From assembly GCF_013266755.1 (NCBI RefSeq), contig NZ_JABRWJ010000002.1:310001-374000 (forward strand): a stretch of 64,000 bases of DNA, read 5' to 3'. This DNA comes from Pseudaquabacterium terrae (GTDB lineage Bacteria > Pseudomonadota > Gammaproteobacteria > Burkholderiales > Burkholderiaceae_C). Numbering within the stretch: position 1 is the stretch's first letter; each line of letters opens with the position of its first letter. The notes beneath the pieces were generated by a model. It saw only the letters and a list, made by a program, of their open reading frames with translations. It was not told where the DNA came from and searched no databases. Positions 1-64,000 of the stretch are shown one piece after another. The position numbers and the translations under genes are program-made.

Positions 1-2
1 AG

Positions 3-554
3 CGCGTGTTCGCCCGCGCCGGCTTCAACGGCGCGACGATGGCCGAGATCGCCGACGAGGCCGGCCTGCCGAAGGCCAACCTGCACTACTACTTCGGCAG
101 CAAGCAGGACCTGTATCGCGCGGTGCTGGCGCGCACGTTGCACGACTGGCTGGTGCCAATGGACAGCCTGGTGCCGGACGCCGATCCGCGCTCGGGACTC
201 GAGAGCTACATCCGCGCCAAGATGGCGATGTCGGTGCAGCGCCCGGATGCGTCGCGCGTCTTCGCCAACGAGATGCTGCATGGCGCGCCGGTGCTGGGTG
301 AGCTGATGCGCGGCGAGCTGCGCACGATGGTGCGGCGCAAGGCGGCCGTGCTCGATGCGTGGATCGCTGCGGGCCGCATGGCGCCGGTCGACACCACGCA
401 CCTGTTCTTCACGATCTGGGCGGCGACGCAGACCTACGCCGATTTCGACGTGCAGGTGCGCGCCGTGCTCGGCCGCGAGACGCTGGGCCCGCGCGACCAG
501 GCGCGCGCCGCCGAACACGTGGTCGGCCTGATCCTGCGCGGCTGCGGGCTCTGA
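3..554 (+). CDS. rutR: TetR-family regulator, RutR-like (5' partial)
   Basis: The gene runs in from the left edge, so its start is not visible; the first ATG in frame is at 6. The visible part holds the end of the TetR helix-turn-helix (block ending NLHYYFGSKQDLY) and a C-terminal ligand domain. Blocks such as ASRVFANEMLHGAPVL and FTIWAATQTYADF closely match Escherichia coli RutR, the uracil/thymine-sensing regulator of pyrimidine use. A RutR-type operator lies in front of preT at 14466, about 14 kb away, with unrelated genes between. I infer that this protein controls that operon. It could also control genes left of the window. Confidence 0.82.
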   Translation, partial: RVFARAGFNGATMAEIADEAGLPKANLHYYFGSKQDLYRAVLARTLHDWLVPMDSLVPDADPRSGLESYIRAKMAMSVQRPDASRVFANEMLHGAPVLGELMRGELRTMVRRKAAVLDAWIAAGRMAPVDTTHLFFTIWAATQTYADFDVQVRAVLGRETLGPRDQARAAEHVVGLILRGCGL

Positions 555-611
555 GACACTTGAGGGGTGATTCCTTTCACGTCCCGATGAGTGCCGCCCG
601 GCCGTTCCGAA

Positions 612-660
612 GGCGCTCGCGCCCCCCCGGGGGGCAGCGAGCGAAGCGAGCTTGGGGGCA
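612..660. repeat. GC-rich intergenic palindromic repeat
   Basis: Between the TetR gene and the kinase gene, GCTCGC, a C7/G6 block and two GCGAGC/AGCGAAGCGAGC arms form a long imperfect palindrome ending about 4 nt before the kinase ATG. I recall similar 'cccccggggggcagcgagcgaagcgag'-type elements scattered between genes in Burkholderiales genomes. Here it could act as a terminator for the upstream gene or fold the kinase ribosome-binding region. No second full copy is present in this window. Confidence 0.5.
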
Positions 661-663
661 CCA

Positions 664-2397
664 ATGACCGCCGGCGCGCCGCCGAGCGACGATGCCCCGC
701 GCACCGCGACGACCCGCGCGGTGCAGCCTGACGTCGACCTCGGCATCGGCACCGGCACCTTCACCGTCGGCAACCGGCTGGCGGTCGGCCAGCGGCTGGA
801 CGAGTACGAGATCAGCGGGCTGCTCGGCGAGGGCGGCTTCGGCATCGTCTACCTGGCCTGGGACCATTCGCTGCAGCGCCGGCTGGCGATCAAGGAGTAC
901 ATGCCGGCATCGCTCGCCTTTCGGTCGCACGGCATGCAGGTCGAGGTCAAGGCCGAGCGCTACGAAGAGTCCTTCGAGGCCGGGCTGCGCAGCTTCATCA
1001 ACGAGGCCAAGCTGCTGGCGCGTTTCGACCATCCGGCGCTGGTCAAGGTGCACCGCTTCTGGCAGGCCCACGGCACCGCCTACATGGTGATGCCGTACTA
1101 CGAGGGCGTCACGCTGAAGCAGGCGCTGGCCGAGATGAGCGAGCCGCCCGACGAGGCCTGGCTGCGCGATCTGCTGGCGCCGCTGCTCGACGCGCTGCAG
1201 TACCTGCACGAGTCCTCGTGCTACCACCGCGACATCGCGCCCGACAACATCCTGCTGATCGACGACGGCCGGCCGCTGCTGCTCGACTTCGGTGCCGCGC
1301 GGCGGGTGATCGGCGACATGACGAAGGCCGTCACGGTGATCCTGAAGCCGGGTTACGCGCCGATCGAGCAGTACGGCGACATGCCCGGCGCGACGCAGGG
1401 CCCGTGGACCGACATCTACGCGCTCGGCGCGGTGCTGCACACCGCGATCACCGGCGTCGTGCCGCGACCCTCCGTCGCGCGCATGCTGCGGGACGACTAC
1501 GAGCCGCTGGTGCTGCGCGCACGCGGCCGCTACAGCGACCGCCTGCTGCGGGCGATCGACCGCACACTGGCGCTGCACCCCGACGAACGGCCGCAGTCGA
1601 TCGCCGTGCTGCGCGAGATGATCGACATCGACCGCGAGCAGGAGACGGCGCCGCTGTCGCTGCCGCCGCGGGTGCCACGCGCGGTGCTGACCCAGCCGCC
1701 GGTGCGGCCGGCGCCACCGCCGAACCTGCCGGCGGTGCCGATGCCCACGGTGGCGCAGCAGCGTGCCGGGATGCCCTGGCCGCCGAGCCGGCCGGTGCTG
1801 ATCGGCGCCGGCGCGGGCCTGGCCGGGGTGCTGGGGCTGCTGTGGTGGCTGAATGCACCCAGGCCGGAGCCGGTGCTGCCGTTGCCGGAACCGCCCGCGT
1901 CCGAAGCTGTGCCTGCCGCTTCGGCGCCGCTGCCGGAGCCGCCGGCCAGCGCCGTGGTGCCCGAGCCGGTGCCGACCCCGGCGCCAGCGCCTGAGCCGCC
2001 ACCGGCCCCCCTGCCTGCACCCGCGCCTGAACCGGCGCCCGCACCCGTGCCGGCGCCCGCACCCGCACCCGCACCCGCACCCGCACCCGTGCCGGCGCCA
2101 CCTGCCCCAGTGCCGGCGCCACCGGCCCCGGTGCCTGTACCAGCGCCCGTGCCCGCACCCGCACCGACGCCCGCACCCAAGGCCGAGACACCGGCTTCGC
2201 GCCCGAGCCCCGCGCCGCGGCCACCAGTGCGTCGAACCGAAGCCGTCAAGCCCCCGGCTGCGGCACCCTCCGCGGCGCCGGCCGAGCCTAGAATTCCCTC
2301 GAATGCCCGTTGTGCCGAAATCATCCAGCGTGTGTCGATCGGCGAGACCTTGACGGCCGCCGACCGGCGCATTCTCAAAGAGGAGTGCGGAAGATGA
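664..2397 (+). CDS. Membrane-anchored serine/threonine protein kinase
   Basis: 577 residues from ATG 664; an in-frame TTG at 652 is less likely. A Hanks-type kinase domain covers about residues 48-325: glycine loop LLGEGGFGIVY, catalytic lysine in LAIKEY, catalytic loop HRDIAPDNILL (H188-R189-D190) and metal-binding DFG in LLDFGAARR. One membrane segment follows near residues 378-400, then a proline/alanine-rich low-complexity linker (Pro-Ala-Pro repeats encoded by 'cccgca' units, about 1860-2200) and a short charged tail. This predicts a cytoplasmic kinase with a periplasmic stalk. It overlaps the next gene by 4 nt (ATGA), so a functional link with that OmpA-like lipoprotein is likely. The substrate cannot be read from the sequence. 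Confidence 0.88.
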   Translation: MTAGAPPSDDAPRTATTRAVQPDVDLGIGTGTFTVGNRLAVGQRLDEYEISGLLGEGGFGIVYLAWDHSLQRRLAIKEYMPASLAFRSHGMQVEVKAERYEESFEAGLRSFINEAKLLARFDHPALVKVHRFWQAHGTAYMVMPYYEGVTLKQALAEMSEPPDEAWLRDLLAPLLDALQYLHESSCYHRDIAPDNILLIDDGRPLLLDFGAARRVIGDMTKAVTVILKPGYAPIEQYGDMPGATQGPWTDIYALGAVLHTAITGVVPRPSVARMLRDDYEPLVLRARGRYSDRLLRAIDRTLALHPDERPQSIAVLREMIDIDREQETAPLSLPPRVPRAVLTQPPVRPAPPPNLPAVPMPTVAQQRAGMPWPPSRPVLIGAGAGLAGVLGLLWWLNAPRPEPVLPLPEPPASEAVPAASAPLPEPPASAVVPEPVPTPAPAPEPPPAPLPAPAPEPAPAPVPAPAPAPAPAPAPVPAPPAPVPAPPAPVPVPAPVPAPAPTPAPKAETPASRPSPAPRPPVRRTEAVKPPAAAPSAAPAEPRIPSNARCAEIIQRVSIGETLTAADRRILKEECGR

Positions 2398-3596
2398 ACC
2401 GGTTCGGATCGATCGTTCTGGCGGCACTGCTGATTGCCGGCTGCCAGACGCCCCCCCCAGCGCCGGTCGTGCGCGCCAGCGTCCAGGACCTGCCGCTCGA
2501 CCAGGCGATCGTCGTCGCCACCGATGCGCTCGCCGCGCAGGTCAAGCCTGCGCAGGCGACCGGGCTGGCCGGCGTGCTCGCCAAGATGGACAACAAGCCG
2601 GCCGGCAAGTTGCTGGTGCTGATGGACCCGTCGCTCGACGCCGCCTCGGGCCAGCAGACCGCGTTGACGCGCCAGCTCGACCAGAAGGTCAACGACCGCT
2701 TGCGCACGCATGCCCACCTCGACGTGCTGCCATTCGCGCAACAGAGCCTGACGCGCGCGCAGTACCTGGTGGTGGCCACGATCACCCGCATCGATGCCGG
2801 CAAGGGGCCGTACCAGATCCACCTGTCGCTGACCGACATGAAGAGCGGCCAGATCGCGGCGCAGTCGTCGTCGCGGGCCCGCGACGAGGGCTTCGACACG
2901 ACGCCGACGCCGTACTACCGCGACACGCCGGTGCTGATGCTGAAGGACCACGTCGTCGAGGGTTACATGCGCACTGCGCAGGCCGCGCCGGGCCAGCCGG
3001 CCGACAAGGCGTACCTCGAGCGTGTGGCCGCCGCGGCCATGATCCAGGAGGCGACGACGCTGTACAACAACGAGCGCTACCAGGAGGCGCTGGGTCTGTA
3101 CCGCGGCGCGTTGGCAACGCCCGCCGGCGAGCAGATGCGCTCGCTCAACGGCGTGTACCTGACGAACTGGAAGCTGGGCAACGTCGTCGAGGCCGAGCAG
3201 GCCTTCGGCAAGGTCGTTGCGCTCGGCCTGGCAACCCGCACGCTCGGCGTCAAGTTCCTGTTCAATCCCGGCGGCACCGAGTTCTGGTCGGACCAGAAGA
3301 TCAGCGGCCCGTACACCGTGTGGCTGCGCCAGATCGCGCGCCAGGCCGCGGGCTCGAACATCTGCATGGAAGTCGTCGGCCACACCAGCCGCACCGGTTC
3401 CGAAACCTTCAACGACCGGCTGTCTGCGCAGCGTGCGGCGTTCATCCAGCGCAAGCTCGAGGGCGAGGCGCCGGCGCTGACCGGCAAGATGAAGTCCAGC
3501 GGCGTCGGCTACCGCGAGAACCTGATCGGCACCGGCACCGATGACGCGAGCGACTCGCTCGACCGCCGCGTCGAGTTCAAGATCGGCAGCTGCTAG
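2394..3596 (+). CDS. OmpA-like lipoprotein
   Basis: 400 residues; the ATG overlaps the stop of the kinase gene. The N-terminus is a lipoprotein signal peptide with lipobox LIAGC, so cysteine 19 should be lipidated. The middle resembles a CsgG-like or tetratricopeptide-like region (about residues 30-280), including 'TTLYNNERYQEALGLYRGAL', a TPR-type helix pair. The last ~110 residues look like an OmpA C-terminal peptidoglycan-binding domain (VVGHTSRTGS...FNDRLSAQRA...DRRVEFKI). It is probably anchored in the outer membrane and holds peptidoglycan. Translational coupling suggests it works with the kinase as an envelope sensor or as its partner. Confidence 0.8.
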   Translation: MNRFGSIVLAALLIAGCQTPPPAPVVRASVQDLPLDQAIVVATDALAAQVKPAQATGLAGVLAKMDNKPAGKLLVLMDPSLDAASGQQTALTRQLDQKVNDRLRTHAHLDVLPFAQQSLTRAQYLVVATITRIDAGKGPYQIHLSLTDMKSGQIAAQSSSRARDEGFDTTPTPYYRDTPVLMLKDHVVEGYMRTAQAAPGQPADKAYLERVAAAAMIQEATTLYNNERYQEALGLYRGALATPAGEQMRSLNGVYLTNWKLGNVVEAEQAFGKVVALGLATRTLGVKFLFNPGGTEFWSDQKISGPYTVWLRQIARQAAGSNICMEVVGHTSRTGSETFNDRLSAQRAAFIQRKLEGEAPALTGKMKSSGVGYRENLIGTGTDDASDSLDRRVEFKIGSC

Positions 3597-3611
3597 TCCA
3601 CTGCGGCAGGC

Positions 3612-5468
3612 TCAGGCCGCCTGCGCTTCGTCGTCCTCGTCCAGTGCGTCGGCCAGGAAGCCGCCGCTCTGGTGCGACCACAGGCGCGCATACAGCCCGC
3701 CCTTGGCCAGCAGGCTGCGGTGGTCGCCTTCCTCGACGATGCGGCCGCGGTCCATCACGATCAGCCGGTCCATCGCGGCGATCGTCGACAACCGGTGCGC
3801 GATCGCCACCACCGTCTTGCCTTCCATCAGCCGGTAGAGGCTGGCCTGGATGGCCGCCTCCACCTCGCTGTCGAGCGCGCTGGTGGCTTCGTCCAGCAGC
3901 AGGATCGGGGCGTCCTTCAGCATCACGCGGGCGATCGCGATGCGCTGGCGCTGCCCGCCGGACAACTTGACCCCACGCTCGCCCACATGCGCGTCGTAGC
4001 CGCGCCGCCCGGCCGGATCGGTCAGGGCCTCGATGAACTCATGCGCCTCGGCACGCCGCGCCGCCGCGATCATCTGCACATCACCGGCCGCCGGCCGGCC
4101 GTACAGGATGTTGTCGCGCACCGAACGGTGCAGCAGCGAGGTGTCCTGCGTCACCATGCCGACCTGCGCGCGCAGGCTGTCCTGCGTGACGCGCGCGACG
4201 TCCTGCCCGTCGATCGTCAGGCGGCCGGAGTCGATGTCGTAGAAGCGCAGCAGCAGGTTGACGATCGTGCTCTTGCCGGCACCCGAGCGGCCGACCAGGC
4301 CGATCTTCTCACCCGGCCGGATGCGCAGGCTGAAGTGCTCGATCACGCGCTTGTCGCCGCCGTACGAGAAGTTGACGTCGTCGAAGCGCAGCTCGCCGTG
4401 CGTGACCTGCAGCGGCTTCGCGTCGGGCGCATCGACGATCGCGTGCGGGCGCGACAGCGTCGTGATGCCGTCCTGCACCGTGCCGATGTCCTCGAACAGC
4501 GTGGCCATCTCCCACATGATCCAGTGCGAGATGCCGTTCAGCCGCAGCGCCATCGCCGTCGCCGCGGCCACGGCGCCGAGTCCGACCTGACCCTGGATCC
4601 ACAGTGCCAGTGCGGCGCCCGCGGTACCGGCGATCAACATCATGCTCAGGGCGTGGATGACAATCTCGAAGCCGGTGACCAGGCGCATCTGCTGGTGCAC
4701 CGTGCCGAGGAATTCCTGCATCGCCCCGCGCGCATGGCCGGCCTCGCGCTGCGCGTGGGCGAACAGCTTGACGGTGGCGATGTTGGTGTAGGCATCGGTG
4801 ATGCGGCCGGTCATCAGCGAGCGCGCATCGGCTTGGGATTTGGCAACGCGCGCGAGCCGCGGCACGAACCAGCGCAGCGTCACCAGGTACAGCGCCAGCC
4901 AGCCGAGCAGCGGCGCCAGCATCCATGCGTTGAAGCTGCCGACCACCGCCACCAGCGTGACGAAGTAGATGATGATGAAGACCAGGATGTCGCACACCGT
5001 CATCCAGGTGTCGCGCACCGCCAGCGCGGTCTGCATCACCTTCGCGGCGACGCGGCCGGCGAACTCGTCCTGGTAGAAGCTCATGCTCTGGCCGAGCATC
5101 AGCCGGTGGAAGTTCCAGCGCAGCCGCATCGGAAAGTTGCCGGCCAGCGCCTGCTGCTTGAACATCGACTGCAGCGCGACCAGGCCCAGGCTGCCGGCCA
5201 GCACGGCCGCCAGCAGCAGCAGCCGCCCGCGCTCGTCCTGCCACAGTCGCTGTGGCGGCACCACGCTCAACCAGTCGACGATGTTGCCGAGCATGCTGAA
5301 CAGCAGCGCCTCGAACACGCCGATGATCGCCGTGAACAGCGTCATCGCGCCGATGTAGCGCCGCAGGCCGTGCGTGCAGGCCCACAGGAAGGGGAAGAAG
5401 CCCTTCGGCGGCGTGGGCGGTGTCGTCTCCGGGTACGGATCGACGAAACGTTCGAACAGGCTGAACAT
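3612..5468 (-). CDS. ABC exporter, fused membrane and ATPase domains
   Basis: 618 residues, the usual length of an MsbA/multidrug-type half transporter that works as a homodimer. About six membrane helices occupy residues 40-330. The ATPase domain follows, with Walker A GRSGAGKST near residue 392, signature LSGGQRQRIAIAR near 500, Walker B ILLLDEATSALDSE near 520 and a switch histidine in VAIAHRLSTI. It exports a lipid, drug or peptide; the substrate is not predictable. It converges on the OmpA-like lipoprotein gene, with only 15 nt between the stops. Confidence 0.9.
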   Translation of the reverse strand: MFSLFERFVDPYPETTPPTPPKGFFPFLWACTHGLRRYIGAMTLFTAIIGVFEALLFSMLGNIVDWLSVVPPQRLWQDERGRLLLLAAVLAGSLGLVALQSMFKQQALAGNFPMRLRWNFHRLMLGQSMSFYQDEFAGRVAAKVMQTALAVRDTWMTVCDILVFIIIYFVTLVAVVGSFNAWMLAPLLGWLALYLVTLRWFVPRLARVAKSQADARSLMTGRITDAYTNIATVKLFAHAQREAGHARGAMQEFLGTVHQQMRLVTGFEIVIHALSMMLIAGTAGAALALWIQGQVGLGAVAAATAMALRLNGISHWIMWEMATLFEDIGTVQDGITTLSRPHAIVDAPDAKPLQVTHGELRFDDVNFSYGGDKRVIEHFSLRIRPGEKIGLVGRSGAGKSTIVNLLLRFYDIDSGRLTIDGQDVARVTQDSLRAQVGMVTQDTSLLHRSVRDNILYGRPAAGDVQMIAAARRAEAHEFIEALTDPAGRRGYDAHVGERGVKLSGGQRQRIAIARVMLKDAPILLLDEATSALDSEVEAAIQASLYRLMEGKTVVAIAHRLSTIAAMDRLIVMDRGRIVEEGDHRSLLAKGGLYARLWSHQSGGFLADALDEDDEAQAA

Positions 5469-5534
5469 GAGGCGGGCGAGGGTAGCCCAGGCCCGCCGGC
5501 GCCGGTTGTGACCGGCAACACAAACCCTGCTGCG

Positions 5535-6782
5535 CTAAGACTGCGTTTGTTGCAGCGCTTCCAGCGCCAGCAGCTCGCCGATCGACTGCCGGCGGCGGAT
5601 CAGCCGCGCCGCGTCACCGTCGACGAGCACTTCGGCGGTCAGCGGCCGCGAGTTGTAGTTGCTCGACATCGACGCGCCGTACGCCCCGGCGTCATGGAAC
5701 ACCAGCAGGTCGCCGACCCGCGCCTCGGGCAGCTCGCGCGACAGCACGACGCCACCTTCGCCCTGCGTGAACACGTCGCCCGACTCGCACAGCGGGCCGG
5801 CGACGACGGTGGGGCGCGGCGCGCGCGGCGATGCGTCGGCGGCGAGCAGCTCGATGCCGTGGTGGCTGCCGTACAGCGCCGGCCGCGCGAGGTCGTTGAA
5901 GCCGGCATCGACCAGCGCGAAGAAGCGCGAGCCCATGGACTTGGTGGCGCGCACCTCGGCGAGCAGCACGCCGGCCTCGGCCACCAGGAAGCGGCCCGGC
6001 TCGATCTCCAGCTGCAGCGGGCGGCCCTGGGCCTGCGCGATCCGTCGGCGCGCGGCATCCCACAGCGCGTGGTAGTGCGCGGTGTCGATGCGCGGCTCGC
6101 CGGCACGGTAGGGGATCGACAGTCCGCCGCCCGCCGAGATCGCCTCGATCGGCTGGCCGATGCGCGCCACCATCTCGACCATCGCATCGCAGACCTGCTG
6201 CAGGTGGTGGTAGTCGACGCCCGAGCCGATGTGCATGTGCAGGCCGATCAGCTGCAACCGGTGCTTGCGCAGCGCGTCGAGCGCCGCGGGCAGGTCAGCG
6301 TGCCAGATGCCGTGCTTGCTGTGCTCGCCGCCGGTGTTGGTCTTGTTGCTGTGGCCGTGGCCGAAGCCGGGGTTGATGCGCAGCCAGACGCGGTGACCCG
6401 GTGATGCCGTGCCGAGCTGGTGCAGCATGTCGATCGAGCCGGCGTTGACGGGGATGCCCTCGGCCACCACCTTGGCCAGCGTAGCGCGGTCGAGCACGTC
6501 GGCAGTGAAGACGATCTCGCTCCTGCCTTCGCGGCTCGGGCGGTAGCCGGCGGCGAGCGCGCGCTCGATCTCGCCCAGCGAGACCGCGTCGACCACGACG
6601 CCGGCCTCGCGCATCAGCCGCAGCAGGTGCAGGTTCGAGTTCGCCTTCTGCGCATAGCGGATGGTGTCGAAGGCGCGCAGCTCGGCGATGCGCGCGCGGA
6701 TCGTCGCGGCGTCGTAGACCCACAGCGGGGTGCCATGGGTGGCGGCGAGCTGGCGCAGCAAGGTGGGATCGAACGGGTTCAT
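5535..6782 (-). CDS. lysA: Diaminopimelate decarboxylase
   Basis: Catalyses the last step of lysine synthesis, meso-diaminopimelate to lysine, using pyridoxal phosphate. 415 residues from ATG 6782; an ATG at 6803 would add seven residues, and neither has a strong ribosome-binding site. It matches the E. coli-type LysA along its length: PLP lysine in RYAQKANSN, HMHIGSG, EPGRFLVAEAG, CESGDVFTQ and the C-terminal GAYGASMSSNYNSRP. The divergent LysR gene starts 81 nt away, the same arrangement as in enterobacteria. Confidence 0.95.
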   Translation of the reverse strand: MNPFDPTLLRQLAATHGTPLWVYDAATIRARIAELRAFDTIRYAQKANSNLHLLRLMREAGVVVDAVSLGEIERALAAGYRPSREGRSEIVFTADVLDRATLAKVVAEGIPVNAGSIDMLHQLGTASPGHRVWLRINPGFGHGHSNKTNTGGEHSKHGIWHADLPAALDALRKHRLQLIGLHMHIGSGVDYHHLQQVCDAMVEMVARIGQPIEAISAGGGLSIPYRAGEPRIDTAHYHALWDAARRRIAQAQGRPLQLEIEPGRFLVAEAGVLLAEVRATKSMGSRFFALVDAGFNDLARPALYGSHHGIELLAADASPRAPRPTVVAGPLCESGDVFTQGEGGVVLSRELPEARVGDLLVFHDAGAYGASMSSNYNSRPLTAEVLVDGDAARLIRRRQSIGELLALEALQQTQS

Positions 6783-6824
6783 CGCTGCGGACGATACCCA
6801 CATGTATCCATTCAATCCAATAGC

Positions 6825-6844
6825 GTATCGTTCGTCGTCGATAC
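6825..6844. promoter_or_regulatory. Candidate LysR operator in lysA-lysR intergenic region
   Basis: GTATCG, eight bases, then CGATAC forms an exact inverted repeat in the 81-nt gap between lysA and lysR. Related half-sites (GTATCC at about 6804, ATATGGATA at 6852) flank it. LysR-type regulators usually bind such interrupted dyads between divergent genes, so this is the best operator candidate here. Confidence 0.5.
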
Positions 6845-6863
6845 ACATCGGATATGGATAGGA

Positions 6864-7790
6864 ATGAAGCTGACGCACCGCCACGTCGAGGTCTTTCGCG
6901 CGCTGATGCTGTCGGGCAGCGTGACCCGTGCGGCCGAGCTGCTGCACACCTCGCAGCCGACCGTCAGTCGCGAGCTGGCGCGGCTCGAGCAGGTTCTGCA
7001 GATGAACCTGTTCGACCGCGTGCGTGGCCGCCTGCGGCCGACCGTGCGCGCGCTGGCGCTGCGCGACGAGGTCGATCGTTCGTACGTCGGCCTCGAACGC
7101 ATCGCGGCGGCAGCAGCTGCGCTGCGGCAGTTCAGCGCCGGGCGCCTGGAGATCGCCTGCCTGCCGGCGCTGGCGCATGCGCTGCTGCCCGAGGCGACAC
7201 GCCGCTTCCTCGCCGGTCACCCCCAGGCCAGCGTCGTCATCACGCCGCTCGAATCGCCGCTGCTCGAGACCCGGCTGACCGAACAACGCCACGACCTCGG
7301 GCTGACCGAGCGCCGCGAAGCACCGCCGGGCACGAGCCTGCTGCCGCTGCTGCAGGTCGACGAGGTCGCCGTGCTGCCGGCCGGTCATCCGCTGCTCGCG
7401 CGGCGCACCTTGCGGCCGCAGGACTTTGCCGGACAGCCCTTCATCCATCTGGCCGCCGACGACCCCTATCGGCAGCAGCTCGACAGCTTGTTCGAACAGC
7501 ACGGGGTGCAGCGCATCGGCGCGCTGGAGGCCGGCAGCGCGGTGGCCGTCTGCGCGCTGGTGCGCCAGGGTCTCGGGCTGGCGATCGTCAATCCGCTCAC
7601 CGCGCTCGAGCTGGCCGGCCCGGCGCTGCACATCCGGCCCTTGGCGATGCGCGTGCCCTTCCATGTCGGCCTGGTCAGCCCGGAGCTGCGCCCGCCGAGC
7701 CCGCTGCGCGAGGCGTTCGTGGCGGCGTTGCGTGACGCGGCGCTGGCGGTGCGCAAGCGGCTGAAGGCGGCTGCAGTGCAAGCGGGTTGA
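6864..7790 (+). CDS. lysR: LysR-family regulator of lysA
   Basis: 308 residues starting at ATG 6864 (MKLTHRHVEVFRALM). The N-terminal winged helix-turn-helix covers residues 1-60 (GSVTRAAELLHTSQPTVSRELARLE), followed by a substrate-binding domain with the typical hinge. The protein and its divergent position next to lysA match the E. coli LysR activator, which responds to diaminopimelate and lysine. The same role is inferred here from synteny and similarity. Confidence 0.9.
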   Translation: MKLTHRHVEVFRALMLSGSVTRAAELLHTSQPTVSRELARLEQVLQMNLFDRVRGRLRPTVRALALRDEVDRSYVGLERIAAAAAALRQFSAGRLEIACLPALAHALLPEATRRFLAGHPQASVVITPLESPLLETRLTEQRHDLGLTERREAPPGTSLLPLLQVDEVAVLPAGHPLLARRTLRPQDFAGQPFIHLAADDPYRQQLDSLFEQHGVQRIGALEAGSAVAVCALVRQGLGLAIVNPLTALELAGPALHIRPLAMRVPFHVGLVSPELRPPSPLREAFVAALRDAALAVRKRLKAAAVQAG

Positions 7791-7821
7791 ATGCGCTGGC
7801 CCGTCAATAATGCACGGCCAC

Positions 7822-7865
7822 CAGGGGGTCAGCCGTCCGACCCGTGGACCGGGGGTTGACCCCTG
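7822..7865. repeat. Interrupted inverted repeat upstream of PEP-CTERM gene
   Basis: The arms CAGGGGGTCA (7822-7831) and TGACCCCTG (7857-7865) are complementary apart from one extra G. They lie between the lysR stop and the small PEP-CTERM gene. No T-run follows, so this could be a regulator site or a weak terminator for lysR. Confidence 0.35.
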
Positions 7866-7918
7866 ATCCGTGACTTCCTAGGCTTGCGCACCAACCGTTA
7901 CAGCTCCGGGAGCACTCC

Positions 7919-8092
7919 ATGACTCGTCTGACTTCACCCCTCCTGCGCCTGTCGGCCGCGCTCGCCGCTCTGCTGCCCGTCGCCGCGTCCGCCGGCACGC
8001 CGGTCCCGGTTCCCGAGCCGGAGACCTGGGCGCTGTTCGCCATCGCCGCGGTGGCCGCGGCGGTGATCACGATCCGCAACAAGCGGAAGTAA
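7919..8092 (+). CDS. Miniature PEP-CTERM sorting-domain protein
   Basis: A 57-residue gene with a GGGAG ribosome-binding site. It encodes a signal peptide (residues 1-25, ending VAASA), a stub of about seven residues, the PEP box VPEPETWALF, a hydrophobic helix (AIAAVAAAVITI) and the basic tail RNKRK. That is the full PEP-CTERM signal recognised by exosortases, with almost no mature protein between export signal and sorting signal. Normal PEP-CTERM proteins carry hundreds of residues there. It is followed 9 nt later by a membrane hydroxylase gene. No exosortase gene lies in this window. It may be a real small surface peptide or the remnant of a larger gene. Confidence 0.8.
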   Translation: MTRLTSPLLRLSAALAALLPVAASAGTPVPVPEPETWALFAIAAVAAAVITIRNKRK

Positions 8093-8101
8093 TCCACCTC
8101 G

Positions 8102-8899
8102 ATGGCCGAGGCCCTGCTCGGCCTCGCCGGGCCGCTGTACCTCGCGGCGCTGATCGGCGGCTTCGCCGCGATGGCGCTGTGGGAAACGGTGCGGCCCCTG
8201 CGGCCGGCCAGCGTGCCGCTGGCGCCGCGCTGGATCAACAACCTCGGCCTGCTGTTCATCAACCAGGCGGTGATGCGCCTGGCCTTGCCGCTGGCCGGGC
8301 TGTCGGTGGCCTTGCTCGCCGCGTCGCGCGGCTGGGGTCTGCTGCCGCTGCTCGAGGTGCCTGCCGTGCTGGCGGTGCCGCTGGCGGTGGTCATGCTCGA
8401 CGGGGTGCGCTGGGCGGCCCATCGCGCGATGCACTGGCCCGGGCTGTGGCGGCTGCATCGCGTGCACCACAGCGACCTCGACTTCGACTGCACGATCGAG
8501 CTGCGCTTCCATCCCGGCGAAGCGCTGCTGGCGCAGGCGCTGCTGTCGCTGGCGATCGTTGCGCTGGGCGCGCCGCCGCTGGCGGTGCTGCTGTCGGACC
8601 TGCTGACGCTGGTCTGCGGTTACTTCACGCACGCCAACGTGCAACTGCCGCCGCGCTTGGAGCGCGTGCTGCGCAGCGTGTTGATCACGCCGGATCTGCA
8701 CCGCGTGCACCACTCGGCGCGCGTCGACGAATCGATGTCGAACTACGGCGTGCTGTTGTCGGTCTGGGACCGCTGGTTCGGCAGCTACCGCGCGCATCCC
8801 GCGGATGACCACCTCGGCATGCAGTTCGGCCTGGCCGAGCTGCGCGAGCCACGCCAGCTGACGCTGGCGCGGCTGCTCTGGCTGCCGTTCCGCCGCTGA
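8102..8899 (+). CDS. Sterol desaturase / fatty acid hydroxylase family membrane enzyme
   Basis: 265 residues with four or more membrane helices. The histidine clusters of the di-iron fatty acid hydroxylase superfamily are present: AHRAMH, WRLHRVHHSD and, later, HRVHHS. Bacterial members hydroxylate or desaturate membrane or outer-layer lipids; the substrate is unknown here. The start is ATG 8102, 9 nt after the PEP-CTERM stop, so the two genes are probably co-transcribed. Confidence 0.85.
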   Translation: MAEALLGLAGPLYLAALIGGFAAMALWETVRPLRPASVPLAPRWINNLGLLFINQAVMRLALPLAGLSVALLAASRGWGLLPLLEVPAVLAVPLAVVMLDGVRWAAHRAMHWPGLWRLHRVHHSDLDFDCTIELRFHPGEALLAQALLSLAIVALGAPPLAVLLSDLLTLVCGYFTHANVQLPPRLERVLRSVLITPDLHRVHHSARVDESMSNYGVLLSVWDRWFGSYRAHPADDHLGMQFGLAELREPRQLTLARLLWLPFRR

Positions 8900-8903
8900 C
8901 CGT

Positions 8904-10178
8904 TCAGCCGCCGGCGACGCCGGCCCGCTCCAGCATCGCGTGCAGCAGCACGTTGCAGCCGGCGGTGATGTGCTCGGGCTTGGCGTCCTCGATCTCGTTG
9001 TGGCTGATGCCGTCCTTGCACGGAATGAAGATCATGCCGGCCGGCGCCAGCCGCGCCATGTAGACGGCATCGTGGCCGGCGCCCGAGACCGCGCGCATGT
9101 TGCTGTAGCCCAGCGCTTCGGCCGCGGAGGCCACCGCGTTGATGCAGTCCGGATGGAAGGGCTGCGCCGGATACGCCGAGACCGGCGTGATCTCGATCGG
9201 CAGCCCGCTCTCGGCCGACAGCTTCGCCGCGACGCCGCGGATGTCCGCATCCATCGCGTCGCAGATCGCATCGCTGGCATTGCGCAGGTCGATCGAGAAC
9301 TTGACGCGGCCCGGGATCACGTTGCGGCTGTTCGGGAACACCTGCACCATGCCGACCGTGCCGCGGCCATGCGGCGGATGGCGGTGCGCGCAGGCGACGA
9401 CCTCCTGCATCAGCTTCGTCGCCACCTGCAGCGCGTCCTTGCGCAGCGCCATCGGCGTCGGGCCGGCATGCGCTTCCATGCCGGTGACGACGCAGTCGTA
9501 CCAGCGGATGCCGAGCACGCCGGTGACGACGCCGATCGTCTTGTCGTTGTCCTCGAGGATCGGGCCCTGCTCGATGTGGGTCTCGAAGTAGCAGCCGATC
9601 GGATGCTCGCCCGGCTCTTCCGGCCCGATGTAGCCGATGCGCTCGAGCTCGTCCTTGACGCTCTTGCCCTCCACGTCCTTTGCAGCATAGGCATGCTCGA
9701 GCGTGAAGGCCTTGGCGAACACGCCCGAGCCCATCATCACCGGCACGAAACGCGAGCCTTCCTCGTTGGTCCACCACGCCACCTCGATCGGCGCCTCGGT
9801 CTGGATGCCGTGGTCGTTCAGCGTGCGCACCACCTCCAGCCCGGCCAGCACGCCGTAGTTGCCGTCGAACTTGCCGCCGGTGGGCTGCGTGTCGATGTGG
9901 CTGCCGGTGACGATCGGCGGCAGGCTGTTGTTGCGGCCCGCACGGCGCAGGAAGCCGTTGCCGATCTTGTCGATCGTCACCGTCAGCCCGGCCTCGGTGG
10001 CCCAGCGGCTGACGAGATCGCGGCCCTGCTTGTCGAGGTCGGTCAGCGTCAGGCGGCAGACACCGCCTTTCGGTGTTGCGCCGATCTTCGCCAGCTCCAT
10101 CAGCGAGTCCCACAGGCGCTCGCCGTTGACGCGCAGGTCGCGCAGCTGTTCGGGAAGGGGCTTGACCTTCATGTCCAT
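8904..10178 (-). CDS. Zn-dependent N-carbamoyl-beta-alanine / N-carbamoyl amino acid hydrolase
   Basis: 424 residues of the M20/M28-like carbamoyl hydrolase family (beta-ureidopropionase, allantoate and carbamoyl-amino acid amidohydrolases). Metal-binding blocks are visible: TGSHIDT, WWTNEEGSRF, ETHIEQGP and SGAGHDAVYMA. Next to preTA and hydA it most likely does the third step of reductive pyrimidine breakdown, N-carbamoyl-beta-alanine to beta-alanine, CO2 and ammonia. The start ATG 10178 (MDMKVKPL) is preceded by GAGGAG. The gap to hydA is 10 nt, so it is the last gene of the operon. Confidence 0.88.
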   Translation of the reverse strand: MDMKVKPLPEQLRDLRVNGERLWDSLMELAKIGATPKGGVCRLTLTDLDKQGRDLVSRWATEAGLTVTIDKIGNGFLRRAGRNNSLPPIVTGSHIDTQPTGGKFDGNYGVLAGLEVVRTLNDHGIQTEAPIEVAWWTNEEGSRFVPVMMGSGVFAKAFTLEHAYAAKDVEGKSVKDELERIGYIGPEEPGEHPIGCYFETHIEQGPILEDNDKTIGVVTGVLGIRWYDCVVTGMEAHAGPTPMALRKDALQVATKLMQEVVACAHRHPPHGRGTVGMVQVFPNSRNVIPGRVKFSIDLRNASDAICDAMDADIRGVAAKLSAESGLPIEITPVSAYPAQPFHPDCINAVASAAEALGYSNMRAVSGAGHDAVYMARLAPAGMIFIPCKDGISHNEIEDAKPEHITAGCNVLLHAMLERAGVAGG

Positions 10179-10188
10179 GATCGGCTCC

Positions 10189-13000
<2,812 letters not shown>

Positions 13001-13015
13001 GGGGGACTCTCGACG

Positions 13016-14407
13016 TCAGATGTGCATGGATGGGGACAGGCTCGCATGAATGCTCCGGGCGGCACGCTTGCCGTCCTCGACCGCTTCGACCGTCAGGTCG
13101 CGGCCGCCCAGGCGGCAGTCGCCGCCGGCCCACAGGCCTTCGGCACCGGTTCGGCCGTCGGCATCGGCGACGATGCGGCCGGCTTGCAGCGTCAGCCCGG
13201 CGCCGTCGAGCGTGCGCGTGTCGAGCTTCTGGCCGACGGCCCGGAGCAGCATGTCGGCGCTGAAGAGCTCGTGCGTGCCGTCCGGCACCAGCTTGCCGTC
13301 CAGCAGGCGCTGACGCGCAAAGCGCACGGCCATCAGCCGGCCCGCGTCGCCGATCATCGCCTGCGGTGCCAGCCAGTGGTGGATCGTCACGCCGTTGGTC
13401 TGCGCCCAGTCCTGCTCGGCGGCCGACGCGCCCATCGTCTCGGGGCCGCGCCGGTACACCATGTGCACCTCCTCGGCGCCGAGCAGCTTCGATTGCACCG
13501 CGGCGTCGATGGCGGTCATGCCGCCGCCGATCACGACCACGCGGCGGCCGATCGGCAGCGCGGCCTTGTCCGGCGTCTGCAGCAGCTCGGCGATGAAGTC
13601 GACCGCATCGCGCACGCCGGCCAGGTCCTCGCCGGGCAGCCCGAGCGGCTCGGTGCGGGTCAGGCCGACCGCCAGGTAGACGGCGTCGAATTCACTGCGC
13701 AGCGCCTGCAGCTGCGCGGCGCTGTCGAGCCGCCAGTCGCAGCGCAGCGTGATGCCGCCGAGGCTCATCAGCCATTCCAGCTCACGCTGCGCGAAGCCGC
13801 CGGCGGTCTTGTACGACGCGAGGCCGTATTCGTTGAGGCCGCCGCCTTTCGGCCGCGCGTCGTGCAGCACCACCTCGTGGCCGAGCCGCGCGAGGCCGAA
13901 GGCGCAGGCCAGGCCGGCGGGGCCGGCGCCGACGATTCCGATGCGCTGTCCGGTCGGCGCGGCGCGCTTGAACAGCGCATCGACAGGCTTGTCCATCACC
14001 GCATCGACCGCGTAGCGCTGCAGCCGGCCGATCTCGACCGGCTTGCCTTGTTGGGTCGTGCGCACGCACACCTGCTCGCACAGCACCTCGGTGGGGCAGA
14101 CGCGCGCGCAGGTGCCGCCGAGCGGGTTCGATTCGAGGATCGTCTTCGCGGCGCCGCGCAGGTTGTCCTCGGCGATGCGGCGGATGAAGCTCGGCACGTC
14201 GATGCCGGTGGGGCACGCGGTGGCGCAGGGCGCATCGTGGCAGTACAGGCAGCGCTCGGCTTCGACCAGCGCCTGTGTGCGCGTGAGAAGCGGCGCAGCG
14301 TCGCCGAAGTGCTGCGTGTATTGCGCGGCGCTCAGGCGACCGGCGCGGATGTCGGGCGCCGAGCCGTCGAGGCCGGTGGTGGGGGCGGGCGAAAGGGTCG
14401 AGGACAC
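13016..14407 (-). CDS. preT: NAD-dependent dihydropyrimidine dehydrogenase, PreT subunit
   Basis: 463 residues starting at GTG 14407 (VSSTLSPAP), chosen because GCAGGAG lies just upstream and no ATG fits. An N-terminal Fe-S domain (RCLYCHDAPCATACPTGID, then GGTCARVCPTEVLCEQVCVR) is followed by the two nucleotide-binding folds of the glutamate synthase small-subunit family: GIVGAGPAGLA for FAD and VVIGGGMTAIDAA for NAD(P). It passes electrons from NADH to PreA. It is the first gene of the pyrimidine operon; operator and promoter candidates lie within 107 nt upstream. Confidence 0.93.
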   Translation of the reverse strand: MSSTLSPAPTTGLDGSAPDIRAGRLSAAQYTQHFGDAAPLLTRTQALVEAERCLYCHDAPCATACPTGIDVPSFIRRIAEDNLRGAAKTILESNPLGGTCARVCPTEVLCEQVCVRTTQQGKPVEIGRLQRYAVDAVMDKPVDALFKRAAPTGQRIGIVGAGPAGLACAFGLARLGHEVVLHDARPKGGGLNEYGLASYKTAGGFAQRELEWLMSLGGITLRCDWRLDSAAQLQALRSEFDAVYLAVGLTRTEPLGLPGEDLAGVRDAVDFIAELLQTPDKAALPIGRRVVVIGGGMTAIDAAVQSKLLGAEEVHMVYRRGPETMGASAAEQDWAQTNGVTIHHWLAPQAMIGDAGRLMAVRFARQRLLDGKLVPDGTHELFSADMLLRAVGQKLDTRTLDGAGLTLQAGRIVADADGRTGAEGLWAGGDCRLGGRDLTVEAVEDGKRAARSIHASLSPSMHI

Positions 14408-14465
14408 GCGCTCGGCTCCTGCTGGAGGCGCCGGGCGCGGGAGGTGGCCCGGGATCACCGCGAAG

Positions 14466-14481
14466 CTGACCGTTTGGTCAG
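14466..14481. promoter_or_regulatory. Candidate RutR operator upstream of preT
   Basis: CTGACCGTTTGGTCAG is a perfect dyad (CTGACC, four bases, GGTCAG). It matches the published E. coli RutR consensus TTGACCAnnTGGTCAA at 11 of its 14 defined positions. It lies 59 bases upstream of the preT GTG and a few bases past the start point predicted from the sigma-54 element, where a bound repressor would block transcription. Confidence 0.7.
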
Positions 14482-14498
14482 GAATCCGGTCGATATTA

Positions 14499-14514
14499 CG
14501 CAAAGCGCGTGCCA
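14499..14514 (-). promoter_or_regulatory. Sigma-54 (-24/-12) promoter for the preT operon
   Basis: On the minus strand the sequence reads TGGCACG-CGCT-TTGC. It matches the consensus TGGCACG-N4-TTGC exactly, with the required ten bases between the GG and GC pairs. The predicted start is near 14488. A TAATAT at 14489-14494 overlaps that start region but has no good -35. Sigma-54 control fits a pathway that releases ammonia, for example under NtrC. I found no convincing NtrC dyad upstream. Confidence 0.65.
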
Positions 14515-14598
14515 CGTGACGACCCCGTACAAACCCCCGCCGTGGTGCGTCGCCGGTACGCCAACGGTGCGTCAAAGGACGCCGCGGCGGCGCGGCGC

Positions 14599-15624
14599 TC
14601 AGGACGTCGAGGCAGCGCGGCGCTGGCGGGCGCGCCGCCATTGGCGATCGGAGCGGAAACCGGCCATGTCGGCCGCCTGGCCGGTCTTTGCGCCACTGCG
14701 CAGGGCCTGCTGCGCGAGCGCGACGCGCACGTGCTCGACGTAGTCGCGCGGGGTCAACCCGGTGTGCTGGCGGAACAGCCGCGTCAGCTGCCGCGGCGTG
14801 ACGTGCGCGATCGCCGACAGCGCCTCGGCCGACCATGGCTCGCCCGGCCGCTCGCAGACCGATTCCTGCACGCGGTGCAGCGCCGGGTGCAGGTGGTCGC
14901 GGAAGGCCAGCAGCGGCGAGCGCTGCGGGTCCTGCGTGCCGCGCCGGCCGTGCGCAACCATCACCTGCGCGACGTGGGCGGCCAGCGCATCGCCGCAGTG
15001 CTGCGCGATGCAGTGCAGCGCCAGGTCGATGCCGGCGGTGATGCCGGCACTGCTGAGCAGCGCGCCGTCCTCGACCCACAGCCGGTTCGCCAGCACCTGC
15101 GCCTGCGGCGCCAGCGCGACGAGGTCGTCGAGCAGCTCGTGGTGCGTGGTGCAACGCCGCGTGCCGAGCAGGCCGGCATCGGCGGCGAGCAGCGCGCCGA
15201 CGCACACCGTCAGCAGCCGGTGCGGCGTGTCGGCCGCTTCCAGGTGCTGCGGCAGCACGCGGCCGAGCCAGTCGCGCGCGGCGAGCCAGGGGCGCTGGCG
15301 GCGCACGACCTGGGCCACTTCGCCGGGGCGGCCGAGCAGCACGACCCAGGTCGGCGCGGACAGGCGCTCGGGCAGCGGTTCGATGCCGGCCAGCGTCAAG
15401 CCGACGGAGGACTGCACCTGCGCTTCGGGCCCGGCGTAACGCAGCCGGAATGCCGCCGGCCGGCGTCGCCGCTGCAGCGCCTGGTTGGCGAGCCGGAAGG
15501 CCTCGGCCGGGCCGGCGAGGTCGAGCAGCAAGCTGTCCGGCAGCACGACGAACAGCACGTCGATCAGCGGCGCGTCGGTCGGCAGCGCCGCAGTCGCTTT
15601 CTTCAGTCCCGGTTCTCGGTCCAT
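14599..15624 (-). CDS. GlxA/FtrA-type regulator (DJ-1/PfpI domain + AraC HTH)
   Basis: 341 residues from ATG 15624. The N-terminal ~190 residues are a DJ-1/PfpI-like domain (VLFVVLPDSLLLDLAGPAEA; nucleophile region LTVCVGALLAADAG; then TTHHELLDDL). An AraC double helix-turn-helix lies at about 230-330 (LSAIAHVTPRQLTRLFRQHTGLTPRDYVEHVR). Regulators of this shape usually sense a small nitrogen compound and activate adjacent catabolic genes. The start overlaps the end of the separate PfpI gene by 22 nt, so the two are translationally coupled. Confidence 0.88.
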   Translation of the reverse strand: MDREPGLKKATAALPTDAPLIDVLFVVLPDSLLLDLAGPAEAFRLANQALQRRRRPAAFRLRYAGPEAQVQSSVGLTLAGIEPLPERLSAPTWVVLLGRPGEVAQVVRRQRPWLAARDWLGRVLPQHLEAADTPHRLLTVCVGALLAADAGLLGTRRCTTHHELLDDLVALAPQAQVLANRLWVEDGALLSSAGITAGIDLALHCIAQHCGDALAAHVAQVMVAHGRRGTQDPQRSPLLAFRDHLHPALHRVQESVCERPGEPWSAEALSAIAHVTPRQLTRLFRQHTGLTPRDYVEHVRVALAQQALRSGAKTGQAADMAGFRSDRQWRRARQRRAASTS

Positions 15625-16214
15625 GCGAAGTCCATCTGCCGCGCCGTGCGTTCGGCCAGCGCACGGCCGGCGAGGCGCTCTACCAGGTGCAGGCTCATGT
15701 CGATGCCGGCGCTGATGCCGGCCGACGTGACGAATCGGCCAGCATCGACCCAGCGCAGGCCCTCGCGCACGTCGAGCCGCGGGTGGTCGCGCCGCAAGTC
15801 GGCCACGTCCTCCCAATGCGTCGTCACCGGCAGGCCGGCTGGCAATACGCAGGCGTCGGCGAGCAGGAAAGCGCCGGTGCAGACCGAGGCGACCAGCTCG
15901 GCTGACGCGGCCGTGCGTTCCAGCCAGCGCAGTGTCGCGGCCTCGCGCCGCTCGTCGTCGACGACGCCGCCCGGCACGATCAGCACATCCGGCGCCGGCG
16001 CCGCGTCGAGCGGATGATCGACGGCGGCCTGCAAGCCGGCGCGCGCCCGGCACAGGCCGGCCTTGCGCGCCACCGTGATCACGTCGAACAGCGGGGCGGC
16101 GTCGGGCGCCGCGCGCGCAGCCATCCGGTTGGCGGTCGTGAACACCTCGTACGGTCCGGCGAAGTCGAGCACCTCGACTTGCGGGAACAACAGGATCGCG
16201 ACCCGCCGTGTCAT
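15603..16214 (-). CDS. DJ-1/PfpI family protein
   Basis: 203 residues starting at ATG 16214, which overlaps the upstream isochorismatase stop (ATGA). It contains the single-domain DJ-1/PfpI fold: ILLFPQVEVLDFAGPYEVF, DVLIVPGGVVDDER, nucleophile elbow VASVCTGAFLLADA and the TTHWEDVADL histidine block. It is related to the sensor half of the next gene but lacks the AraC half. Related proteins are isonitrile hydratases (InhA) or glyoxalase/chaperone-like enzymes, and the exact activity cannot be fixed. Family assignment is secure. Confidence 0.85.
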   Translation of the reverse strand: MTRRVAILLFPQVEVLDFAGPYEVFTTANRMAARAAPDAAPLFDVITVARKAGLCRARAGLQAAVDHPLDAAPAPDVLIVPGGVVDDERREAATLRWLERTAASAELVASVCTGAFLLADACVLPAGLPVTTHWEDVADLRRDHPRLDVREGLRWVDAGRFVTSAGISAGIDMSLHLVERLAGRALAERTARQMDFAWTENRD

Positions 16215-16777
16215 GTGCCCGCCGCGGCGCGTTCGAGCGCCTGCTCGACCGTCACCAGCGTCGCGAAGCGCCCGGCCAGCACGGTCTCGGTGCGCTCGCG
16301 GATCTGCGCCGCGCTGAGGCGCTCGCCGGCCGGCGTGGTCATGTCGAAGGTCAGCGTCGCCTCGGTGATGTAGTCGACCTGCCAGCCCTCGTCGCTGGCG
16401 TGGCGGGTGGTCGTCTCGCAGCACTGCTCCGTGCGGATGCCGGCGACCATCAGCCGGCGGATGCCCTGCTGGTGCAGCCAGACCGCCAGGCCGGTGCCGA
16501 CCAGCGCGCTGTGGCGATGCTTCTCGAACGTCACCGCCGCGTCGTACGGCGCCAGGCCGTCGATCGGGCGGATCAGGCCGCTTTCCGGCGCGAAGGCATT
16601 CGACGGCTCGCGCGGCCCGTCGGTGTGGAAGATGCGCACGACCGGGATGCCGCGTTCGGCGCAGCCGGCGAGCAGCGCATTGCAGCGCTCGAGGAACGCC
16701 GGCGCGTCGGCATCGGACCAGAACGGACGGGTGCGGAAGGATTGTTGGACGTCGATGAACAGCAAGGCGGTGGACAT
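16211..16777 (-). CDS. Isochorismatase-family cysteine hydrolase
   Basis: 188 residues from ATG 16777, with CAGGAG upstream. The catalytic triad of the family is visible: aspartate in LLFIDVQQSF, lysine in FEKHRHSALVGT and nucleophile cysteine in AGIRTEQCCETTTRHA. Members hydrolyse amides such as nicotinamide, N-carbamoylsarcosine, ureidoacrylate or biuret. It is the first gene of a coupled trio with the PfpI protein and the AraC regulator. With the pyrimidine operon nearby, a nitrogen-salvage amide is plausible, but that is inference. Confidence 0.88.
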   Translation of the reverse strand: MSTALLFIDVQQSFRTRPFWSDADAPAFLERCNALLAGCAERGIPVVRIFHTDGPREPSNAFAPESGLIRPIDGLAPYDAAVTFEKHRHSALVGTGLAVWLHQQGIRRLMVAGIRTEQCCETTTRHASDEGWQVDYITEATLTFDMTTPAGERLSAAQIRERTETVLAGRFATLVTVEQALERAAAGT

Positions 16778-16826
16778 GCGAGGCTCCTGGTGGGAAGGCC
16801 TTGATCGTGACACCGCCGCAGCGTGC

Positions 16827-16853
16827 GCGCAGCGCCGCTGCGCGACAAGTCGC
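16827..16853. promoter_or_regulatory. Paired palindromes upstream of the isochorismatase trio
   Basis: GCGCAGC-GCC-GCTGCGC (16827-16843) directly abuts GCGAC-AA-GTCGC (16842-16853), both exact dyads, about 50-75 bases upstream of the isochorismatase ATG. The placement suits an activator such as the AraC-type protein encoded at the end of the trio. Confidence 0.4.
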
Positions 16854-16883
16854 GGTCAAAAACGGACATCCTTCCGCCGGCTG

Positions 16884-17975
16884 TCAGGCGGCGGCGAGAC
16901 CGCCCACTGCCTGCCGCGCCGCCTCGTCGGCCTGCTCGACGATGCGCTGCTTCCACTCGGGCGTGTCGGTGTAGAAGGCATCGCGCACGCGGCGCTTGAT
17001 CGCCTCGTGCTGCGGCTCGCCGATCTCGGGATGGTTCTCGAGCCACTGGTCGGCGCGCAGCGCATCCAGCACCTCGGTGATCGAGACGGTTCCGTACTCC
17101 ATCGCGATGCCGGTGTACTCGGCCTGCGGGCATTCCTCGTAGGCGGCCATCCACATCAGCCCCTGCAGCACCGCCGAGGCCGACGAGCCGTCGTAGATCG
17201 AGGTCACTTCCGGACCCCACCACGCGCGCGCACGGGCCAGCGCCGCTGCATCGTCCTGGCAGGCGAAGATGCGTTCGCCGTGGCCGCTCGGCCCCAGGCC
17301 GGTGTGGAAATCGATCCAGCCGAGCCGTGCGCAGCGCTTGGCGTGGTCGCGCAGCACATGGCGCAGCGTCTGCTGGCTCCAGGTTGGGTTGCGGCCGCCG
17401 TAGAACAGGCCCTCCGGGTGGTCGTACTGGCCGCCGGAGATCGCCGCCTGCCAGGCCTTCAGGCCGCGCTCGGCAAGGTAGCGCGCCACCTCGGCCTGCA
17501 CCTGCTCGGTCGGCGGCCATTGCGAGGGCACCAACAGGTGCGCGATCTCGTCGTAGGCCTCGTTGCGCGGCAACGGCGCGTGGAAGTCGTGGAAGTTGCG
17601 GTTCAGGTCGACGTTCTCGTGCGTCGTGCGGCGCCACCACGAGAAACCGTACGGGTTCAGCCCGTGCACATACAGCAGCGCGACACCGCCGGCGTGCGCC
17701 GCGCGGCGCAGTTCGGCATCGCCGAGCAGCGCGATCTGCGCGCCCGAGCCGCAGAAGCCTTCGACGCCGTGGCAGGCGCTGCTCAGGATCAGCACGGCGC
17801 TCGCATCGGCCGGGCCATCGCGCACCACATCCATCGCCAGCACCTCGCCGTCGCGCCCGAGCATCGGATGCGGATGGCTGTGCACGTCGAGGCCCGCGCC
17901 ATCGGCCGCCGCGAGGAACTTCGTGCGCGCCTCGGCGTAGCTCTGCGCGAAGAAGGTGTGGACGGGCGCGCTCAT
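16884..17975 (-). CDS. DUF2817 / M14-like metallocarboxypeptidase family protein
   Basis: 363 residues; the start ATG 17975 overlaps the stop of the upstream amidohydrolase. It matches the DUF2817 family, a branch of zinc carboxypeptidase-like proteins. Likely metal and substrate blocks are SSACHGVEGFCGSGAQ, VDLNRNFHDF and WIDFHTGLGPSGHGE, with a candidate catalytic glutamate in AMEYGT. No signal peptide is visible, so it is probably cytoplasmic. Coupling to an M20 amidohydrolase suggests that both act on amidated or acylated amino acids or small peptides. Confidence 0.8.
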   Translation of the reverse strand: MSAPVHTFFAQSYAEARTKFLAAADGAGLDVHSHPHPMLGRDGEVLAMDVVRDGPADASAVLILSSACHGVEGFCGSGAQIALLGDAELRRAAHAGGVALLYVHGLNPYGFSWWRRTTHENVDLNRNFHDFHAPLPRNEAYDEIAHLLVPSQWPPTEQVQAEVARYLAERGLKAWQAAISGGQYDHPEGLFYGGRNPTWSQQTLRHVLRDHAKRCARLGWIDFHTGLGPSGHGERIFACQDDAAALARARAWWGPEVTSIYDGSSASAVLQGLMWMAAYEECPQAEYTGIAMEYGTVSITEVLDALRADQWLENHPEIGEPQHEAIKRRVRDAFYTDTPEWKQRIVEQADEAARQAVGGLAAA

Positions 17976-19165
17976 CGCGGCGTTTTCAACCAGGCTTCGG
18001 CAATCCGCACCCAGGCCGTCGCGCCGAGCGGGATCAGGTCGTCGTTGAAGTCGTAGCTCGGGTTGTGCAGCATGCAGGGGCCGAGGCCGTGGCCGCCGTG
18101 GCGGTGCGCGCCGTCGCCGTTGCCGATCATGAAGTAGCAGCCGGGGGTGTGCTGGAGGTAGTAGCTGAAGTCCTCGGCGCCCATCGTCGGCTCGAACTCG
18201 ACGACGTTGTCCGCGCCGACGACCTCGCCGAGCACGCGGCGCGCGAACGCGGTCTCGGCCTCGTGGTTGATCGTCGGCGGGTAGTTGCGCACGAACTCGA
18301 ACTCGCAGCTGCACTCGAAGGCTGCGGCCGTCGATTCGGCCACCGTCTTCATGCGCCGCTCGATCAGGTCGAGCACCTCGGTCGTGAAGGTGCGCACCGT
18401 GCCTTCGAGCACGCAGTTCTCGGGGATCACGTTGGTCGCTTCGCCGGTGTGCAGCATCGTCACCGAGATCACGCCGGTGTCGATCGGTCGCATGTTGCGC
18501 GAGACGATGGTCTGGAAGGCAGTAACCATTTGGCAGGCGGCCGGCACCGGGTCGATGCCGAGGTGCGGCATCGCACCGTGCGCGCCCTTGCCCTTGACCG
18601 TGATCTTGAATTCATTGCTCGACGCGTAGCACGGCCCGCTCTTCAGCGCGAACTGGCCGACGGCCAGGCCCGGCCAGTTGTGCGTGCCGAACACGGCTTC
18701 CATCGGGAAGCGCTCGAACAGGCCGTCCTTGATCATCTCGCGCGCGCCGCCGCCGCCTTCTTCGGCGGGCTGGAAGATCAGGTACACGGTGCCGTCGAAG
18801 TTGCGGTGCCTGGACAGGTGCTTGGCCGCTGCCAGCAGCATCGCGGTGTGGCCGTCGTGGCCGCAGGCGTGCATCTTGCCGGCGTGCTTGCTGGCATGCG
18901 GGAAGGTATTGCGCTCGGTGATCGGCAGCGCGTCGATGTCGGCGCGCAGGCCGAGCGCGCGCGGCGAATCGCCGTTCTGGATGATGCCGACGACGCCGGT
19001 GGTGCCGAGGCCGCGGTGCACCGGAATGCCCCAGCTTTCGAGCGCGTTGGCGATCAGGTCCGAGGTGCGCTGCTCCTCGAAACACAGCTCCGGGTGGGCG
19101 TGGATGTCGCGACGCAGCGTGGTGATGGCCGCGGCGTCGGCCAGGATGGATTCGATCAGGCGCAT
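17972..19165 (-). CDS. M20 amidohydrolase (hippurate hydrolase-like)
   Basis: 397 residues, full length for the M20D aminoacylase family. Visible motifs: DIHAHPELCFEE, RADIDALPI, MHACGHDGHTAML, the catalytic glutamates in FQPAEEGGGG, GAHGAMPHLGIDP and the C-terminal MGAEDFSYYL. It removes acyl groups from amino acids such as N-benzoylglycine or N-acetyl amino acids. It overlaps the DUF2817 gene by 4 nt. Its promoter must lie in the 113-nt divergent gap shared with the molybdopterin oxidoreductase gene. Confidence 0.9.
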   Translation of the reverse strand: MRLIESILADAAAITTLRRDIHAHPELCFEEQRTSDLIANALESWGIPVHRGLGTTGVVGIIQNGDSPRALGLRADIDALPITERNTFPHASKHAGKMHACGHDGHTAMLLAAAKHLSRHRNFDGTVYLIFQPAEEGGGGAREMIKDGLFERFPMEAVFGTHNWPGLAVGQFALKSGPCYASSNEFKITVKGKGAHGAMPHLGIDPVPAACQMVTAFQTIVSRNMRPIDTGVISVTMLHTGEATNVIPENCVLEGTVRTFTTEVLDLIERRMKTVAESTAAAFECSCEFEFVRNYPPTINHEAETAFARRVLGEVVGADNVVEFEPTMGAEDFSYYLQHTPGCYFMIGNGDGAHRHGGHGLGPCMLHNPSYDFNDDLIPLGATAWVRIAEAWLKTPR

Positions 19166-19278
19166 GACCGGGGGGCTCCTCGTGGGGGCAGGGGTCTGCC
19201 GTGTCGGCAGGAACGGGCCAGTTTACGCGCGCTCCCATGCACCTTCGGGGGCCAAGGGTGCTGTGCAATAGTTGCTGC

Positions 19279-21330
19279 ATGAACCTTCCGATCGCCTCTG
19301 CTGCTGCGCAAGTCGTGCGTGGCGCCTGTCCGCACGACTGCCCCGACACCTGCGCGCTGAAGATCACCGTCGAACACGGCCGCGTGACGCGGGTGCAGGG
19401 CGACCCGGACCACCCGCCGACGCATGGCGCGCTGTGCACCAAGGTCTCGCGCTATCCCGAGCGCACCTACCACGACGAACGCGTGCTGCGCCCGCTGAAG
19501 CGCATCGGGCCGAAGGGCAGCGGACAGTTCGCGCCGGTCGGCTGGGACGAGGCGCTCACCGACATTGCCGCGCGCCTGCAAGCCATCGCCGCGCGCGACC
19601 CGCAGGCCATCGTGCCGTACAGCTATGCCGGCACGATGGGCATGCTGCAGGGCGAGAGCATCGCCGCGCGCTTCTTCCACACGCTGGGCGCCTCGCTGCT
19701 CGACCGCACGATCTGCGCCTCGGCCGGCGGCGACGCGCTGGCCGCGACCTACGGCGGCAAGCTCGGCATGCACCTCGAGCACTTCGTCGACAGCAAGTTG
19801 ATCCTGATCTGGGGCAGCAACTCGATCACCTCGAACCTGCATTTCTGGACCTTCGCGCAGCAGGCCAAGCGCAACGGCGCGAAGCTGATCTGCATCGATC
19901 CGCGGCGCACCGAGACAGCAGACAAATGCCACCAGCACATCGCTTTGCTGCCCGGCACCGATGGCGCGCTGGCGCTCGGCCTGATGCACGAGTTGATCGT
20001 CAACGGCTGGCTCGACGAGGACTACATCGCGCGCCATGTCGATGGCTTCGACCTCTTGCGCGAGAAGGCGCTGGCCTGGCCGCCGGAGCGCACGGCGCAG
20101 GTCTGCGGCATCGAGGCGGAGGTTGTGCGCACGCTGGCGCGCGAGTACGCGACGACGCGGCCGGCGGCGATCCGCCTGAACTACGGCATGCAGCGCGTGC
20201 GTGGTGGCGGCAACGCCGTGCGCCTGATTGCGATGCTGCCCTGCCTGATCGGCGCCTGGAAACAGCGCGGCGGCGGGCTGCTGCTGTCGGCCTCGGGCTG
20301 GCTGAAGGCGCACAAGAACAGCGCAGCGCTCGAACGCCCCGATCTGCTCGGCGACCGGCGCCCGCGCACGATCAACATGAGCACGATCGGCGACGACCTG
20401 CAGCGCGAGTCGTCACCGGAGTTCGGCCCGCGCATCGAGGCGCTGATCGTCTACAACAGCAACCCGGTCGCGGTGGCGCCGCAATCACCGAAGGTGGTCG
20501 AGGGGTTCAAGCGCGAGGACCTGTTCACCGTCGTGCTCGAGCACTTCCTGACCGACACCGCCGACCATGCCGACTACGTGCTGCCGGCGACGACGCAGCT
20601 CGAGCACCTGGACGTGCACGGCTCCTACGGCCACACCTACGTGCTGCTGAACCAGCCGGCGGTCGCGCCGCTCGGTGAAGCGAAGCCGAACACGCAGATC
20701 TTCCGCGAGTTGGCCGCGCACATGGGCTTGGCCGAACCGTGCCTGCGTGACAGCGACGAGCAGCTCGCCGAACAGGCGCTGATCGGCGTCGACATGGCCG
20801 CGCTGCGCGAGCAGGGCTGGTTCAAGCTGCCGGTGCCGGAGCTGCCGTTCGCCGACGGCGGCTTCCCGACGCCGAACGGCAAGGTGATCGTGAATGCGCC
20901 GGGCCACGGCGTACCGGACTTCGTGCCGAACTACGAGGCGGCGTTGTCGTCGCCCGAATTGGCCGAACGCTATCCGCTGGCGATGATCTCGCCGCCGGCG
21001 CGGCACTTCCTGAATTCGAGCTTCGTCAACGTCAAGAGCCTGCGCGCGGTCGAGGGCGAGCCGCTGGTCGAGATGCATCCCGCCGACGCCGCGTCGCGCG
21101 GAATCGCCGACGGTGCGCTGGTGCGCGTCTTCAACGACCGCGGCAGCTACCGCTGCAAGGCGGCGCTGAACGACCGGGCACGCCCCGGCGTCGTCAACGG
21201 CCTCGGCGTCTGGTGGCGCAAGCTCGGCCGTGACGGCACCAACGTCAACGAGCTGACCAGCCAGCGGTTGACGGACATCGGCCGCGCGCCGACGTTCTAC
21301 GACTGCCTGGTGGAGGTGGAGGCCGCGTGA
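19279..21330 (+). CDS. Molybdopterin oxidoreductase, formate dehydrogenase / BisC-like
   Basis: 683 residues from ATG 19279. The N-terminus carries a 4Fe-4S ligand set (GACPHDCPDTCALK, then GALCTK), followed by the bis-molybdopterin guanine dinucleotide domains. Recognisable blocks are YSYAGTMGMLQGES, ILIWGSNSITSNLHFW, IDPRRTETADK and the C-terminal dinucleotide-binding beta-barrel. RTICASAGGDA contains a cysteine that could ligate molybdenum. There is no Tat signal, and no electron-transfer or membrane subunit nearby, so it is a cytoplasmic stand-alone enzyme of unknown substrate. The aminopeptidase gene starts one base inside its stop. Confidence 0.88.
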   Translation: MNLPIASAAAQVVRGACPHDCPDTCALKITVEHGRVTRVQGDPDHPPTHGALCTKVSRYPERTYHDERVLRPLKRIGPKGSGQFAPVGWDEALTDIAARLQAIAARDPQAIVPYSYAGTMGMLQGESIAARFFHTLGASLLDRTICASAGGDALAATYGGKLGMHLEHFVDSKLILIWGSNSITSNLHFWTFAQQAKRNGAKLICIDPRRTETADKCHQHIALLPGTDGALALGLMHELIVNGWLDEDYIARHVDGFDLLREKALAWPPERTAQVCGIEAEVVRTLAREYATTRPAAIRLNYGMQRVRGGGNAVRLIAMLPCLIGAWKQRGGGLLLSASGWLKAHKNSAALERPDLLGDRRPRTINMSTIGDDLQRESSPEFGPRIEALIVYNSNPVAVAPQSPKVVEGFKREDLFTVVLEHFLTDTADHADYVLPATTQLEHLDVHGSYGHTYVLLNQPAVAPLGEAKPNTQIFRELAAHMGLAEPCLRDSDEQLAEQALIGVDMAALREQGWFKLPVPELPFADGGFPTPNGKVIVNAPGHGVPDFVPNYEAALSSPELAERYPLAMISPPARHFLNSSFVNVKSLRAVEGEPLVEMHPADAASRGIADGALVRVFNDRGSYRCKAALNDRARPGVVNGLGVWWRKLGRDGTNVNELTSQRLTDIGRAPTFYDCLVEVEAA

Positions 21331-22400
21331 TGGCGGCGCGCGGCCGCCGCCTGGCCTGGCTGCTGTTGCTGTTCGCGGCGGTCGGTGCCGGGTTGGCCGG
21401 TTGTTCGACGCTCGGCTACTACGCGCAGTCGGTCGGTGGGCACCTCGACCTGATGCGCCGCGCGCGGCCGGTCGACGAATGGCTCAGCGACAGCGCGACC
21501 CCTGCGAAGCTGCGCGAACGCCTGCTGCTGACACAGCAGATCCGCGATTTCGCGGTGAAGGAGCTGAAGCTGCCCGACAACCGCAGCTATCGCAGCTACG
21601 CCGACCTCGGCCGCGGCTCGGCGGTGTGGAACGTCGTCGCGACGCCCGAGCTGTCGCTGGAACTGAAGCGATGGTGCTTTCCGGTGCTCGGCTGCGTCGG
21701 CTACCGCGGCTACTTCGACCGTGCGGCGGCCGAGGCCCTCGCCAAGTCGCTGAAGGACGAGGGGCTCGACGTCAACGTCTACGGCGTGCCGGCCTATTCG
21801 ACGCTCGGCTGGACCAACTGGATCGGCGGTGATCCGCTGCTGAACACCTTCATCGACTGGCCCGAGGCGCAGCTCGCGCGGCTGGTCTTTCACGAGCTCG
21901 CGCACCAGGTGGCCTACGCCGCCGGCGACACGACCTTCAACGAATCCTTCGCCACAGCCGTCGAACGCCTGGGCGGCGAGCGCTGGCGCAGGCAGCGCGG
22001 CTTGAGCGATGCCGACGATGCGGCCTTCGACCGCCGCCGCGCCGACTTCCGCGCACTCAGCGCGCGCACCCGAGCCGCGCTCGAAGCGCTGTACAAGAGC
22101 GACGTCAGCGATGCGCACAAGCGCGAGCGCAAGGCCGAGATCTTTGCCGCCATGCGCGCCGAGCTGGCGCGGCTGAAGGCCGAGTCGTGGGGCGGCTACG
22201 CCGGCTACGATGCCTGGGCCCAGCGCGCGAACAATGCGACGCTCGGCGTGCAGGCGGCCTACGACGAGCTGGTGCCGGCGTTCGAGAAGCTCTTCGAGCG
22301 GGAGGGCCGCGACTTCGCGCGCCTGCATGCCGAAGCCCGGCGTTTGGCCGCCTTGCCGCAGGCCGAGCGGCGCGACACACTCGCGGCAATCAGTCGTTAG
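21330..22400 (+). CDS. Putative aminopeptidase lipoprotein (zinc metalloprotease)
   Basis: 356 residues from ATG 21330; a GTG at 21327 is the alternative. The lipoprotein signal has lipobox GLAGC, and a zinc-binding HELAHQVAYAAGD motif with downstream NESFATAVE gives an HExxH...E gluzincin-type set. It matches the putative aminopeptidase family (DUF2265/Aminopep) of proteobacteria. It is probably anchored on the periplasmic face. It is coupled by TGATG to the molybdoenzyme, though a shared function is not obvious. Confidence 0.85.
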   Translation: MAARGRRLAWLLLLFAAVGAGLAGCSTLGYYAQSVGGHLDLMRRARPVDEWLSDSATPAKLRERLLLTQQIRDFAVKELKLPDNRSYRSYADLGRGSAVWNVVATPELSLELKRWCFPVLGCVGYRGYFDRAAAEALAKSLKDEGLDVNVYGVPAYSTLGWTNWIGGDPLLNTFIDWPEAQLARLVFHELAHQVAYAAGDTTFNESFATAVERLGGERWRRQRGLSDADDAAFDRRRADFRALSARTRAALEALYKSDVSDAHKRERKAEIFAAMRAELARLKAESWGGYAGYDAWAQRANNATLGVQAAYDELVPAFEKLFEREGRDFARLHAEARRLAALPQAERRDTLAAISR

Positions 22401-22411
22401 GAGACATTCAC

Positions 22412-22750
22412 ATGCCGGACATCCGCATCCACCGCGATCACCAGCTCGGGCTGGCGAAGGCGCGCAAGATCGCCTGGCAGTGGGCGGAGCAGGTCGAACA
22501 GAAGTTCGACATGGAATGCACCGTGCTCGAAGGCGAATACAGCGACACCGTCGAGTTCACGCGCTCCGGCTGCAATGGCACGCTGATCGTTGCCGCAGAT
22601 CACTTCGACCTGCAGGCCAAGCTCGGCTTCCTGCTCGGCGCCTTCGCCAAGACGATCGAGGCCGAGATCGAGAAGAACCTCGATGCGCTGCTCGGCGCCG
22701 GCGCCGCTGCGGCGAAGAAGGCGCCGGCGAAGAAGAAGCCGAAGGCCTGA
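22412..22750 (+). CDS. Polyhydroxyalkanoic acid system (PHA granule-region) protein
   Basis: 112 residues from ATG 22412 with AGGAG upstream. It matches the small PHA_gran_rgn family (MPDIRIHRDHQLGLAKARKI ... DHFDLQAKLGFLLGAFAK) found near polyhydroxyalkanoate genes, and ends in a lysine/alanine tail (KKAPAKKKPKA). It is thought to bind or help organise storage granules. It sits beside acyl-CoA-binding and wax ester synthase genes, which supports a role in carbon storage. Confidence 0.85.
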   Translation: MPDIRIHRDHQLGLAKARKIAWQWAEQVEQKFDMECTVLEGEYSDTVEFTRSGCNGTLIVAADHFDLQAKLGFLLGAFAKTIEAEIEKNLDALLGAGAAAAKKAPAKKKPKA

Positions 22751-22754
22751 TCGC

Positions 22755-23009
22755 TTACTTGAGCGATTCGACCAGGTCGACGTATTCCTGCATCGCCTCG
22801 TCGGCCGACTTGCCCTTCAGCTCGTTCCAGGCGTCCCACTTCGCGCGGCCGACCATGTCGGTGAAGCCGGGGCGCTTGCCTTCGACGTCGCCGCCGCTGG
22901 CCTGCTTGTACAGCGCGTAGATCTTCAGCAAGGTCATGTTGTCGGGCTTCTCCGGCAGGCTCTTGCTGTCGGCGACGGCTTGTTCGAATTGGGACTTGAG
23001 GTCGGCCAT
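22755..23009 (-). CDS. Acyl-CoA-binding protein
   Basis: 84 residues, the size of the classic four-helix acyl-CoA-binding protein. Family blocks are present: LKIYALYKQASGGDV, PGFTDMVGRAKWDAWNELKG and the terminal EYVDLVESL. It carries long-chain acyl-CoA in the cytoplasm. It lies divergent from the wax ester synthase/DGAT gene, which uses the same substrate, so shared regulation from the 109-nt gap is likely. ACBP is mainly eukaryotic and is found in only some bacterial groups. Confidence 0.92.
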   Translation of the reverse strand: MADLKSQFEQAVADSKSLPEKPDNMTLLKIYALYKQASGGDVEGKRPGFTDMVGRAKWDAWNELKGKSADEAMQEYVDLVESLK

Positions 23010-23118
23010 GCGCGCTGCTCCTTGCGTGAAAATCAGATCTTGACGGCGGCGATGTTACCCAGCATCGTGGCCCGGGCCCTAGAGTCGCCCGCCCAAGAAA
23101 CACACCGAGGAGAGCCTG

Positions 23119-24561
23119 ATGAACGACGTCGCCACCAGCCGCATGTCGCGGGTCGATACCGCGTGGCTGCGCATGGACAACGACGTCAACCTGATGATGA
23201 TCGTCGGCGTCTGGATGCTGACGCCCAAGATCGGGCTGGCGGCGCTGCGCGAGCGTGTGGCCGACAAGCTGCTGAAGTACGGGCGCTTCCACCAGCGTGC
23301 GGTCGCCGATGCGATGGGTGCGACCTGGGTCGAGGCCGATGACTTCGATATCGAGCAGCACGTCGTCGTCGAGCAGTTGCACCGTGCCAAGGGCCAGAGC
23401 GAGCGCGCGGCGCTGCAGCAGCGCTGCGGCGAGTTGGCGATGACACCGCTCGATCCGGAGCGGCCGCTGTGGCAGATCCACCTGATCGAGGACTACGAGG
23501 GCGGCAGTGCGCTGATCGCCCGCATCCACCACTGCATCGCCGACGGCATTGCGCTGATCTCGGTGATGCTGTCGATCACCGACGGCGGCAACGATCCGCC
23601 ACAGCGGCGCAAGAAGGTCGAGGCCGACGACGGCGAGTCCGACTGGCTGTCCGACGCGGTGCTGAAGCCGCTGTCGGACATCACGATCAAGGCGATCGGC
23701 ATGTACTCGGGCGGCATGCAGAAGTCGATCGACATGCTGGCCAATCCGCAGCAGCCGCTGCTCGGCTCGCTCGACATGGCGAAGTCCGGGCTGCAGGTGG
23801 TCAACGACCTGGCATCGATCGCGATGATGAGCGACGACTCGCCGACCTTGCTGAAGGGCCAGCCCGACGGGAAGAAGGTCGTCGCGTGGGGCGAGCCGCT
23901 GCCGCTGGACCAGGTCAAGGCCATCGGCAAGGCGCTCGGCTGCTCGATCAACGACGTGCTGCTGTCCTGCGTCGCCGGCGCGGTCGCCCACTACCTGCGC
24001 GAGCGCGGCGACGATCCCACGGGCAAGGAGATCCGCGCGATGGTGCCGGTGAACCTGCGCCCGCTCGAGAAGGCGTGGCAGCTGGGCAACCGCTTCGGCC
24101 TCGCGCCGCTGGTGCTGCCGATCGGCATCGACAACCCGGTCGAGCGGGTGTTCGCGGTGCGCGCACGCATGGCCGAGCTCAAGGGAAGTTATCAACCGCT
24201 GCTGGCATTCGCGGTGCTGTCGATCACCGGCCTCTTCGTCAAGCCCGTGCAGGACGCGGTGCTGAACCTGTTCGCGAAGAAGGCCACCGCGGTGATGACC
24301 AACGTGCCGGGGCCGGCGAAGCCGCTGCAGTTCCTCGGCTCGACGCTGCGGCAGACGATGTTCTGGGTGCCGGCGTCGGGCAACATCGGCGTCGGCGTCA
24401 GCATCCTGAGCTACGGCGGCGGCGTGCAGTTCGGCCTGATCACCGACCACGCGCTGTGCCCCGAGCCGCAGGCCATCATCGACGGCTTCGAGCCGGAGTT
24501 CGACAAGCTCGTCTGGCTGACGATGATGCTGCCCTGGGCCGGGCAGGACGGCGCGGCCTGA
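23119..24561 (+). CDS. Wax ester synthase / diacylglycerol acyltransferase
   Basis: 480 residues of the WS/DGAT family. The catalytic HHxxxDG motif is intact as HHCIADG (H137, H138, D142). Other family blocks are SRVDTAWLRMD, ARIHHC, NDVLLSCVAGAV, MVPVNLR and TNVPGPAKPL. It joins acyl-CoA to fatty alcohols or diacylglycerol to make storage wax or triacylglycerol. It is convergent with rppH, with 10 nt between the stops. Confidence 0.92.
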   Translation: MNDVATSRMSRVDTAWLRMDNDVNLMMIVGVWMLTPKIGLAALRERVADKLLKYGRFHQRAVADAMGATWVEADDFDIEQHVVVEQLHRAKGQSERAALQQRCGELAMTPLDPERPLWQIHLIEDYEGGSALIARIHHCIADGIALISVMLSITDGGNDPPQRRKKVEADDGESDWLSDAVLKPLSDITIKAIGMYSGGMQKSIDMLANPQQPLLGSLDMAKSGLQVVNDLASIAMMSDDSPTLLKGQPDGKKVVAWGEPLPLDQVKAIGKALGCSINDVLLSCVAGAVAHYLRERGDDPTGKEIRAMVPVNLRPLEKAWQLGNRFGLAPLVLPIGIDNPVERVFAVRARMAELKGSYQPLLAFAVLSITGLFVKPVQDAVLNLFAKKATAVMTNVPGPAKPLQFLGSTLRQTMFWVPASGNIGVGVSILSYGGGVQFGLITDHALCPEPQAIIDGFEPEFDKLVWLTMMLPWAGQDGAA

Positions 24562-24571
24562 TCGTCGCCCG

Positions 24572-25195
24572 CTAGCCGTTGCCGTCGATCGACGGCTGCT
24601 CGACCTGCGGCTGTTCGGCCTGCGTCTGGGTTTGCACTTCCGCTTCCGCCGGCACCGGCGGCGCGCCTTCATCGTGATGGCGCGGCCGCATGCCGGTGCG
24701 CAGATAACGGTTGTGGTGGTTGACGCGCGGCAGGTAGCGCGCCAGCTCGCTCAAGGCCATCTGGTAGACATCGCGCTTGAACTCGATCACCAGGTCCAGC
24801 GGCACCCAGTAGTCGTTCCAGCGCCAGGCATCGAACTCCGGATGATCCGTCGCACGCAGGTCGAGGTCCGAGTCGCGGCCGACCAGGCGCAGCAGGAACC
24901 AGATCTGCTTCTGCCCCTTGTAGTGGCCGCGTGCATCCTTGCGGATGAAGTGCTCGGGTACTTCGTAGCGCAACCAGTCGCGTGTGCGCGCGAGGATGCG
25001 CACATGCTCGGGATGTAAGCCGACTTCTTCATGCAGCTCGCGGAACATGGCCTGCTCCGGCGACTCGCCGTACTTGATGCCACCCTGAGGGAACTGCCAC
25101 GAATGGGTGCGTAGCCGCTTGCCCCAGAAGACCTGGTTGCGCGAGTTGAGCAGGATGATGCCGACGTTGGGCCTGAAGCCTTCACGGTCGAGCAT
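24572..25195 (-). CDS. rppH: RNA pyrophosphohydrolase (Nudix)
   Basis: 207 residues from ATG 25195 ([14 protein letters not shown]), which aligns with the E. coli RppH start; a TTG at 25207 is less likely. The Nudix box [23 protein letters not shown] is complete. It removes pyrophosphate from 5' ends of mRNA to start decay. A C-terminal extension of about 50 residues rich in Gln, Glu and Pro is not in E. coli RppH. It diverges from proS across an unusually AT-rich 136-nt gap. Confidence 0.93.
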
Positions 25196-25331
25196 AATCA
25201 ACCCCAATACTGAAAATTGAAATAATTATTGCACCTGCCCAGTGCGGGACGCGGCCCTCGCTTACCCGCATGGCTCTCCGGCATGGTGCAAGGCCGCTCA
25301 GGCCTCGTGTGCGATCTTCGGACCCACCCCC

Positions 25332-27074
25332 ATGAAAGCCTCCCAGTTCTTCATCGCCACCTTGAAGGAAGCGCCCGCCGATGCCGAGGTGATCAGCCAT
25401 CAGCTGATGATGCGCGCGGGCATGATCAAGCGCTTGTCTGCCGGCATCTACAACTACATGCCGATGGGCTTGCGCGTGATCCGCAAGGTCGAGGCGATCA
25501 TCCGTGAAGAGATGGTGCGCTCGGGTGCGGTCGAGCTGCTGATGCCGCTCGTGCAGCCGGCCGAGCTGTGGCAGGAGTCGGGTCGCTTCCAGGCCTATGG
25601 TCCCGAGCTGCTGCGCCTGAAGGACCGCCACGATCGCGACTTCGTCGTGCAGCCGACCTCCGAGGAGGTCATCACCGACATCGCTCGGCAAGAGCTGCGC
25701 AGCTACCGCCAGCTGCCGAAGAACTTCTTCCACATCCAGACCAAGTTCCGCGACGAGCGGCGGCCGCGCTTCGGCGTGATGCGCGGGCGCGAGTTCACGA
25801 TGAAGGATGCGTACTCGTTCGATCGCGACAAGGATGGCGCGGCGAAGAGCTACGACATCATGTTCGCGGCCTACAAGCGCATCTTCGATCGCTTCGGCCT
25901 GCAGTACCGCGCGGTCGCGGCCGATACGGGCGCGATCGGCGGCGACCTGTCGCATGAATTCCAGGTCATCGCCGACACCGGCGAGGACGCGATCGTCTAC
26001 TGTCCGACCAGCGATTACGCCGCCAACGTCGAGCTCGCCGAAGGCATCGCGCTCGGCACGCGCGCCGCGCCCGGCGAAGCGATGGTCAAGACGCCGACGC
26101 CCGGCAAGAGCACTTGCGCCGATGTCGCCGCGCTGCTCGGCCTGCCGCTGCAGCGCACCGTCAAGTCGCTGGTGCTGGCGACCGATCAGCTCAACGAAGC
26201 GGGTGATGTGATCAAGACGACGGTGTGGCTGCTGCTGGTGCGCGGCGACCATGACCTCAACGAAGTGAAGACCGGCAAGGTCGAGGGCCTCAAGCAGGGC
26301 TGGCGCTTCGCGACCGCGTCCGAAATCGAGGACCACTTCGGATGCAAGCCGGGCTACCTCGGCCCGGTCAGTACGAAGAAGCCCGTGAAAGTGATCGCCG
26401 ATCGCACCGTCGCCGCGATGAGCGATTTCATCTGCGGCGCGAACCAAGCCGACTTCCACATCACCGGCGTCAACTGGGGCCGCGACCTGCCCGAACCCGA
26501 TCTAGTGGCCGACATCCGCAACGTCGTTGCCGGCGACCCCTCGCCCGACGGCAAGGGCGTGCTCGCGATCCAGCGCGGCATCGAGGTCGGCCATGTGTTC
26601 TACCTCGGCACGAAGTATTCGAAGTCGATGAACGCGAACTACTTGGACGAAAACGGCAAGCCGCAGCCGATGGAGATGGGCTGCTACGGCATCGGCGTCA
26701 CGCGCATCCTCGGTGCGGCGATCGAACAGAACCATGACGAGCGCGGCATCGTCTGGCCGGCGGCGATCGCACCGTTCGCGGTGGTCGTCTGCCCCATCGG
26801 CTACGACCGCAGTGCCGAAGTGCGGGCAGCCGCCGATCAGCTGCACGAGACGCTCGGCGCCGCAGGCATCGACGTGATGCTCGATGACCGTGGCGAGCGT
26901 CCGGGTGCGATGTTCGCGGACTGGGAGCTGATCGGCGCGCCGCTGCGCGTCGTGATCTCCGACCGTGGCCTGAAGGCCGGCACGGTCGAAGTGCAGGGCC
27001 GGCGCGAAGCGCAGGCGAGCACCGTCGCGCTGGCTGAAGCGGCCGCGCTGGTCAAGGAGCGCCTCGGCGCATGA
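25332..27074 (+). CDS. proS: Prolyl-tRNA synthetase
   Basis: 580 residues, the bacterial long form with an editing (YbaK-like) insertion at about 230-390. Class II motifs are visible: motif 1 around [16 protein letters not shown], motif 2 [17 protein letters not shown] and motif 3 [17 protein letters not shown]; the C-terminal anticodon domain starts near 475. The start ATG 25332 matches the conserved [15 protein letters not shown] opening. The transglycosylase gene overlaps its stop (ATGA). Confidence 0.96.
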
Positions 27075-27688
27075 TCCGCATTAGCCGCCGCGCGGGGCTG
27101 GCAGCGCTGGCTGCCGGCGCGTGGTGGCCGACTCCCGCGGCGCATGCCGGCACGCAAGCCGAAGAGCCGCTGATCGATTCGGTGCGCACGGCGCTGTCGG
27201 CATCGATCGCCAGTGCCGCGCCGCCGAAGCCGAGCTTCATCGAGATCGAGGACCGGCTGGCCTATCTGCGCTGGCTCGGTTCGATGAGCGAGCGGCTGAA
27301 GCGCCGCAAGAGCGAGGCGCGCACGCGCATTGAGTTCCTCGAGTCGCTGTGGTACGAGAGCAAGCGCGCCGGGCTCGAGCCGGCGCTGGTGCTCGGGCTG
27401 ATCCAGGTAGAGAGCGGCTTTCGCAAATACGCAATCAGCTCGGCCGGCGCGCGCGGCTACATGCAGGTGATGCCGTTCTGGACCCGGCTGATCGGCGACG
27501 GCGATGCCGCGCGGCTGTTCCACATGCAGACCAACCTGCGCTTCGGCTGCGTGATCCTGCGCCACTACCTCGACATCGAGCGCGGCGATCTGTTCCTTGC
27601 GCTCGGCCGCTACAACGGCAGCCGCGGCCGGCCGGAATATCCGAACGCGGTGTTCGCCGCGCGCACGCTCTGGATCGTCGCTGCCTAG
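27071..27688 (+). CDS. Lytic transglycosylase (SLT domain)
   Basis: 205 residues with an N-terminal signal peptide ([14 protein letters not shown]...AHA). The SLT fold follows: catalytic glutamate in [26 protein letters not shown], and the substrate-groove block [18 protein letters not shown]. It cleaves peptidoglycan glycan strands in the periplasm. It is translationally coupled to proS, a pairing I recall from other Burkholderiales. It is convergent with ubiX, overlapping by 4 nt at the stops. Confidence 0.9.
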
Positions 27689-28263
27689 CGCAGCCCGCCC
27701 CAGGCCTTCGGCGTCGCCTGCTGCGCGCCAAGCAGCGCGAGCGCGCGCTCCACCGTGTCGTCGACCAGTTCGTCGATCGACGAGGGCCGATGGTAGAAGG
27801 CCGGCAGCGGCGGAAAGACGATGCCGCCCATCTCGGTGACGGCGGTCATGTTGCGCAGGTGCGCCAGGTTGAACGGGGTCTCGCGCACCATCAGCAGCAA
27901 GGGCCGGCGCTCTTTCAATGTCACGTCGGCGGCACGCGTCAGCAGGTTGTCCGACAGGCCATGCGCGACGGCGGCCAGCGTCTTCATCGAGCAGGGCGCG
28001 ATCGCCATCGCGGCAGTCGCGAAGCTGCCGCTCGCGACGCAGGCGCCGATGTCCGACGGTGCATACGACCGATCGGCCAGCGCGTCGAGCGCGGCGCGGT
28101 CGAGGCCGAGCTCGTGGTGGGCATTGAGCACGCCCGCTGGGGTGACGACAAGGTGCGTCTCGAGGCCGAGCGTGCGTGCGCGCTGCAGCAGCCGCACGCC
28201 ATAAACCGCGCCGCTGGCGCCGGTGATGCCGACGACCAGCTTCGGCGCAGCGGCGAGGCTCAC
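27685..28263 (-). CDS. ubiX: Flavin prenyltransferase UbiX
   Basis: 192 residues from GTG 28263, which overlaps the grxD stop as GTGA. Family blocks are visible: VVGITGASGAVYGVRLL, APCSMKTLAAVAHGLSDNLLTRAADV, RRPLLLMVRETPFN and MGGIVFPPLPAFYHRP. It makes the prenylated FMN cofactor used by UbiD decarboxylases in ubiquinone synthesis. The grxD-ubiX order next to prfA-prmC is conserved in related bacteria. Confidence 0.93.
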   Translation of the reverse strand: MSLAAAPKLVVGITGASGAVYGVRLLQRARTLGLETHLVVTPAGVLNAHHELGLDRAALDALADRSYAPSDIGACVASGSFATAAMAIAPCSMKTLAAVAHGLSDNLLTRAADVTLKERRPLLLMVRETPFNLAHLRNMTAVTEMGGIVFPPLPAFYHRPSSIDELVDDTVERALALLGAQQATPKAWGGLR

Positions 28264-28574
28264 GCCGTCGTCAGCATCTGTTGGAGCTCGCCCGACTGGT
28301 ACATCTCCATCATGATGTCGGAGCCGCCGACGAACTCGCCATTGACGTAGAGCTGCGGGATCGTCGGCCAGTTGGCGTATTCCTTGATGCCCTGGCGGAT
28401 GCCCTCGTCCTCGAGCACGTTGACGGTCGTCAACTCGTTGACGCCGCAGGCCTTCAGCACCTGGATCGCGCGGCCCGAGAAGCCGCACATCGGGAACTGG
28501 CTGGTGCCCTTCATGAACAGCACCACACGGGAACCCTTGACGATGTCGTCGATGCGTTGTTGAACGTCGCTCAT
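28260..28574 (-). CDS. grxD: Monothiol glutaredoxin, Grx4-type
   Basis: 104 residues from ATG 28574. The monothiol CGFS site is present in FMKGTSQFPMCGFSGRA, with the glutathione-binding WPTIPQLYVNGEFVGGSDI block. Such proteins carry and transfer 2Fe-2S clusters in the cytoplasm. It is coupled to ubiX by overlap. No strong ribosome-binding site is visible. Confidence 0.95.
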   Translation of the reverse strand: MSDVQQRIDDIVKGSRVVLFMKGTSQFPMCGFSGRAIQVLKACGVNELTTVNVLEDEGIRQGIKEYANWPTIPQLYVNGEFVGGSDIMMEMYQSGELQQMLTTA

Positions 28575-28623
28575 GGCAATGATCGGAATGCTGGTCCGGC
28601 TGAGATGAATCCCGGCTTTATAC

Positions 28624-28639
28624 GGCAAAGCGCGTGCCG
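28624..28639 (-). promoter_or_regulatory. Sigma-54-like element upstream of grxD
   Basis: The minus strand reads CGGCACG-CGCT-TTGC, one base off the -24/-12 consensus and with correct spacing, about 50 bases before the grxD ATG. It shares 14 identical bases with the preT promoter at 14499-14514. A sigma-70-like TATAAA (28617-28622) overlaps downstream. Either, both or neither may be active. Confidence 0.3.
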
Positions 28640-28691
28640 CGGCCGCCGCTGCGCGGCAAGGCCGCATGCAAAGGCCGGCTAAAACGGAGCC

Positions 28692-29210
28692 TTAGAAGCT
28701 GTAGCTGACGCCGAAGCGGATCACCGGCTGGATGCGCAGCTGCCGCCACGCATCGGCGAAGTCGACATTGCCGTTGATGGCCTTGCCGAGCTGGCCGACG
28801 GCGCCCGGGTTCTGTGCTGCCAAGCCGACGTCGGCACTGAAGCCCCAGTCGCCGCGCATGCCGGTGCCGGCGTAGCCGATGCCGAAGTACGGCCAGGTGC
28901 CGCGCGGCTCGCCGCCGAGGAGGTTCGAGCGCGGGTTCAACAGCAGGCCGCTGGTCAGCCGCAGGCCGCTGGTCTGGCCGAACTTCAAGGTGTCGAGGTG
29001 GTAGTCGCCGAGCAGCCGGGTCATCTGCACGACGCTGGACTGGCCGAGCGGCTGGCCGGCCCAGTTGCCGTAGAGCGTCGTCGTCTCGACCTCGATGCGG
29101 GCCTGCCATCGGCCGGCGCCGAGTGCGTCGGGGGATGCCGTCAGCCCGTTGCCGGCAGCCTGTGCGTGCGCGGCGAACAGCGATAAAGCCAGGACAAGGG
29201 TCGAACGCAT
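28692..29210 (-). CDS. Hypothetical outer membrane beta-barrel protein
   Basis: 172 residues with a clear signal peptide (LALSLFAAHAQA). The mature part has alternating-polarity strands (RWQARIEVETTTLYGN, PYFGIGYAGT, GDWGFSADVG) and ends in the FGVSYSF pattern with terminal phenylalanine typical of barrel insertion signals. It is likely a small eight-stranded barrel in the outer membrane. It is inserted between prmC and grxD, genes that are often adjacent in relatives. Function unknown. Confidence 0.75.
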   Translation of the reverse strand: MRSTLVLALSLFAAHAQAAGNGLTASPDALGAGRWQARIEVETTTLYGNWAGQPLGQSSVVQMTRLLGDYHLDTLKFGQTSGLRLTSGLLLNPRSNLLGGEPRGTWPYFGIGYAGTGMRGDWGFSADVGLAAQNPGAVGQLGKAINGNVDFADAWRQLRIQPVIRFGVSYSF

Positions 29211-29317
29211 GATCCTCTCCTCGAAGGTGGCTGTGTTTCGATACTACGCCGCCAGCGCCCGCTCGTGCTCGGCAACAAGCGGTCAATCTCACGTTATTTT
29301 GGGGACCGTCGTTGCCG

Positions 29318-30160
29318 TCAGACAGCCGACCGCCAGCCACCGCTGCAGCGCGGCCGGCCGGCCAGGTCGGCACGCGTTTGCACGGCCTCGAAGCCGGCGT
29401 CGCGCAGCAGCGTGCAGACCGCCTCGGCTTGCTCCCAGCCGTGCTCGATCAGCAGCCACGCCCCCGGCCGCAGGGCCGCCGGCGCGCCGGCGACGATGGC
29501 ACGGATCGCATCCAGCCCGTCGCCGCCCGGGGTCAGCGCGAGCAGCGGTTCATGCTGCAGCGCGGCAAGGTGGGGGTCGTTGCCGGCGATGTACGGCGGG
29601 TTCGAAACGGCGAGGTCGAAGTGCCGGCCCGGCACCGCGGACCACCAGGACCCGCGAGCCCACTGCAGCGCGAGGCCGAGCCGTTCGCCATTGGCGCGGG
29701 CCACCGCCAACGCGGCGTCGCTCAGATCGGTGGCGGTGACCTGCGCCGCGGCGTGTCGATGCGCGATGGCCAATGCAATCGCGCCACTGCCGGTGCCGAG
29801 GTCGACGACCTCGGGCGCTGCCGGCGCCGCCGGCTGCGCCAGCAGCTCGAGCGCCCAGTCGACCAGCGTCTCGGTGTCCGGCCGCGGGTCGAGCACGTCC
29901 GGCGTCACCCGCAGCATCAGGCCATGGAACTCGCGCTCGCCGAGCAGGTAGGCGAGCGGCACGCTGTCGGCACGGCGTTGCACGTCGTCGATGAACCGTT
30001 GGGCCACCTCGGGGGACAAGCGCTCGTCGTCGTGCGCGATCAGCCAGGCGCGCGGGCGGCCGATGTGCAGCGCCAGCAGCAGCTGCGCGTCGAGCCGGTC
30101 GACGCCCTGCGCACGCGCGGCCGCCAGCGCGTCGCGCACGGTGGCCGGCGCGGCGTTCAT
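29318..30160 (-). CDS. prmC: Release factor glutamine methyltransferase
   Basis: 280 residues. The S-adenosylmethionine site VVDLGTGSGAIALAIA and the catalytic NPPYIAG motif mark PrmC, which methylates the glutamine of the GGQ motif in release factors. The N-terminal helical domain (residues 1-80) is present. It lies 58 nt downstream of prfA, its substrate gene, as in most proteobacteria. Confidence 0.95.
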   Translation of the reverse strand: MNAAPATVRDALAAARAQGVDRLDAQLLLALHIGRPRAWLIAHDDERLSPEVAQRFIDDVQRRADSVPLAYLLGEREFHGLMLRVTPDVLDPRPDTETLVDWALELLAQPAAPAAPEVVDLGTGSGAIALAIAHRHAAAQVTATDLSDAALAVARANGERLGLALQWARGSWWSAVPGRHFDLAVSNPPYIAGNDPHLAALQHEPLLALTPGGDGLDAIRAIVAGAPAALRPGAWLLIEHGWEQAEAVCTLLRDAGFEAVQTRADLAGRPRCSGGWRSAV

Positions 30161-30218
30161 GGGAGTACCTTCGGGCTGTGCGCCCTTCGGTATTCGCCCT
30201 TCGGGCGCCCGTACGCGC

Positions 30219-31301
30219 TCAAGCCGCGCCTTCGAGCGCCGCCAGCTGCGCCTGTGCCTGCGCGGCCTTCAGCGCGTCGACCACGTCGTCGAGCTCGCCG
30301 TCCATGATCGAGCCGAGCTTGTACAGCGTCAGGTTGATGCGGTGGTCGGTCAGACGCCCTTGCGGGAAGTTGTAGGTGCGGATGCGATCGGAGCGGTCGC
30401 CCGAGCCGACCAGGCTCTTGCGCGTCGCCGCTTCCTTGGCTTCGCGCTCGCCGCGCTCCTTGTCGCGCAGCCGCGCCAGCAGCACCGCCATCGCCTTGGC
30501 CTTGTTGCGGTGCTGCGAGCGATCGTCCTGGCACTCCGCGACGATGCCGGTCGGCAGGTGCGTGATGCGGATCGCCGAGTCGGTCTTGTTGACGTGCTGG
30601 CCGCCGGCGCCGCTGGCGCGGAAGGTATCGATGCGCAGCTCGGACGGGTTGATCGTCACCTCGGCCTGCTCGTCGGGCTCGGCCATCACGGCGACGGTGC
30701 AGGCACTGGTGTGGATGCGGCCCTGCGATTCGGTCTCCGGCACGCGCTGCACGCGGTGGCCGCCGGATTCGAACTTCAGCTGGCCGTAGACCTGCTCGCC
30801 CTCGACCCGCAGCACCAGTTCCTTGTAGCCGCCCAGGTCCGACGCACTCTCGCTCATCACCTCGGTGCGCCAGCCGCGGCGCTCGCAGAAGCGCAGGTAC
30901 ATGCGCGCCAGGTCGGCGGCGAAGAGCGCCGACTCCTCGCCGCCGGTGCCGGCGCGGATCTCGACGAAGGCGTTGCGGACATCGTCCGGATCGCGTGGCA
31001 GCAGCGCGGTCTGCAACTCGGCGTGCAGGCGCTCGATGTCGGCGTCAGCGGCGGCGATTTCCTCGCGCGCCATCTCGGCCATCTCCGGATCGGCAAGCAG
31101 CTCCCGCGCGGCGGCCAGGTCGGCTTCGCGCTGCTCGTAGGCGCGAAAGCGCTCGACGACGGCAGCCGCTTCGGCCTGTTCTCGCGCCACTTGGGCGTAA
31201 CGCTGGATGTCGGTGGTGAGCTGCGGGTCGGCCAGGTGCGCGTCGAGCTCGGCGAGCCGCATGTCGAGGCGTTGCAGTTGGTGGCGCAGGGCGGGTTTCA
31301 T
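30219..31301 (-). CDS. prfA: Peptide chain release factor 1
   Basis: 360 residues from ATG 31301 ([13 protein letters not shown]); a longer in-frame start at 31334 is unlikely. It contains the GGQ loop [20 protein letters not shown] and the stop-codon recognition loop region [15 protein letters not shown], so it reads UAA and UAG. It lies between hemA and prmC in the conserved order. Confidence 0.96.
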
Positions 31302-31361
31302 GGCGTGGTGGCCGGCGTGCCGTCGAGCGCCCAAGGCTCGGCGGCAGCGCAGGCGGCAAGG

Positions 31362-32660
31362 CTAACGGCGGTCGTCCGACGGATTGCGCGTCGACTGGCG
31401 CAGGAACAGGCGCGCGACCGTGTCGGCCATCTGCGCCCGCTGCGTGCCTTCGCTGGCGTGCAGCTCGGCCAGGGTGCCGTGCAGCAGTTTCTGCGTCAGG
31501 CCGCGCGACAGCGCGTCGAGCACGGTGTCGATGTCCGCACCCTTGGCCAGTAGCTTGCGCGCGCGATTGATCTCGGCGCCGCGCCATTCGTCGGTCTGCG
31601 CGTTCAAAGCCTGGATCAGGGGCACGCTGGCGCGCTGGTCGAGCCAGTGGCTGAAGCTCTGCACGCCGGCATCGATGATCGCCTCGGCCTGCGCGACGGC
31701 GGCCTGGCGCTTTTCACCGGCGCTTTGCACCAGGCCGGACAGGTCGTCGACGGTGTAGAGGTAGACGTCGGACAGCGTCGCAACCTCGGGCTCGATGTCG
31801 CGCGGCACCGCCAGGTCGACCATGAACATCGGCCGGCGGCGGCGCGCCTTCAGTGCGCTCTTGACGGCACCGAGGCCGATGATCGGCAGCGTGCTCGCGG
31901 TGCACGAGACGATGGCGTCGAACTCGTGCAGGCGTTGCGGCAGGTCGGCCAGGCGAATGGCCTGCGCGCCGAAGCGGCCGGCGAGCTTCTCGCCACGTTC
32001 GAGCGTGCGGTTGGCGATCGCCATCGCCTTCGGCGCCCGCGCCGAGAAGTGCGTCGCGACCAGCTCGATCATCTCGCCGGCGCCGACGAACAGCACGTTG
32101 ATCTCGGCCAGGTCCTCGAACAGCTGCGACGCGAGCCGCACCGCGGCCGCCGCCATGCTGATCGAGTGCGCGCCGATCTCGGTCGACGAGCGCACGTCCT
32201 TGGCGACCGAGAACGAGCGCTGGAACAGCTGGTGCAGCGTGGTGCCGAGCGTGCCGGCGGCATCGGCTTCGCGCACCGCCTGCTTCATCTGGCCGAGGAT
32301 CTGCGGCTCGCCGAGGACCATCGAATCGAGGCCCGAGGCGACACGGAACGCATGCCGCGCGGCGTCGCGATGCTCGAGCACATAGGTGTGCGTGCGCAGC
32401 TGGTCGCCGCTGACGCCGCCTTGCGACGCGAGCCAGTCGATCGCCGGCGTCACCAGCTCGCGCACGGCGGTCGGCGCCGCGGCGACGTAGAGCTCGGTGC
32501 GGTTGCAGGTCGACAGCAGCGCCGCTTCCGGCAACAGGCGCCGCAACCGGTCCTGGAATCCGCGCAGCGCGGGCGAGAGCTGTTCGGGCGCGAACGCGAA
32601 GCGCCCGCGCAGGTCCACCGGCGCGGTCACGTGGTTCAGGCCGAGGGTGAACACGCTCAT
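31362..32660 (-). CDS. hemA: Glutamyl-tRNA reductase
   Basis: 432 residues from ATG 32660, which matches the conserved MxxxTLGLNHxTAP opening. Catalytic cysteine in [32 protein letters not shown] fold [15 protein letters not shown]-terminal dimerisation helix region. It makes glutamate-1-semialdehyde for haem. A perfect TATAAT lies six bases before the ATG, so the mRNA may begin at the start codon. Confidence 0.95.
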
Positions 32661-32666
32661 GCCGAG

Positions 32667-32672
32667 ATTATA
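32667..32672 (-). promoter_or_regulatory. Candidate -10 box for hemA (possible leaderless mRNA)
   Basis: TATAAT on the minus strand is separated from the hemA ATG by only CTCGGC. The usual start point would fall on or next to the A of ATG, giving no ribosome-binding leader, and no Shine-Dalgarno sequence is visible. The -35 region is poor (GCAGTA with a 17-base spacer). Confidence 0.4.
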
Positions 32673-32758
32673 GAATTTGATGCATTTGCTACTGCTGTAG
32701 CGGGGCTGTCGCCGCTTGATCTGGCTCAAGCCGCGTCGGGCCATTTCTTCTTGGCGCG

Positions 32759-33037
32759 ATGGACCTTCTCGACGCTGTCTGGCACCTGTTGAACCTGATC
32801 GCACCGGGGCTCGGCCTCGGTCTGATCGCCAGCGCGCTGGCCAAGCTGCTATGGCGGCGCGAGCTGGCCGGCGTGCGCTGGCCGCGCTTGGCTGGCTGGG
32901 CCTGCGCGGTGTCGACGGTCGTGCTGCTCGCCGGGCTGGTGATCACCGGCCGCGACGGGCGCATGGGCACCTACGGCGCGATGGTGCTCGGCTGCGCCGC
33001 GTCGCTGTGGTGGGCCGGCTTTCGCCGCCGCACCTGA
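32759..33037 (+). CDS. Small conserved membrane protein
   Basis: 92 residues with three predicted hydrophobic helices ([53 protein letters not shown]) separated by basic loops. Divergent from hemA and convergent with miaB (3 nt between the stops). It resembles uncharacterised Burkholderiales inner-membrane proteins. I do not recognise a function. Confidence 0.7.
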
Positions 33038-33040
33038 CGC

Positions 33041-34408
33041 TCAGGCGGCGAGCGCCGCGTCCTTCGTCAGCACGTCGGCGCGCAGCGAGTGCGGCAGCGC
33101 CTGCGTGATGCGCACGTCGATCAGCTGGCCGACCAATCGCGCCGACAGCGGGCCGCCGTCGAAATTGACGATGCGGTTGCACTCGGTGCGGCCCATCAGC
33201 TCGAGCGCATTCTTGCGGCTTGGGCCTTCGACCAGGATGCGCTGCACGGTGCCGACGCGGCTCGCGCTGATGCGTTGCACGTTCTCTTCGATCAGCGCCT
33301 GCAGCTGCTGCAGACGTTCGAGCTTGAGCGCCTGCGGCGTCTCGTCGTGCAGCGCCGCGGCCGGCGTGCCGGGACGCGGGCTGAAGACGAAGCTGAAGCA
33401 GGCGTCGAAGCCGACGTCGCGGATCAGCTGCAGCGATTTCTCGTGATCGGCGGCCGTTTCGCCGGGAAAGCCGACGATGAAGTCGCTGGACAGACTGATG
33501 TCGGGCCGCACCGCGCGCAGCTTGCGGATCGTGCTCTTGTACTGCAGCGCGGTGTAGCCGCGCTTCATCGCCATCAGGATGCGGTCGGCGCCATGCTGCA
33601 CCGGCAGGTGCAGGTGATTCACCAGCTTCGGCAGCCGGCCGTAGGCCTCGATCAGCCGCGGCGTGAACTCGTTCGGATGGCTGGTCGTGTAGCGGATGCG
33701 CTCGATGCCCGGCAGCTCGTGGATGTAGTCGAGCAGCAGCGCGAAGTCGGCGATCTCGCCATTGCCATCGCGGCCCATCACGCCGCGGTAGGCGTTGACG
33801 TTCTGGCCGAGCAGCGTCACTTCCTTGACGCCTTGCGCGGCGAGGCCGGCGACCTCGGCGAGCACGTCCTCGAACGGGCGGCTGACTTCTTCGCCGCGGG
33901 TGTAAGGCACGACGCAGTACGAGCAGTACTTCGAGCAGCCTTCCATGATCGAGACGAAGGCGGTCGCGCCGTCGACCTTGGCCGGCGGCAGGTGGTCGAA
34001 CTTCTCGATCTCGGGAAAGCTGATGTCGACCTGCGGCCGGCCTTGGCTGGTGCGCTGGGCGATCAGCTGGGGCAGGCGGTGCAGCGTCTGCGGGCCGAAG
34101 ACGACGTCGACGTACGGCGCGCGCTCGATGATCGCCGCGCCTTCCTGGCTGGCGACGCAGCCGCCGACACCGATCAGCACGCCCTTGCTCTTCAGGTGCT
34201 TGACGCGGCCCAAGTCGGAGAACACCTTCTCCTGTGCCTTCTCGCGCACCGAGCAGGTATTGAACAGGATCAGGTCGGCCTGCTCGGGATCGTTGGTCGG
34301 CTCGTAGCCTGCGGCCACGCGCATCACGTCGGCCATCTTGTCGGCGTCGTATTCGTTCATCTGGCAGCCGAAGCTGCGGATGAAGACCTTCTTCGCGGGC
34401 GTCGTCAT
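33041..34408 (-). CDS. miaB: tRNA-2-methylthio-N6-dimethylallyladenosine synthase
   Basis: 455 residues from ATG 34408 with AAGGAGG upstream. N-terminal MTTase domain with three cluster cysteines ([33 protein letters not shown]), the radical SAM motif CSKYCSYC, and a C-terminal TRAM domain. It methylthiolates A37 of tRNAs reading UNN codons, using two 4Fe-4S clusters. Full length. Confidence 0.96.
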
Positions 34409-34419
34409 GACCGCCTCCT

Positions 34420-34800
34420 TTACTGCTTGGTCCAGTGTTGCGCGCCCCAGTCGAAGGACCAGTGCTGCGCTTCGGCGGGGGTGGTCGGCCAGGGCTTGCG
34501 CGCGGCCTCGGCCGGTGTCAGCACCCACACGTCGTGCAGGTTGCCGCTCGAATCGATGGTGTAGTGCACCAGCAGCTTGTGGCCGATCAGCGAACCGGAC
34601 ATCTGCAGCATGCCGTGCGCGCCGCGGATGCGTGCGCCGGGCGCCAGGCGCGCGGGCTTGCCATTGAGCTGCACCTCGGGCGGTTGCACGACCATGAACA
34701 CGCCGCGCAGCGCGGTGGCCGGGAACTGGCGCGGCAGTTGAGCGGCCGCCGGCGCAATGAACGACGCGCCCAACAGGGCACCGAGAACACAGCGAAGCAT
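34420..34800 (-). CDS. Hypothetical exported protein
   Basis: 126 residues with a signal peptide ([15 protein letters not shown]). The mature part is a small beta-rich domain with no motif I can name ([18 protein letters not shown], then [19 protein letters not shown]). It ends 11 nt before miaB on the same strand, so they are probably co-transcribed. It starts 23 nt beyond the tRNA terminator. Similar short proteins occur upstream of miaB in relatives, as far as I recall. Confidence 0.7.
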
Positions 34801-34823
34801 GGTGTAGACCCAGGGGCTGTGGA

Positions 34824-34856
34824 AAGAAAAACGGCCCGAGCATGCTGCTCGGGCCG
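34824..34856 (-). terminator. Terminator of the tRNA gene
   Basis: Read on the minus strand, CGGCCCGAGC-AGCAT-GCTCGGGCCG forms a perfect ten-base-pair stem followed by TTTTTCTTT. It starts 5 nt past the tRNA CCA end. Confidence 0.88.
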
Positions 34857-34861
34857 GGATC

Positions 34862-34938
<77 letters not shown>

Positions 34939-34949
34939 AAGAGCCCGCG

Positions 34950-34955
34950 ATTATA
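34950..34955 (-). promoter_or_regulatory. -10 box of the tRNA promoter
   Basis: A perfect TATAAT on the minus strand lies 11 nt before the first tRNA base, the normal distance for a short tRNA leader. A GC-rich stretch (GCGGGC) follows it. The -35 region is not clear. Confidence 0.65.
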
Positions 34956-35003
34956 GCGGTGAGTTTCGACGCGGCAGCAAGGCGGCCGCAACCACGGATC
35001 TTC

Positions 35004-36131
35004 ATGTTCAGCTTCTTCAAGAAAAAAGCGCCGCCGCCCGCACCGATCTTCACGATGGAGCCGCCGGCGCCGCTGGATGCGCCGGTCACTGCGCCGAAGG
35101 CAACACCCGTCGCCACGCCGCCACCGGCGGCAATCTCGTCACCGAAGCCGGCGCCCGTCGCAACCCCGGCGCCGGTCGCCGCCGAGCCGGTCGACATGCG
35201 CGGCGGCATGGCGATGTTCGAATCGGCCGCGGCGCGCGAGCGCTGGATGGACCGGCTGCGCGGCGGCCTGCAGAAGACCGGCGCTGGCATCACGCAGGTC
35301 TTCGTCGGCACGCGCATCGACGATCACCTGTATGAAGAGCTCGAAGCCGCGCTGCTGATGGCCGACACCGGCGTCAAGGCCACCGAGCACTTGCTGCAGG
35401 ACCTGAAGCGCCGCGTCAAGGACAGCAAGGCGACGGACCCGCAGCAGGTCAAGACGCTGCTGGCCGACGCGCTCACTGACTTGCTGAAGCCACTGGAGAA
35501 GGCACTGGTCGTCGGCCAGTACCAGCCGACGGTGGTGATGGTCGTCGGCGTCAACGGCGCCGGCAAGACCACCAGCATCGGCAAGCTGACGCGGCACCTG
35601 GCCGACGCCGAGCAGAGCGTGCTGCTCGCGGCCGCGGACACCTTCCGCGCGGCGGCACGCGAGCAGCTGGCGGTGTGGGCCGACCGCAACCGCGTCGAGA
35701 TCGTCAGCCAGGAAGGGGCCGACCCGGCGGCGGTCACCTTCGATGCCGTCTCGGCGGCCAAGGCGCGCGGCCGCGATGTCGTGATTGCCGATACCGCGGG
35801 GCGCCTGCCGACGCAGCTGCACCTGATGGAGGAGCTGAAGAAGATCCGCCGCGTCATCGCCAAGGCCGATCTGACCGCGCCGCACGAGGTGCTGCTCGTC
35901 GTTGACGGCAATACCGGGCAGAACGCGCTGACCCAGGTCAAGGCCTTCGACGATGCGCTGACCTTGACCGGCCTGATCGTCACCAAGCTCGACGGCACCG
36001 CGAAGGGCGGCGTGCTGGCGGCCATCGCGCGCGAGCGGCCGGTGCCGGTCTACTTCATCGGCGTCGGCGAGAAGCTCGAGGATCTGGAAACGTTCGATGC
36101 GCGCGAGTTCGCGCAGGCATTGCTGAGCTGA
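35004..36131 (+). CDS. ftsY: Signal recognition particle receptor FtsY
   Basis: 375 residues from ATG 35004 (MFSFFKKKAPPPAP). A proline/alanine-rich N-terminal region of about 70 residues replaces the long acidic A domain of E. coli. The NG domain follows: GVNGAGKTTSIGKL, DTFRAAAREQL, DTAGRLPTQ, TKLDGTAKGG and GVGEKLEDL. It docks the SRP-ribosome complex at the inner membrane. Its partner gene ffh lies 800 nt away on the other strand. Confidence 0.95.
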   Translation: MFSFFKKKAPPPAPIFTMEPPAPLDAPVTAPKATPVATPPPAAISSPKPAPVATPAPVAAEPVDMRGGMAMFESAAARERWMDRLRGGLQKTGAGITQVFVGTRIDDHLYEELEAALLMADTGVKATEHLLQDLKRRVKDSKATDPQQVKTLLADALTDLLKPLEKALVVGQYQPTVVMVVGVNGAGKTTSIGKLTRHLADAEQSVLLAAADTFRAAAREQLAVWADRNRVEIVSQEGADPAAVTFDAVSAAKARGRDVVIADTAGRLPTQLHLMEELKKIRRVIAKADLTAPHEVLLVVDGNTGQNALTQVKAFDDALTLTGLIVTKLDGTAKGGVLAAIARERPVPVYFIGVGEKLEDLETFDAREFAQALLS

Positions 36132-36135
36132 CTGC

Positions 36136-36819
36136 TCAGCGTGCCTGCACGGGCACGGGTTCGAAGTCGTCGAACAGTGCCGAAGGCACCGGCTCCATCG
36201 AACCGTCGTCGTGGTCCTTGTCGCCCTCGGCGAGGATCTCGGCCACCGGGATCAGCGGCATCGGACGCGAGCTGCCGGCAGCCTGCTGCTCCCTCGCGGG
36301 GCTCGGTGCGGCGAGCATCGGCAGCAGCTGATGGCGTGCCAGCGCAACATCGGGCAGCGCCTCGGCCTGCCACGACAGCACCTTGATTCCGGCCTTGCGC
36401 AGCAGCAGCGTCATGCGTTCATGGCGGCGCTTGCTGTTCTCGCTCAGGCGCGCCGGCCGCACGTCGATGACCGCCAGCACGCGTGAGCCGCTGTCGCACA
36501 GCAGCAGGTCGGCGCTCAAGCCGGCGATCGCCTGCAGCCATTCGGATTGGCGCGTCGGCACACCGAGAAAGCGCGACAGCGGCACCTGCGCCAGCACCAG
36601 GTAGCCGGGCATCGCGGCGCGCAACAGCGTGTGTGCCTGGCGCTCGGCGACCGTCAGCACGCGGGCGGCCTGCGGTGTGAAGGTGGCGGCGACATCCTGG
36701 GCCTCGCGCCGTGCAGTGGGCCGCGCGGCGGGCCGCCTGCGCCGGCCGGCAAAGTAGGACAGCAGCAGCACCAGGATGGCGGCGACTGCGAGAGCGGCGG
36801 TGGGATCGACGGACAGCAT
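36136..36819 (-). CDS. DUF2726-family protein with N-terminal membrane anchor
   Basis: 227 residues. One membrane helix at about 8-25 (ALAVAAILVLLLSYFAG) and a basic stretch precede a DUF2726 domain (about 45-170), an endonuclease-like restriction fold (SEWLQAIAGLSADLLLCD, SRVLAVIDVR, KAGIKVLSW), then an acidic tail. Proteins with this domain are uncharacterised. The stop is only 5 nt from the convergent ftsY stop. Confidence 0.75.
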   Translation of the reverse strand: MLSVDPTAALAVAAILVLLLSYFAGRRRRPAARPTARREAQDVAATFTPQAARVLTVAERQAHTLLRAAMPGYLVLAQVPLSRFLGVPTRQSEWLQAIAGLSADLLLCDSGSRVLAVIDVRPARLSENSKRRHERMTLLLRKAGIKVLSWQAEALPDVALARHQLLPMLAAPSPAREQQAAGSSRPMPLIPVAEILAEGDKDHDDGSMEPVPSALFDDFEPVPVQAR

Positions 36820-36928
36820 GGCGGAATGTTCGGCCTTCGTGCCACCGGACTGAAGGTCCGAAAGTCACGGGACACGTGATTGCGCTGCGACAAGTGTGTC
36901 GGACTGCTACGGAAGCAGCCCGTCGGCG

Positions 36929-38284
36929 TCAGCGCATCAGGCCTTTCATGCCGCCCATGCGCTTCATCATCTTCATCAGGCCGCCGCCCTTCATCTTCTT
37001 CATCATGCCCTGCATCTGCTCGAACTGGTTCAGCAGGCGGTTGACCTCCTGCACCTGCACGCCGGCACCGGCGGCGATGCGGCGCTTGCGGCTGGCCTTG
37101 ATCAATTCGGGCTTGCGCCGCTCCAGCGGGGTCATCGAATGGATGATGCCCTCCATCCGGCGCACGTCCTTCTCGGCACGGTCCATGTCGACGTTGCCGG
37201 CCTTGGCGGTCATCGCGCTCGGCAGCTTGTCCATCAACCCCGACAGGCCGCCCATCTTCTTCATCTGCGAGATCTGCATCAGGAAGTCGTTGAGGTCGAA
37301 GCCGTCGCCGGACTTGACCTTGTCGGCCAGCTTCTGCGCCGCGCCGAGATCGACGTTCTTCTGCACCTCCTCGACCAGCGCGACGATGTCGCCCATGCCG
37401 AGCACGCGGCCGGCATGGCGCTCGGCGTCGAAGACCTCGAGGCCGTCGATCTTCTCGGAGACGCCGGCGAACTTGATCGGCGCGCCGGTGATCTGCCGCA
37501 CCGACAGCGCCGCGCCGCCGCGCGAATCGCCGTCGAGCTTGGTCAGCACGATGCCGGTCAGCGGCAAGGCGTCCTTGAAGGCCTTCGCGGTGTTGACCGC
37601 GTCCTGGCCCTGCATCGCATCGACGACGAACAGCGTCTCGACCGGATTCAGCAGCGCGTGCAGCTCGCGGATCTCGGCCATCAGCGCTTCGTCGATCGCC
37701 AGGCGGCCGGCGGTGTCGACGAGCAGCACGTCGAAATAGTGGCGCTTCGCATGGTCGAGCGCGGCGAGGGCGATGTCGCGCGGCTTCTGCTGCCCGGTCG
37801 ACGGGAACCATTCGGCGCCGGCCTGCTTCGTCACGGTCTTCAACTGCTCGATCGCCGCCGGCCGGTAGACGTCGGCCGAGACGGTCAGCACTTTCTTCTT
37901 GCGGCGCTCGATCAGGTGCTTGGCGAGCTTGGCGGTCGTCGTCGTCTTGCCCGCGCCCTGCAGACCAGCCATCAGGATGATCGCCGGCGGCTGCGTCACG
38001 AGGTTCAGGTCGGCGACGCCTTCGCCCATCGTGCGGGCGAGCTCCTTGTGCACCACGCCGACGAGCGCCTGGCCCGGGTTCAGCGAGCCGACCACGTCCT
38101 GGCCGAGCGCTTTTTCCTTGACGCGCGCAATGAACTCGCGCACCACGGGCAGCGCGACGTCGGCTTCGAGCAGCGCGACGCGCACCTCGCGCAGCATGTC
38201 CTGCACGTTGCTTTCGGTGATGCGGGCCTGCCCACGCATCGTCTTGACGAGGCGCGACAGGCGGTCGGAAAGGGCGGAGGCCAT
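36929..38284 (-). CDS. ffh: Signal recognition particle protein (SRP54)
   Basis: 451 residues with the N, G and M domains complete: GLQGAGKTTTTAKLAKHL, DTAGRLAIDEALM, TKLDGDSRGGAA and a methionine-rich C-terminus (MQGMMKKMKGGGLMKMMKR). It binds signal sequences and 4.5S RNA for co-translational membrane targeting. It is divergent from the cytochrome-assembly-type gene, with 63 nt between the starts. Confidence 0.96.
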   Translation of the reverse strand: MASALSDRLSRLVKTMRGQARITESNVQDMLREVRVALLEADVALPVVREFIARVKEKALGQDVVGSLNPGQALVGVVHKELARTMGEGVADLNLVTQPPAIILMAGLQGAGKTTTTAKLAKHLIERRKKKVLTVSADVYRPAAIEQLKTVTKQAGAEWFPSTGQQKPRDIALAALDHAKRHYFDVLLVDTAGRLAIDEALMAEIRELHALLNPVETLFVVDAMQGQDAVNTAKAFKDALPLTGIVLTKLDGDSRGGAALSVRQITGAPIKFAGVSEKIDGLEVFDAERHAGRVLGMGDIVALVEEVQKNVDLGAAQKLADKVKSGDGFDLNDFLMQISQMKKMGGLSGLMDKLPSAMTAKAGNVDMDRAEKDVRRMEGIIHSMTPLERRKPELIKASRKRRIAAGAGVQVQEVNRLLNQFEQMQGMMKKMKGGGLMKMMKRMGGMKGLMR

Positions 38285-38347
38285 GGGCGGGGTGCGGGGC
38301 GTTGCGATGCTGGATGCCGCGCAGGCCGCGAAAGTACACTGGGCTCG

Positions 38348-39229
38348 ATGATTCTATCGGGCCTATCCTCGGGCGCCGGGTCGACCTGGGGCCTCGCCGG
38401 CAGCACGCTCGGCGCGGCACCGCTGGCCCTGGCGTTGGCGTCGGTGCTGGCCTATGCGATCGCGGCCTGGCCGCAGCGCGCCGCGGCCATCGCCGGCGAG
38501 GCGACCACGCCGAGCATTTCACGCGTGCAGGCGCCGGCGCTGGTTGCCGGCTGGATGCTGCATGCCGTGCTGCTGGTGCTCGACATCAGCGGCTGGGGTC
38601 GCAGCGAGGTCGGTGCGCGGCTCGGCTTCGGACCGGTGCTGTCGCTGACGCTGTGGCTGGTCGTCGCGGTGCACATCGTCGAGAGCCGATTCGTGCCGCT
38701 GCCCTCGGTGCGGCGTGCGCTCGCCGCGGGCGGCGCGATGGCCGTCGTGCTTGCCTGGGCCTTTCCGGGGGACGTGCGCGCGATGCCCTCGCCGTGGGCG
38801 CCGCTGCATTGGGTGCTCGGCGTCGCATCGTACGGGCTCTTCGGCGCCGCGGTGCTGCATGCGTGGCTGCTCGATGGGGCCGAACGCCAGCTGCGCCGGC
38901 ACACGCCGCCGGTGCACGGACCGCTCGGCCTGCCGCTGCTTCGGCTCGAGCGGCTGACCTTTCGTTTCGTCGAGGCCGGCTTCGTCGTGTTGACGCTGGC
39001 GCTGGTGCTCGGCTTCGTCACCGCGTCGCGCTGGCGCTGGGATCACAAGACGGTGTTCTCGCTGCTCGGCTGGGGCGTCTTCGCGGCCTTGATCGGTGGC
39101 CGGCTGCTGCGCGGCTGGCGCGGCCGCCGCGCGACACGCTGGCTGTACGTCGGCACCGTGCTGCTGCTGCTGGCTTACGCCGGTTCGCGCTTCGTGTTCG
39201 AAGTCGTGCTTGGCCGCAACGCGGCCTGA
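38348..39229 (+). CDS. Cytochrome c assembly (CcsA/YpjD-like) membrane protein
   Basis: 293 residues with about eight membrane helices and the conserved tryptophan/histidine pattern of the CcmC/CcsA haem-handling family (PLHWVLGVASYGLFGAAVLHA, RWRWDHKTVFSLLGW). Proteobacterial YpjD-type members beside ffh are poorly characterised; a role in haem or cytochrome c maturation is inferred. ATG 38348. It is followed after 13 nt by the PP0621 gene and then pilS, a conserved order in Burkholderiales. Confidence 0.82.
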   Translation: MILSGLSSGAGSTWGLAGSTLGAAPLALALASVLAYAIAAWPQRAAAIAGEATTPSISRVQAPALVAGWMLHAVLLVLDISGWGRSEVGARLGFGPVLSLTLWLVVAVHIVESRFVPLPSVRRALAAGGAMAVVLAWAFPGDVRAMPSPWAPLHWVLGVASYGLFGAAVLHAWLLDGAERQLRRHTPPVHGPLGLPLLRLERLTFRFVEAGFVVLTLALVLGFVTASRWRWDHKTVFSLLGWGVFAALIGGRLLRGWRGRRATRWLYVGTVLLLLAYAGSRFVFEVVLGRNAA

Positions 39230-39242
39230 AGGCTCATCCGGC

Positions 39243-39491
39243 ATGAAATACCTGCTCGTTCTGCTGGTGATCGGCATCGGCCTGTGGATGGTGACGCGAC
39301 GCCTGCGCCGGCCGGCGCCGCCGAAGCCGCAGGCGCCCGCCGAGCCGAAGGTGCCGGCCCCCGCGGCGATGGTCGAGTGCGCGCACTGCGGCCTGCACCT
39401 GCCGGCCGCCGACGCGGTGCTCGAGGGCCGCCACGTCTATTGCGGCGAAGCGCACCGGCTGCTCGGCCCGCGCGCATCCGATGGCCGGTGA
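39243..39491 (+). CDS. PP0621-family protein
   Basis: 82 residues: one N-terminal membrane helix (YLLVLLVIGIGLWMV), a proline-rich linker, then a small treble-clef-like cysteine pair domain (ECAHCGLHLP ... HVYCGEAH). The cysteines suggest a bound zinc. The family sits almost always just upstream of pilS; function unknown. It overlaps pilS by 11 nt. Confidence 0.8.
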   Translation: MKYLLVLLVIGIGLWMVTRRLRRPAPPKPQAPAEPKVPAPAAMVECAHCGLHLPAADAVLEGRHVYCGEAHRLLGPRASDGR

Positions 39492-41460
39492 CCGCGGCGC
39501 GGCGTCGCCGCGTTCGCGCTCGGCGGGCGGCTCGGCGACCGCCGCGCGCGACGAGCGGCGCAGCAACGACCGCCGCAGCAACGACCGCCGTCGCAGCGAC
39601 CGACGCCAGGCCGATCGGCGCCAGGGTGATCGCCGCCAGCTGCCGCGCGACGACGACGAGGACTCGTGGTTCGGTGCGCTGGCCGGCGGCGCGCGTTCGA
39701 CATTCCTCGGCGAGCGCGATGCCGGGCTGTGGGCCGACGAGGAGGGCGAGGCGGCCACCGAGAGCCGCTTTCTCGCGCGCGAGGCGCGGCGCATCGTCTC
39801 CACCGAGGGCAGCGCGCTGCGGCGTGTCTTCCGCGCCTACCTGATGGCACGGGCGGTGCTCGGCACCGCATTGGCGCTGACGCCGTGGATCATGAGCGTG
39901 ATGGGGGCGCGGCTGTCGCTGCCGATGCTCGCGGTGTGCCTGGGTTATGCGGCGCAGGCGCTGTCGATGTGGCTGCTGCCGGGCCGCGGCGACGTGGCGG
40001 CGGCGGCCGCGCGGCCGCGGCTGGCGCGCCGCCAATGGGCGCTGACGATCGGTGTCGATCTGCTGGCCTTCTCGACGCTGTACCTGATCGATCCGGGCGC
40101 GCAACTGAACTTCGCCGCATTGCTGGCGCTGCCGGTGCTGATGGCCGGCGCGATGACCAAGCGCCTGGCCGCGCTGGCGACGGCGGCTTTCGTCACGCTG
40201 GTGTTGCTGGCGGGCGTCTGGCGCAGCGCGCTCGGCGGACAGTTCACCGTCGCGCTGTTGACGCAAGCCGGCCTGGCCGGCGTCGGTGCCTTCGTCATCA
40301 CGCTGCTGTCGGGTGAGCTCGCGCAGCGGCTCGCGCGCGAGGAGCGGGCGGCACGCGGCAGCCTGGCGCTGGCGCGGCAGCAGGCGCGGCTGAACCGGCT
40401 GGTGATCGAAGAGATGGCCGACGGCGTCATGGTCGTCGACCGGCGCTGCCGCGTGCGCACGGCCAATCCGGCGGCACGCGCGATGCTCGGCGTCGCCGCG
40501 AACGCGCGCACGTCGTCATTCACGTTGCACGACGATCCGGCGTGGGCGACGCTGCTGTCGGCGGTCGAGCTGGCCTACGGCCTCGGTCACTGGCCCGAGG
40601 CGTTGCGCGAGATCAGCCTGCCCGGCACCGGCGGCTCGGCGCGCACGGTGCAGGTGCGCGCGCGCTTCACGCGCCGCGGCGGCATCGACGAAGACACCAC
40701 GCCGCCCGAGGATGTCTGCGTGCTGTTTCTCGAAGACCTGCGCAGCGTGCAGGCCCGCATGCGGCAGGAGAAGCTGGCGGCGATGGGCCGGGTCTCGGCG
40801 GGCATCGCGCACGAGATCCGCAACCCGCTGGCGGCGATCGCGCAGGCCAACGCGCTGATGCTGGAAGACCCGCTGCCGGCACCGCAGCAGCGGCTCGCCC
40901 GCATCGTCGAGGACAACGTCGAGCGGCTCAAGCGCATCGTCGACGACGTGATGGCGGTGGCGCCCGGCGCCGAATCCCAGCAGCGGGTCATCGATGCCAG
41001 CACCGAGGTCGCGCGCATCGTCGCCGAATGGCGGGCCACCAGCGGGCTCGGCGCGGCCGACGCCGATCGCCTCGACGTGCGCCTGCCGAGCGAGCGGCTG
41101 CCGGTGCTGTTCGATGCCGAGCATCTGCGCCGCGTGCTGGTGAACCTGCTCGACAACGCGCGCCGCCACGGCAGCGAAACGCCCGGTGCGGTGCGCCTCG
41201 AGCTGCTGCCGCGCCCGAAGGAGGGCGGTGCGCTGCTGGCGGTGGCCAGCGACGGCGCGCCGATTGCCCCGGAGGTCGAGCACCATCTGTTCGAACCGTT
41301 CTTCTCGACGCGCAGCCGCGGCACCGGACTCGGCCTGTACATTTGCCGCGAGCTGTGCGAACGTCACCGCGCCAGCATCGAATACCGTCCCGGTCCGCCG
41401 GGCGATCGCCATCGCAACGTGTTCCGCGTCTCGATGCGCGGCGCACCTGCTGCACCGTAG
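39481..41460 (+). CDS. pilS: PilS sensor histidine kinase
   Basis: 659 residues. Order: an unusual arginine-rich repeat head (residues about 26-53, (R)RSND/RRQAD units), a cytoplasmic stretch, about six membrane helices (120-280), a PAS domain (about 300-420), HisKA with phospho-acceptor in GIAHEIRNPLAAI, and HATPase (VNLLDNARRHG, GTGLGLYICRELCERH). It forms a two-component system with PilR for type IV pilus control. The start at ATG 39481 overlaps PP0621, and the repeat head depends on that start. Confidence 0.92.
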   Translation: MAGDRGAASPRSRSAGGSATAARDERRSNDRRSNDRRRSDRRQADRRQGDRRQLPRDDDEDSWFGALAGGARSTFLGERDAGLWADEEGEAATESRFLAREARRIVSTEGSALRRVFRAYLMARAVLGTALALTPWIMSVMGARLSLPMLAVCLGYAAQALSMWLLPGRGDVAAAAARPRLARRQWALTIGVDLLAFSTLYLIDPGAQLNFAALLALPVLMAGAMTKRLAALATAAFVTLVLLAGVWRSALGGQFTVALLTQAGLAGVGAFVITLLSGELAQRLAREERAARGSLALARQQARLNRLVIEEMADGVMVVDRRCRVRTANPAARAMLGVAANARTSSFTLHDDPAWATLLSAVELAYGLGHWPEALREISLPGTGGSARTVQVRARFTRRGGIDEDTTPPEDVCVLFLEDLRSVQARMRQEKLAAMGRVSAGIAHEIRNPLAAIAQANALMLEDPLPAPQQRLARIVEDNVERLKRIVDDVMAVAPGAESQQRVIDASTEVARIVAEWRATSGLGAADADRLDVRLPSERLPVLFDAEHLRRVLVNLLDNARRHGSETPGAVRLELLPRPKEGGALLAVASDGAPIAPEVEHHLFEPFFSTRSRGTGLGLYICRELCERHRASIEYRPGPPGDRHRNVFRVSMRGAPAAP

Positions 41461-41471
41461 AAGCTGCCGAC

Positions 41472-43008
<1,537 letters not shown>

Positions 43009-43019
<11 letters not shown>

Positions 43020-43587
43020 GCCAACCTGGTCCGACGACGGGTGGTGGACGGCGGCGCGGCGCATCGATTCACCGAACCACGGCCCGCGGCCCGACGCGGT
43101 CGCGATCGAACTGGTGGTGCTGCACTCGATCAGCCTGCCGCCGGGCGAATACGGCGGCGACCAGATCGAGCGCTTCTTTACCAACCGGCTCGACATCGCC
43201 GAGCATCCGTACTTCGAGCGCCTGCGCGGCGTGCAGGTCTCGGCGCACTTCGTGATCCGCCGCGACGGCGAAGTGCTGCAGTTCGTGTCGACCGAGCGCC
43301 GGGCCTGGCACGCCGGCCGCTCGCAGTGGGCCGGCCGCGACGACTGCAATTCCTGGTCGATCGGCATCGAGCTCGAAGGACTCGAGGGCGAGCGCTTCGA
43401 GCCGGCGCAATACGCCGCCCTCGTGCCGCTGCTGCGTGCGCTGCGGCGGCGTCATCCGATTCGCGCCGTGGTCGGGCACGAGCACGTCGCGCCGCAGCGC
43501 AAGCAGGACCCCGGACCCGGCTTCGATTGGGCCGGACTGCGGCGCCGTCTGCGCTGGTCGCCGCGCCGCTTTCCGGCCGCGACCTGA
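43009..43587 (+). CDS. ampD: 1,6-anhydro-N-acetylmuramyl-L-alanine amidase AmpD
   Basis: 192 residues from ATG 43009, which lies inside the 3' end of pilR. Zinc ligands and family blocks: VLHSISLPPGEYGG, VSAHFVIRRDGEVLQFV, AWHAG, SIGIELEG, VVGHEHVAPQRKQDPGPGFDW. It acts in the cytoplasm on recycled cell-wall muropeptides and thereby keeps AmpC beta-lactamase induction low in species that have it. Confidence 0.94.
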
Positions 43588-43664
43588 GGCGCTGCGTCGC
43601 GCGGGGGTCGGCGTCTGCAGCGCTAGCACAAACGCGGCGCTGGTCGGGGAAAGTCCGGTGGTGT

Positions 43665-43711
43665 ACGCTATAGGTAGTGTCTAGAGTACCGCGTGGCCCT
43701 AGATGTAGTGT
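43665..43711. promoter_or_regulatory. Pair of NrdR-like boxes upstream of nrdA
   Basis: ACGCTATAGGTAGTGT (43665-43680) and GCCCTAGATGTAGTGT (43696-43711) both resemble the NrdR consensus ACACTATATATAGTGT in their CTA...TAGTGT core. They are exactly 31 bases apart, the three-turn spacing typical of paired NrdR sites. They lie 124-170 bases upstream of the nrdA ATG. Confidence 0.65.
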
Positions 43712-43834
43712 CTTCGGTCCACCGGCGCTCCACGGCATCTCCACAGCCTTATCCACACCCGACCGATTGATTGCCTGTCTGGCCGCCCGCTGCGCGGCCC
43801 GATCGGTCGACTGCTGCCAGAAAGAGGAGTACGC

Positions 43835-46716
<2,882 letters not shown>

Positions 46717-46732
<16 letters not shown>

Positions 46733-46750
46733 TCGAAGCCTGTCAGTGAT
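46717..46750. repeat. 17-bp tandem duplication across the nrdA stop codon
   Basis: CGAAGCTTGTCAGTGAT (46717-46733) is followed immediately by CGAAGCCTGTCAGTGAT (46734-46750), with one T/C difference. The first copy holds the last codons and the TGA of nrdA; the second is untranslated. Confidence 0.9.
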
Positions 46751-46812
46751 GCGCGATGAACCGCACCGCATGACGACGATGTGGTGCGGCCGCGCGGGGT
46801 CCCTCGCGCATG

Positions 46813-46832
46813 CGTTGCGATGCTGCGCAACG
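46813..46832. repeat. Hairpin in the nrdA-nrdB gap
   Basis: CGTTGCG-ATGCTG-CGCAACG is a perfect seven-base-pair stem with a six-base loop. No T-run follows, so it is not a standard terminator. It may affect the nrdA-nrdB transcript by processing or stabilisation. Confidence 0.5.
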
Positions 46833-46876
46833 ATGCACGAGGGCAACAACGAGGCCGCGCAAAAGTCAAGAAGTGC

Positions 46877-46905
46877 TTGGTGTTTGAACACAACACTCCG
46901 ATAAT
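46877..46905 (+). promoter_or_regulatory. Candidate sigma-70 promoter for nrdB
   Basis: TTGGTG (46877-46882), a 17-base spacer and GATAAT (46900-46905) lie about 24 bases before the nrdB ATG. The local sequence is AT-richer than its surroundings. It would allow nrdB to be transcribed separately from nrdA. Confidence 0.5.
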
Positions 46906-46928
46906 TCGAGACCATAGGAAGCACACAC

Positions 46929-48170
46929 ATGCTGGTCTGGGAAGACGACGTTCGACTCCCATCGACGACTCAATCGAAAGGCAGTGCGACACCGATGGCC
47001 GGTGACGCGCTTGCGCATCAATCGACGACGCTGCAGCCGCCGCAGTTGCAGCCAATCACCGCGCTGCAAGCAGCGGTGCCTTCGACCTCACCGACACAAG
47101 CGACGCGCGCACCGCAAGCCGCGACGCAAGCGCAGGCCGCAGTGAAGAACACGCGCCGCGTCACCGCGGCCGAGAAGCGCATCATCAACGGCCAGACCGA
47201 CGTCAACCAGCTGGTGCCGTTCAAGTACAAGTGGGCGTGGGAGAAGTACCTCGCGACCTGCGCGAACCACTGGATGCCGCAAGAGGTCAACATGTCGCGC
47301 GACATCGCGACCTGGAAGGATCCCAACGGCCTGACCGAAGACGAACGCCGCATCATCAAGCGCAACCTCGGCTTCTTCGTCACGGCCGATTCGCTCGCGG
47401 CGAACAACATCGTGCTCGGCACCTACCGTCACGTCACGGCGCCCGAAGCGCGCCAGTTCCTGCTGCGCCAGGCCTTCGAAGAAGCGATCCACACGCACGC
47501 CTACCAGTACATCGTCGAGTCGCTCGGTCTCGATGAAGGCGAGATCTTCAATGCGTACCACGAGGTCTCGTCGATCCGCGAGAAGGACGAGTTCCTGATC
47601 CCGTTCATCGACGCGATCATGGATCCGAACTTCAAGACCGGCACGCTCGAGACCGACCAGACGCTGCTGCGTTCGATCATCGTCTTCGCGTGCCTGATGG
47701 AAGGCCTGTTCTTCTACGTCGGCTTCACGCAGATCCTCGCGCTCGGCCGTCAGAACAAGATGACCGGCGCAGCGGAGCAGTACCAGTACATCCTGCGCGA
47801 CGAGTCGATGCACTGCAACTTCGGCATCGACCTGATCAACCAGATCAAGCTCGAGAACCCGCAGCTGTGGACGCCCGAGTTCAAGGCCGAGATCAAGGCC
47901 CTGTTCCTGAAGGCCGTCGAGCTCGAGTACCGCTATGCCGAGGACACGATGCCGCGCGGTGTGCTCGGCCTCAACGCTTCGATGTTCAAGGGCTACCTGC
48001 GCTACATCGCCAACCGGCGTGCAACGCAGATCGGCCTCGAAGCGCTCTTCCCGAACGAAGAAAACCCGTTCCCGTGGATGAGCGAAATGATCGACCTGAA
48101 GAAGGAAAGGAATTTCTTCGAAACCCGCGTCATCGAATACCAATCCGGTGGCGCATTGAGTTGGGACTGA
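46929..48170 (+). CDS. nrdB: Ribonucleoside-diphosphate reductase, beta subunit (class Ia)
   Basis: 413 residues from ATG 46929 ([11 protein letters not shown]). An Ala/Gln/Thr-rich N-terminal extension of about 75 residues precedes the ferritin-like core. Di-iron ligands are all present: D154 (TADSLAANN), E185 and H188 ([11 protein letters not shown]), E258 (LMEGLFF), E292 and H295 (RDESMHCNF). The radical tyrosine is Y192, so this is a Tyr-radical class Ia protein, not the Tyr-less class Ic type. It supplies the radical for NrdA. Confidence 0.95.
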
Positions 48171-48331
48171 TCGATCCGGCGCGCACAAGCCGGACGGTCG
48201 TCCCGACACGGGATCAAGATCCGCAGCCGTTTCACCGAGGCCGATAGAAGTCTCGGACACGGTTGCTCCCCAGTTCATCGGCGCGGATGAAGAAGCCGGC
48301 ATCAACCGGCACGCATCCGAATCGATGAATG

Positions 48332-48356
48332 GCCCCATCGCTCGAGCGGCTGGGGC
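48332..48356. repeat. Inverted repeat upstream of the H1-like gene
   Basis: GCCCCA ... TGGGGC arms with an internal GCTCGAGC palindrome form a stem 30 nt before the ATG of the histone-like gene. No poly-T follows. It may be a weak terminator for nrdB or a leader structure. Confidence 0.4.
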
Positions 48357-48386
48357 GTGTTTCGCAACTTGATCAAGGAGATCGTC

Positions 48387-48836
48387 ATGGCAACTGCGAA
48401 GAAGGCTCCGGCCAAGAAGGCTGCAGCGAAGAAGCCGTCGGCAGCCAAAAAGGCGCCGGCCAAGAAGGCCGCACCGGCCAAGAAGGCCGCACCGGCCAAG
48501 AAGGCCGCACCGGCCAAGAAGGCCGCCGCGAAGAAGGCGCCCGCGAAGAAGGCACCGGCGAAGAAGGCCGCGCCGGCGAAGAAGGCGGCACCGGCCAAGA
48601 AGGCCGCCGCGAAGAAGGCGCCGGCCAAGAAGGCGGCACCGGCGAAGAAGGCGGCTGCGAAGAAGGCGGCACCGGCGAAGAAGGCGGCTGCGAAGAAGGC
48701 CCCGGCGAAGAAGGCTGCCGCGAAGAAGGCGCCGGCTTCCCCCGCTGCCCCTGCGGCGGCCCCTGCAGCGCCTGCGGCGAAAACCGCGCTGAGCCCTGCC
48801 GCCGCGTGGCCGTTCCCGACCGGGAACAAGCCGTAA
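48387..48836 (+). CDS. Histone H1-like Lys/Ala-rich DNA-binding protein
   Basis: 149 residues from ATG 48387 with AAGGAG upstream. The first ~125 residues are tandem [13 protein letters not shown] repeats, basic and like the tail of histone H1, AlgP or bacterial HctB-type proteins. The last ~28 residues are Ala/Pro-rich, ending WPFPTGNKP. It probably binds DNA or RNA non-specifically. The DNA repeat (AAGAAGGC units) is prone to copy-number change. A strong terminator follows. Confidence 0.85.
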
Positions 48837-48858
48837 GCGGCGTGCGTTAGCCCTTGAA

Positions 48859-48886
48859 GAACCCGGCCTCGTGCCGGGTTTTTCTT
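48859..48886 (+). terminator. Terminator after the H1-like gene
   Basis: AACCCGGC-CTCGT-GCCGGGTT followed by TTTCTTCT is an eight-base-pair stem with a T-rich tail, 23 nt past the stop. It may also stop transcripts arriving from the opposite strand. Confidence 0.85.
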
Positions 48887-48896
48887 CTCTGTTGGC

Positions 48897-49991
48897 TCAG
48901 GCGCTCTTCACTCGATCTTCCAATTGATCGAGGTTCAACTCCAGCATGCGCTGGATCTCACGGTGTCTTGCAAGCGCGTGCGACGCGAGCATCGAACAAT
49001 CCTTCAGGTACCGCTCGCCCATGCGCTCCTGGACCTGGGCGAGTCGGGCCAGCAGGTAGGCGAGGTCATCCGCTTCGAGCTCGGCATGGGATGCAGCCGC
49101 GGCTTGCAATGCGAATTCGCTGACGTGGTCGAACAGCTCGAGATGCACCAGGCACCACGCCTGATCGACCGCCACCAGAGGCCGAAAGCGAGGCGCCAAC
49201 TCTTTCTTGTCGATCGAGGCGAGCATCATCAAGGCTTCATGGAACTTGCCTTCGACCGCCAGCAACTCGCCCTGCAGCATCGGCACCATCAGGCGAAGTG
49301 ACTCGGTGCCGATGGCGGCGTCGTAGTTGAATGCCGAGGCCGCCTCCATCGAGGCCTGTTTCACCTCGGCCGACATCGGATTGCCCAAGGCATCCGCCAG
49401 GCGCACATTGGCCGTGCGATAGGCGGCCATGTTGTGCATCAATGCGCTCATCGTTGCGCCGTCGCCCTCGGCGGTGGCGTGCCGGCGTGCCCGCTCGTAC
49501 CAGGGGCGCGCCTTCTTGAAGCTGCCCGTGAAGTGGAATGCATCGGCGAGCACCAGTGACGCCCGGGCACGGGCCTGGTGGTCGTCCTCCGGCGCCTGCG
49601 TCAACGCTTCCTCGATGAAGCGCACCATCGAGTCGTAGCGGCTGTCGTTGAAATCGATGAGGGCCATCCACGCCGCGCTGCACGGCCATGCGCGCGTGAC
49701 CTTGAACGTCGCCGCCAATCCGTACGCACCGCGAAAGCGGTCGCAGGCGGCCGTCGAGCGCATCTGGAAGTAGTGCAGCATGCCCTCGGCCAGCATCAAC
49801 CAGCAGGCGACCTCCGGATCGATGCGGTTGCCGAAGTGAGCCTTGACGCTGTCCATCCACTTCATTGCCGCGTCGACCTGGCCTTGCCGCGCGAAGTGCG
49901 AGGCCGCCCGGCAGACGTCGCGCGCCCAGGACACGCTGTCGGTGCTGGTTCGAATGCGCTTGTCGAGTTCCGCCAACAGGATCGAGCCCAT
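48897..49991 (-). CDS. TPR-like helical protein, tandem paralogue 3
   Basis: 364 residues from ATG 49991 (MGSILLAELDKRIR), chosen because it aligns with both paralogues; a TTG at 49997 is in frame. It is predicted all-helical with TPR-like helix pairs (ARASLVLADAFHFTGSFKKA RPWYERARRHA...). No signal peptide, membrane helix or catalytic motif. It shares most residues with the two upstream copies, including a near-invariant block FKKARPWYERARRHATAEGD followed by GATMSALMHNMAA. It is the most diverged copy at the C-terminus. The ATG is 2 nt past the stop of copy 2. Function unknown; a protein-binding scaffold is inferred. Confidence 0.72.
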   Translation of the reverse strand: MGSILLAELDKRIRTSTDSVSWARDVCRAASHFARQGQVDAAMKWMDSVKAHFGNRIDPEVACWLMLAEGMLHYFQMRSTAACDRFRGAYGLAATFKVTRAWPCSAAWMALIDFNDSRYDSMVRFIEEALTQAPEDDHQARARASLVLADAFHFTGSFKKARPWYERARRHATAEGDGATMSALMHNMAAYRTANVRLADALGNPMSAEVKQASMEAASAFNYDAAIGTESLRLMVPMLQGELLAVEGKFHEALMMLASIDKKELAPRFRPLVAVDQAWCLVHLELFDHVSEFALQAAAASHAELEADDLAYLLARLAQVQERMGERYLKDCSMLASHALARHREIQRMLELNLDQLEDRVKSA

Positions 49992-49993
49992 CG

Positions 49994-51112
49994 TCAATTC
50001 CCTGCCGCGGGTGTGAGGTAGTCCTTCATGCGTGCGTCGAGCTCATCGAGCTTGCCTTCGAGTGCGGCCTGGGCACGGCGGTGCTTCGCCAATGCGCGAG
50101 TTGCCAGCTCCGAACAGTCCTTCACATACTGCCGATCCATGCGTTCCTGAGTCCTGGCGAGCCGGGCATACAGGTACGCCAAGTCGTCGGTTTCCAGCTC
50201 GGTGTCATCGACACGCGCGGCCTCGAGCGCGAATTCGTCGACGTGCTCGAAGATCTCCAGCTGCACGAGACACCATGCGCGGTCCACTGCAACCAGCGGG
50301 CGAACGCGCTGCGGCAGGCACTTCGCATCGATCGAGGTCAACATCATCAACGCATCGTGAAACTTGCCCTGCACGGCCAACAGCTGTCCCTGGAGCATCG
50401 GCGCGCTCTCGCGCAGCCACGACGCCGTGCCGACAGCCGCGTCGTAGTTGAATGCTGACGCCGCTTCCATCGAAGCCTGCTTCGCCTCCGCCGGCATCTG
50501 GTCGCCGAAGGCATCGGCCAGGCGCACATTGGCCGTTCGGAATGCAGCCATGTTGTGCATCAGCGCGCTCATCGTCGCGCCGTCGCCTTCGGCGGTGGCG
50601 TGCCGGCGCGCGCGTTCGTACCAAGGCCGCGCCTTCTTGAACGTGCCGGCGAAGTGGAAGGCATCGGCCATCACCAGCGACGCACGCGCGCGGGCCTGGT
50701 GGTCGTCCTCCGGCGCCAGCGTCAGCGCCTCTTCGATGAAGCGCAGCATCGAGTCGAAGCGGCTGTCGTTGAACTCGTTGAGCGCCATCCACGCGGCACA
50801 AGACGGCCGAGCGCGGGCCGCATCGAATGCCACGGCGAGGCCGTAGGCACCACGGAACAAGTCGTGCGCGGTGCCCGGGCGCACCTGGAAAAAGTGCAGC
50901 ATGCCTTCGCCCAGCATCAGCCAGCACGCGACTTCCGGATCGATGCGCTTGCCGAAGTGGCGCTTGACGCTGTCCATCCATTTCAGCGCCACGTCGACCT
51001 GGCCTTGCCGGGCGTAGTGCGATGCCGCGCGGCAGACGTCGCGTGCCCAGGAGACGCTGTCCGAACTGGCCCGGATGCGCTTGTCCAGCTCGCTCAACAG
51101 GATCGATACCAT
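49994..51112 (-). CDS. TPR-like helical protein, tandem paralogue 2
   Basis: 372 residues from ATG 51112 (MVSILLSELDKRIRASS). Same architecture as its neighbours: N-terminal block DSVSWARDVCRAASHYARQG, about five or six helix pairs, and a charged, probably coiled C-terminal helix (KHRRAQAALEGKLDELDARM). It is close to paralogue 1 by eye, with differences concentrated around residues 75-115 and 285-330. It sits between the other two with 2-nt gaps on both sides, so the three are one transcription unit. Function unknown. Confidence 0.72.
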   Translation of the reverse strand: MVSILLSELDKRIRASSDSVSWARDVCRAASHYARQGQVDVALKWMDSVKRHFGKRIDPEVACWLMLGEGMLHFFQVRPGTAHDLFRGAYGLAVAFDAARARPSCAAWMALNEFNDSRFDSMLRFIEEALTLAPEDDHQARARASLVMADAFHFAGTFKKARPWYERARRHATAEGDGATMSALMHNMAAFRTANVRLADAFGDQMPAEAKQASMEAASAFNYDAAVGTASWLRESAPMLQGQLLAVQGKFHDALMMLTSIDAKCLPQRVRPLVAVDRAWCLVQLEIFEHVDEFALEAARVDDTELETDDLAYLYARLARTQERMDRQYVKDCSELATRALAKHRRAQAALEGKLDELDARMKDYLTPAAGN

Positions 51113-51114
51113 CG

Positions 51115-52230
51115 TCAGCCGCCCATCGACGCAGTGAGCTGATCCTTGATGCGCAGCTCCAGCTGATCGAGCTTCGCCTCGAGCGCGGCTTGGGCGTCGC
51201 GATGCCGAGTCAAGGCGCGCGCGGCCCGCTCGGAACAGTCTCTCACGTACTGCTTGCCGGTCTGCTCCTGCACACGGGCGAGTCTCGCGAACACGTACGC
51301 GAGGTCATCCGTTTCCTGGTCGATCTCATTGGCACGCGCCGCTTCGAGCGCAAACTCATCGACGTGCTCGAATATCTCGAGCTGGACCAGGCACCAAGCT
51401 CGGTCGGCAGCCACGAGTGGACGCTCGCGAACCGGTAGGTACTTCGTGTCGATCGAGGTCAGCATCATTAGGGCGTCGTGAAACTTGCCGTGCACGGCCA
51501 GCAACTGGCCTTGCAGCATCGGCACCATCAGTCGCCAGGACTCGGTCCCAACGGCCGCGTCGTAGTTGAACGCCGACGCCGCCTCCATCGCAGCCTGCTT
51601 CGCCTCTGCCGGCATCTCGCTGCCGAAGGCATCGGCCAGCCGCACGTTCGCCGTGCGGAATGCGGCCATGTTGTGCATCAGCGCGCTCATCGTCGCGCCG
51701 TCGCCTTCGGCCGTGGCGTGCCGACGCGCTCGCTCGTACCACGGCCGCGCCTTCTTGAAGGTTCCCGCGAAATGGTACGAGTCGGCCAGCACCAGCGAGG
51801 CGCGTGCCAGCGCCTGATGGTCGTCCTCTGGTGCGCGCGTCAGCGCCTCCTCGATGAACCGGATCATCGAGTCGTAGCGACCGTCATTGAATTCGATGTG
51901 CGCCATCCACGCGGCGCTGCAGGGCCGCGCACGCACGGTGTCGAAGGTGGCGGCCAGGCCGTAGGCGCCGCGGAAGCGGTCGTGCGCGTCGATCGAGCGC
52001 ATCTGGAAGTAATGCAGCATGCCCTCGGCCAGCATCAGCCAGCAGGCCACTTCCGGATCGATGCGGTTGCCGAAATGGCGCTTGACGCTGTCCATCCATT
52101 TCAGCGCCGCGTCGACCTGGCCTTGCCGCGCGAAGTGCGATGCCGCGCGGCAGACATCGCGGGCCCACGACACGCTGTCCGGGCTGGTTCGAATCCGTTT
52201 GTCGAGCTCAGTCAGCAGTATCGAGACCAT
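51115..52230 (-). CDS. TPR-like helical protein, tandem paralogue 1
   Basis: 371 residues from ATG 52230 (MVSILLTELDKRIRTSP), first of the three copies and 41 nt downstream of purC. It contains the conserved cysteine-bearing segments WARDVCRAASHFARQG and DPEVACWLMLAEGMLHYFQ, then TPR-like helices and a coiled C-terminal helix. Nothing suggests export or enzymatic activity. It is probably read through from purC, since no terminator or clear promoter lies between. Similar TPR-like modules can sit beside GGDEF signalling domains, but none is present here. Function unknown. Confidence 0.72.
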   Translation of the reverse strand: MVSILLTELDKRIRTSPDSVSWARDVCRAASHFARQGQVDAALKWMDSVKRHFGNRIDPEVACWLMLAEGMLHYFQMRSIDAHDRFRGAYGLAATFDTVRARPCSAAWMAHIEFNDGRYDSMIRFIEEALTRAPEDDHQALARASLVLADSYHFAGTFKKARPWYERARRHATAEGDGATMSALMHNMAAFRTANVRLADAFGSEMPAEAKQAAMEAASAFNYDAAVGTESWRLMVPMLQGQLLAVHGKFHDALMMLTSIDTKYLPVRERPLVAADRAWCLVQLEIFEHVDEFALEAARANEIDQETDDLAYVFARLARVQEQTGKQYVRDCSERAARALTRHRDAQAALEAKLDQLELRIKDQLTASMGG

Positions 52231-52271
52231 TCGGCGACCTCCCTGGCCTGATCAGGCCGCCAAGAGTCGGC

Positions 52272-53177
52272 CTAGGGCGCCAGCAACTCCAGCGCGGCGC
52301 GGTAACGGTCGGCGGTCGTCTGCGCAATCTCCGCGGGCATCTCCGGTGCCGGCGCCCGCTTGTCCCACAGCCTCCCGTCCACGGTCGCCGACTCTAGCCA
52401 GTCGCGCAGGAATTGTTTGTCGAAGCTCGCGGGATTGACGCCTTCCTGATAAGACTCCAGGGGCCAGAAGCGCGACGAATCCGGCGTCAGCACTTCGTCC
52501 ATCAGCGTCAGCTGCCCGTGCTCGTCGAGGCCGAACTCGAACTTGGTGTCGGCAATGATGATCCCGCGCGACAGCGCATAGGCCGCGGCCTCGCTGTACA
52601 GGCGGATCGCCGTGTCGCGCACCTGCTCGGCGAGCGGCTGGCCGATCAGCTCGACGGTGCGCTCGAAGCTGATGTTCTCGTCGTGTTCGCCGGCCTCGGC
52701 CTTGGTGGCCGGCGTGAAGATCGGCGCCGGCAGCCGGCTCGCATTGCGCAAGCCCGGCGGCAGGGCGACGCCGCAGACGCGCCCGTCCTGCTGGTACTCC
52801 TTCCAGCCCGAGCCGGCCAGGTAGCCGCGCACCACGGCCTCGATCGGCAGCGGCTTCAGCCGCTTGACCAGCATCGAGCGGCCGCGCACCTGATCGACTT
52901 CGTCGGCGGCGACGACACTCTCCGGCGCGTCGCCCGTCAGGTGGTTCGGCACGACGTGGCCGAGCTTGTGAAACCAGAACAGCGCCATGCGCGTCAGCAG
53001 TGCGCCCTTGCCGGGAATCGGCTGGCCCATCACGACATCGAAGGCCGAGATGCGGTCCGACGCGACCATCAGGATGCGGTCGTTGCCGACGGCGAAGTTG
53101 TCGCGCACCTTGCCGCGTGCCAGCAGCGGCAGCGAATGCAGGCGGGTCTCGAAAACGGTGGTCTCGGCGGTACTCAT
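52272..53177 (-). CDS. purC: SAICAR synthase (phosphoribosylaminoimidazole-succinocarboxamide synthase)
   Basis: 301 residues from ATG 53177 ([15 protein letters not shown]). This is the longer PurC type: [76 protein letters not shown] and [14 protein letters not shown]. It joins aspartate to CAIR in purine synthesis. In relatives purE and purK usually follow purC; here the TPR-like triplet occupies that position. Confidence 0.95.
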
Positions 53178-53228
53178 GGGATGCTCGCAAGGAAAGGAAA
53201 TCGCGCCCGGATTGTGCCGCCCGGGCAC

Positions 53229-53253
53229 AAAAAAGCCCGCCGGCGGGCGGGCT
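53229..53253 (-). terminator. Terminator of fba
   Basis: On the minus strand AGCCCGCC-CGCC-GGCGGGCT forms an eight-base-pair stem followed by six T. It lies 24 nt past the fba stop and upstream of purC, so purC needs its own promoter or readthrough. Confidence 0.88.
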
Positions 53254-53276
53254 CGTCGCAGCGGAAGATCAGCGCT

Positions 53277-54341
53277 TCAGTTGACGACCTGCGCCAGCTT
53301 GCCGCTGGCGTAGTTCTGCGCCACGGCCGTCAGCGGGATCGCCTGGATCTTGCTGCCCTGGCCTTCGCAGCCGAACTGCAGGTAGCGCTGCTTGCAGATC
53401 GCCTTGGCCGCTTCGCGCGCCGGCTTCAGGTATTCGCGCGGGTCGAACTTGCTCGGGTTCTCGGCGAAGAACTTGCGGATCGCCGCGGTCATCGCGAGGC
53501 GGATGTCGGTGTCGATGTTGATCTTGCGCACGCCATGCTTGATGGCTTCCTGGATCTCCTCGACCGGCACGCCGTAGGTCTCCTTCATGTCGCCGCCGTA
53601 CTTGCGGATCTCGGCCAGCAGGTCCTGCGGCACGCTGGAGCTGCCGTGCATCACCAGGTGGGTGTTCGGGATGCGGCGGTGGATCTCCTTGATGCGCTCG
53701 ATCGCCAGGATGTCGCCCGTGGGCTTGCGGCTGAACTTGTAGGCGCCGTGGCTCGTGCCGATGGCGATCGCCAGTGCATCCAGCTGGGTCTTCTTGACGA
53801 AGTCGGCGGCCTGCTCAGGATCGGTCAGCAGCTGGTCGCGCGTCATCGTCGCTTCGGTGCCGTGGCCGTCTTCCTTGTCGCCGCGCATCGTCTCCAGCGA
53901 GCCCAGGCAGCCGAGCTCGCCCTCGACCGTGATGCCGAGCCGGTGCGCCATGTCGACGACGGTCTTCGTGACGTCGACGTTGTACTCGTAGCTGGCGATC
54001 GACTTGCCGTCTGCTTCCAGCGAGCCGTCCATCATCACCGAGGTGAAGCCGAGGTCGATCGCGCCCTTGCACACGTCGGGGCTCTGGCCGTGGTCCTGGT
54101 GCATCACCAGCGGCACCTTCGGGTAGGCCTCGAGCGCGGCCTGGATCAGGTGCTTGATGAAGCTCTCGCCGGCGTACTTGCGGGCGCCGGCGCTGGCCTG
54201 CAGGATGACCGGGGCATCCACCTCGGACGCCGCGGCCATCACGGCCTGGATCTGCTCGAGGTTGTTGACGTTGTAGGCCGGGATGCCGTAGCCGTTGTCG
54301 GCGGCGTGGTCCAGCAGCTGGCGCATCGAGACGAGTGGCAT
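53277..54341 (-). CDS. fba: Fructose-bisphosphate aldolase, class II
   Basis: 354 residues, the class II (zinc) form: [14 protein letters not shown], zinc ligand in [41 protein letters not shown] and KINIDTDIR. It cleaves or forms fructose 1,6-bisphosphate in glycolysis, gluconeogenesis or the Calvin cycle. It ends at a strong terminator and belongs to a loose cluster with pyk and pgk. Confidence 0.95.
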
Positions 54342-54536
54342 GGTGGGAGTCCTGCGAAGGGGGTGAATGCGCAGGCGATTCCGGGTCGTGAAACCGCCGT
54401 GTAACCGGGGCTGAATTGTACGGCGGGGGGTCGAAATGGCCGGTCAAACGCCCGCTTTTCAAACTGAAGCCGGGCGGCCCGGCGCCGACACTGGAGGCCA
54501 GACTTTGGCGGCCATGGCCGCTGGAAGGACCCCTAC

Positions 54537-55574
54537 ATGGCCCGCATCGCCCTCAGCGACCTCACGCCCTGGATCACCGAAGCCGTGCTTGCGCATCCGC
54601 AGGACCTGCCGGCTTACCTGTGCCAGCGGCTTTCGATCAGCCGCACCAGCGCGCGCAACCAGCTGAACAAGCTGGTCGAGGCCCAATGGCTGGCGCGCGA
54701 CGGTGTCTCGCGCAAGGCCCACTATCGGCCCGGCGCGCTGCGCCAGGTGGTGCGCCGCTACCCGCTGCAGGGGCTGCAGGAAGACCTGCCCTGGGTGCAG
54801 GACTTCGCCGGCCGCTTCGAGCTCAAGGCCAACGTCGCGCGCATCGCGCAGCACGTCTTCACGGAGCTCTTGAACAACGCCATCGACCACTCCGGTGGCT
54901 CGAGCGTCACGGTGTCGATGCGGCAGACGCCGACGCAGCTGCAGCTGCTGGTCTCGGACGACGGCCGCGGCGTCTTCAACACCGTCGCCGAGCGCTTCAA
55001 CATCACCGACCCGACGGTCGCGATGCTCGAGCTCGCCAAGGGCAAGCTGACCAGCCAGCCCGATGCGCACACCGGCCGGGGCCTTTTCTTCAGCGCCAAG
55101 CTGGCCGACATCTTCGACCTGCATGCCAACGACGCGGCCTTCCAGCAGCGCGAGTGGCAGCGTGACCAGTGGTGGCAACGCAGCCGCCCGGCCTGCCGCG
55201 TCGGCACCTCCGTCTACGTCGCGATCTGCGTCGACACCGAGCGCACGCTGGACAACGTGCTGCACCGCTACAGCCTCGACGGCGCGGGCTACGGCTTCGA
55301 ACGCACCGTCGTGCCGCTGAAGCTGATCACGCAGACGCAGGCCGGACTGGAGTCACGCGCGCAGGCGCGGCGCGTCGCCTCGCGGCTGACGCAGTTCCGC
55401 CGCGTCGAGCTCGACTTCGAAGGCCTGGCCGACGTCGGCCATGGTTTCACCGACGAGCTCTTCCGCGTTTTCGGCGCACAACATCCCGAGCTGCAGCTGG
55501 TGCCGGTGAACATGGCGCCGCGCGTCGCGGCCATGATCGGCAGCGTGCGCGAGGCCTTGCCCGTCGCGGCTTGA
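54537..55574 (+). CDS. wHTH + GHKL ATPase + STAS-like (DUF4325) regulator
   Basis: 345 residues. Three parts: a winged-helix-type HTH (about 10-65, LPAYLCQRLSISRTSARNQL), a GHKL/HATPase_c fold with N-box ELLNNAIDHSGG (from 110), G1 DDGRGV (about 141) and G2 GRGLFFS (about 180), and a C-terminal DUF4325 STAS-like domain (about 260-335, RVASRLTQFRRVELDF, then ADVGHGFTDELFRVF). There is no phospho-acceptor histidine or receiver domain. It combines anti-sigma-kinase-like and antagonist-like folds with DNA binding in one chain. It is encoded against the flanking glycolytic genes. Target unknown. Confidence 0.82.
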   Translation: MARIALSDLTPWITEAVLAHPQDLPAYLCQRLSISRTSARNQLNKLVEAQWLARDGVSRKAHYRPGALRQVVRRYPLQGLQEDLPWVQDFAGRFELKANVARIAQHVFTELLNNAIDHSGGSSVTVSMRQTPTQLQLLVSDDGRGVFNTVAERFNITDPTVAMLELAKGKLTSQPDAHTGRGLFFSAKLADIFDLHANDAAFQQREWQRDQWWQRSRPACRVGTSVYVAICVDTERTLDNVLHRYSLDGAGYGFERTVVPLKLITQTQAGLESRAQARRVASRLTQFRRVELDFEGLADVGHGFTDELFRVFGAQHPELQLVPVNMAPRVAAMIGSVREALPVAA

Positions 55575-55590
55575 ACCTGCTGCCGTCGAG

Positions 55591-57021
55591 TCAGTTGACT
55601 CGGCAGACCTTCAGCATGTTCGTGCCGCCGGGGTAGCCCATGGGCTCGCCGCAGGTGATCGCGTAGGTATCGCCCGGCTTCAACACGCCGCGCTGCACCA
55701 GCACGCGTTCCGCGTCGGCCAGGGCCTGGTCGCGATCGGTGTGGTTGGGCATCAGGATCGGGCGCACGTTGCGGTACAGCGCCATGCGCCGCTCGGATGT
55801 CGCCTGCGAGGTCATGCCGAAGATCGGCACGTGGATGTTGTGGCGGCTCATCCACAGCGCGGTCGAGCCCGATTCGGTCAGCGCAATGATGGCCTTGCAG
55901 CCGAGGTGGTGCGCGGTGAACAGCGCCCCCATCGCGATGGACTGGTCGATGCGGCCGAAGCGCTTGTTGATGAAGTCGGCATCGAGCTTCACCTCGTCGG
56001 CGCGTTCGGCTTCCAGCGCGATCAGCGCCATGTGCTCGACCGTTTCGACCGGGTACTTGCCTGCGGCCGTCTCGGCCGACAGCATCACGGCGTCGGTGCC
56101 GTCGAGCACCGCATTCGCCACGTCCGAGACCTCGGCACGCGTCGGCACCGGGTTGACGATCATGCTCTCCATCATCTGCGTCGCGGTGATGGCGATCTTG
56201 TCCATCTCGCGCGCCATGCGGATCATCTTCTTCTGCAGCGCCGGGACCGCGGCATTGCCGACTTCCACCGCCAGGTCGCCGCGCGCGACCATGATGCCGT
56301 CGCTGGCCTTCAGGATCGCCTCGAGCACGGGAATCGCCTCGCTGCGCTCGATCTTGGCGATCATCGCCGGCTTGTGCCGGTAGGGCTCGCCGGCGACGTT
56401 GGCGAGCTGGCGCGCCATCTCCATGTCGGTCGCGCTCTTCGGGAAGCTGACCGCGAGGAAGTCGCACTGGAACGACGCCGCGGTCTTGATGTCGTCCATG
56501 TCCTTGGCGGTCAGCGCCGGCGCGGTCAAACCGCCGCCCTGCTTGTTGATGCCCTTGTTGTTGGACAGCTCGCCGCCGATCTTGACCAGCGTGTGCACGC
56601 GGTCGCCGCGCACGCTGTCGACCGTCAGCACCAGCAGGCCGTCGTTGAGCAGCAGCAGGTCGCCGGGGCGCACGTCGCGCGGCAGCTCCTTGTAGTCGAG
56701 GCCGACGATGTCGACGTTGCCCGGCTCGGTGCGCGACGCGTCGAGGATGAAGGGCGCCCCCGGCACCAGCATCACCTTGCCTTCCTCGAACTTGCCGACG
56801 CGGATCTTCGGCCCCTGCAGATCGGCCATCAGCGCGACCGGCTTGCCGACGCGTTCAGCCGTCTCGCGCACCAGGCGCGCGCGGTCGATGTGGTCCTGCG
56901 CCTTGCCGTGGCTGAAGTTCAGCCGCACGACGTCGACACCCGCGCGCAGCAGCCGCTCGAGCACCTCGGGATCGCTGGAGGCCGGGCCGAGGGTCGCAAC
57001 GATCTTGGTGGCGCGTGACAT
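55591..57021 (-). CDS. pyk: Pyruvate kinase
   Basis: 476 residues: KIVATLGPASSDPE, VRLNFSHG, the active-site MIAKIERSEA and MVARGDLAVEVG, QMMESMIVNPVPTRAEVSDVAN and the C-terminal regulatory domain ending KVCRVN. It makes pyruvate and ATP from phosphoenolpyruvate. Minus strand, 62 nt after maeB. The stop is 16 nt from the convergent wHTH-ATPase gene. Confidence 0.96.
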   Translation of the reverse strand: MSRATKIVATLGPASSDPEVLERLLRAGVDVVRLNFSHGKAQDHIDRARLVRETAERVGKPVALMADLQGPKIRVGKFEEGKVMLVPGAPFILDASRTEPGNVDIVGLDYKELPRDVRPGDLLLLNDGLLVLTVDSVRGDRVHTLVKIGGELSNNKGINKQGGGLTAPALTAKDMDDIKTAASFQCDFLAVSFPKSATDMEMARQLANVAGEPYRHKPAMIAKIERSEAIPVLEAILKASDGIMVARGDLAVEVGNAAVPALQKKMIRMAREMDKIAITATQMMESMIVNPVPTRAEVSDVANAVLDGTDAVMLSAETAAGKYPVETVEHMALIALEAERADEVKLDADFINKRFGRIDQSIAMGALFTAHHLGCKAIIALTESGSTALWMSRHNIHVPIFGMTSQATSERRMALYRNVRPILMPNHTDRDQALADAERVLVQRGVLKPGDTYAITCGEPMGYPGGTNMLKVCRVN

Positions 57022-57083
57022 GGCTGCTGCTTGTAGTGAAGAGAGGAAGCGGAGGATTATGGGCGTCGGGTTCGGCCTTCGAG

Positions 57084-59414
57084 TTACCGCGCGGTTTCAG
57101 CGCGGGTGCGCAGTTCGGCGGCATCGGCGACGGCGAGCGCGGTCATGTTGACGACGCGGCGCATCGTCGCCGACGGCGTCAGGATGTGCGCCGGCGCCGC
57201 GGCACCGAGCAGGATCGGCCCGATCGTCACGCCATGCCCGCTGGTCACCTTCAGCACGTTGAAGAGGATGTTCGCGGCATCCAGGTTCGGCAGCACCAGC
57301 AGGTTGGCCGCGCCGCTGAGCGTGCTGTCGGCGAGGAACTTGCCGCGGATCGCCTCCGACAGCGCCGCATCCCCTTGCATCTCTCCGTCGCACTCGATGT
57401 GCGGCGCCTGCTGCACGAAGAGGTCGCGCGCCGCGCGCATGCGCCGCGCCGACGCGCGCTTGGACGAGCCGAACACCGAGTGCGACAGGAACGCCACCTT
57501 CGCCGGCATGCCGAAGCGCTGCACCTCGGCGGCGGCCATCAGCGCGATCTCGGCGAGTTCTTCGGCGGTCGGCTCCTCGTTGACGAAGGTGTCGGTGATG
57601 AAGAGGGTGTGCTGGTCGAGCAGCAGCGCGTTCATCGCCGCCAGCGTGCGCTGGCCGGGGCTGACGCCGATCACCGCACGCACGTGCTCGAGGTGCGCGT
57701 CGTAGCGGCCGACCAGGCCGCACAACATCGCGTCGGCTTCGCCGCGGCTCAGCATCAGCGACGAGATCAGCGTGTTCGAGCGCCGCACCGTCGACTTCGA
57801 GGCCTCGATCGAGATGCCGTCGCGGCCCATCAGCTTGTGGTACTGCTCCCAGTAGCTGCGAAAGCGCGGATCGTCCTCCGGATCGCAGACCTCGAAATCG
57901 ACGCCGGCCTTCAGGCGCAGGCCGGCGCGCTCGATGCGCATCGCGATCACCGAAGGCCGGCCGACGAGGATCGGCTGCGCCAGGCCCTCGTCGCGCACCA
58001 CTTGCACCGCACGCAACACGCGCTCGTCCTCGCCTTCGGCGTAGACCACGCGCGCGCCGTGCTGGGTCGTGGCCGCACGGGCGGCGGCGAACACCGGGCG
58101 CATCACCATGCCGGTCTGGTAGACGAAGCGGGTCAGCTGCTGGCGGTAGGCATCGAGGTCGGCGATCGGCCGCGTCGCCACGCCGCTCTCGGCCGCCGCC
58201 TTCGCCACCGCCGGCGCGATGCGCAGGATCAGTCGCGCATCGAAGGGTTTGGGGATCAGGTAGTCGGGACCGAACTTCAGTTCCTGACCCGCATAAGCAG
58301 CGGCCACTTCATCGCTGGTCTCGGCCTTGGCCAGCTCGGCGATCTCGCGCACGCAGGCCAGCTTCATCGCCTCGTTGATGCGCGTGGCGCCGCAATCGAG
58401 CGCGCCGCGGAAGATGTACGGGAAACAGAGGACGTTGTTGACCTGGTTCGGATAGTCCGAACGGCCCGTGGCGATGATGCAGTCGGGCCGCGCTTGCTTG
58501 GCCAGCTCGGGCCGGATCTCCGGCTCGGGATTGGCCAGTGCCAGGATGATCGGCTGCGGGCCCATCGTCTTGACCATCTCCGCGCTCAGCACGCCGGCGG
58601 CCGAGCAGCCGAGGAAGACGTCGGCGCCCTTGACCGCGTCGGCCAGCGTGCGCGCTTCGGTCTTCTGGCAGTAGCGCTGCTTCGACTCGTCGAGCTTGTC
58701 GCCGCGCCCTTCGCGGATCACGCCCTTCGAATCGACGGCGAAGACGTTCTCGATCTTCACGCCCAGGCCGACCATCAGGTCGAGGCAGGCGATCGCCGCG
58801 GCGCCGGCGCCGGAAGCCACCACCTTGACCTCGCCGATCGTCTTGCCGACCAGCTCCAGGCCGTTGAGCAACGCAGCGGCGGAGATGATCGCCGTGCCGT
58901 GCTGGTCATCGTGGAAGACGGGGATGTTCAGCCGCTCGCGCAGCTTGCGCTCGACCAGGAAACACTCGGGCGCTTTGATGTCCTCGAGGTTGATGCCGCC
59001 CAGCGTCGGCTCCAGCGCGGCGATGATCTCGACCAGCTTGTCCGGATCCTTCTCGGCAAGCTCGATGTCGAAGACGTCGATGCCGGCGAACTTCTTGAAC
59101 AGGCAGCCCTTGCCTTCCATCACCGGCTTGCCGGCGAGCGGGCCGATGTCGCCGAGGCCCAGCACCGCGGTGCCGTTGGTGATCACGCCGACCAGGTTGG
59201 CGCGCGAGGTGAAGTCGGCCGCGAGCGACGGATCTTCCTCGATCGCCAGGCAGGCGTAGGCGACACCCGGCGAGTAGGCCAGCGACAGGTCGCGCTGGTT
59301 CGACAGCGGCTTGGTCGGCGTGACCGAGATCTTGCCCCGCGTCGGCGCCCGGTGGTATTCGAGCGCTGCTTCGCGCAGCGCCATCTCGGCGTCGGAAAGG
59401 GGGGTCTTTGGCAT
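57084..59414 (-). CDS. maeB: NADP-dependent malic enzyme with phosphotransacetylase-like domain
   Basis: 776 residues, the long MaeB form. The malic enzyme part (1-430) has the [15 protein letters not shown] block, [23 protein letters not shown], the catalytic lysine region and [16 protein letters not shown]. The C-terminal PTA-like domain (430-776) includes [14 protein letters not shown] and [12 protein letters not shown]. It converts malate to pyruvate, making NADPH; the PTA domain is thought to be regulatory. It sits between pgk and pyk. Confidence 0.95.
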
Positions 59415-59542
59415 GGCGCGGTCTCCATCGCGTTCTCGAAGGACCCGAGGTTACGCCCGATGCGCGCGGCCGGCCATGTGGTGAACCGAAATCAGCTTCA
59501 CCCGCGCGCGATGCAATCGGCGCGGGTGAGGGCGCCCGCAGA

Positions 59543-60736
59543 TCAGCTCGCGGCGCGCTTTTCCAGGATCTCGAAGGCCGGCAATGTCTTGCCCTCGAGC
59601 ACCTCGAGGAACGCGCCGCCGCCGGTCGAGATGTAGCCGATGTCGCCCTCGATGCCGTACTTGGCGATCGCTGCCAGCGTGTCGCCGCCGCCGGCGATGC
59701 TGAAGGCGTCGCTGTCGGCGATCGCGCGCGCCAGCGTTTCGGTGCCCTTGGCGAAGGCGTCGAACTCGAACACGCCGACCGGGCCGTTCCAGACGATGGT
59801 GCCGGCGGCCTTCAGCTTCTCGGCCAGCAGCGCCGCGGTCTGCGGACCGATGTCGAGGATCAGGTCGTCGGCGGCGACGTCTGCCGCGGCCTTGACGGTC
59901 GCCGGTGCGTCGGCGGCGAAGGTCTTCGCGGTGACGACGTCGATGGGAATCGGCACCTCGGCGCCGCGTGCCTTCATCGCCTCGATCACCGCCTTCGCCT
60001 GGTCCAGCAGATCGGGCTCGGCCAGGCTCTTGCCGATCGGCAGTCCGGCGGCGAGCAGGAAGGTGTTCGCGATGCCGCCACCGACCACCAGCCCGTCGAC
60101 CTTCGACGCCAGGCTCTGCAGGATCGTCAGCTTGGTGCTGACCTTCGAGCCGGCGACGATCGCCACCAGTGGCCGCTTCGGATTCGCCAGCGCCTTGCCG
60201 ATCGCATCGATCTCGGCGGCGAGCAGCGGGCCGGCGCAGGCGATCGGCGCGAACTGCGCGATGCCGTAGGTGCTGGCCTCGGCGCGGTGCGCGGTGCCGA
60301 AGGCGTCGTGCACGAAGACGTCGCACAGCGCGGCCATCTTCTTCGCCAGCTCCTCGTTGTTCTTCTTCTCGCCCTTGTTCAGGCGGCAGTTCTCGAGCAG
60401 CACGACCTCGCCCGGCTTCACGTCGACGCCATCGACCCAGTTCACGCGCAGCGGCACCGCGCGGCCGAGCAGCTCGGCCAGCCGCGCCGCGACCGGCGCC
60501 AGCGAATCCGCGGGCTTGAACTCACCCTCGGTCGGGCGCCCGAGGTGCGAGGTGACCATCACCGCCGCGCCGGCATCGAGCGCCGCGCGGATGCAGGGAA
60601 CCGAGGCGCGGATGCGGGTGTCCTCGGTGATGCGGCCGTCGTCGTCCTGCGGCACGTTCAGGTCGGCGCGGATGAAGATCCGCTTGCCGGCGAGCTGGCC
60701 GCGGGAAATCAGGTCGTCGAGGCGAAGGATCTTCAT
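59543..60736 (-). CDS. pgk: Phosphoglycerate kinase
   Basis: 397 residues: [78 protein letters not shown] and [12 protein letters not shown] with [17 protein letters not shown]. It forms ATP from 1,3-bisphosphoglycerate. It starts the carbon block pgk-maeB-pyk on the minus strand. Confidence 0.96.
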
Positions 60737-60787
60737 GGTCGGTGGGTGCGTGAAGCAAGACGTCGGCGGAGGCCGAAGTTTCGCAGA

Positions 60788-61117
60788 TCACCAACCCAGG
60801 CCGAGCTTGAAGAGCAGCATCACGGCGGTGCCGGAGAGGATCGTCCCGAGCATGTCGCGCCGCCAGCAGAACCAGGCGGTCGCCGCGGCGGCACCAAACA
60901 GCCGCGGGTCGTTCCAGGTGCTGATCAGCTGGCCCTGGCTCATCACCAGCTCGGGCGTCACGACCGCCACCAGTGCGCCGATCGGCGCATAACGCAGGCC
61001 TTCGCGCAGCCACTCGGGGATCGGCAGCTCACGGCTCGGCAGGATGAAGAAGCCGCGCGTCAGCATCGTGATGCCCGCCAGGCCGATGATCGTGAGGATC
61101 GCTTCCCAGGTGCTCAT
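60788..61117 (-). CDS. azlD: AzlD-type branched-chain amino acid exporter subunit
   Basis: 109 residues from ATG 61117, overlapping the azlC stop (ATGA). Four short membrane helices with the AzlD pattern (TRGFFILPSRELPIPEWLRE, APIGALVAVVTPEL). It works with AzlC to export branched-chain amino acids or related compounds. Confidence 0.88.
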   Translation of the reverse strand: MSTWEAILTIIGLAGITMLTRGFFILPSRELPIPEWLREGLRYAPIGALVAVVTPELVMSQGQLISTWNDPRLFGAAAATAWFCWRRDMLGTILSGTAVMLLFKLGLGW

Positions 61118-61836
61118 GCCATCAGCCTGTTGCGCAGCGGCTTGCTGTGGTCGATCGCCATGCCCATCGCCACCGCGGCGGCGATCGCCACCAGCATGTT
61201 CAGCTTCAGCGGCAGTGCGTAGGCAGCGACCGCCGCCGTGCCGGCCAGCACCGCCGGCAGCCAGGTCGCGCGGTCGCTCAACAGCGAGTAGGTCATGCCG
61301 AGCAACGCCATCGTGCCGGCGAAGCCCAGGCCCCACTCGGTCGGCACGTGGTTGCCGAGCAGGATGCCGGCGAGCGACGCCACGTGCCAGGAACCGGCGT
61401 TGACGGTCGCGCCGCCCCAGAAGTAGGGCAGTTGCTCCGGCGCGGGCTTGCCGCCGGGGAAGCGGCGCATGAACAGCACGTAGTTCAGGTCCGCGGTGAA
61501 GTAGGCGAGTCGGGCGCGCTGGCCGAGCGGCAGGTGCTTGAAGTACGGCCGCCACTGCGCGCTGAAGATCACGAAGCGCAGGTTCAGGCACAGCGCGGTG
61601 GCCCACACGACCCAGATCGGCGCGCCGGCGGCGATCAGCGGCACCGAGGCCAGCTGCGCGGTGCCGGCGAACACCGTCAGCGACATCAACAACGCGATCC
61701 AGACGCCGATGCCGCTCTTGACCATCGCGACCCCGGTCACCAGGCCCCAGGCGGCGATGCCCAGCGCGATGCCGACCATTTCCTTGGCGCCGCGGCGGTA
61801 TTCGGGGTGCCGCCAGGGCGGGGATGCTTCGGACAT
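61114..61836 (-). CDS. azlC: AzlC-type branched-chain amino acid exporter subunit
   Basis: 240 residues with about seven membrane helices and the AzlC blocks MVGIALGIAAWGLVTGVAMV, FAGTAQLASVPLIAAGAP, NLRFVIFSAQWRP and GTMALLGMTYSLL. It is the larger partner of AzlD. ATG 61836 lies just below the repeat cluster at 61871-61971, which may separate it from the gene above. Confidence 0.9.
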   Translation of the reverse strand: MSEASPPWRHPEYRRGAKEMVGIALGIAAWGLVTGVAMVKSGIGVWIALLMSLTVFAGTAQLASVPLIAAGAPIWVVWATALCLNLRFVIFSAQWRPYFKHLPLGQRARLAYFTADLNYVLFMRRFPGGKPAPEQLPYFWGGATVNAGSWHVASLAGILLGNHVPTEWGLGFAGTMALLGMTYSLLSDRATWLPAVLAGTAAVAAYALPLKLNMLVAIAAAVAMGMAIDHSKPLRNRLMA

Positions 61837-61870
61837 TCAGGGATTGTCCTATGGACACGGAGCACCCCGG

Positions 61871-61971
61871 GCGTGCAGGGACGCCCGCGGCGCGTGCAGC
61901 GCCGCAGACTTCAGTGTCCGCGCGTGCAGCGCCGCAGACATTCAAATGTCTGCGCATGCAGCGCCGCAGAC
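61871..61971. repeat. Short direct repeats with a nested palindrome
   Basis: GCGTGCAGCGCCGCAGAC occurs at 61892-61909 and 61922-61939, and with one change (GCATGC...) at 61954-61971; the spacing is 30 and 32 bases. A partial copy (GCGTGCAG) lies at 61871. Between copies 2 and 3, GCAGACATT-CA-AATGTCTGC (61934-61953) is a perfect palindrome. It sits between the DUF2807 stop and azlC. Confidence 0.8.
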
Positions 61972-61979
61972 TTCAGCCG

Positions 61980-62744
61980 TCAGCGCTTGCGCACGCTGCC
62001 GCTGCCGGCGACGGTGCTCTTGACTTGCGCTTCGCCGCGGTACACCACATCGCCCGTGCCGGCGATCGACACGGCGAGCGTCTTGTCGGCGTGCACCTTG
62101 GCATCGCCCGAGCCGGCGATGCTGATCGACACGTCGTCGGCCTTCAGCCCTTCGGTCTGCACGTCGCCGCTGCCCGAGACCTTGATCTGCAGCTTGCCGA
62201 CCTGGCCGCCGCCGGCCTTCACGTTGCCGGAGCCGGCGATCTTGACCGTGAGCTCCTCGGCAGCCAGCGACTCGAGGTTCACGTCACCCGAGCCCGACAC
62301 CGCGAGCACCAGCTGCGGCGTCTTCAGCGCGCCGATCGAGACATCGCTCGATCCGGCACTGGCGATCGATTGCAGCTTGACCGCGGTGACGTCGACGGTC
62401 GGCGACTGGTGCAGGCGCAGCTGGCTGCCGCGCTTCCAGCGCACCATCAGCGTCTTGCCTTCGACGACGGTCTCGAGGTAGGGCAGCAGGTTCGCATGCG
62501 CCTTCGCCTCGACGGCCTGCTGCGCGCCCTGGCGCACGTGCAGGTCGATGCCGCCGGAGACCGAGATCGCGTCGAACTCGGCGCTGACGCTGCGGGCCTC
62601 GGAGACGACGGCCCCGCTGGCCTTGACCGACTCGGCGCGCACGCCGGTCGGCATCGCGGACAGCGCGGCGCCCGCCAGCGCAGCGGCCAAGGCGATGCCG
62701 AACGCGCGGTCGAGCCAGGAAAAGATGCGGTCAGCCCGTTGCAT
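61980..62744 (-). CDS. DUF2807 (GIN-domain) exported beta-helix protein
   Basis: 254 residues from ATG 62744 with GGAG upstream. The signal peptide is at about 14-38 (GIALAAALAGAALSAMPTGVRA). The rest is a DUF2807 domain with repeated turns (SGSGDV, AGSGNV, SGSGDV, AGSGDA, AGTGDV, AGSGSV), each about 20-25 residues apart, which predicts a right-handed beta-helix in the periplasm or on the surface. Function unknown in Proteobacteria. Confidence 0.82.
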   Translation of the reverse strand: MQRADRIFSWLDRAFGIALAAALAGAALSAMPTGVRAESVKASGAVVSEARSVSAEFDAISVSGGIDLHVRQGAQQAVEAKAHANLLPYLETVVEGKTLMVRWKRGSQLRLHQSPTVDVTAVKLQSIASAGSSDVSIGALKTPQLVLAVSGSGDVNLESLAAEELTVKIAGSGNVKAGGGQVGKLQIKVSGSGDVQTEGLKADDVSISIAGSGDAKVHADKTLAVSIAGTGDVVYRGEAQVKSTVAGSGSVRKR

Positions 62745-62876
62745 GAGTTTCTCCGTTGCCGTGATCTGGACGCGATGATGCCGCGCCATTCCGGGCGGGC
62801 AAGCAAAGCGCGACCAGCGGTCGCAGAGGGGGGCTGAACTGTCGAGGCCGCGGGACGGACCGGCGGCGAACGCCGA

Positions 62877-63302
62877 TCAGGGCGGCGCGCGGCGCTTGCG
62901 CGGCTCGGTGGCGGCACTCTTGTCGGCGGGCTTTTCCTCCGCCTTCTCACCGCCCGGCTTGGCCGCGGGCTTCTCTTCGGCCTCGGTGCCGGGCTCGATG
63001 CGGGTCGCAGCGACCTGGGTCTCGGCCTGGATCTGCGGCACCACCGCCTGAAGCTTGTTCTCGACCATGTACTCGTTCATCTCGCGCCAGCCGGCGTAGA
63101 TCGCCGCGCGGTCGGCGCGGCGGTTGAGCACGTAGCAGTCTTCGATCGCCCGGCCGGCATGGCGGCAGGCACCGCCGATCGCCTTGCCGTCGGCCTCGCG
63201 GCGCGCGGCAATCGCGCTGGCCGACTCGATGCCGAGCTGGTCGCAGCCGGCGGCGAGCAGGCTGGCGAGCAACAGGACCGGGGTGAACAGTGCGGGGCGC
63301 AT
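62877..63302 (-). CDS. Hypothetical lipoprotein
   Basis: 141 residues with lipobox LLAAGC after a clear signal peptide. The mature part has a conserved-looking helical core with two cysteines (GGACRHAGRAIEDCYVLNRR, then AAIYAGWREMNEYMVENKL), followed by a low-complexity Lys/Glu/Ala/Pro tail. I do not recognise the family. It lies between htpX and the DUF2807 gene on the same strand. Confidence 0.7.
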   Translation of the reverse strand: MRPALFTPVLLLASLLAAGCDQLGIESASAIAARREADGKAIGGACRHAGRAIEDCYVLNRRADRAAIYAGWREMNEYMVENKLQAVVPQIQAETQVAATRIEPGTEAEEKPAAKPGGEKAEEKPADKSAATEPRKRRAPP

Positions 63303-63344
63303 GGCGGGTTTATCGGCGCCCGCGGCCGCCGGCTTGAGCCGGAT

Positions 63345-64000
63345 TCAGCGCGCCACGGCCATCTGCAGGAGACGTTCTACACGTTCTTCGGTCGACGGGT
63401 GGGTCGAGAACAGGCCGCGCAGGCCGCCCGCGGACAGCGGATTCATGATCATCATCTGCGCCGTCTCCGGATGGCGCTCGGCCGTCGGCAGCGGGATGCC
63501 CTGCGCGTAACGCTGGATCTTCTGCAGTGCCGAGGCCAGCGACTGCGGATCGCCGGCAATCTCGGCGCCCTCACGGTCGGCCTCGAACTCGCGCGCGCGG
63601 CTGATCGCCATCTGGATCAGGGCGGCGGCGATCGGCGCCAGGATCGCGACCAGCAGGCCGACCAGCGGGTTCGCGGGCCGGCCGTCGTCACTGCGGCCGC
63701 CGAAGAACATCGCGAAGTTCGCCAGCATGCCGATCGCGCCGGCCATCGTCGCGCTGATCGTCGAGATCAGGATGTCGCGGTGCTTGACGTGCGCCAGCTC
63801 GTGCGCCATCACGCCACGCAGCTCGCGCGGCGTCAGCGCGCGGATGATGCCGCTGGTCGCGGCGACCGCGGCATGCGACGGATTGCGCCCGGTCGCGAAG
63901 GCGTTCGGCGCCTGCTCGTCGATGATGTAGACGCGCGGCATCGGCAGGCCGGCGCGCTGCGCCAGCTCACGCACCATGGCGACGAATTGCGGCGCGCTGC
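63345..64000 (-). CDS. htpX: Membrane zinc metalloprotease HtpX (5' partial)
   Basis: The 3' 218 codons are in the window; the start lies beyond 64000. Zinc motif [10 protein letters not shown], a pair of membrane helices, the third-ligand block [15 protein letters not shown] and the C-terminal [13 protein letters not shown] are all present. HtpX degrades misfolded inner-membrane proteins alongside FtsH. Only the first quarter of the protein is missing. Confidence 0.93.

Follow-up and report, generated by a model that had tools for sequence, protein, structure and literature searches.

Three tandem genes for TPR-like proteins behind purC in Pseudaquabacterium terrae, with shared changes at conserved residues

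In Pseudaquabacterium terrae, three similar genes for TPR-like proteins stand in tandem behind purC. The TPR gene of this species is ordinary in its place and kind, and it is unusual in its copy number and in the changes that its copies share at conserved residues. Comparison of the sampled genomes indicates that the family is lineage-specific and fast-evolving, occurring in about a third of the genomes sampled from the GTDB family of the window; here, the window is the whole stretch of DNA analyzed, which is 64,000 nucleotides long (contig NZ_JABRWJ010000002.1, positions 310,001 to 374,000). The family is apparently unstudied, and a literature search on it, judged partly by titles and the beginnings of abstracts, found no study.

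On the minus strand of the window, purC, the gene for SAICAR synthase (52272..53177; profile SAICAR_synt, E 2.2e-75), is the first gene of a presumed unit. T1 (51115..52230, minus strand, 371 aa) starts 41 nt after the purC stop codon and is followed by T2 (49994..51112, minus strand, 372 aa) and T3 (48897..49991, minus strand, 364 aa from the ATG at 49991), the last of which has a shorter C-terminal tail. The T1-T2 and T2-T3 spacers each consist of the two bases CG, from TGA to ATG. An ATG was chosen as the start of both purC and T3, where the automatic ORF calls were a GTG at 53228 and a TTG at 49997, respectively, the latter overlapping the end of T2. The pairwise protein identities among T1-T3 are 81, 79 and 76%, which is far beyond chance, and the tandem arrangement of similar genes with 2-nt gaps described in the initial annotation is thus confirmed. 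Because the copies differ at 19–24% of residues, an assembly artefact was rejected. In the rest of the 8.04 Mb genome, the family profile gives weak matches of at most 21 bits (E 6.5e-4 or worse), which indicates that T1-T3 are the sole copies.

A terminator-like stem was found by the terminator scan between fba and purC (53233..53254, minus strand), and another, with a T-rich tail on the plus strand, between the end of T3 and a convergent gene (48856..48884, plus strand). On the minus strand from purC through the end of T3, the scan gave no terminator-like site, and purC, T1, T2 and T3 are presumably read as one transcript. The flanking genes purC, fba, pyk, nrdA and nrdB were identified by profile. 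The gene convergent with T3 (48357-48836, plus strand) encodes a lysine/alanine-rich histone-H1-like protein (Pfam HC2), and a similar stretch comes after the tandem TPR genes of Aquabacterium humicola. In this genome, as in many relatives' loci, pyk and fba are separated by a gene (54537-55574 in the window, plus strand) with a weak MarR-like match, a histidine-kinase-type ATPase and DUF4325. An Rfam scan of the window gave one tRNA.

The description of the products as TPR-like helical proteins of no known family also holds. TPR_12 (PF13424) matches the mid-part of T1-T3 with E-values from 1.7e-7 to 1.2e-9, and the scores of 38.3, 38.7 and 31.8 bits for T1, T2 and T3 lie above the curated cut-off of 30.1. 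The same model is matched by 24 of the 38 family members, and the Pfam sequence models recognize about one to two TPR units per protein. The MalT-like TPR region (PF17874) covers about residues 106-201 with 30.9, 41.4 and 30.9 bits, under its cut-off of 45, with the T2 match reaching E 1.4e-10; it is matched at E ≤ 0.001 by 11 of the 38 members. The AlphaFold2 model, computed from a seven-row alignment, is all-helical with 17 helices in series, the last of 39 residues (mean pLDDT 86.6, pTM 0.84). Searches of Pfam, NCBIfam, PHROGs, PADLOC and solved structures gave no named family spanning the whole protein. A close relative of solved structure was rejected, since T1 alone gives three matches at E 0.12 or worse; with the family profile, the matches are a designed protein at 5.6e-7 and others at E 0.0065 or worse. 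A phage, plasmid or defence origin was likewise rejected, as PHROGs and PADLOC gave no match to T1-T3, and a tblastn search of T1 against plasmids and phages gave none.

With a profile of 38 members, the family was matched in 92 of 299 genomes sampled from the window's GTDB family and in 41 of 141 genera, with scoring limited to six candidates for each genome, and it was not found in the remaining 207. Among the 92, G140 and G224 have distant, scattered relatives alone, and G275 contributes just a fragment at the end of a contig. When 369 genomes were drawn from across the class, the window's own genome was the only match; by the listing, two others belong to the window's family, which leaves up to 366 negatives from other families. 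Mapped onto a purC tree with 63 of 64 rows (one was dropped), the presence of the TPR gene needs 3 changes, compared to 17.9 in shuffles, and the strongly supported branches force only one. One origin with few losses is the simplest account of this tree.

The position of the gene was determined from 99 loci of 99 genomes. These are 86 of the 89 matching family genomes, counted with G000, G140 and G224 set aside and fetched with G021, G030 and G075 left out, together with 13 more genomes of the window's genus. In 96 of the 99 loci, a TPR gene directly follows purC and shares its strand. The gap between them was estimated at −49 to 124 nt, with a median of 9, in the 95 of 96 loci where it is measurable (an earlier estimate from 42 loci was −3 to 130, median 18), so that no gene lies between the two. 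The three remaining loci (G094, G195 and G269, of one genus) have the order TPR-purE-purK, with a gap of 28–54 nt to purE-purK and with purC elsewhere; in the two of them that reach far enough, nrdA-nrdB lies ahead of the TPR gene. The link to purC or purE-purK is therefore kept in all 99 fetched loci. The initial annotation had placed T1-T3 where purE and purK usually follow purC, and this was not borne out, because the same TPR gene occupies that place in the 96 loci. A replacement of purE/purK by the TPR genes was rejected, as the TPR genes are in their usual place and the purE/purK block is elsewhere. As that annotation had advised, purE and purK were sought in the rest of the genome and were found about 23 kb from purC, from contig position 385929 onward and outside the window, where a thioredoxin-TPR gene adjoins them.

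Downstream, the first recognized gene is one for a thioredoxin-TPR protein, in convergent orientation, in 56 of the 99 loci, nrdB in 16, purE in 6 and fba in 1; the other 20 have no recognized gene within the fetched stretch. We take the thioredoxin-TPR protein to be the CnoX/YbbN co-chaperone. In the 16 loci followed by nrdB, the TPR gene is still with purC, and purE-purK lies outside the fetched stretch. Three of the purC-linked loci that lack the thioredoxin gene have purC, TPR, purE and purK in one co-oriented series, with TPR-purE gaps of 45–96 nt. The purE gene is in view in 60 loci, and in 54 of these it comes after the convergent thioredoxin-TPR gene. In the window's genus, nrdB-nrdA comes next in the loci showing a next gene, and the thioredoxin-TPR gene does not adjoin. 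Of the 21 purC loci from TPR-less genomes, L098, L102 and L111 were read further, and in each of them purC is followed by the thioredoxin-TPR gene, which suggests that the TPR gene was inserted between a convergent pair. Rearrangement around the purC unit is common: nrdA-nrdB lies ahead of purC or the TPR gene, co-oriented, in L046, L130, L132, L136 and L167, and convergent behind the unit in the window's genus instead.

A survey of relatives, which had been recommended in the initial annotation, indicates that a single copy is usual. Among 21 genomes of the genus, one has three copies, one has two, 16 have one and three have none. The extra copies are confined to the window's species and Aquabacterium humicola (G143, two copies). 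In three single-copy genomes (G305, G313 and G314), the match carries one internal stop. The zero-copy drafts G306 and G312 are also without purC, and purC of G308 lies at a contig end, so these absences may be assembly gaps. No other true tandem pair was found in the 99 fetched loci, where the double matches in L141, L156 and L157 come from a single gene in pieces or from a second reading frame. In L156 (G206), one in-frame stop interrupts the purC-linked TPR gene, which may reflect decay there. Distant paralogues away from purC occur in two other genera, g91 (G091, G193 and G267) and g140. At locus L121 (3300-6410), such a paralogue stands 51 nt behind a PAS-HisKA-HATPase-receiver hybrid kinase, and at L122, one adjoins a small gene, presumably ppnP.

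The value of dS is about 0.9 among T1-T3, 1.06–1.58 between T1-T3 and the A. humicola copies, and 2.2 between the two A. humicola copies. For the other genes of the window in the same species pair, it is 0.22–0.60, as determined from 28 ORFs, purC and fba, after exclusion of T1-T3 and of seven shadow-like ORFs (dN/dS > 0.7). These values suggest that the copies are probably not recent. However, dS cannot date the duplications, since it is high in single-copy pairs too: in the pair L039-L041 of the genus, dS is 1.97 for the TPR gene and 0.27 for purC, and most of the listed single-copy pairs are elevated, L034-L035 being an exception. In the tree, the three copies of the window form a clade with weak support (43/83), and constrained trees were not rejected (AU p 0.58, 0.43, 0.11 and 0.39), so that the trees are compatible with more than one account of whether the two species share the duplications.

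The values of dN/dS between the T1-T3 pairs are 0.12, 0.15 and 0.19 (Nei-Gojobori), in agreement with the proposal in the initial annotation that the reading frames are retained by selection. Decay into pseudogenes, named there as grounds against it, was looked for and rejected, as the copies are intact, dN/dS is 0.12–0.19, and, of the 33 residues that reach at least 90% conservation among 33 rows of relatives (the thirty-fourth such column being a gap), 30 are unchanged in all three. At the other three conserved positions, T1-T3 are altered alike, as R4I, R88G and A290V, and both A. humicola copies also read I4, G88 and V290. In an alignment of 100 rows, which excludes rows below 150 bits, this combination is restricted to the five tandem copies, and outside them I4 occurs in 0 rows, G88 in 1 and V290 in 1. 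R4 and R88 are kept in all 16 single-copy rows of the genus. Because the changes are common to all five tandem copies, they probably preceded the amplification, and a functional shift would then probably have come before the additional copies. The sites that differ among T1-T3 are mostly variable in the family (Mann-Whitney p 7e-7). The copies diverge most in the last 40 residues, where 25 sites differ, and have zero differences in helix 158-175.

As a tentative reading, which we regard as possible rather than probable, the protein may be a cytosolic TPR adaptor that is expressed with purC and acts on PurK-PurE-PurC or on purine-linked regulation. It would be made in the cytosol from one transcript with purC, and would serve as a protein-binding adaptor for the CAIR/SAICAR segment (PurK, PurE and PurC) or for a partner reporting its state. 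In an ancestor of the window's species and A. humicola, R4, R88 and A290 would have been altered and the gene amplified; the copies might be kept because they supply more of the altered adaptor, or because their divergent C-terminal parts serve slightly different partners. The adaptor reading is favored by the retention of the TPR gene beside purC or purE-purK through rearrangements, together with the central position of PurK, PurE and PurC in the E. coli two-hybrid interaction network, as reported in a 2024 review (PMC10912719). Distance correlations do not support it. Among 31 genomes, the partial correlations of the TPR protein are −0.10 with PurE, −0.10 with PurK, 0.23 with PurC and 0.20 with Pyk, so that the PurC value is hardly above that of Pyk, and the highest is 0.33 with the thioredoxin-TPR protein; the median distance is 1.14 for the TPR protein compared to 0.26 for PurC. 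The distant paralogues away from purC in two other genera also count against it, and the absence from 207 of 299 family genomes indicates that purine synthesis does not generally depend on the gene.

Nearly as likely is a TPR adaptor or ligand sensor for non-purine signalling, which would ride on the purC transcript for steady growth-linked expression. The initial annotation had suggested a signalling or an envelope process. An envelope role gained no support in this analysis, and for signalling there are weak hints: the MalT-like similarity, below the Pfam cut-off though reaching 1.4e-10 in T2 and shared by 11 of 38 members at E ≤ 0.001, and the histidine kinases found close to distant paralogues in other genera. 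In G091, 51 nt separate the paralogue from the hybrid histidine kinase ahead of it, and a kinase lies within about 1 kb of the paralogue at one locus each in G140 and G224, although an opposite-strand gene intervenes in G140 and, by rough gene calls, the other paralogue loci of these two genomes have no adjoining kinase. The TPR matches are moreover generic, and in all 99 fetched loci the main family stays linked to purC or purE-purK, which speaks against a signalling role for T1-T3.

An accessory protein quality-control factor working with the neighbor-encoded thioredoxin-TPR co-chaperone seems quite improbable. The convergent neighborhood in 56 of 99 loci and the top correlation of 0.33 agree with such a partnership, but the thioredoxin-TPR gene looks like an older neighbor, being behind purC in the three TPR-less loci read, and in the window's genus it is not beside the TPR gene, which is followed there by nrdB-nrdA in the loci showing a next gene. 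It is also unlikely that the amplification is functionally meaningless, with a fast-evolving accessory gene that was repeatedly duplicated in tandem and exchanged, and whose copies have not yet been lost. The fast evolution of the family and the extra copies in just 2 of 21 genus genomes are consistent with this; against it stand the intactness of all three copies, their dN/dS far below 1 and the dS of about 0.9 between copies, above the 0.22–0.60 of other genes, an argument weakened by the elevated single-copy pairs.

If the purine link of the adaptor is functional, the family would provide a simple genetic handle on whether bacteria use a dedicated adaptor for the PurK-PurE-PurC steps, which is now debated on the basis of two-hybrid data (PMC10912719). 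A more far-reaching version, which we consider doubtful, is that a lineage-specific TPR solenoid could be a dedicated PurK-PurE-PurC scaffold or regulator in one Burkholderiaceae (GTDB) lineage. It would then be a separately encoded component of a bacterial purinosome, and would have diversified here into three versions after loss of a conserved binding face (R4, R88). Even without a purine role, the family offers a natural experiment, in which single-copy relatives can be compared with an amplified, altered version.

Compared to known systems, T1-T3 resemble TPR repeat proteins (PF13424 and its clan) in the above-cut-off motif and the all-helical model, and differ from them in having no named full-length family and in matches that, in the searches here, are confined to their own GTDB family. 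They resemble the MalT-like TPR region by the weak match over about residues 106-201; unlike MalT-like regulators, they give no match to an ATPase or a LuxR-type DNA-binding domain, and PF17874 stays below its cut-off. The CnoX/YbbN-type protein, as encoded next to purE in the window's own genome, has a thioredoxin domain with TPR_20 and TPR_19, whereas T1-T3 have no thioredoxin match; both contain TPR, and the two are encoded side by side, in convergent orientation, in 56 of the 99 loci.
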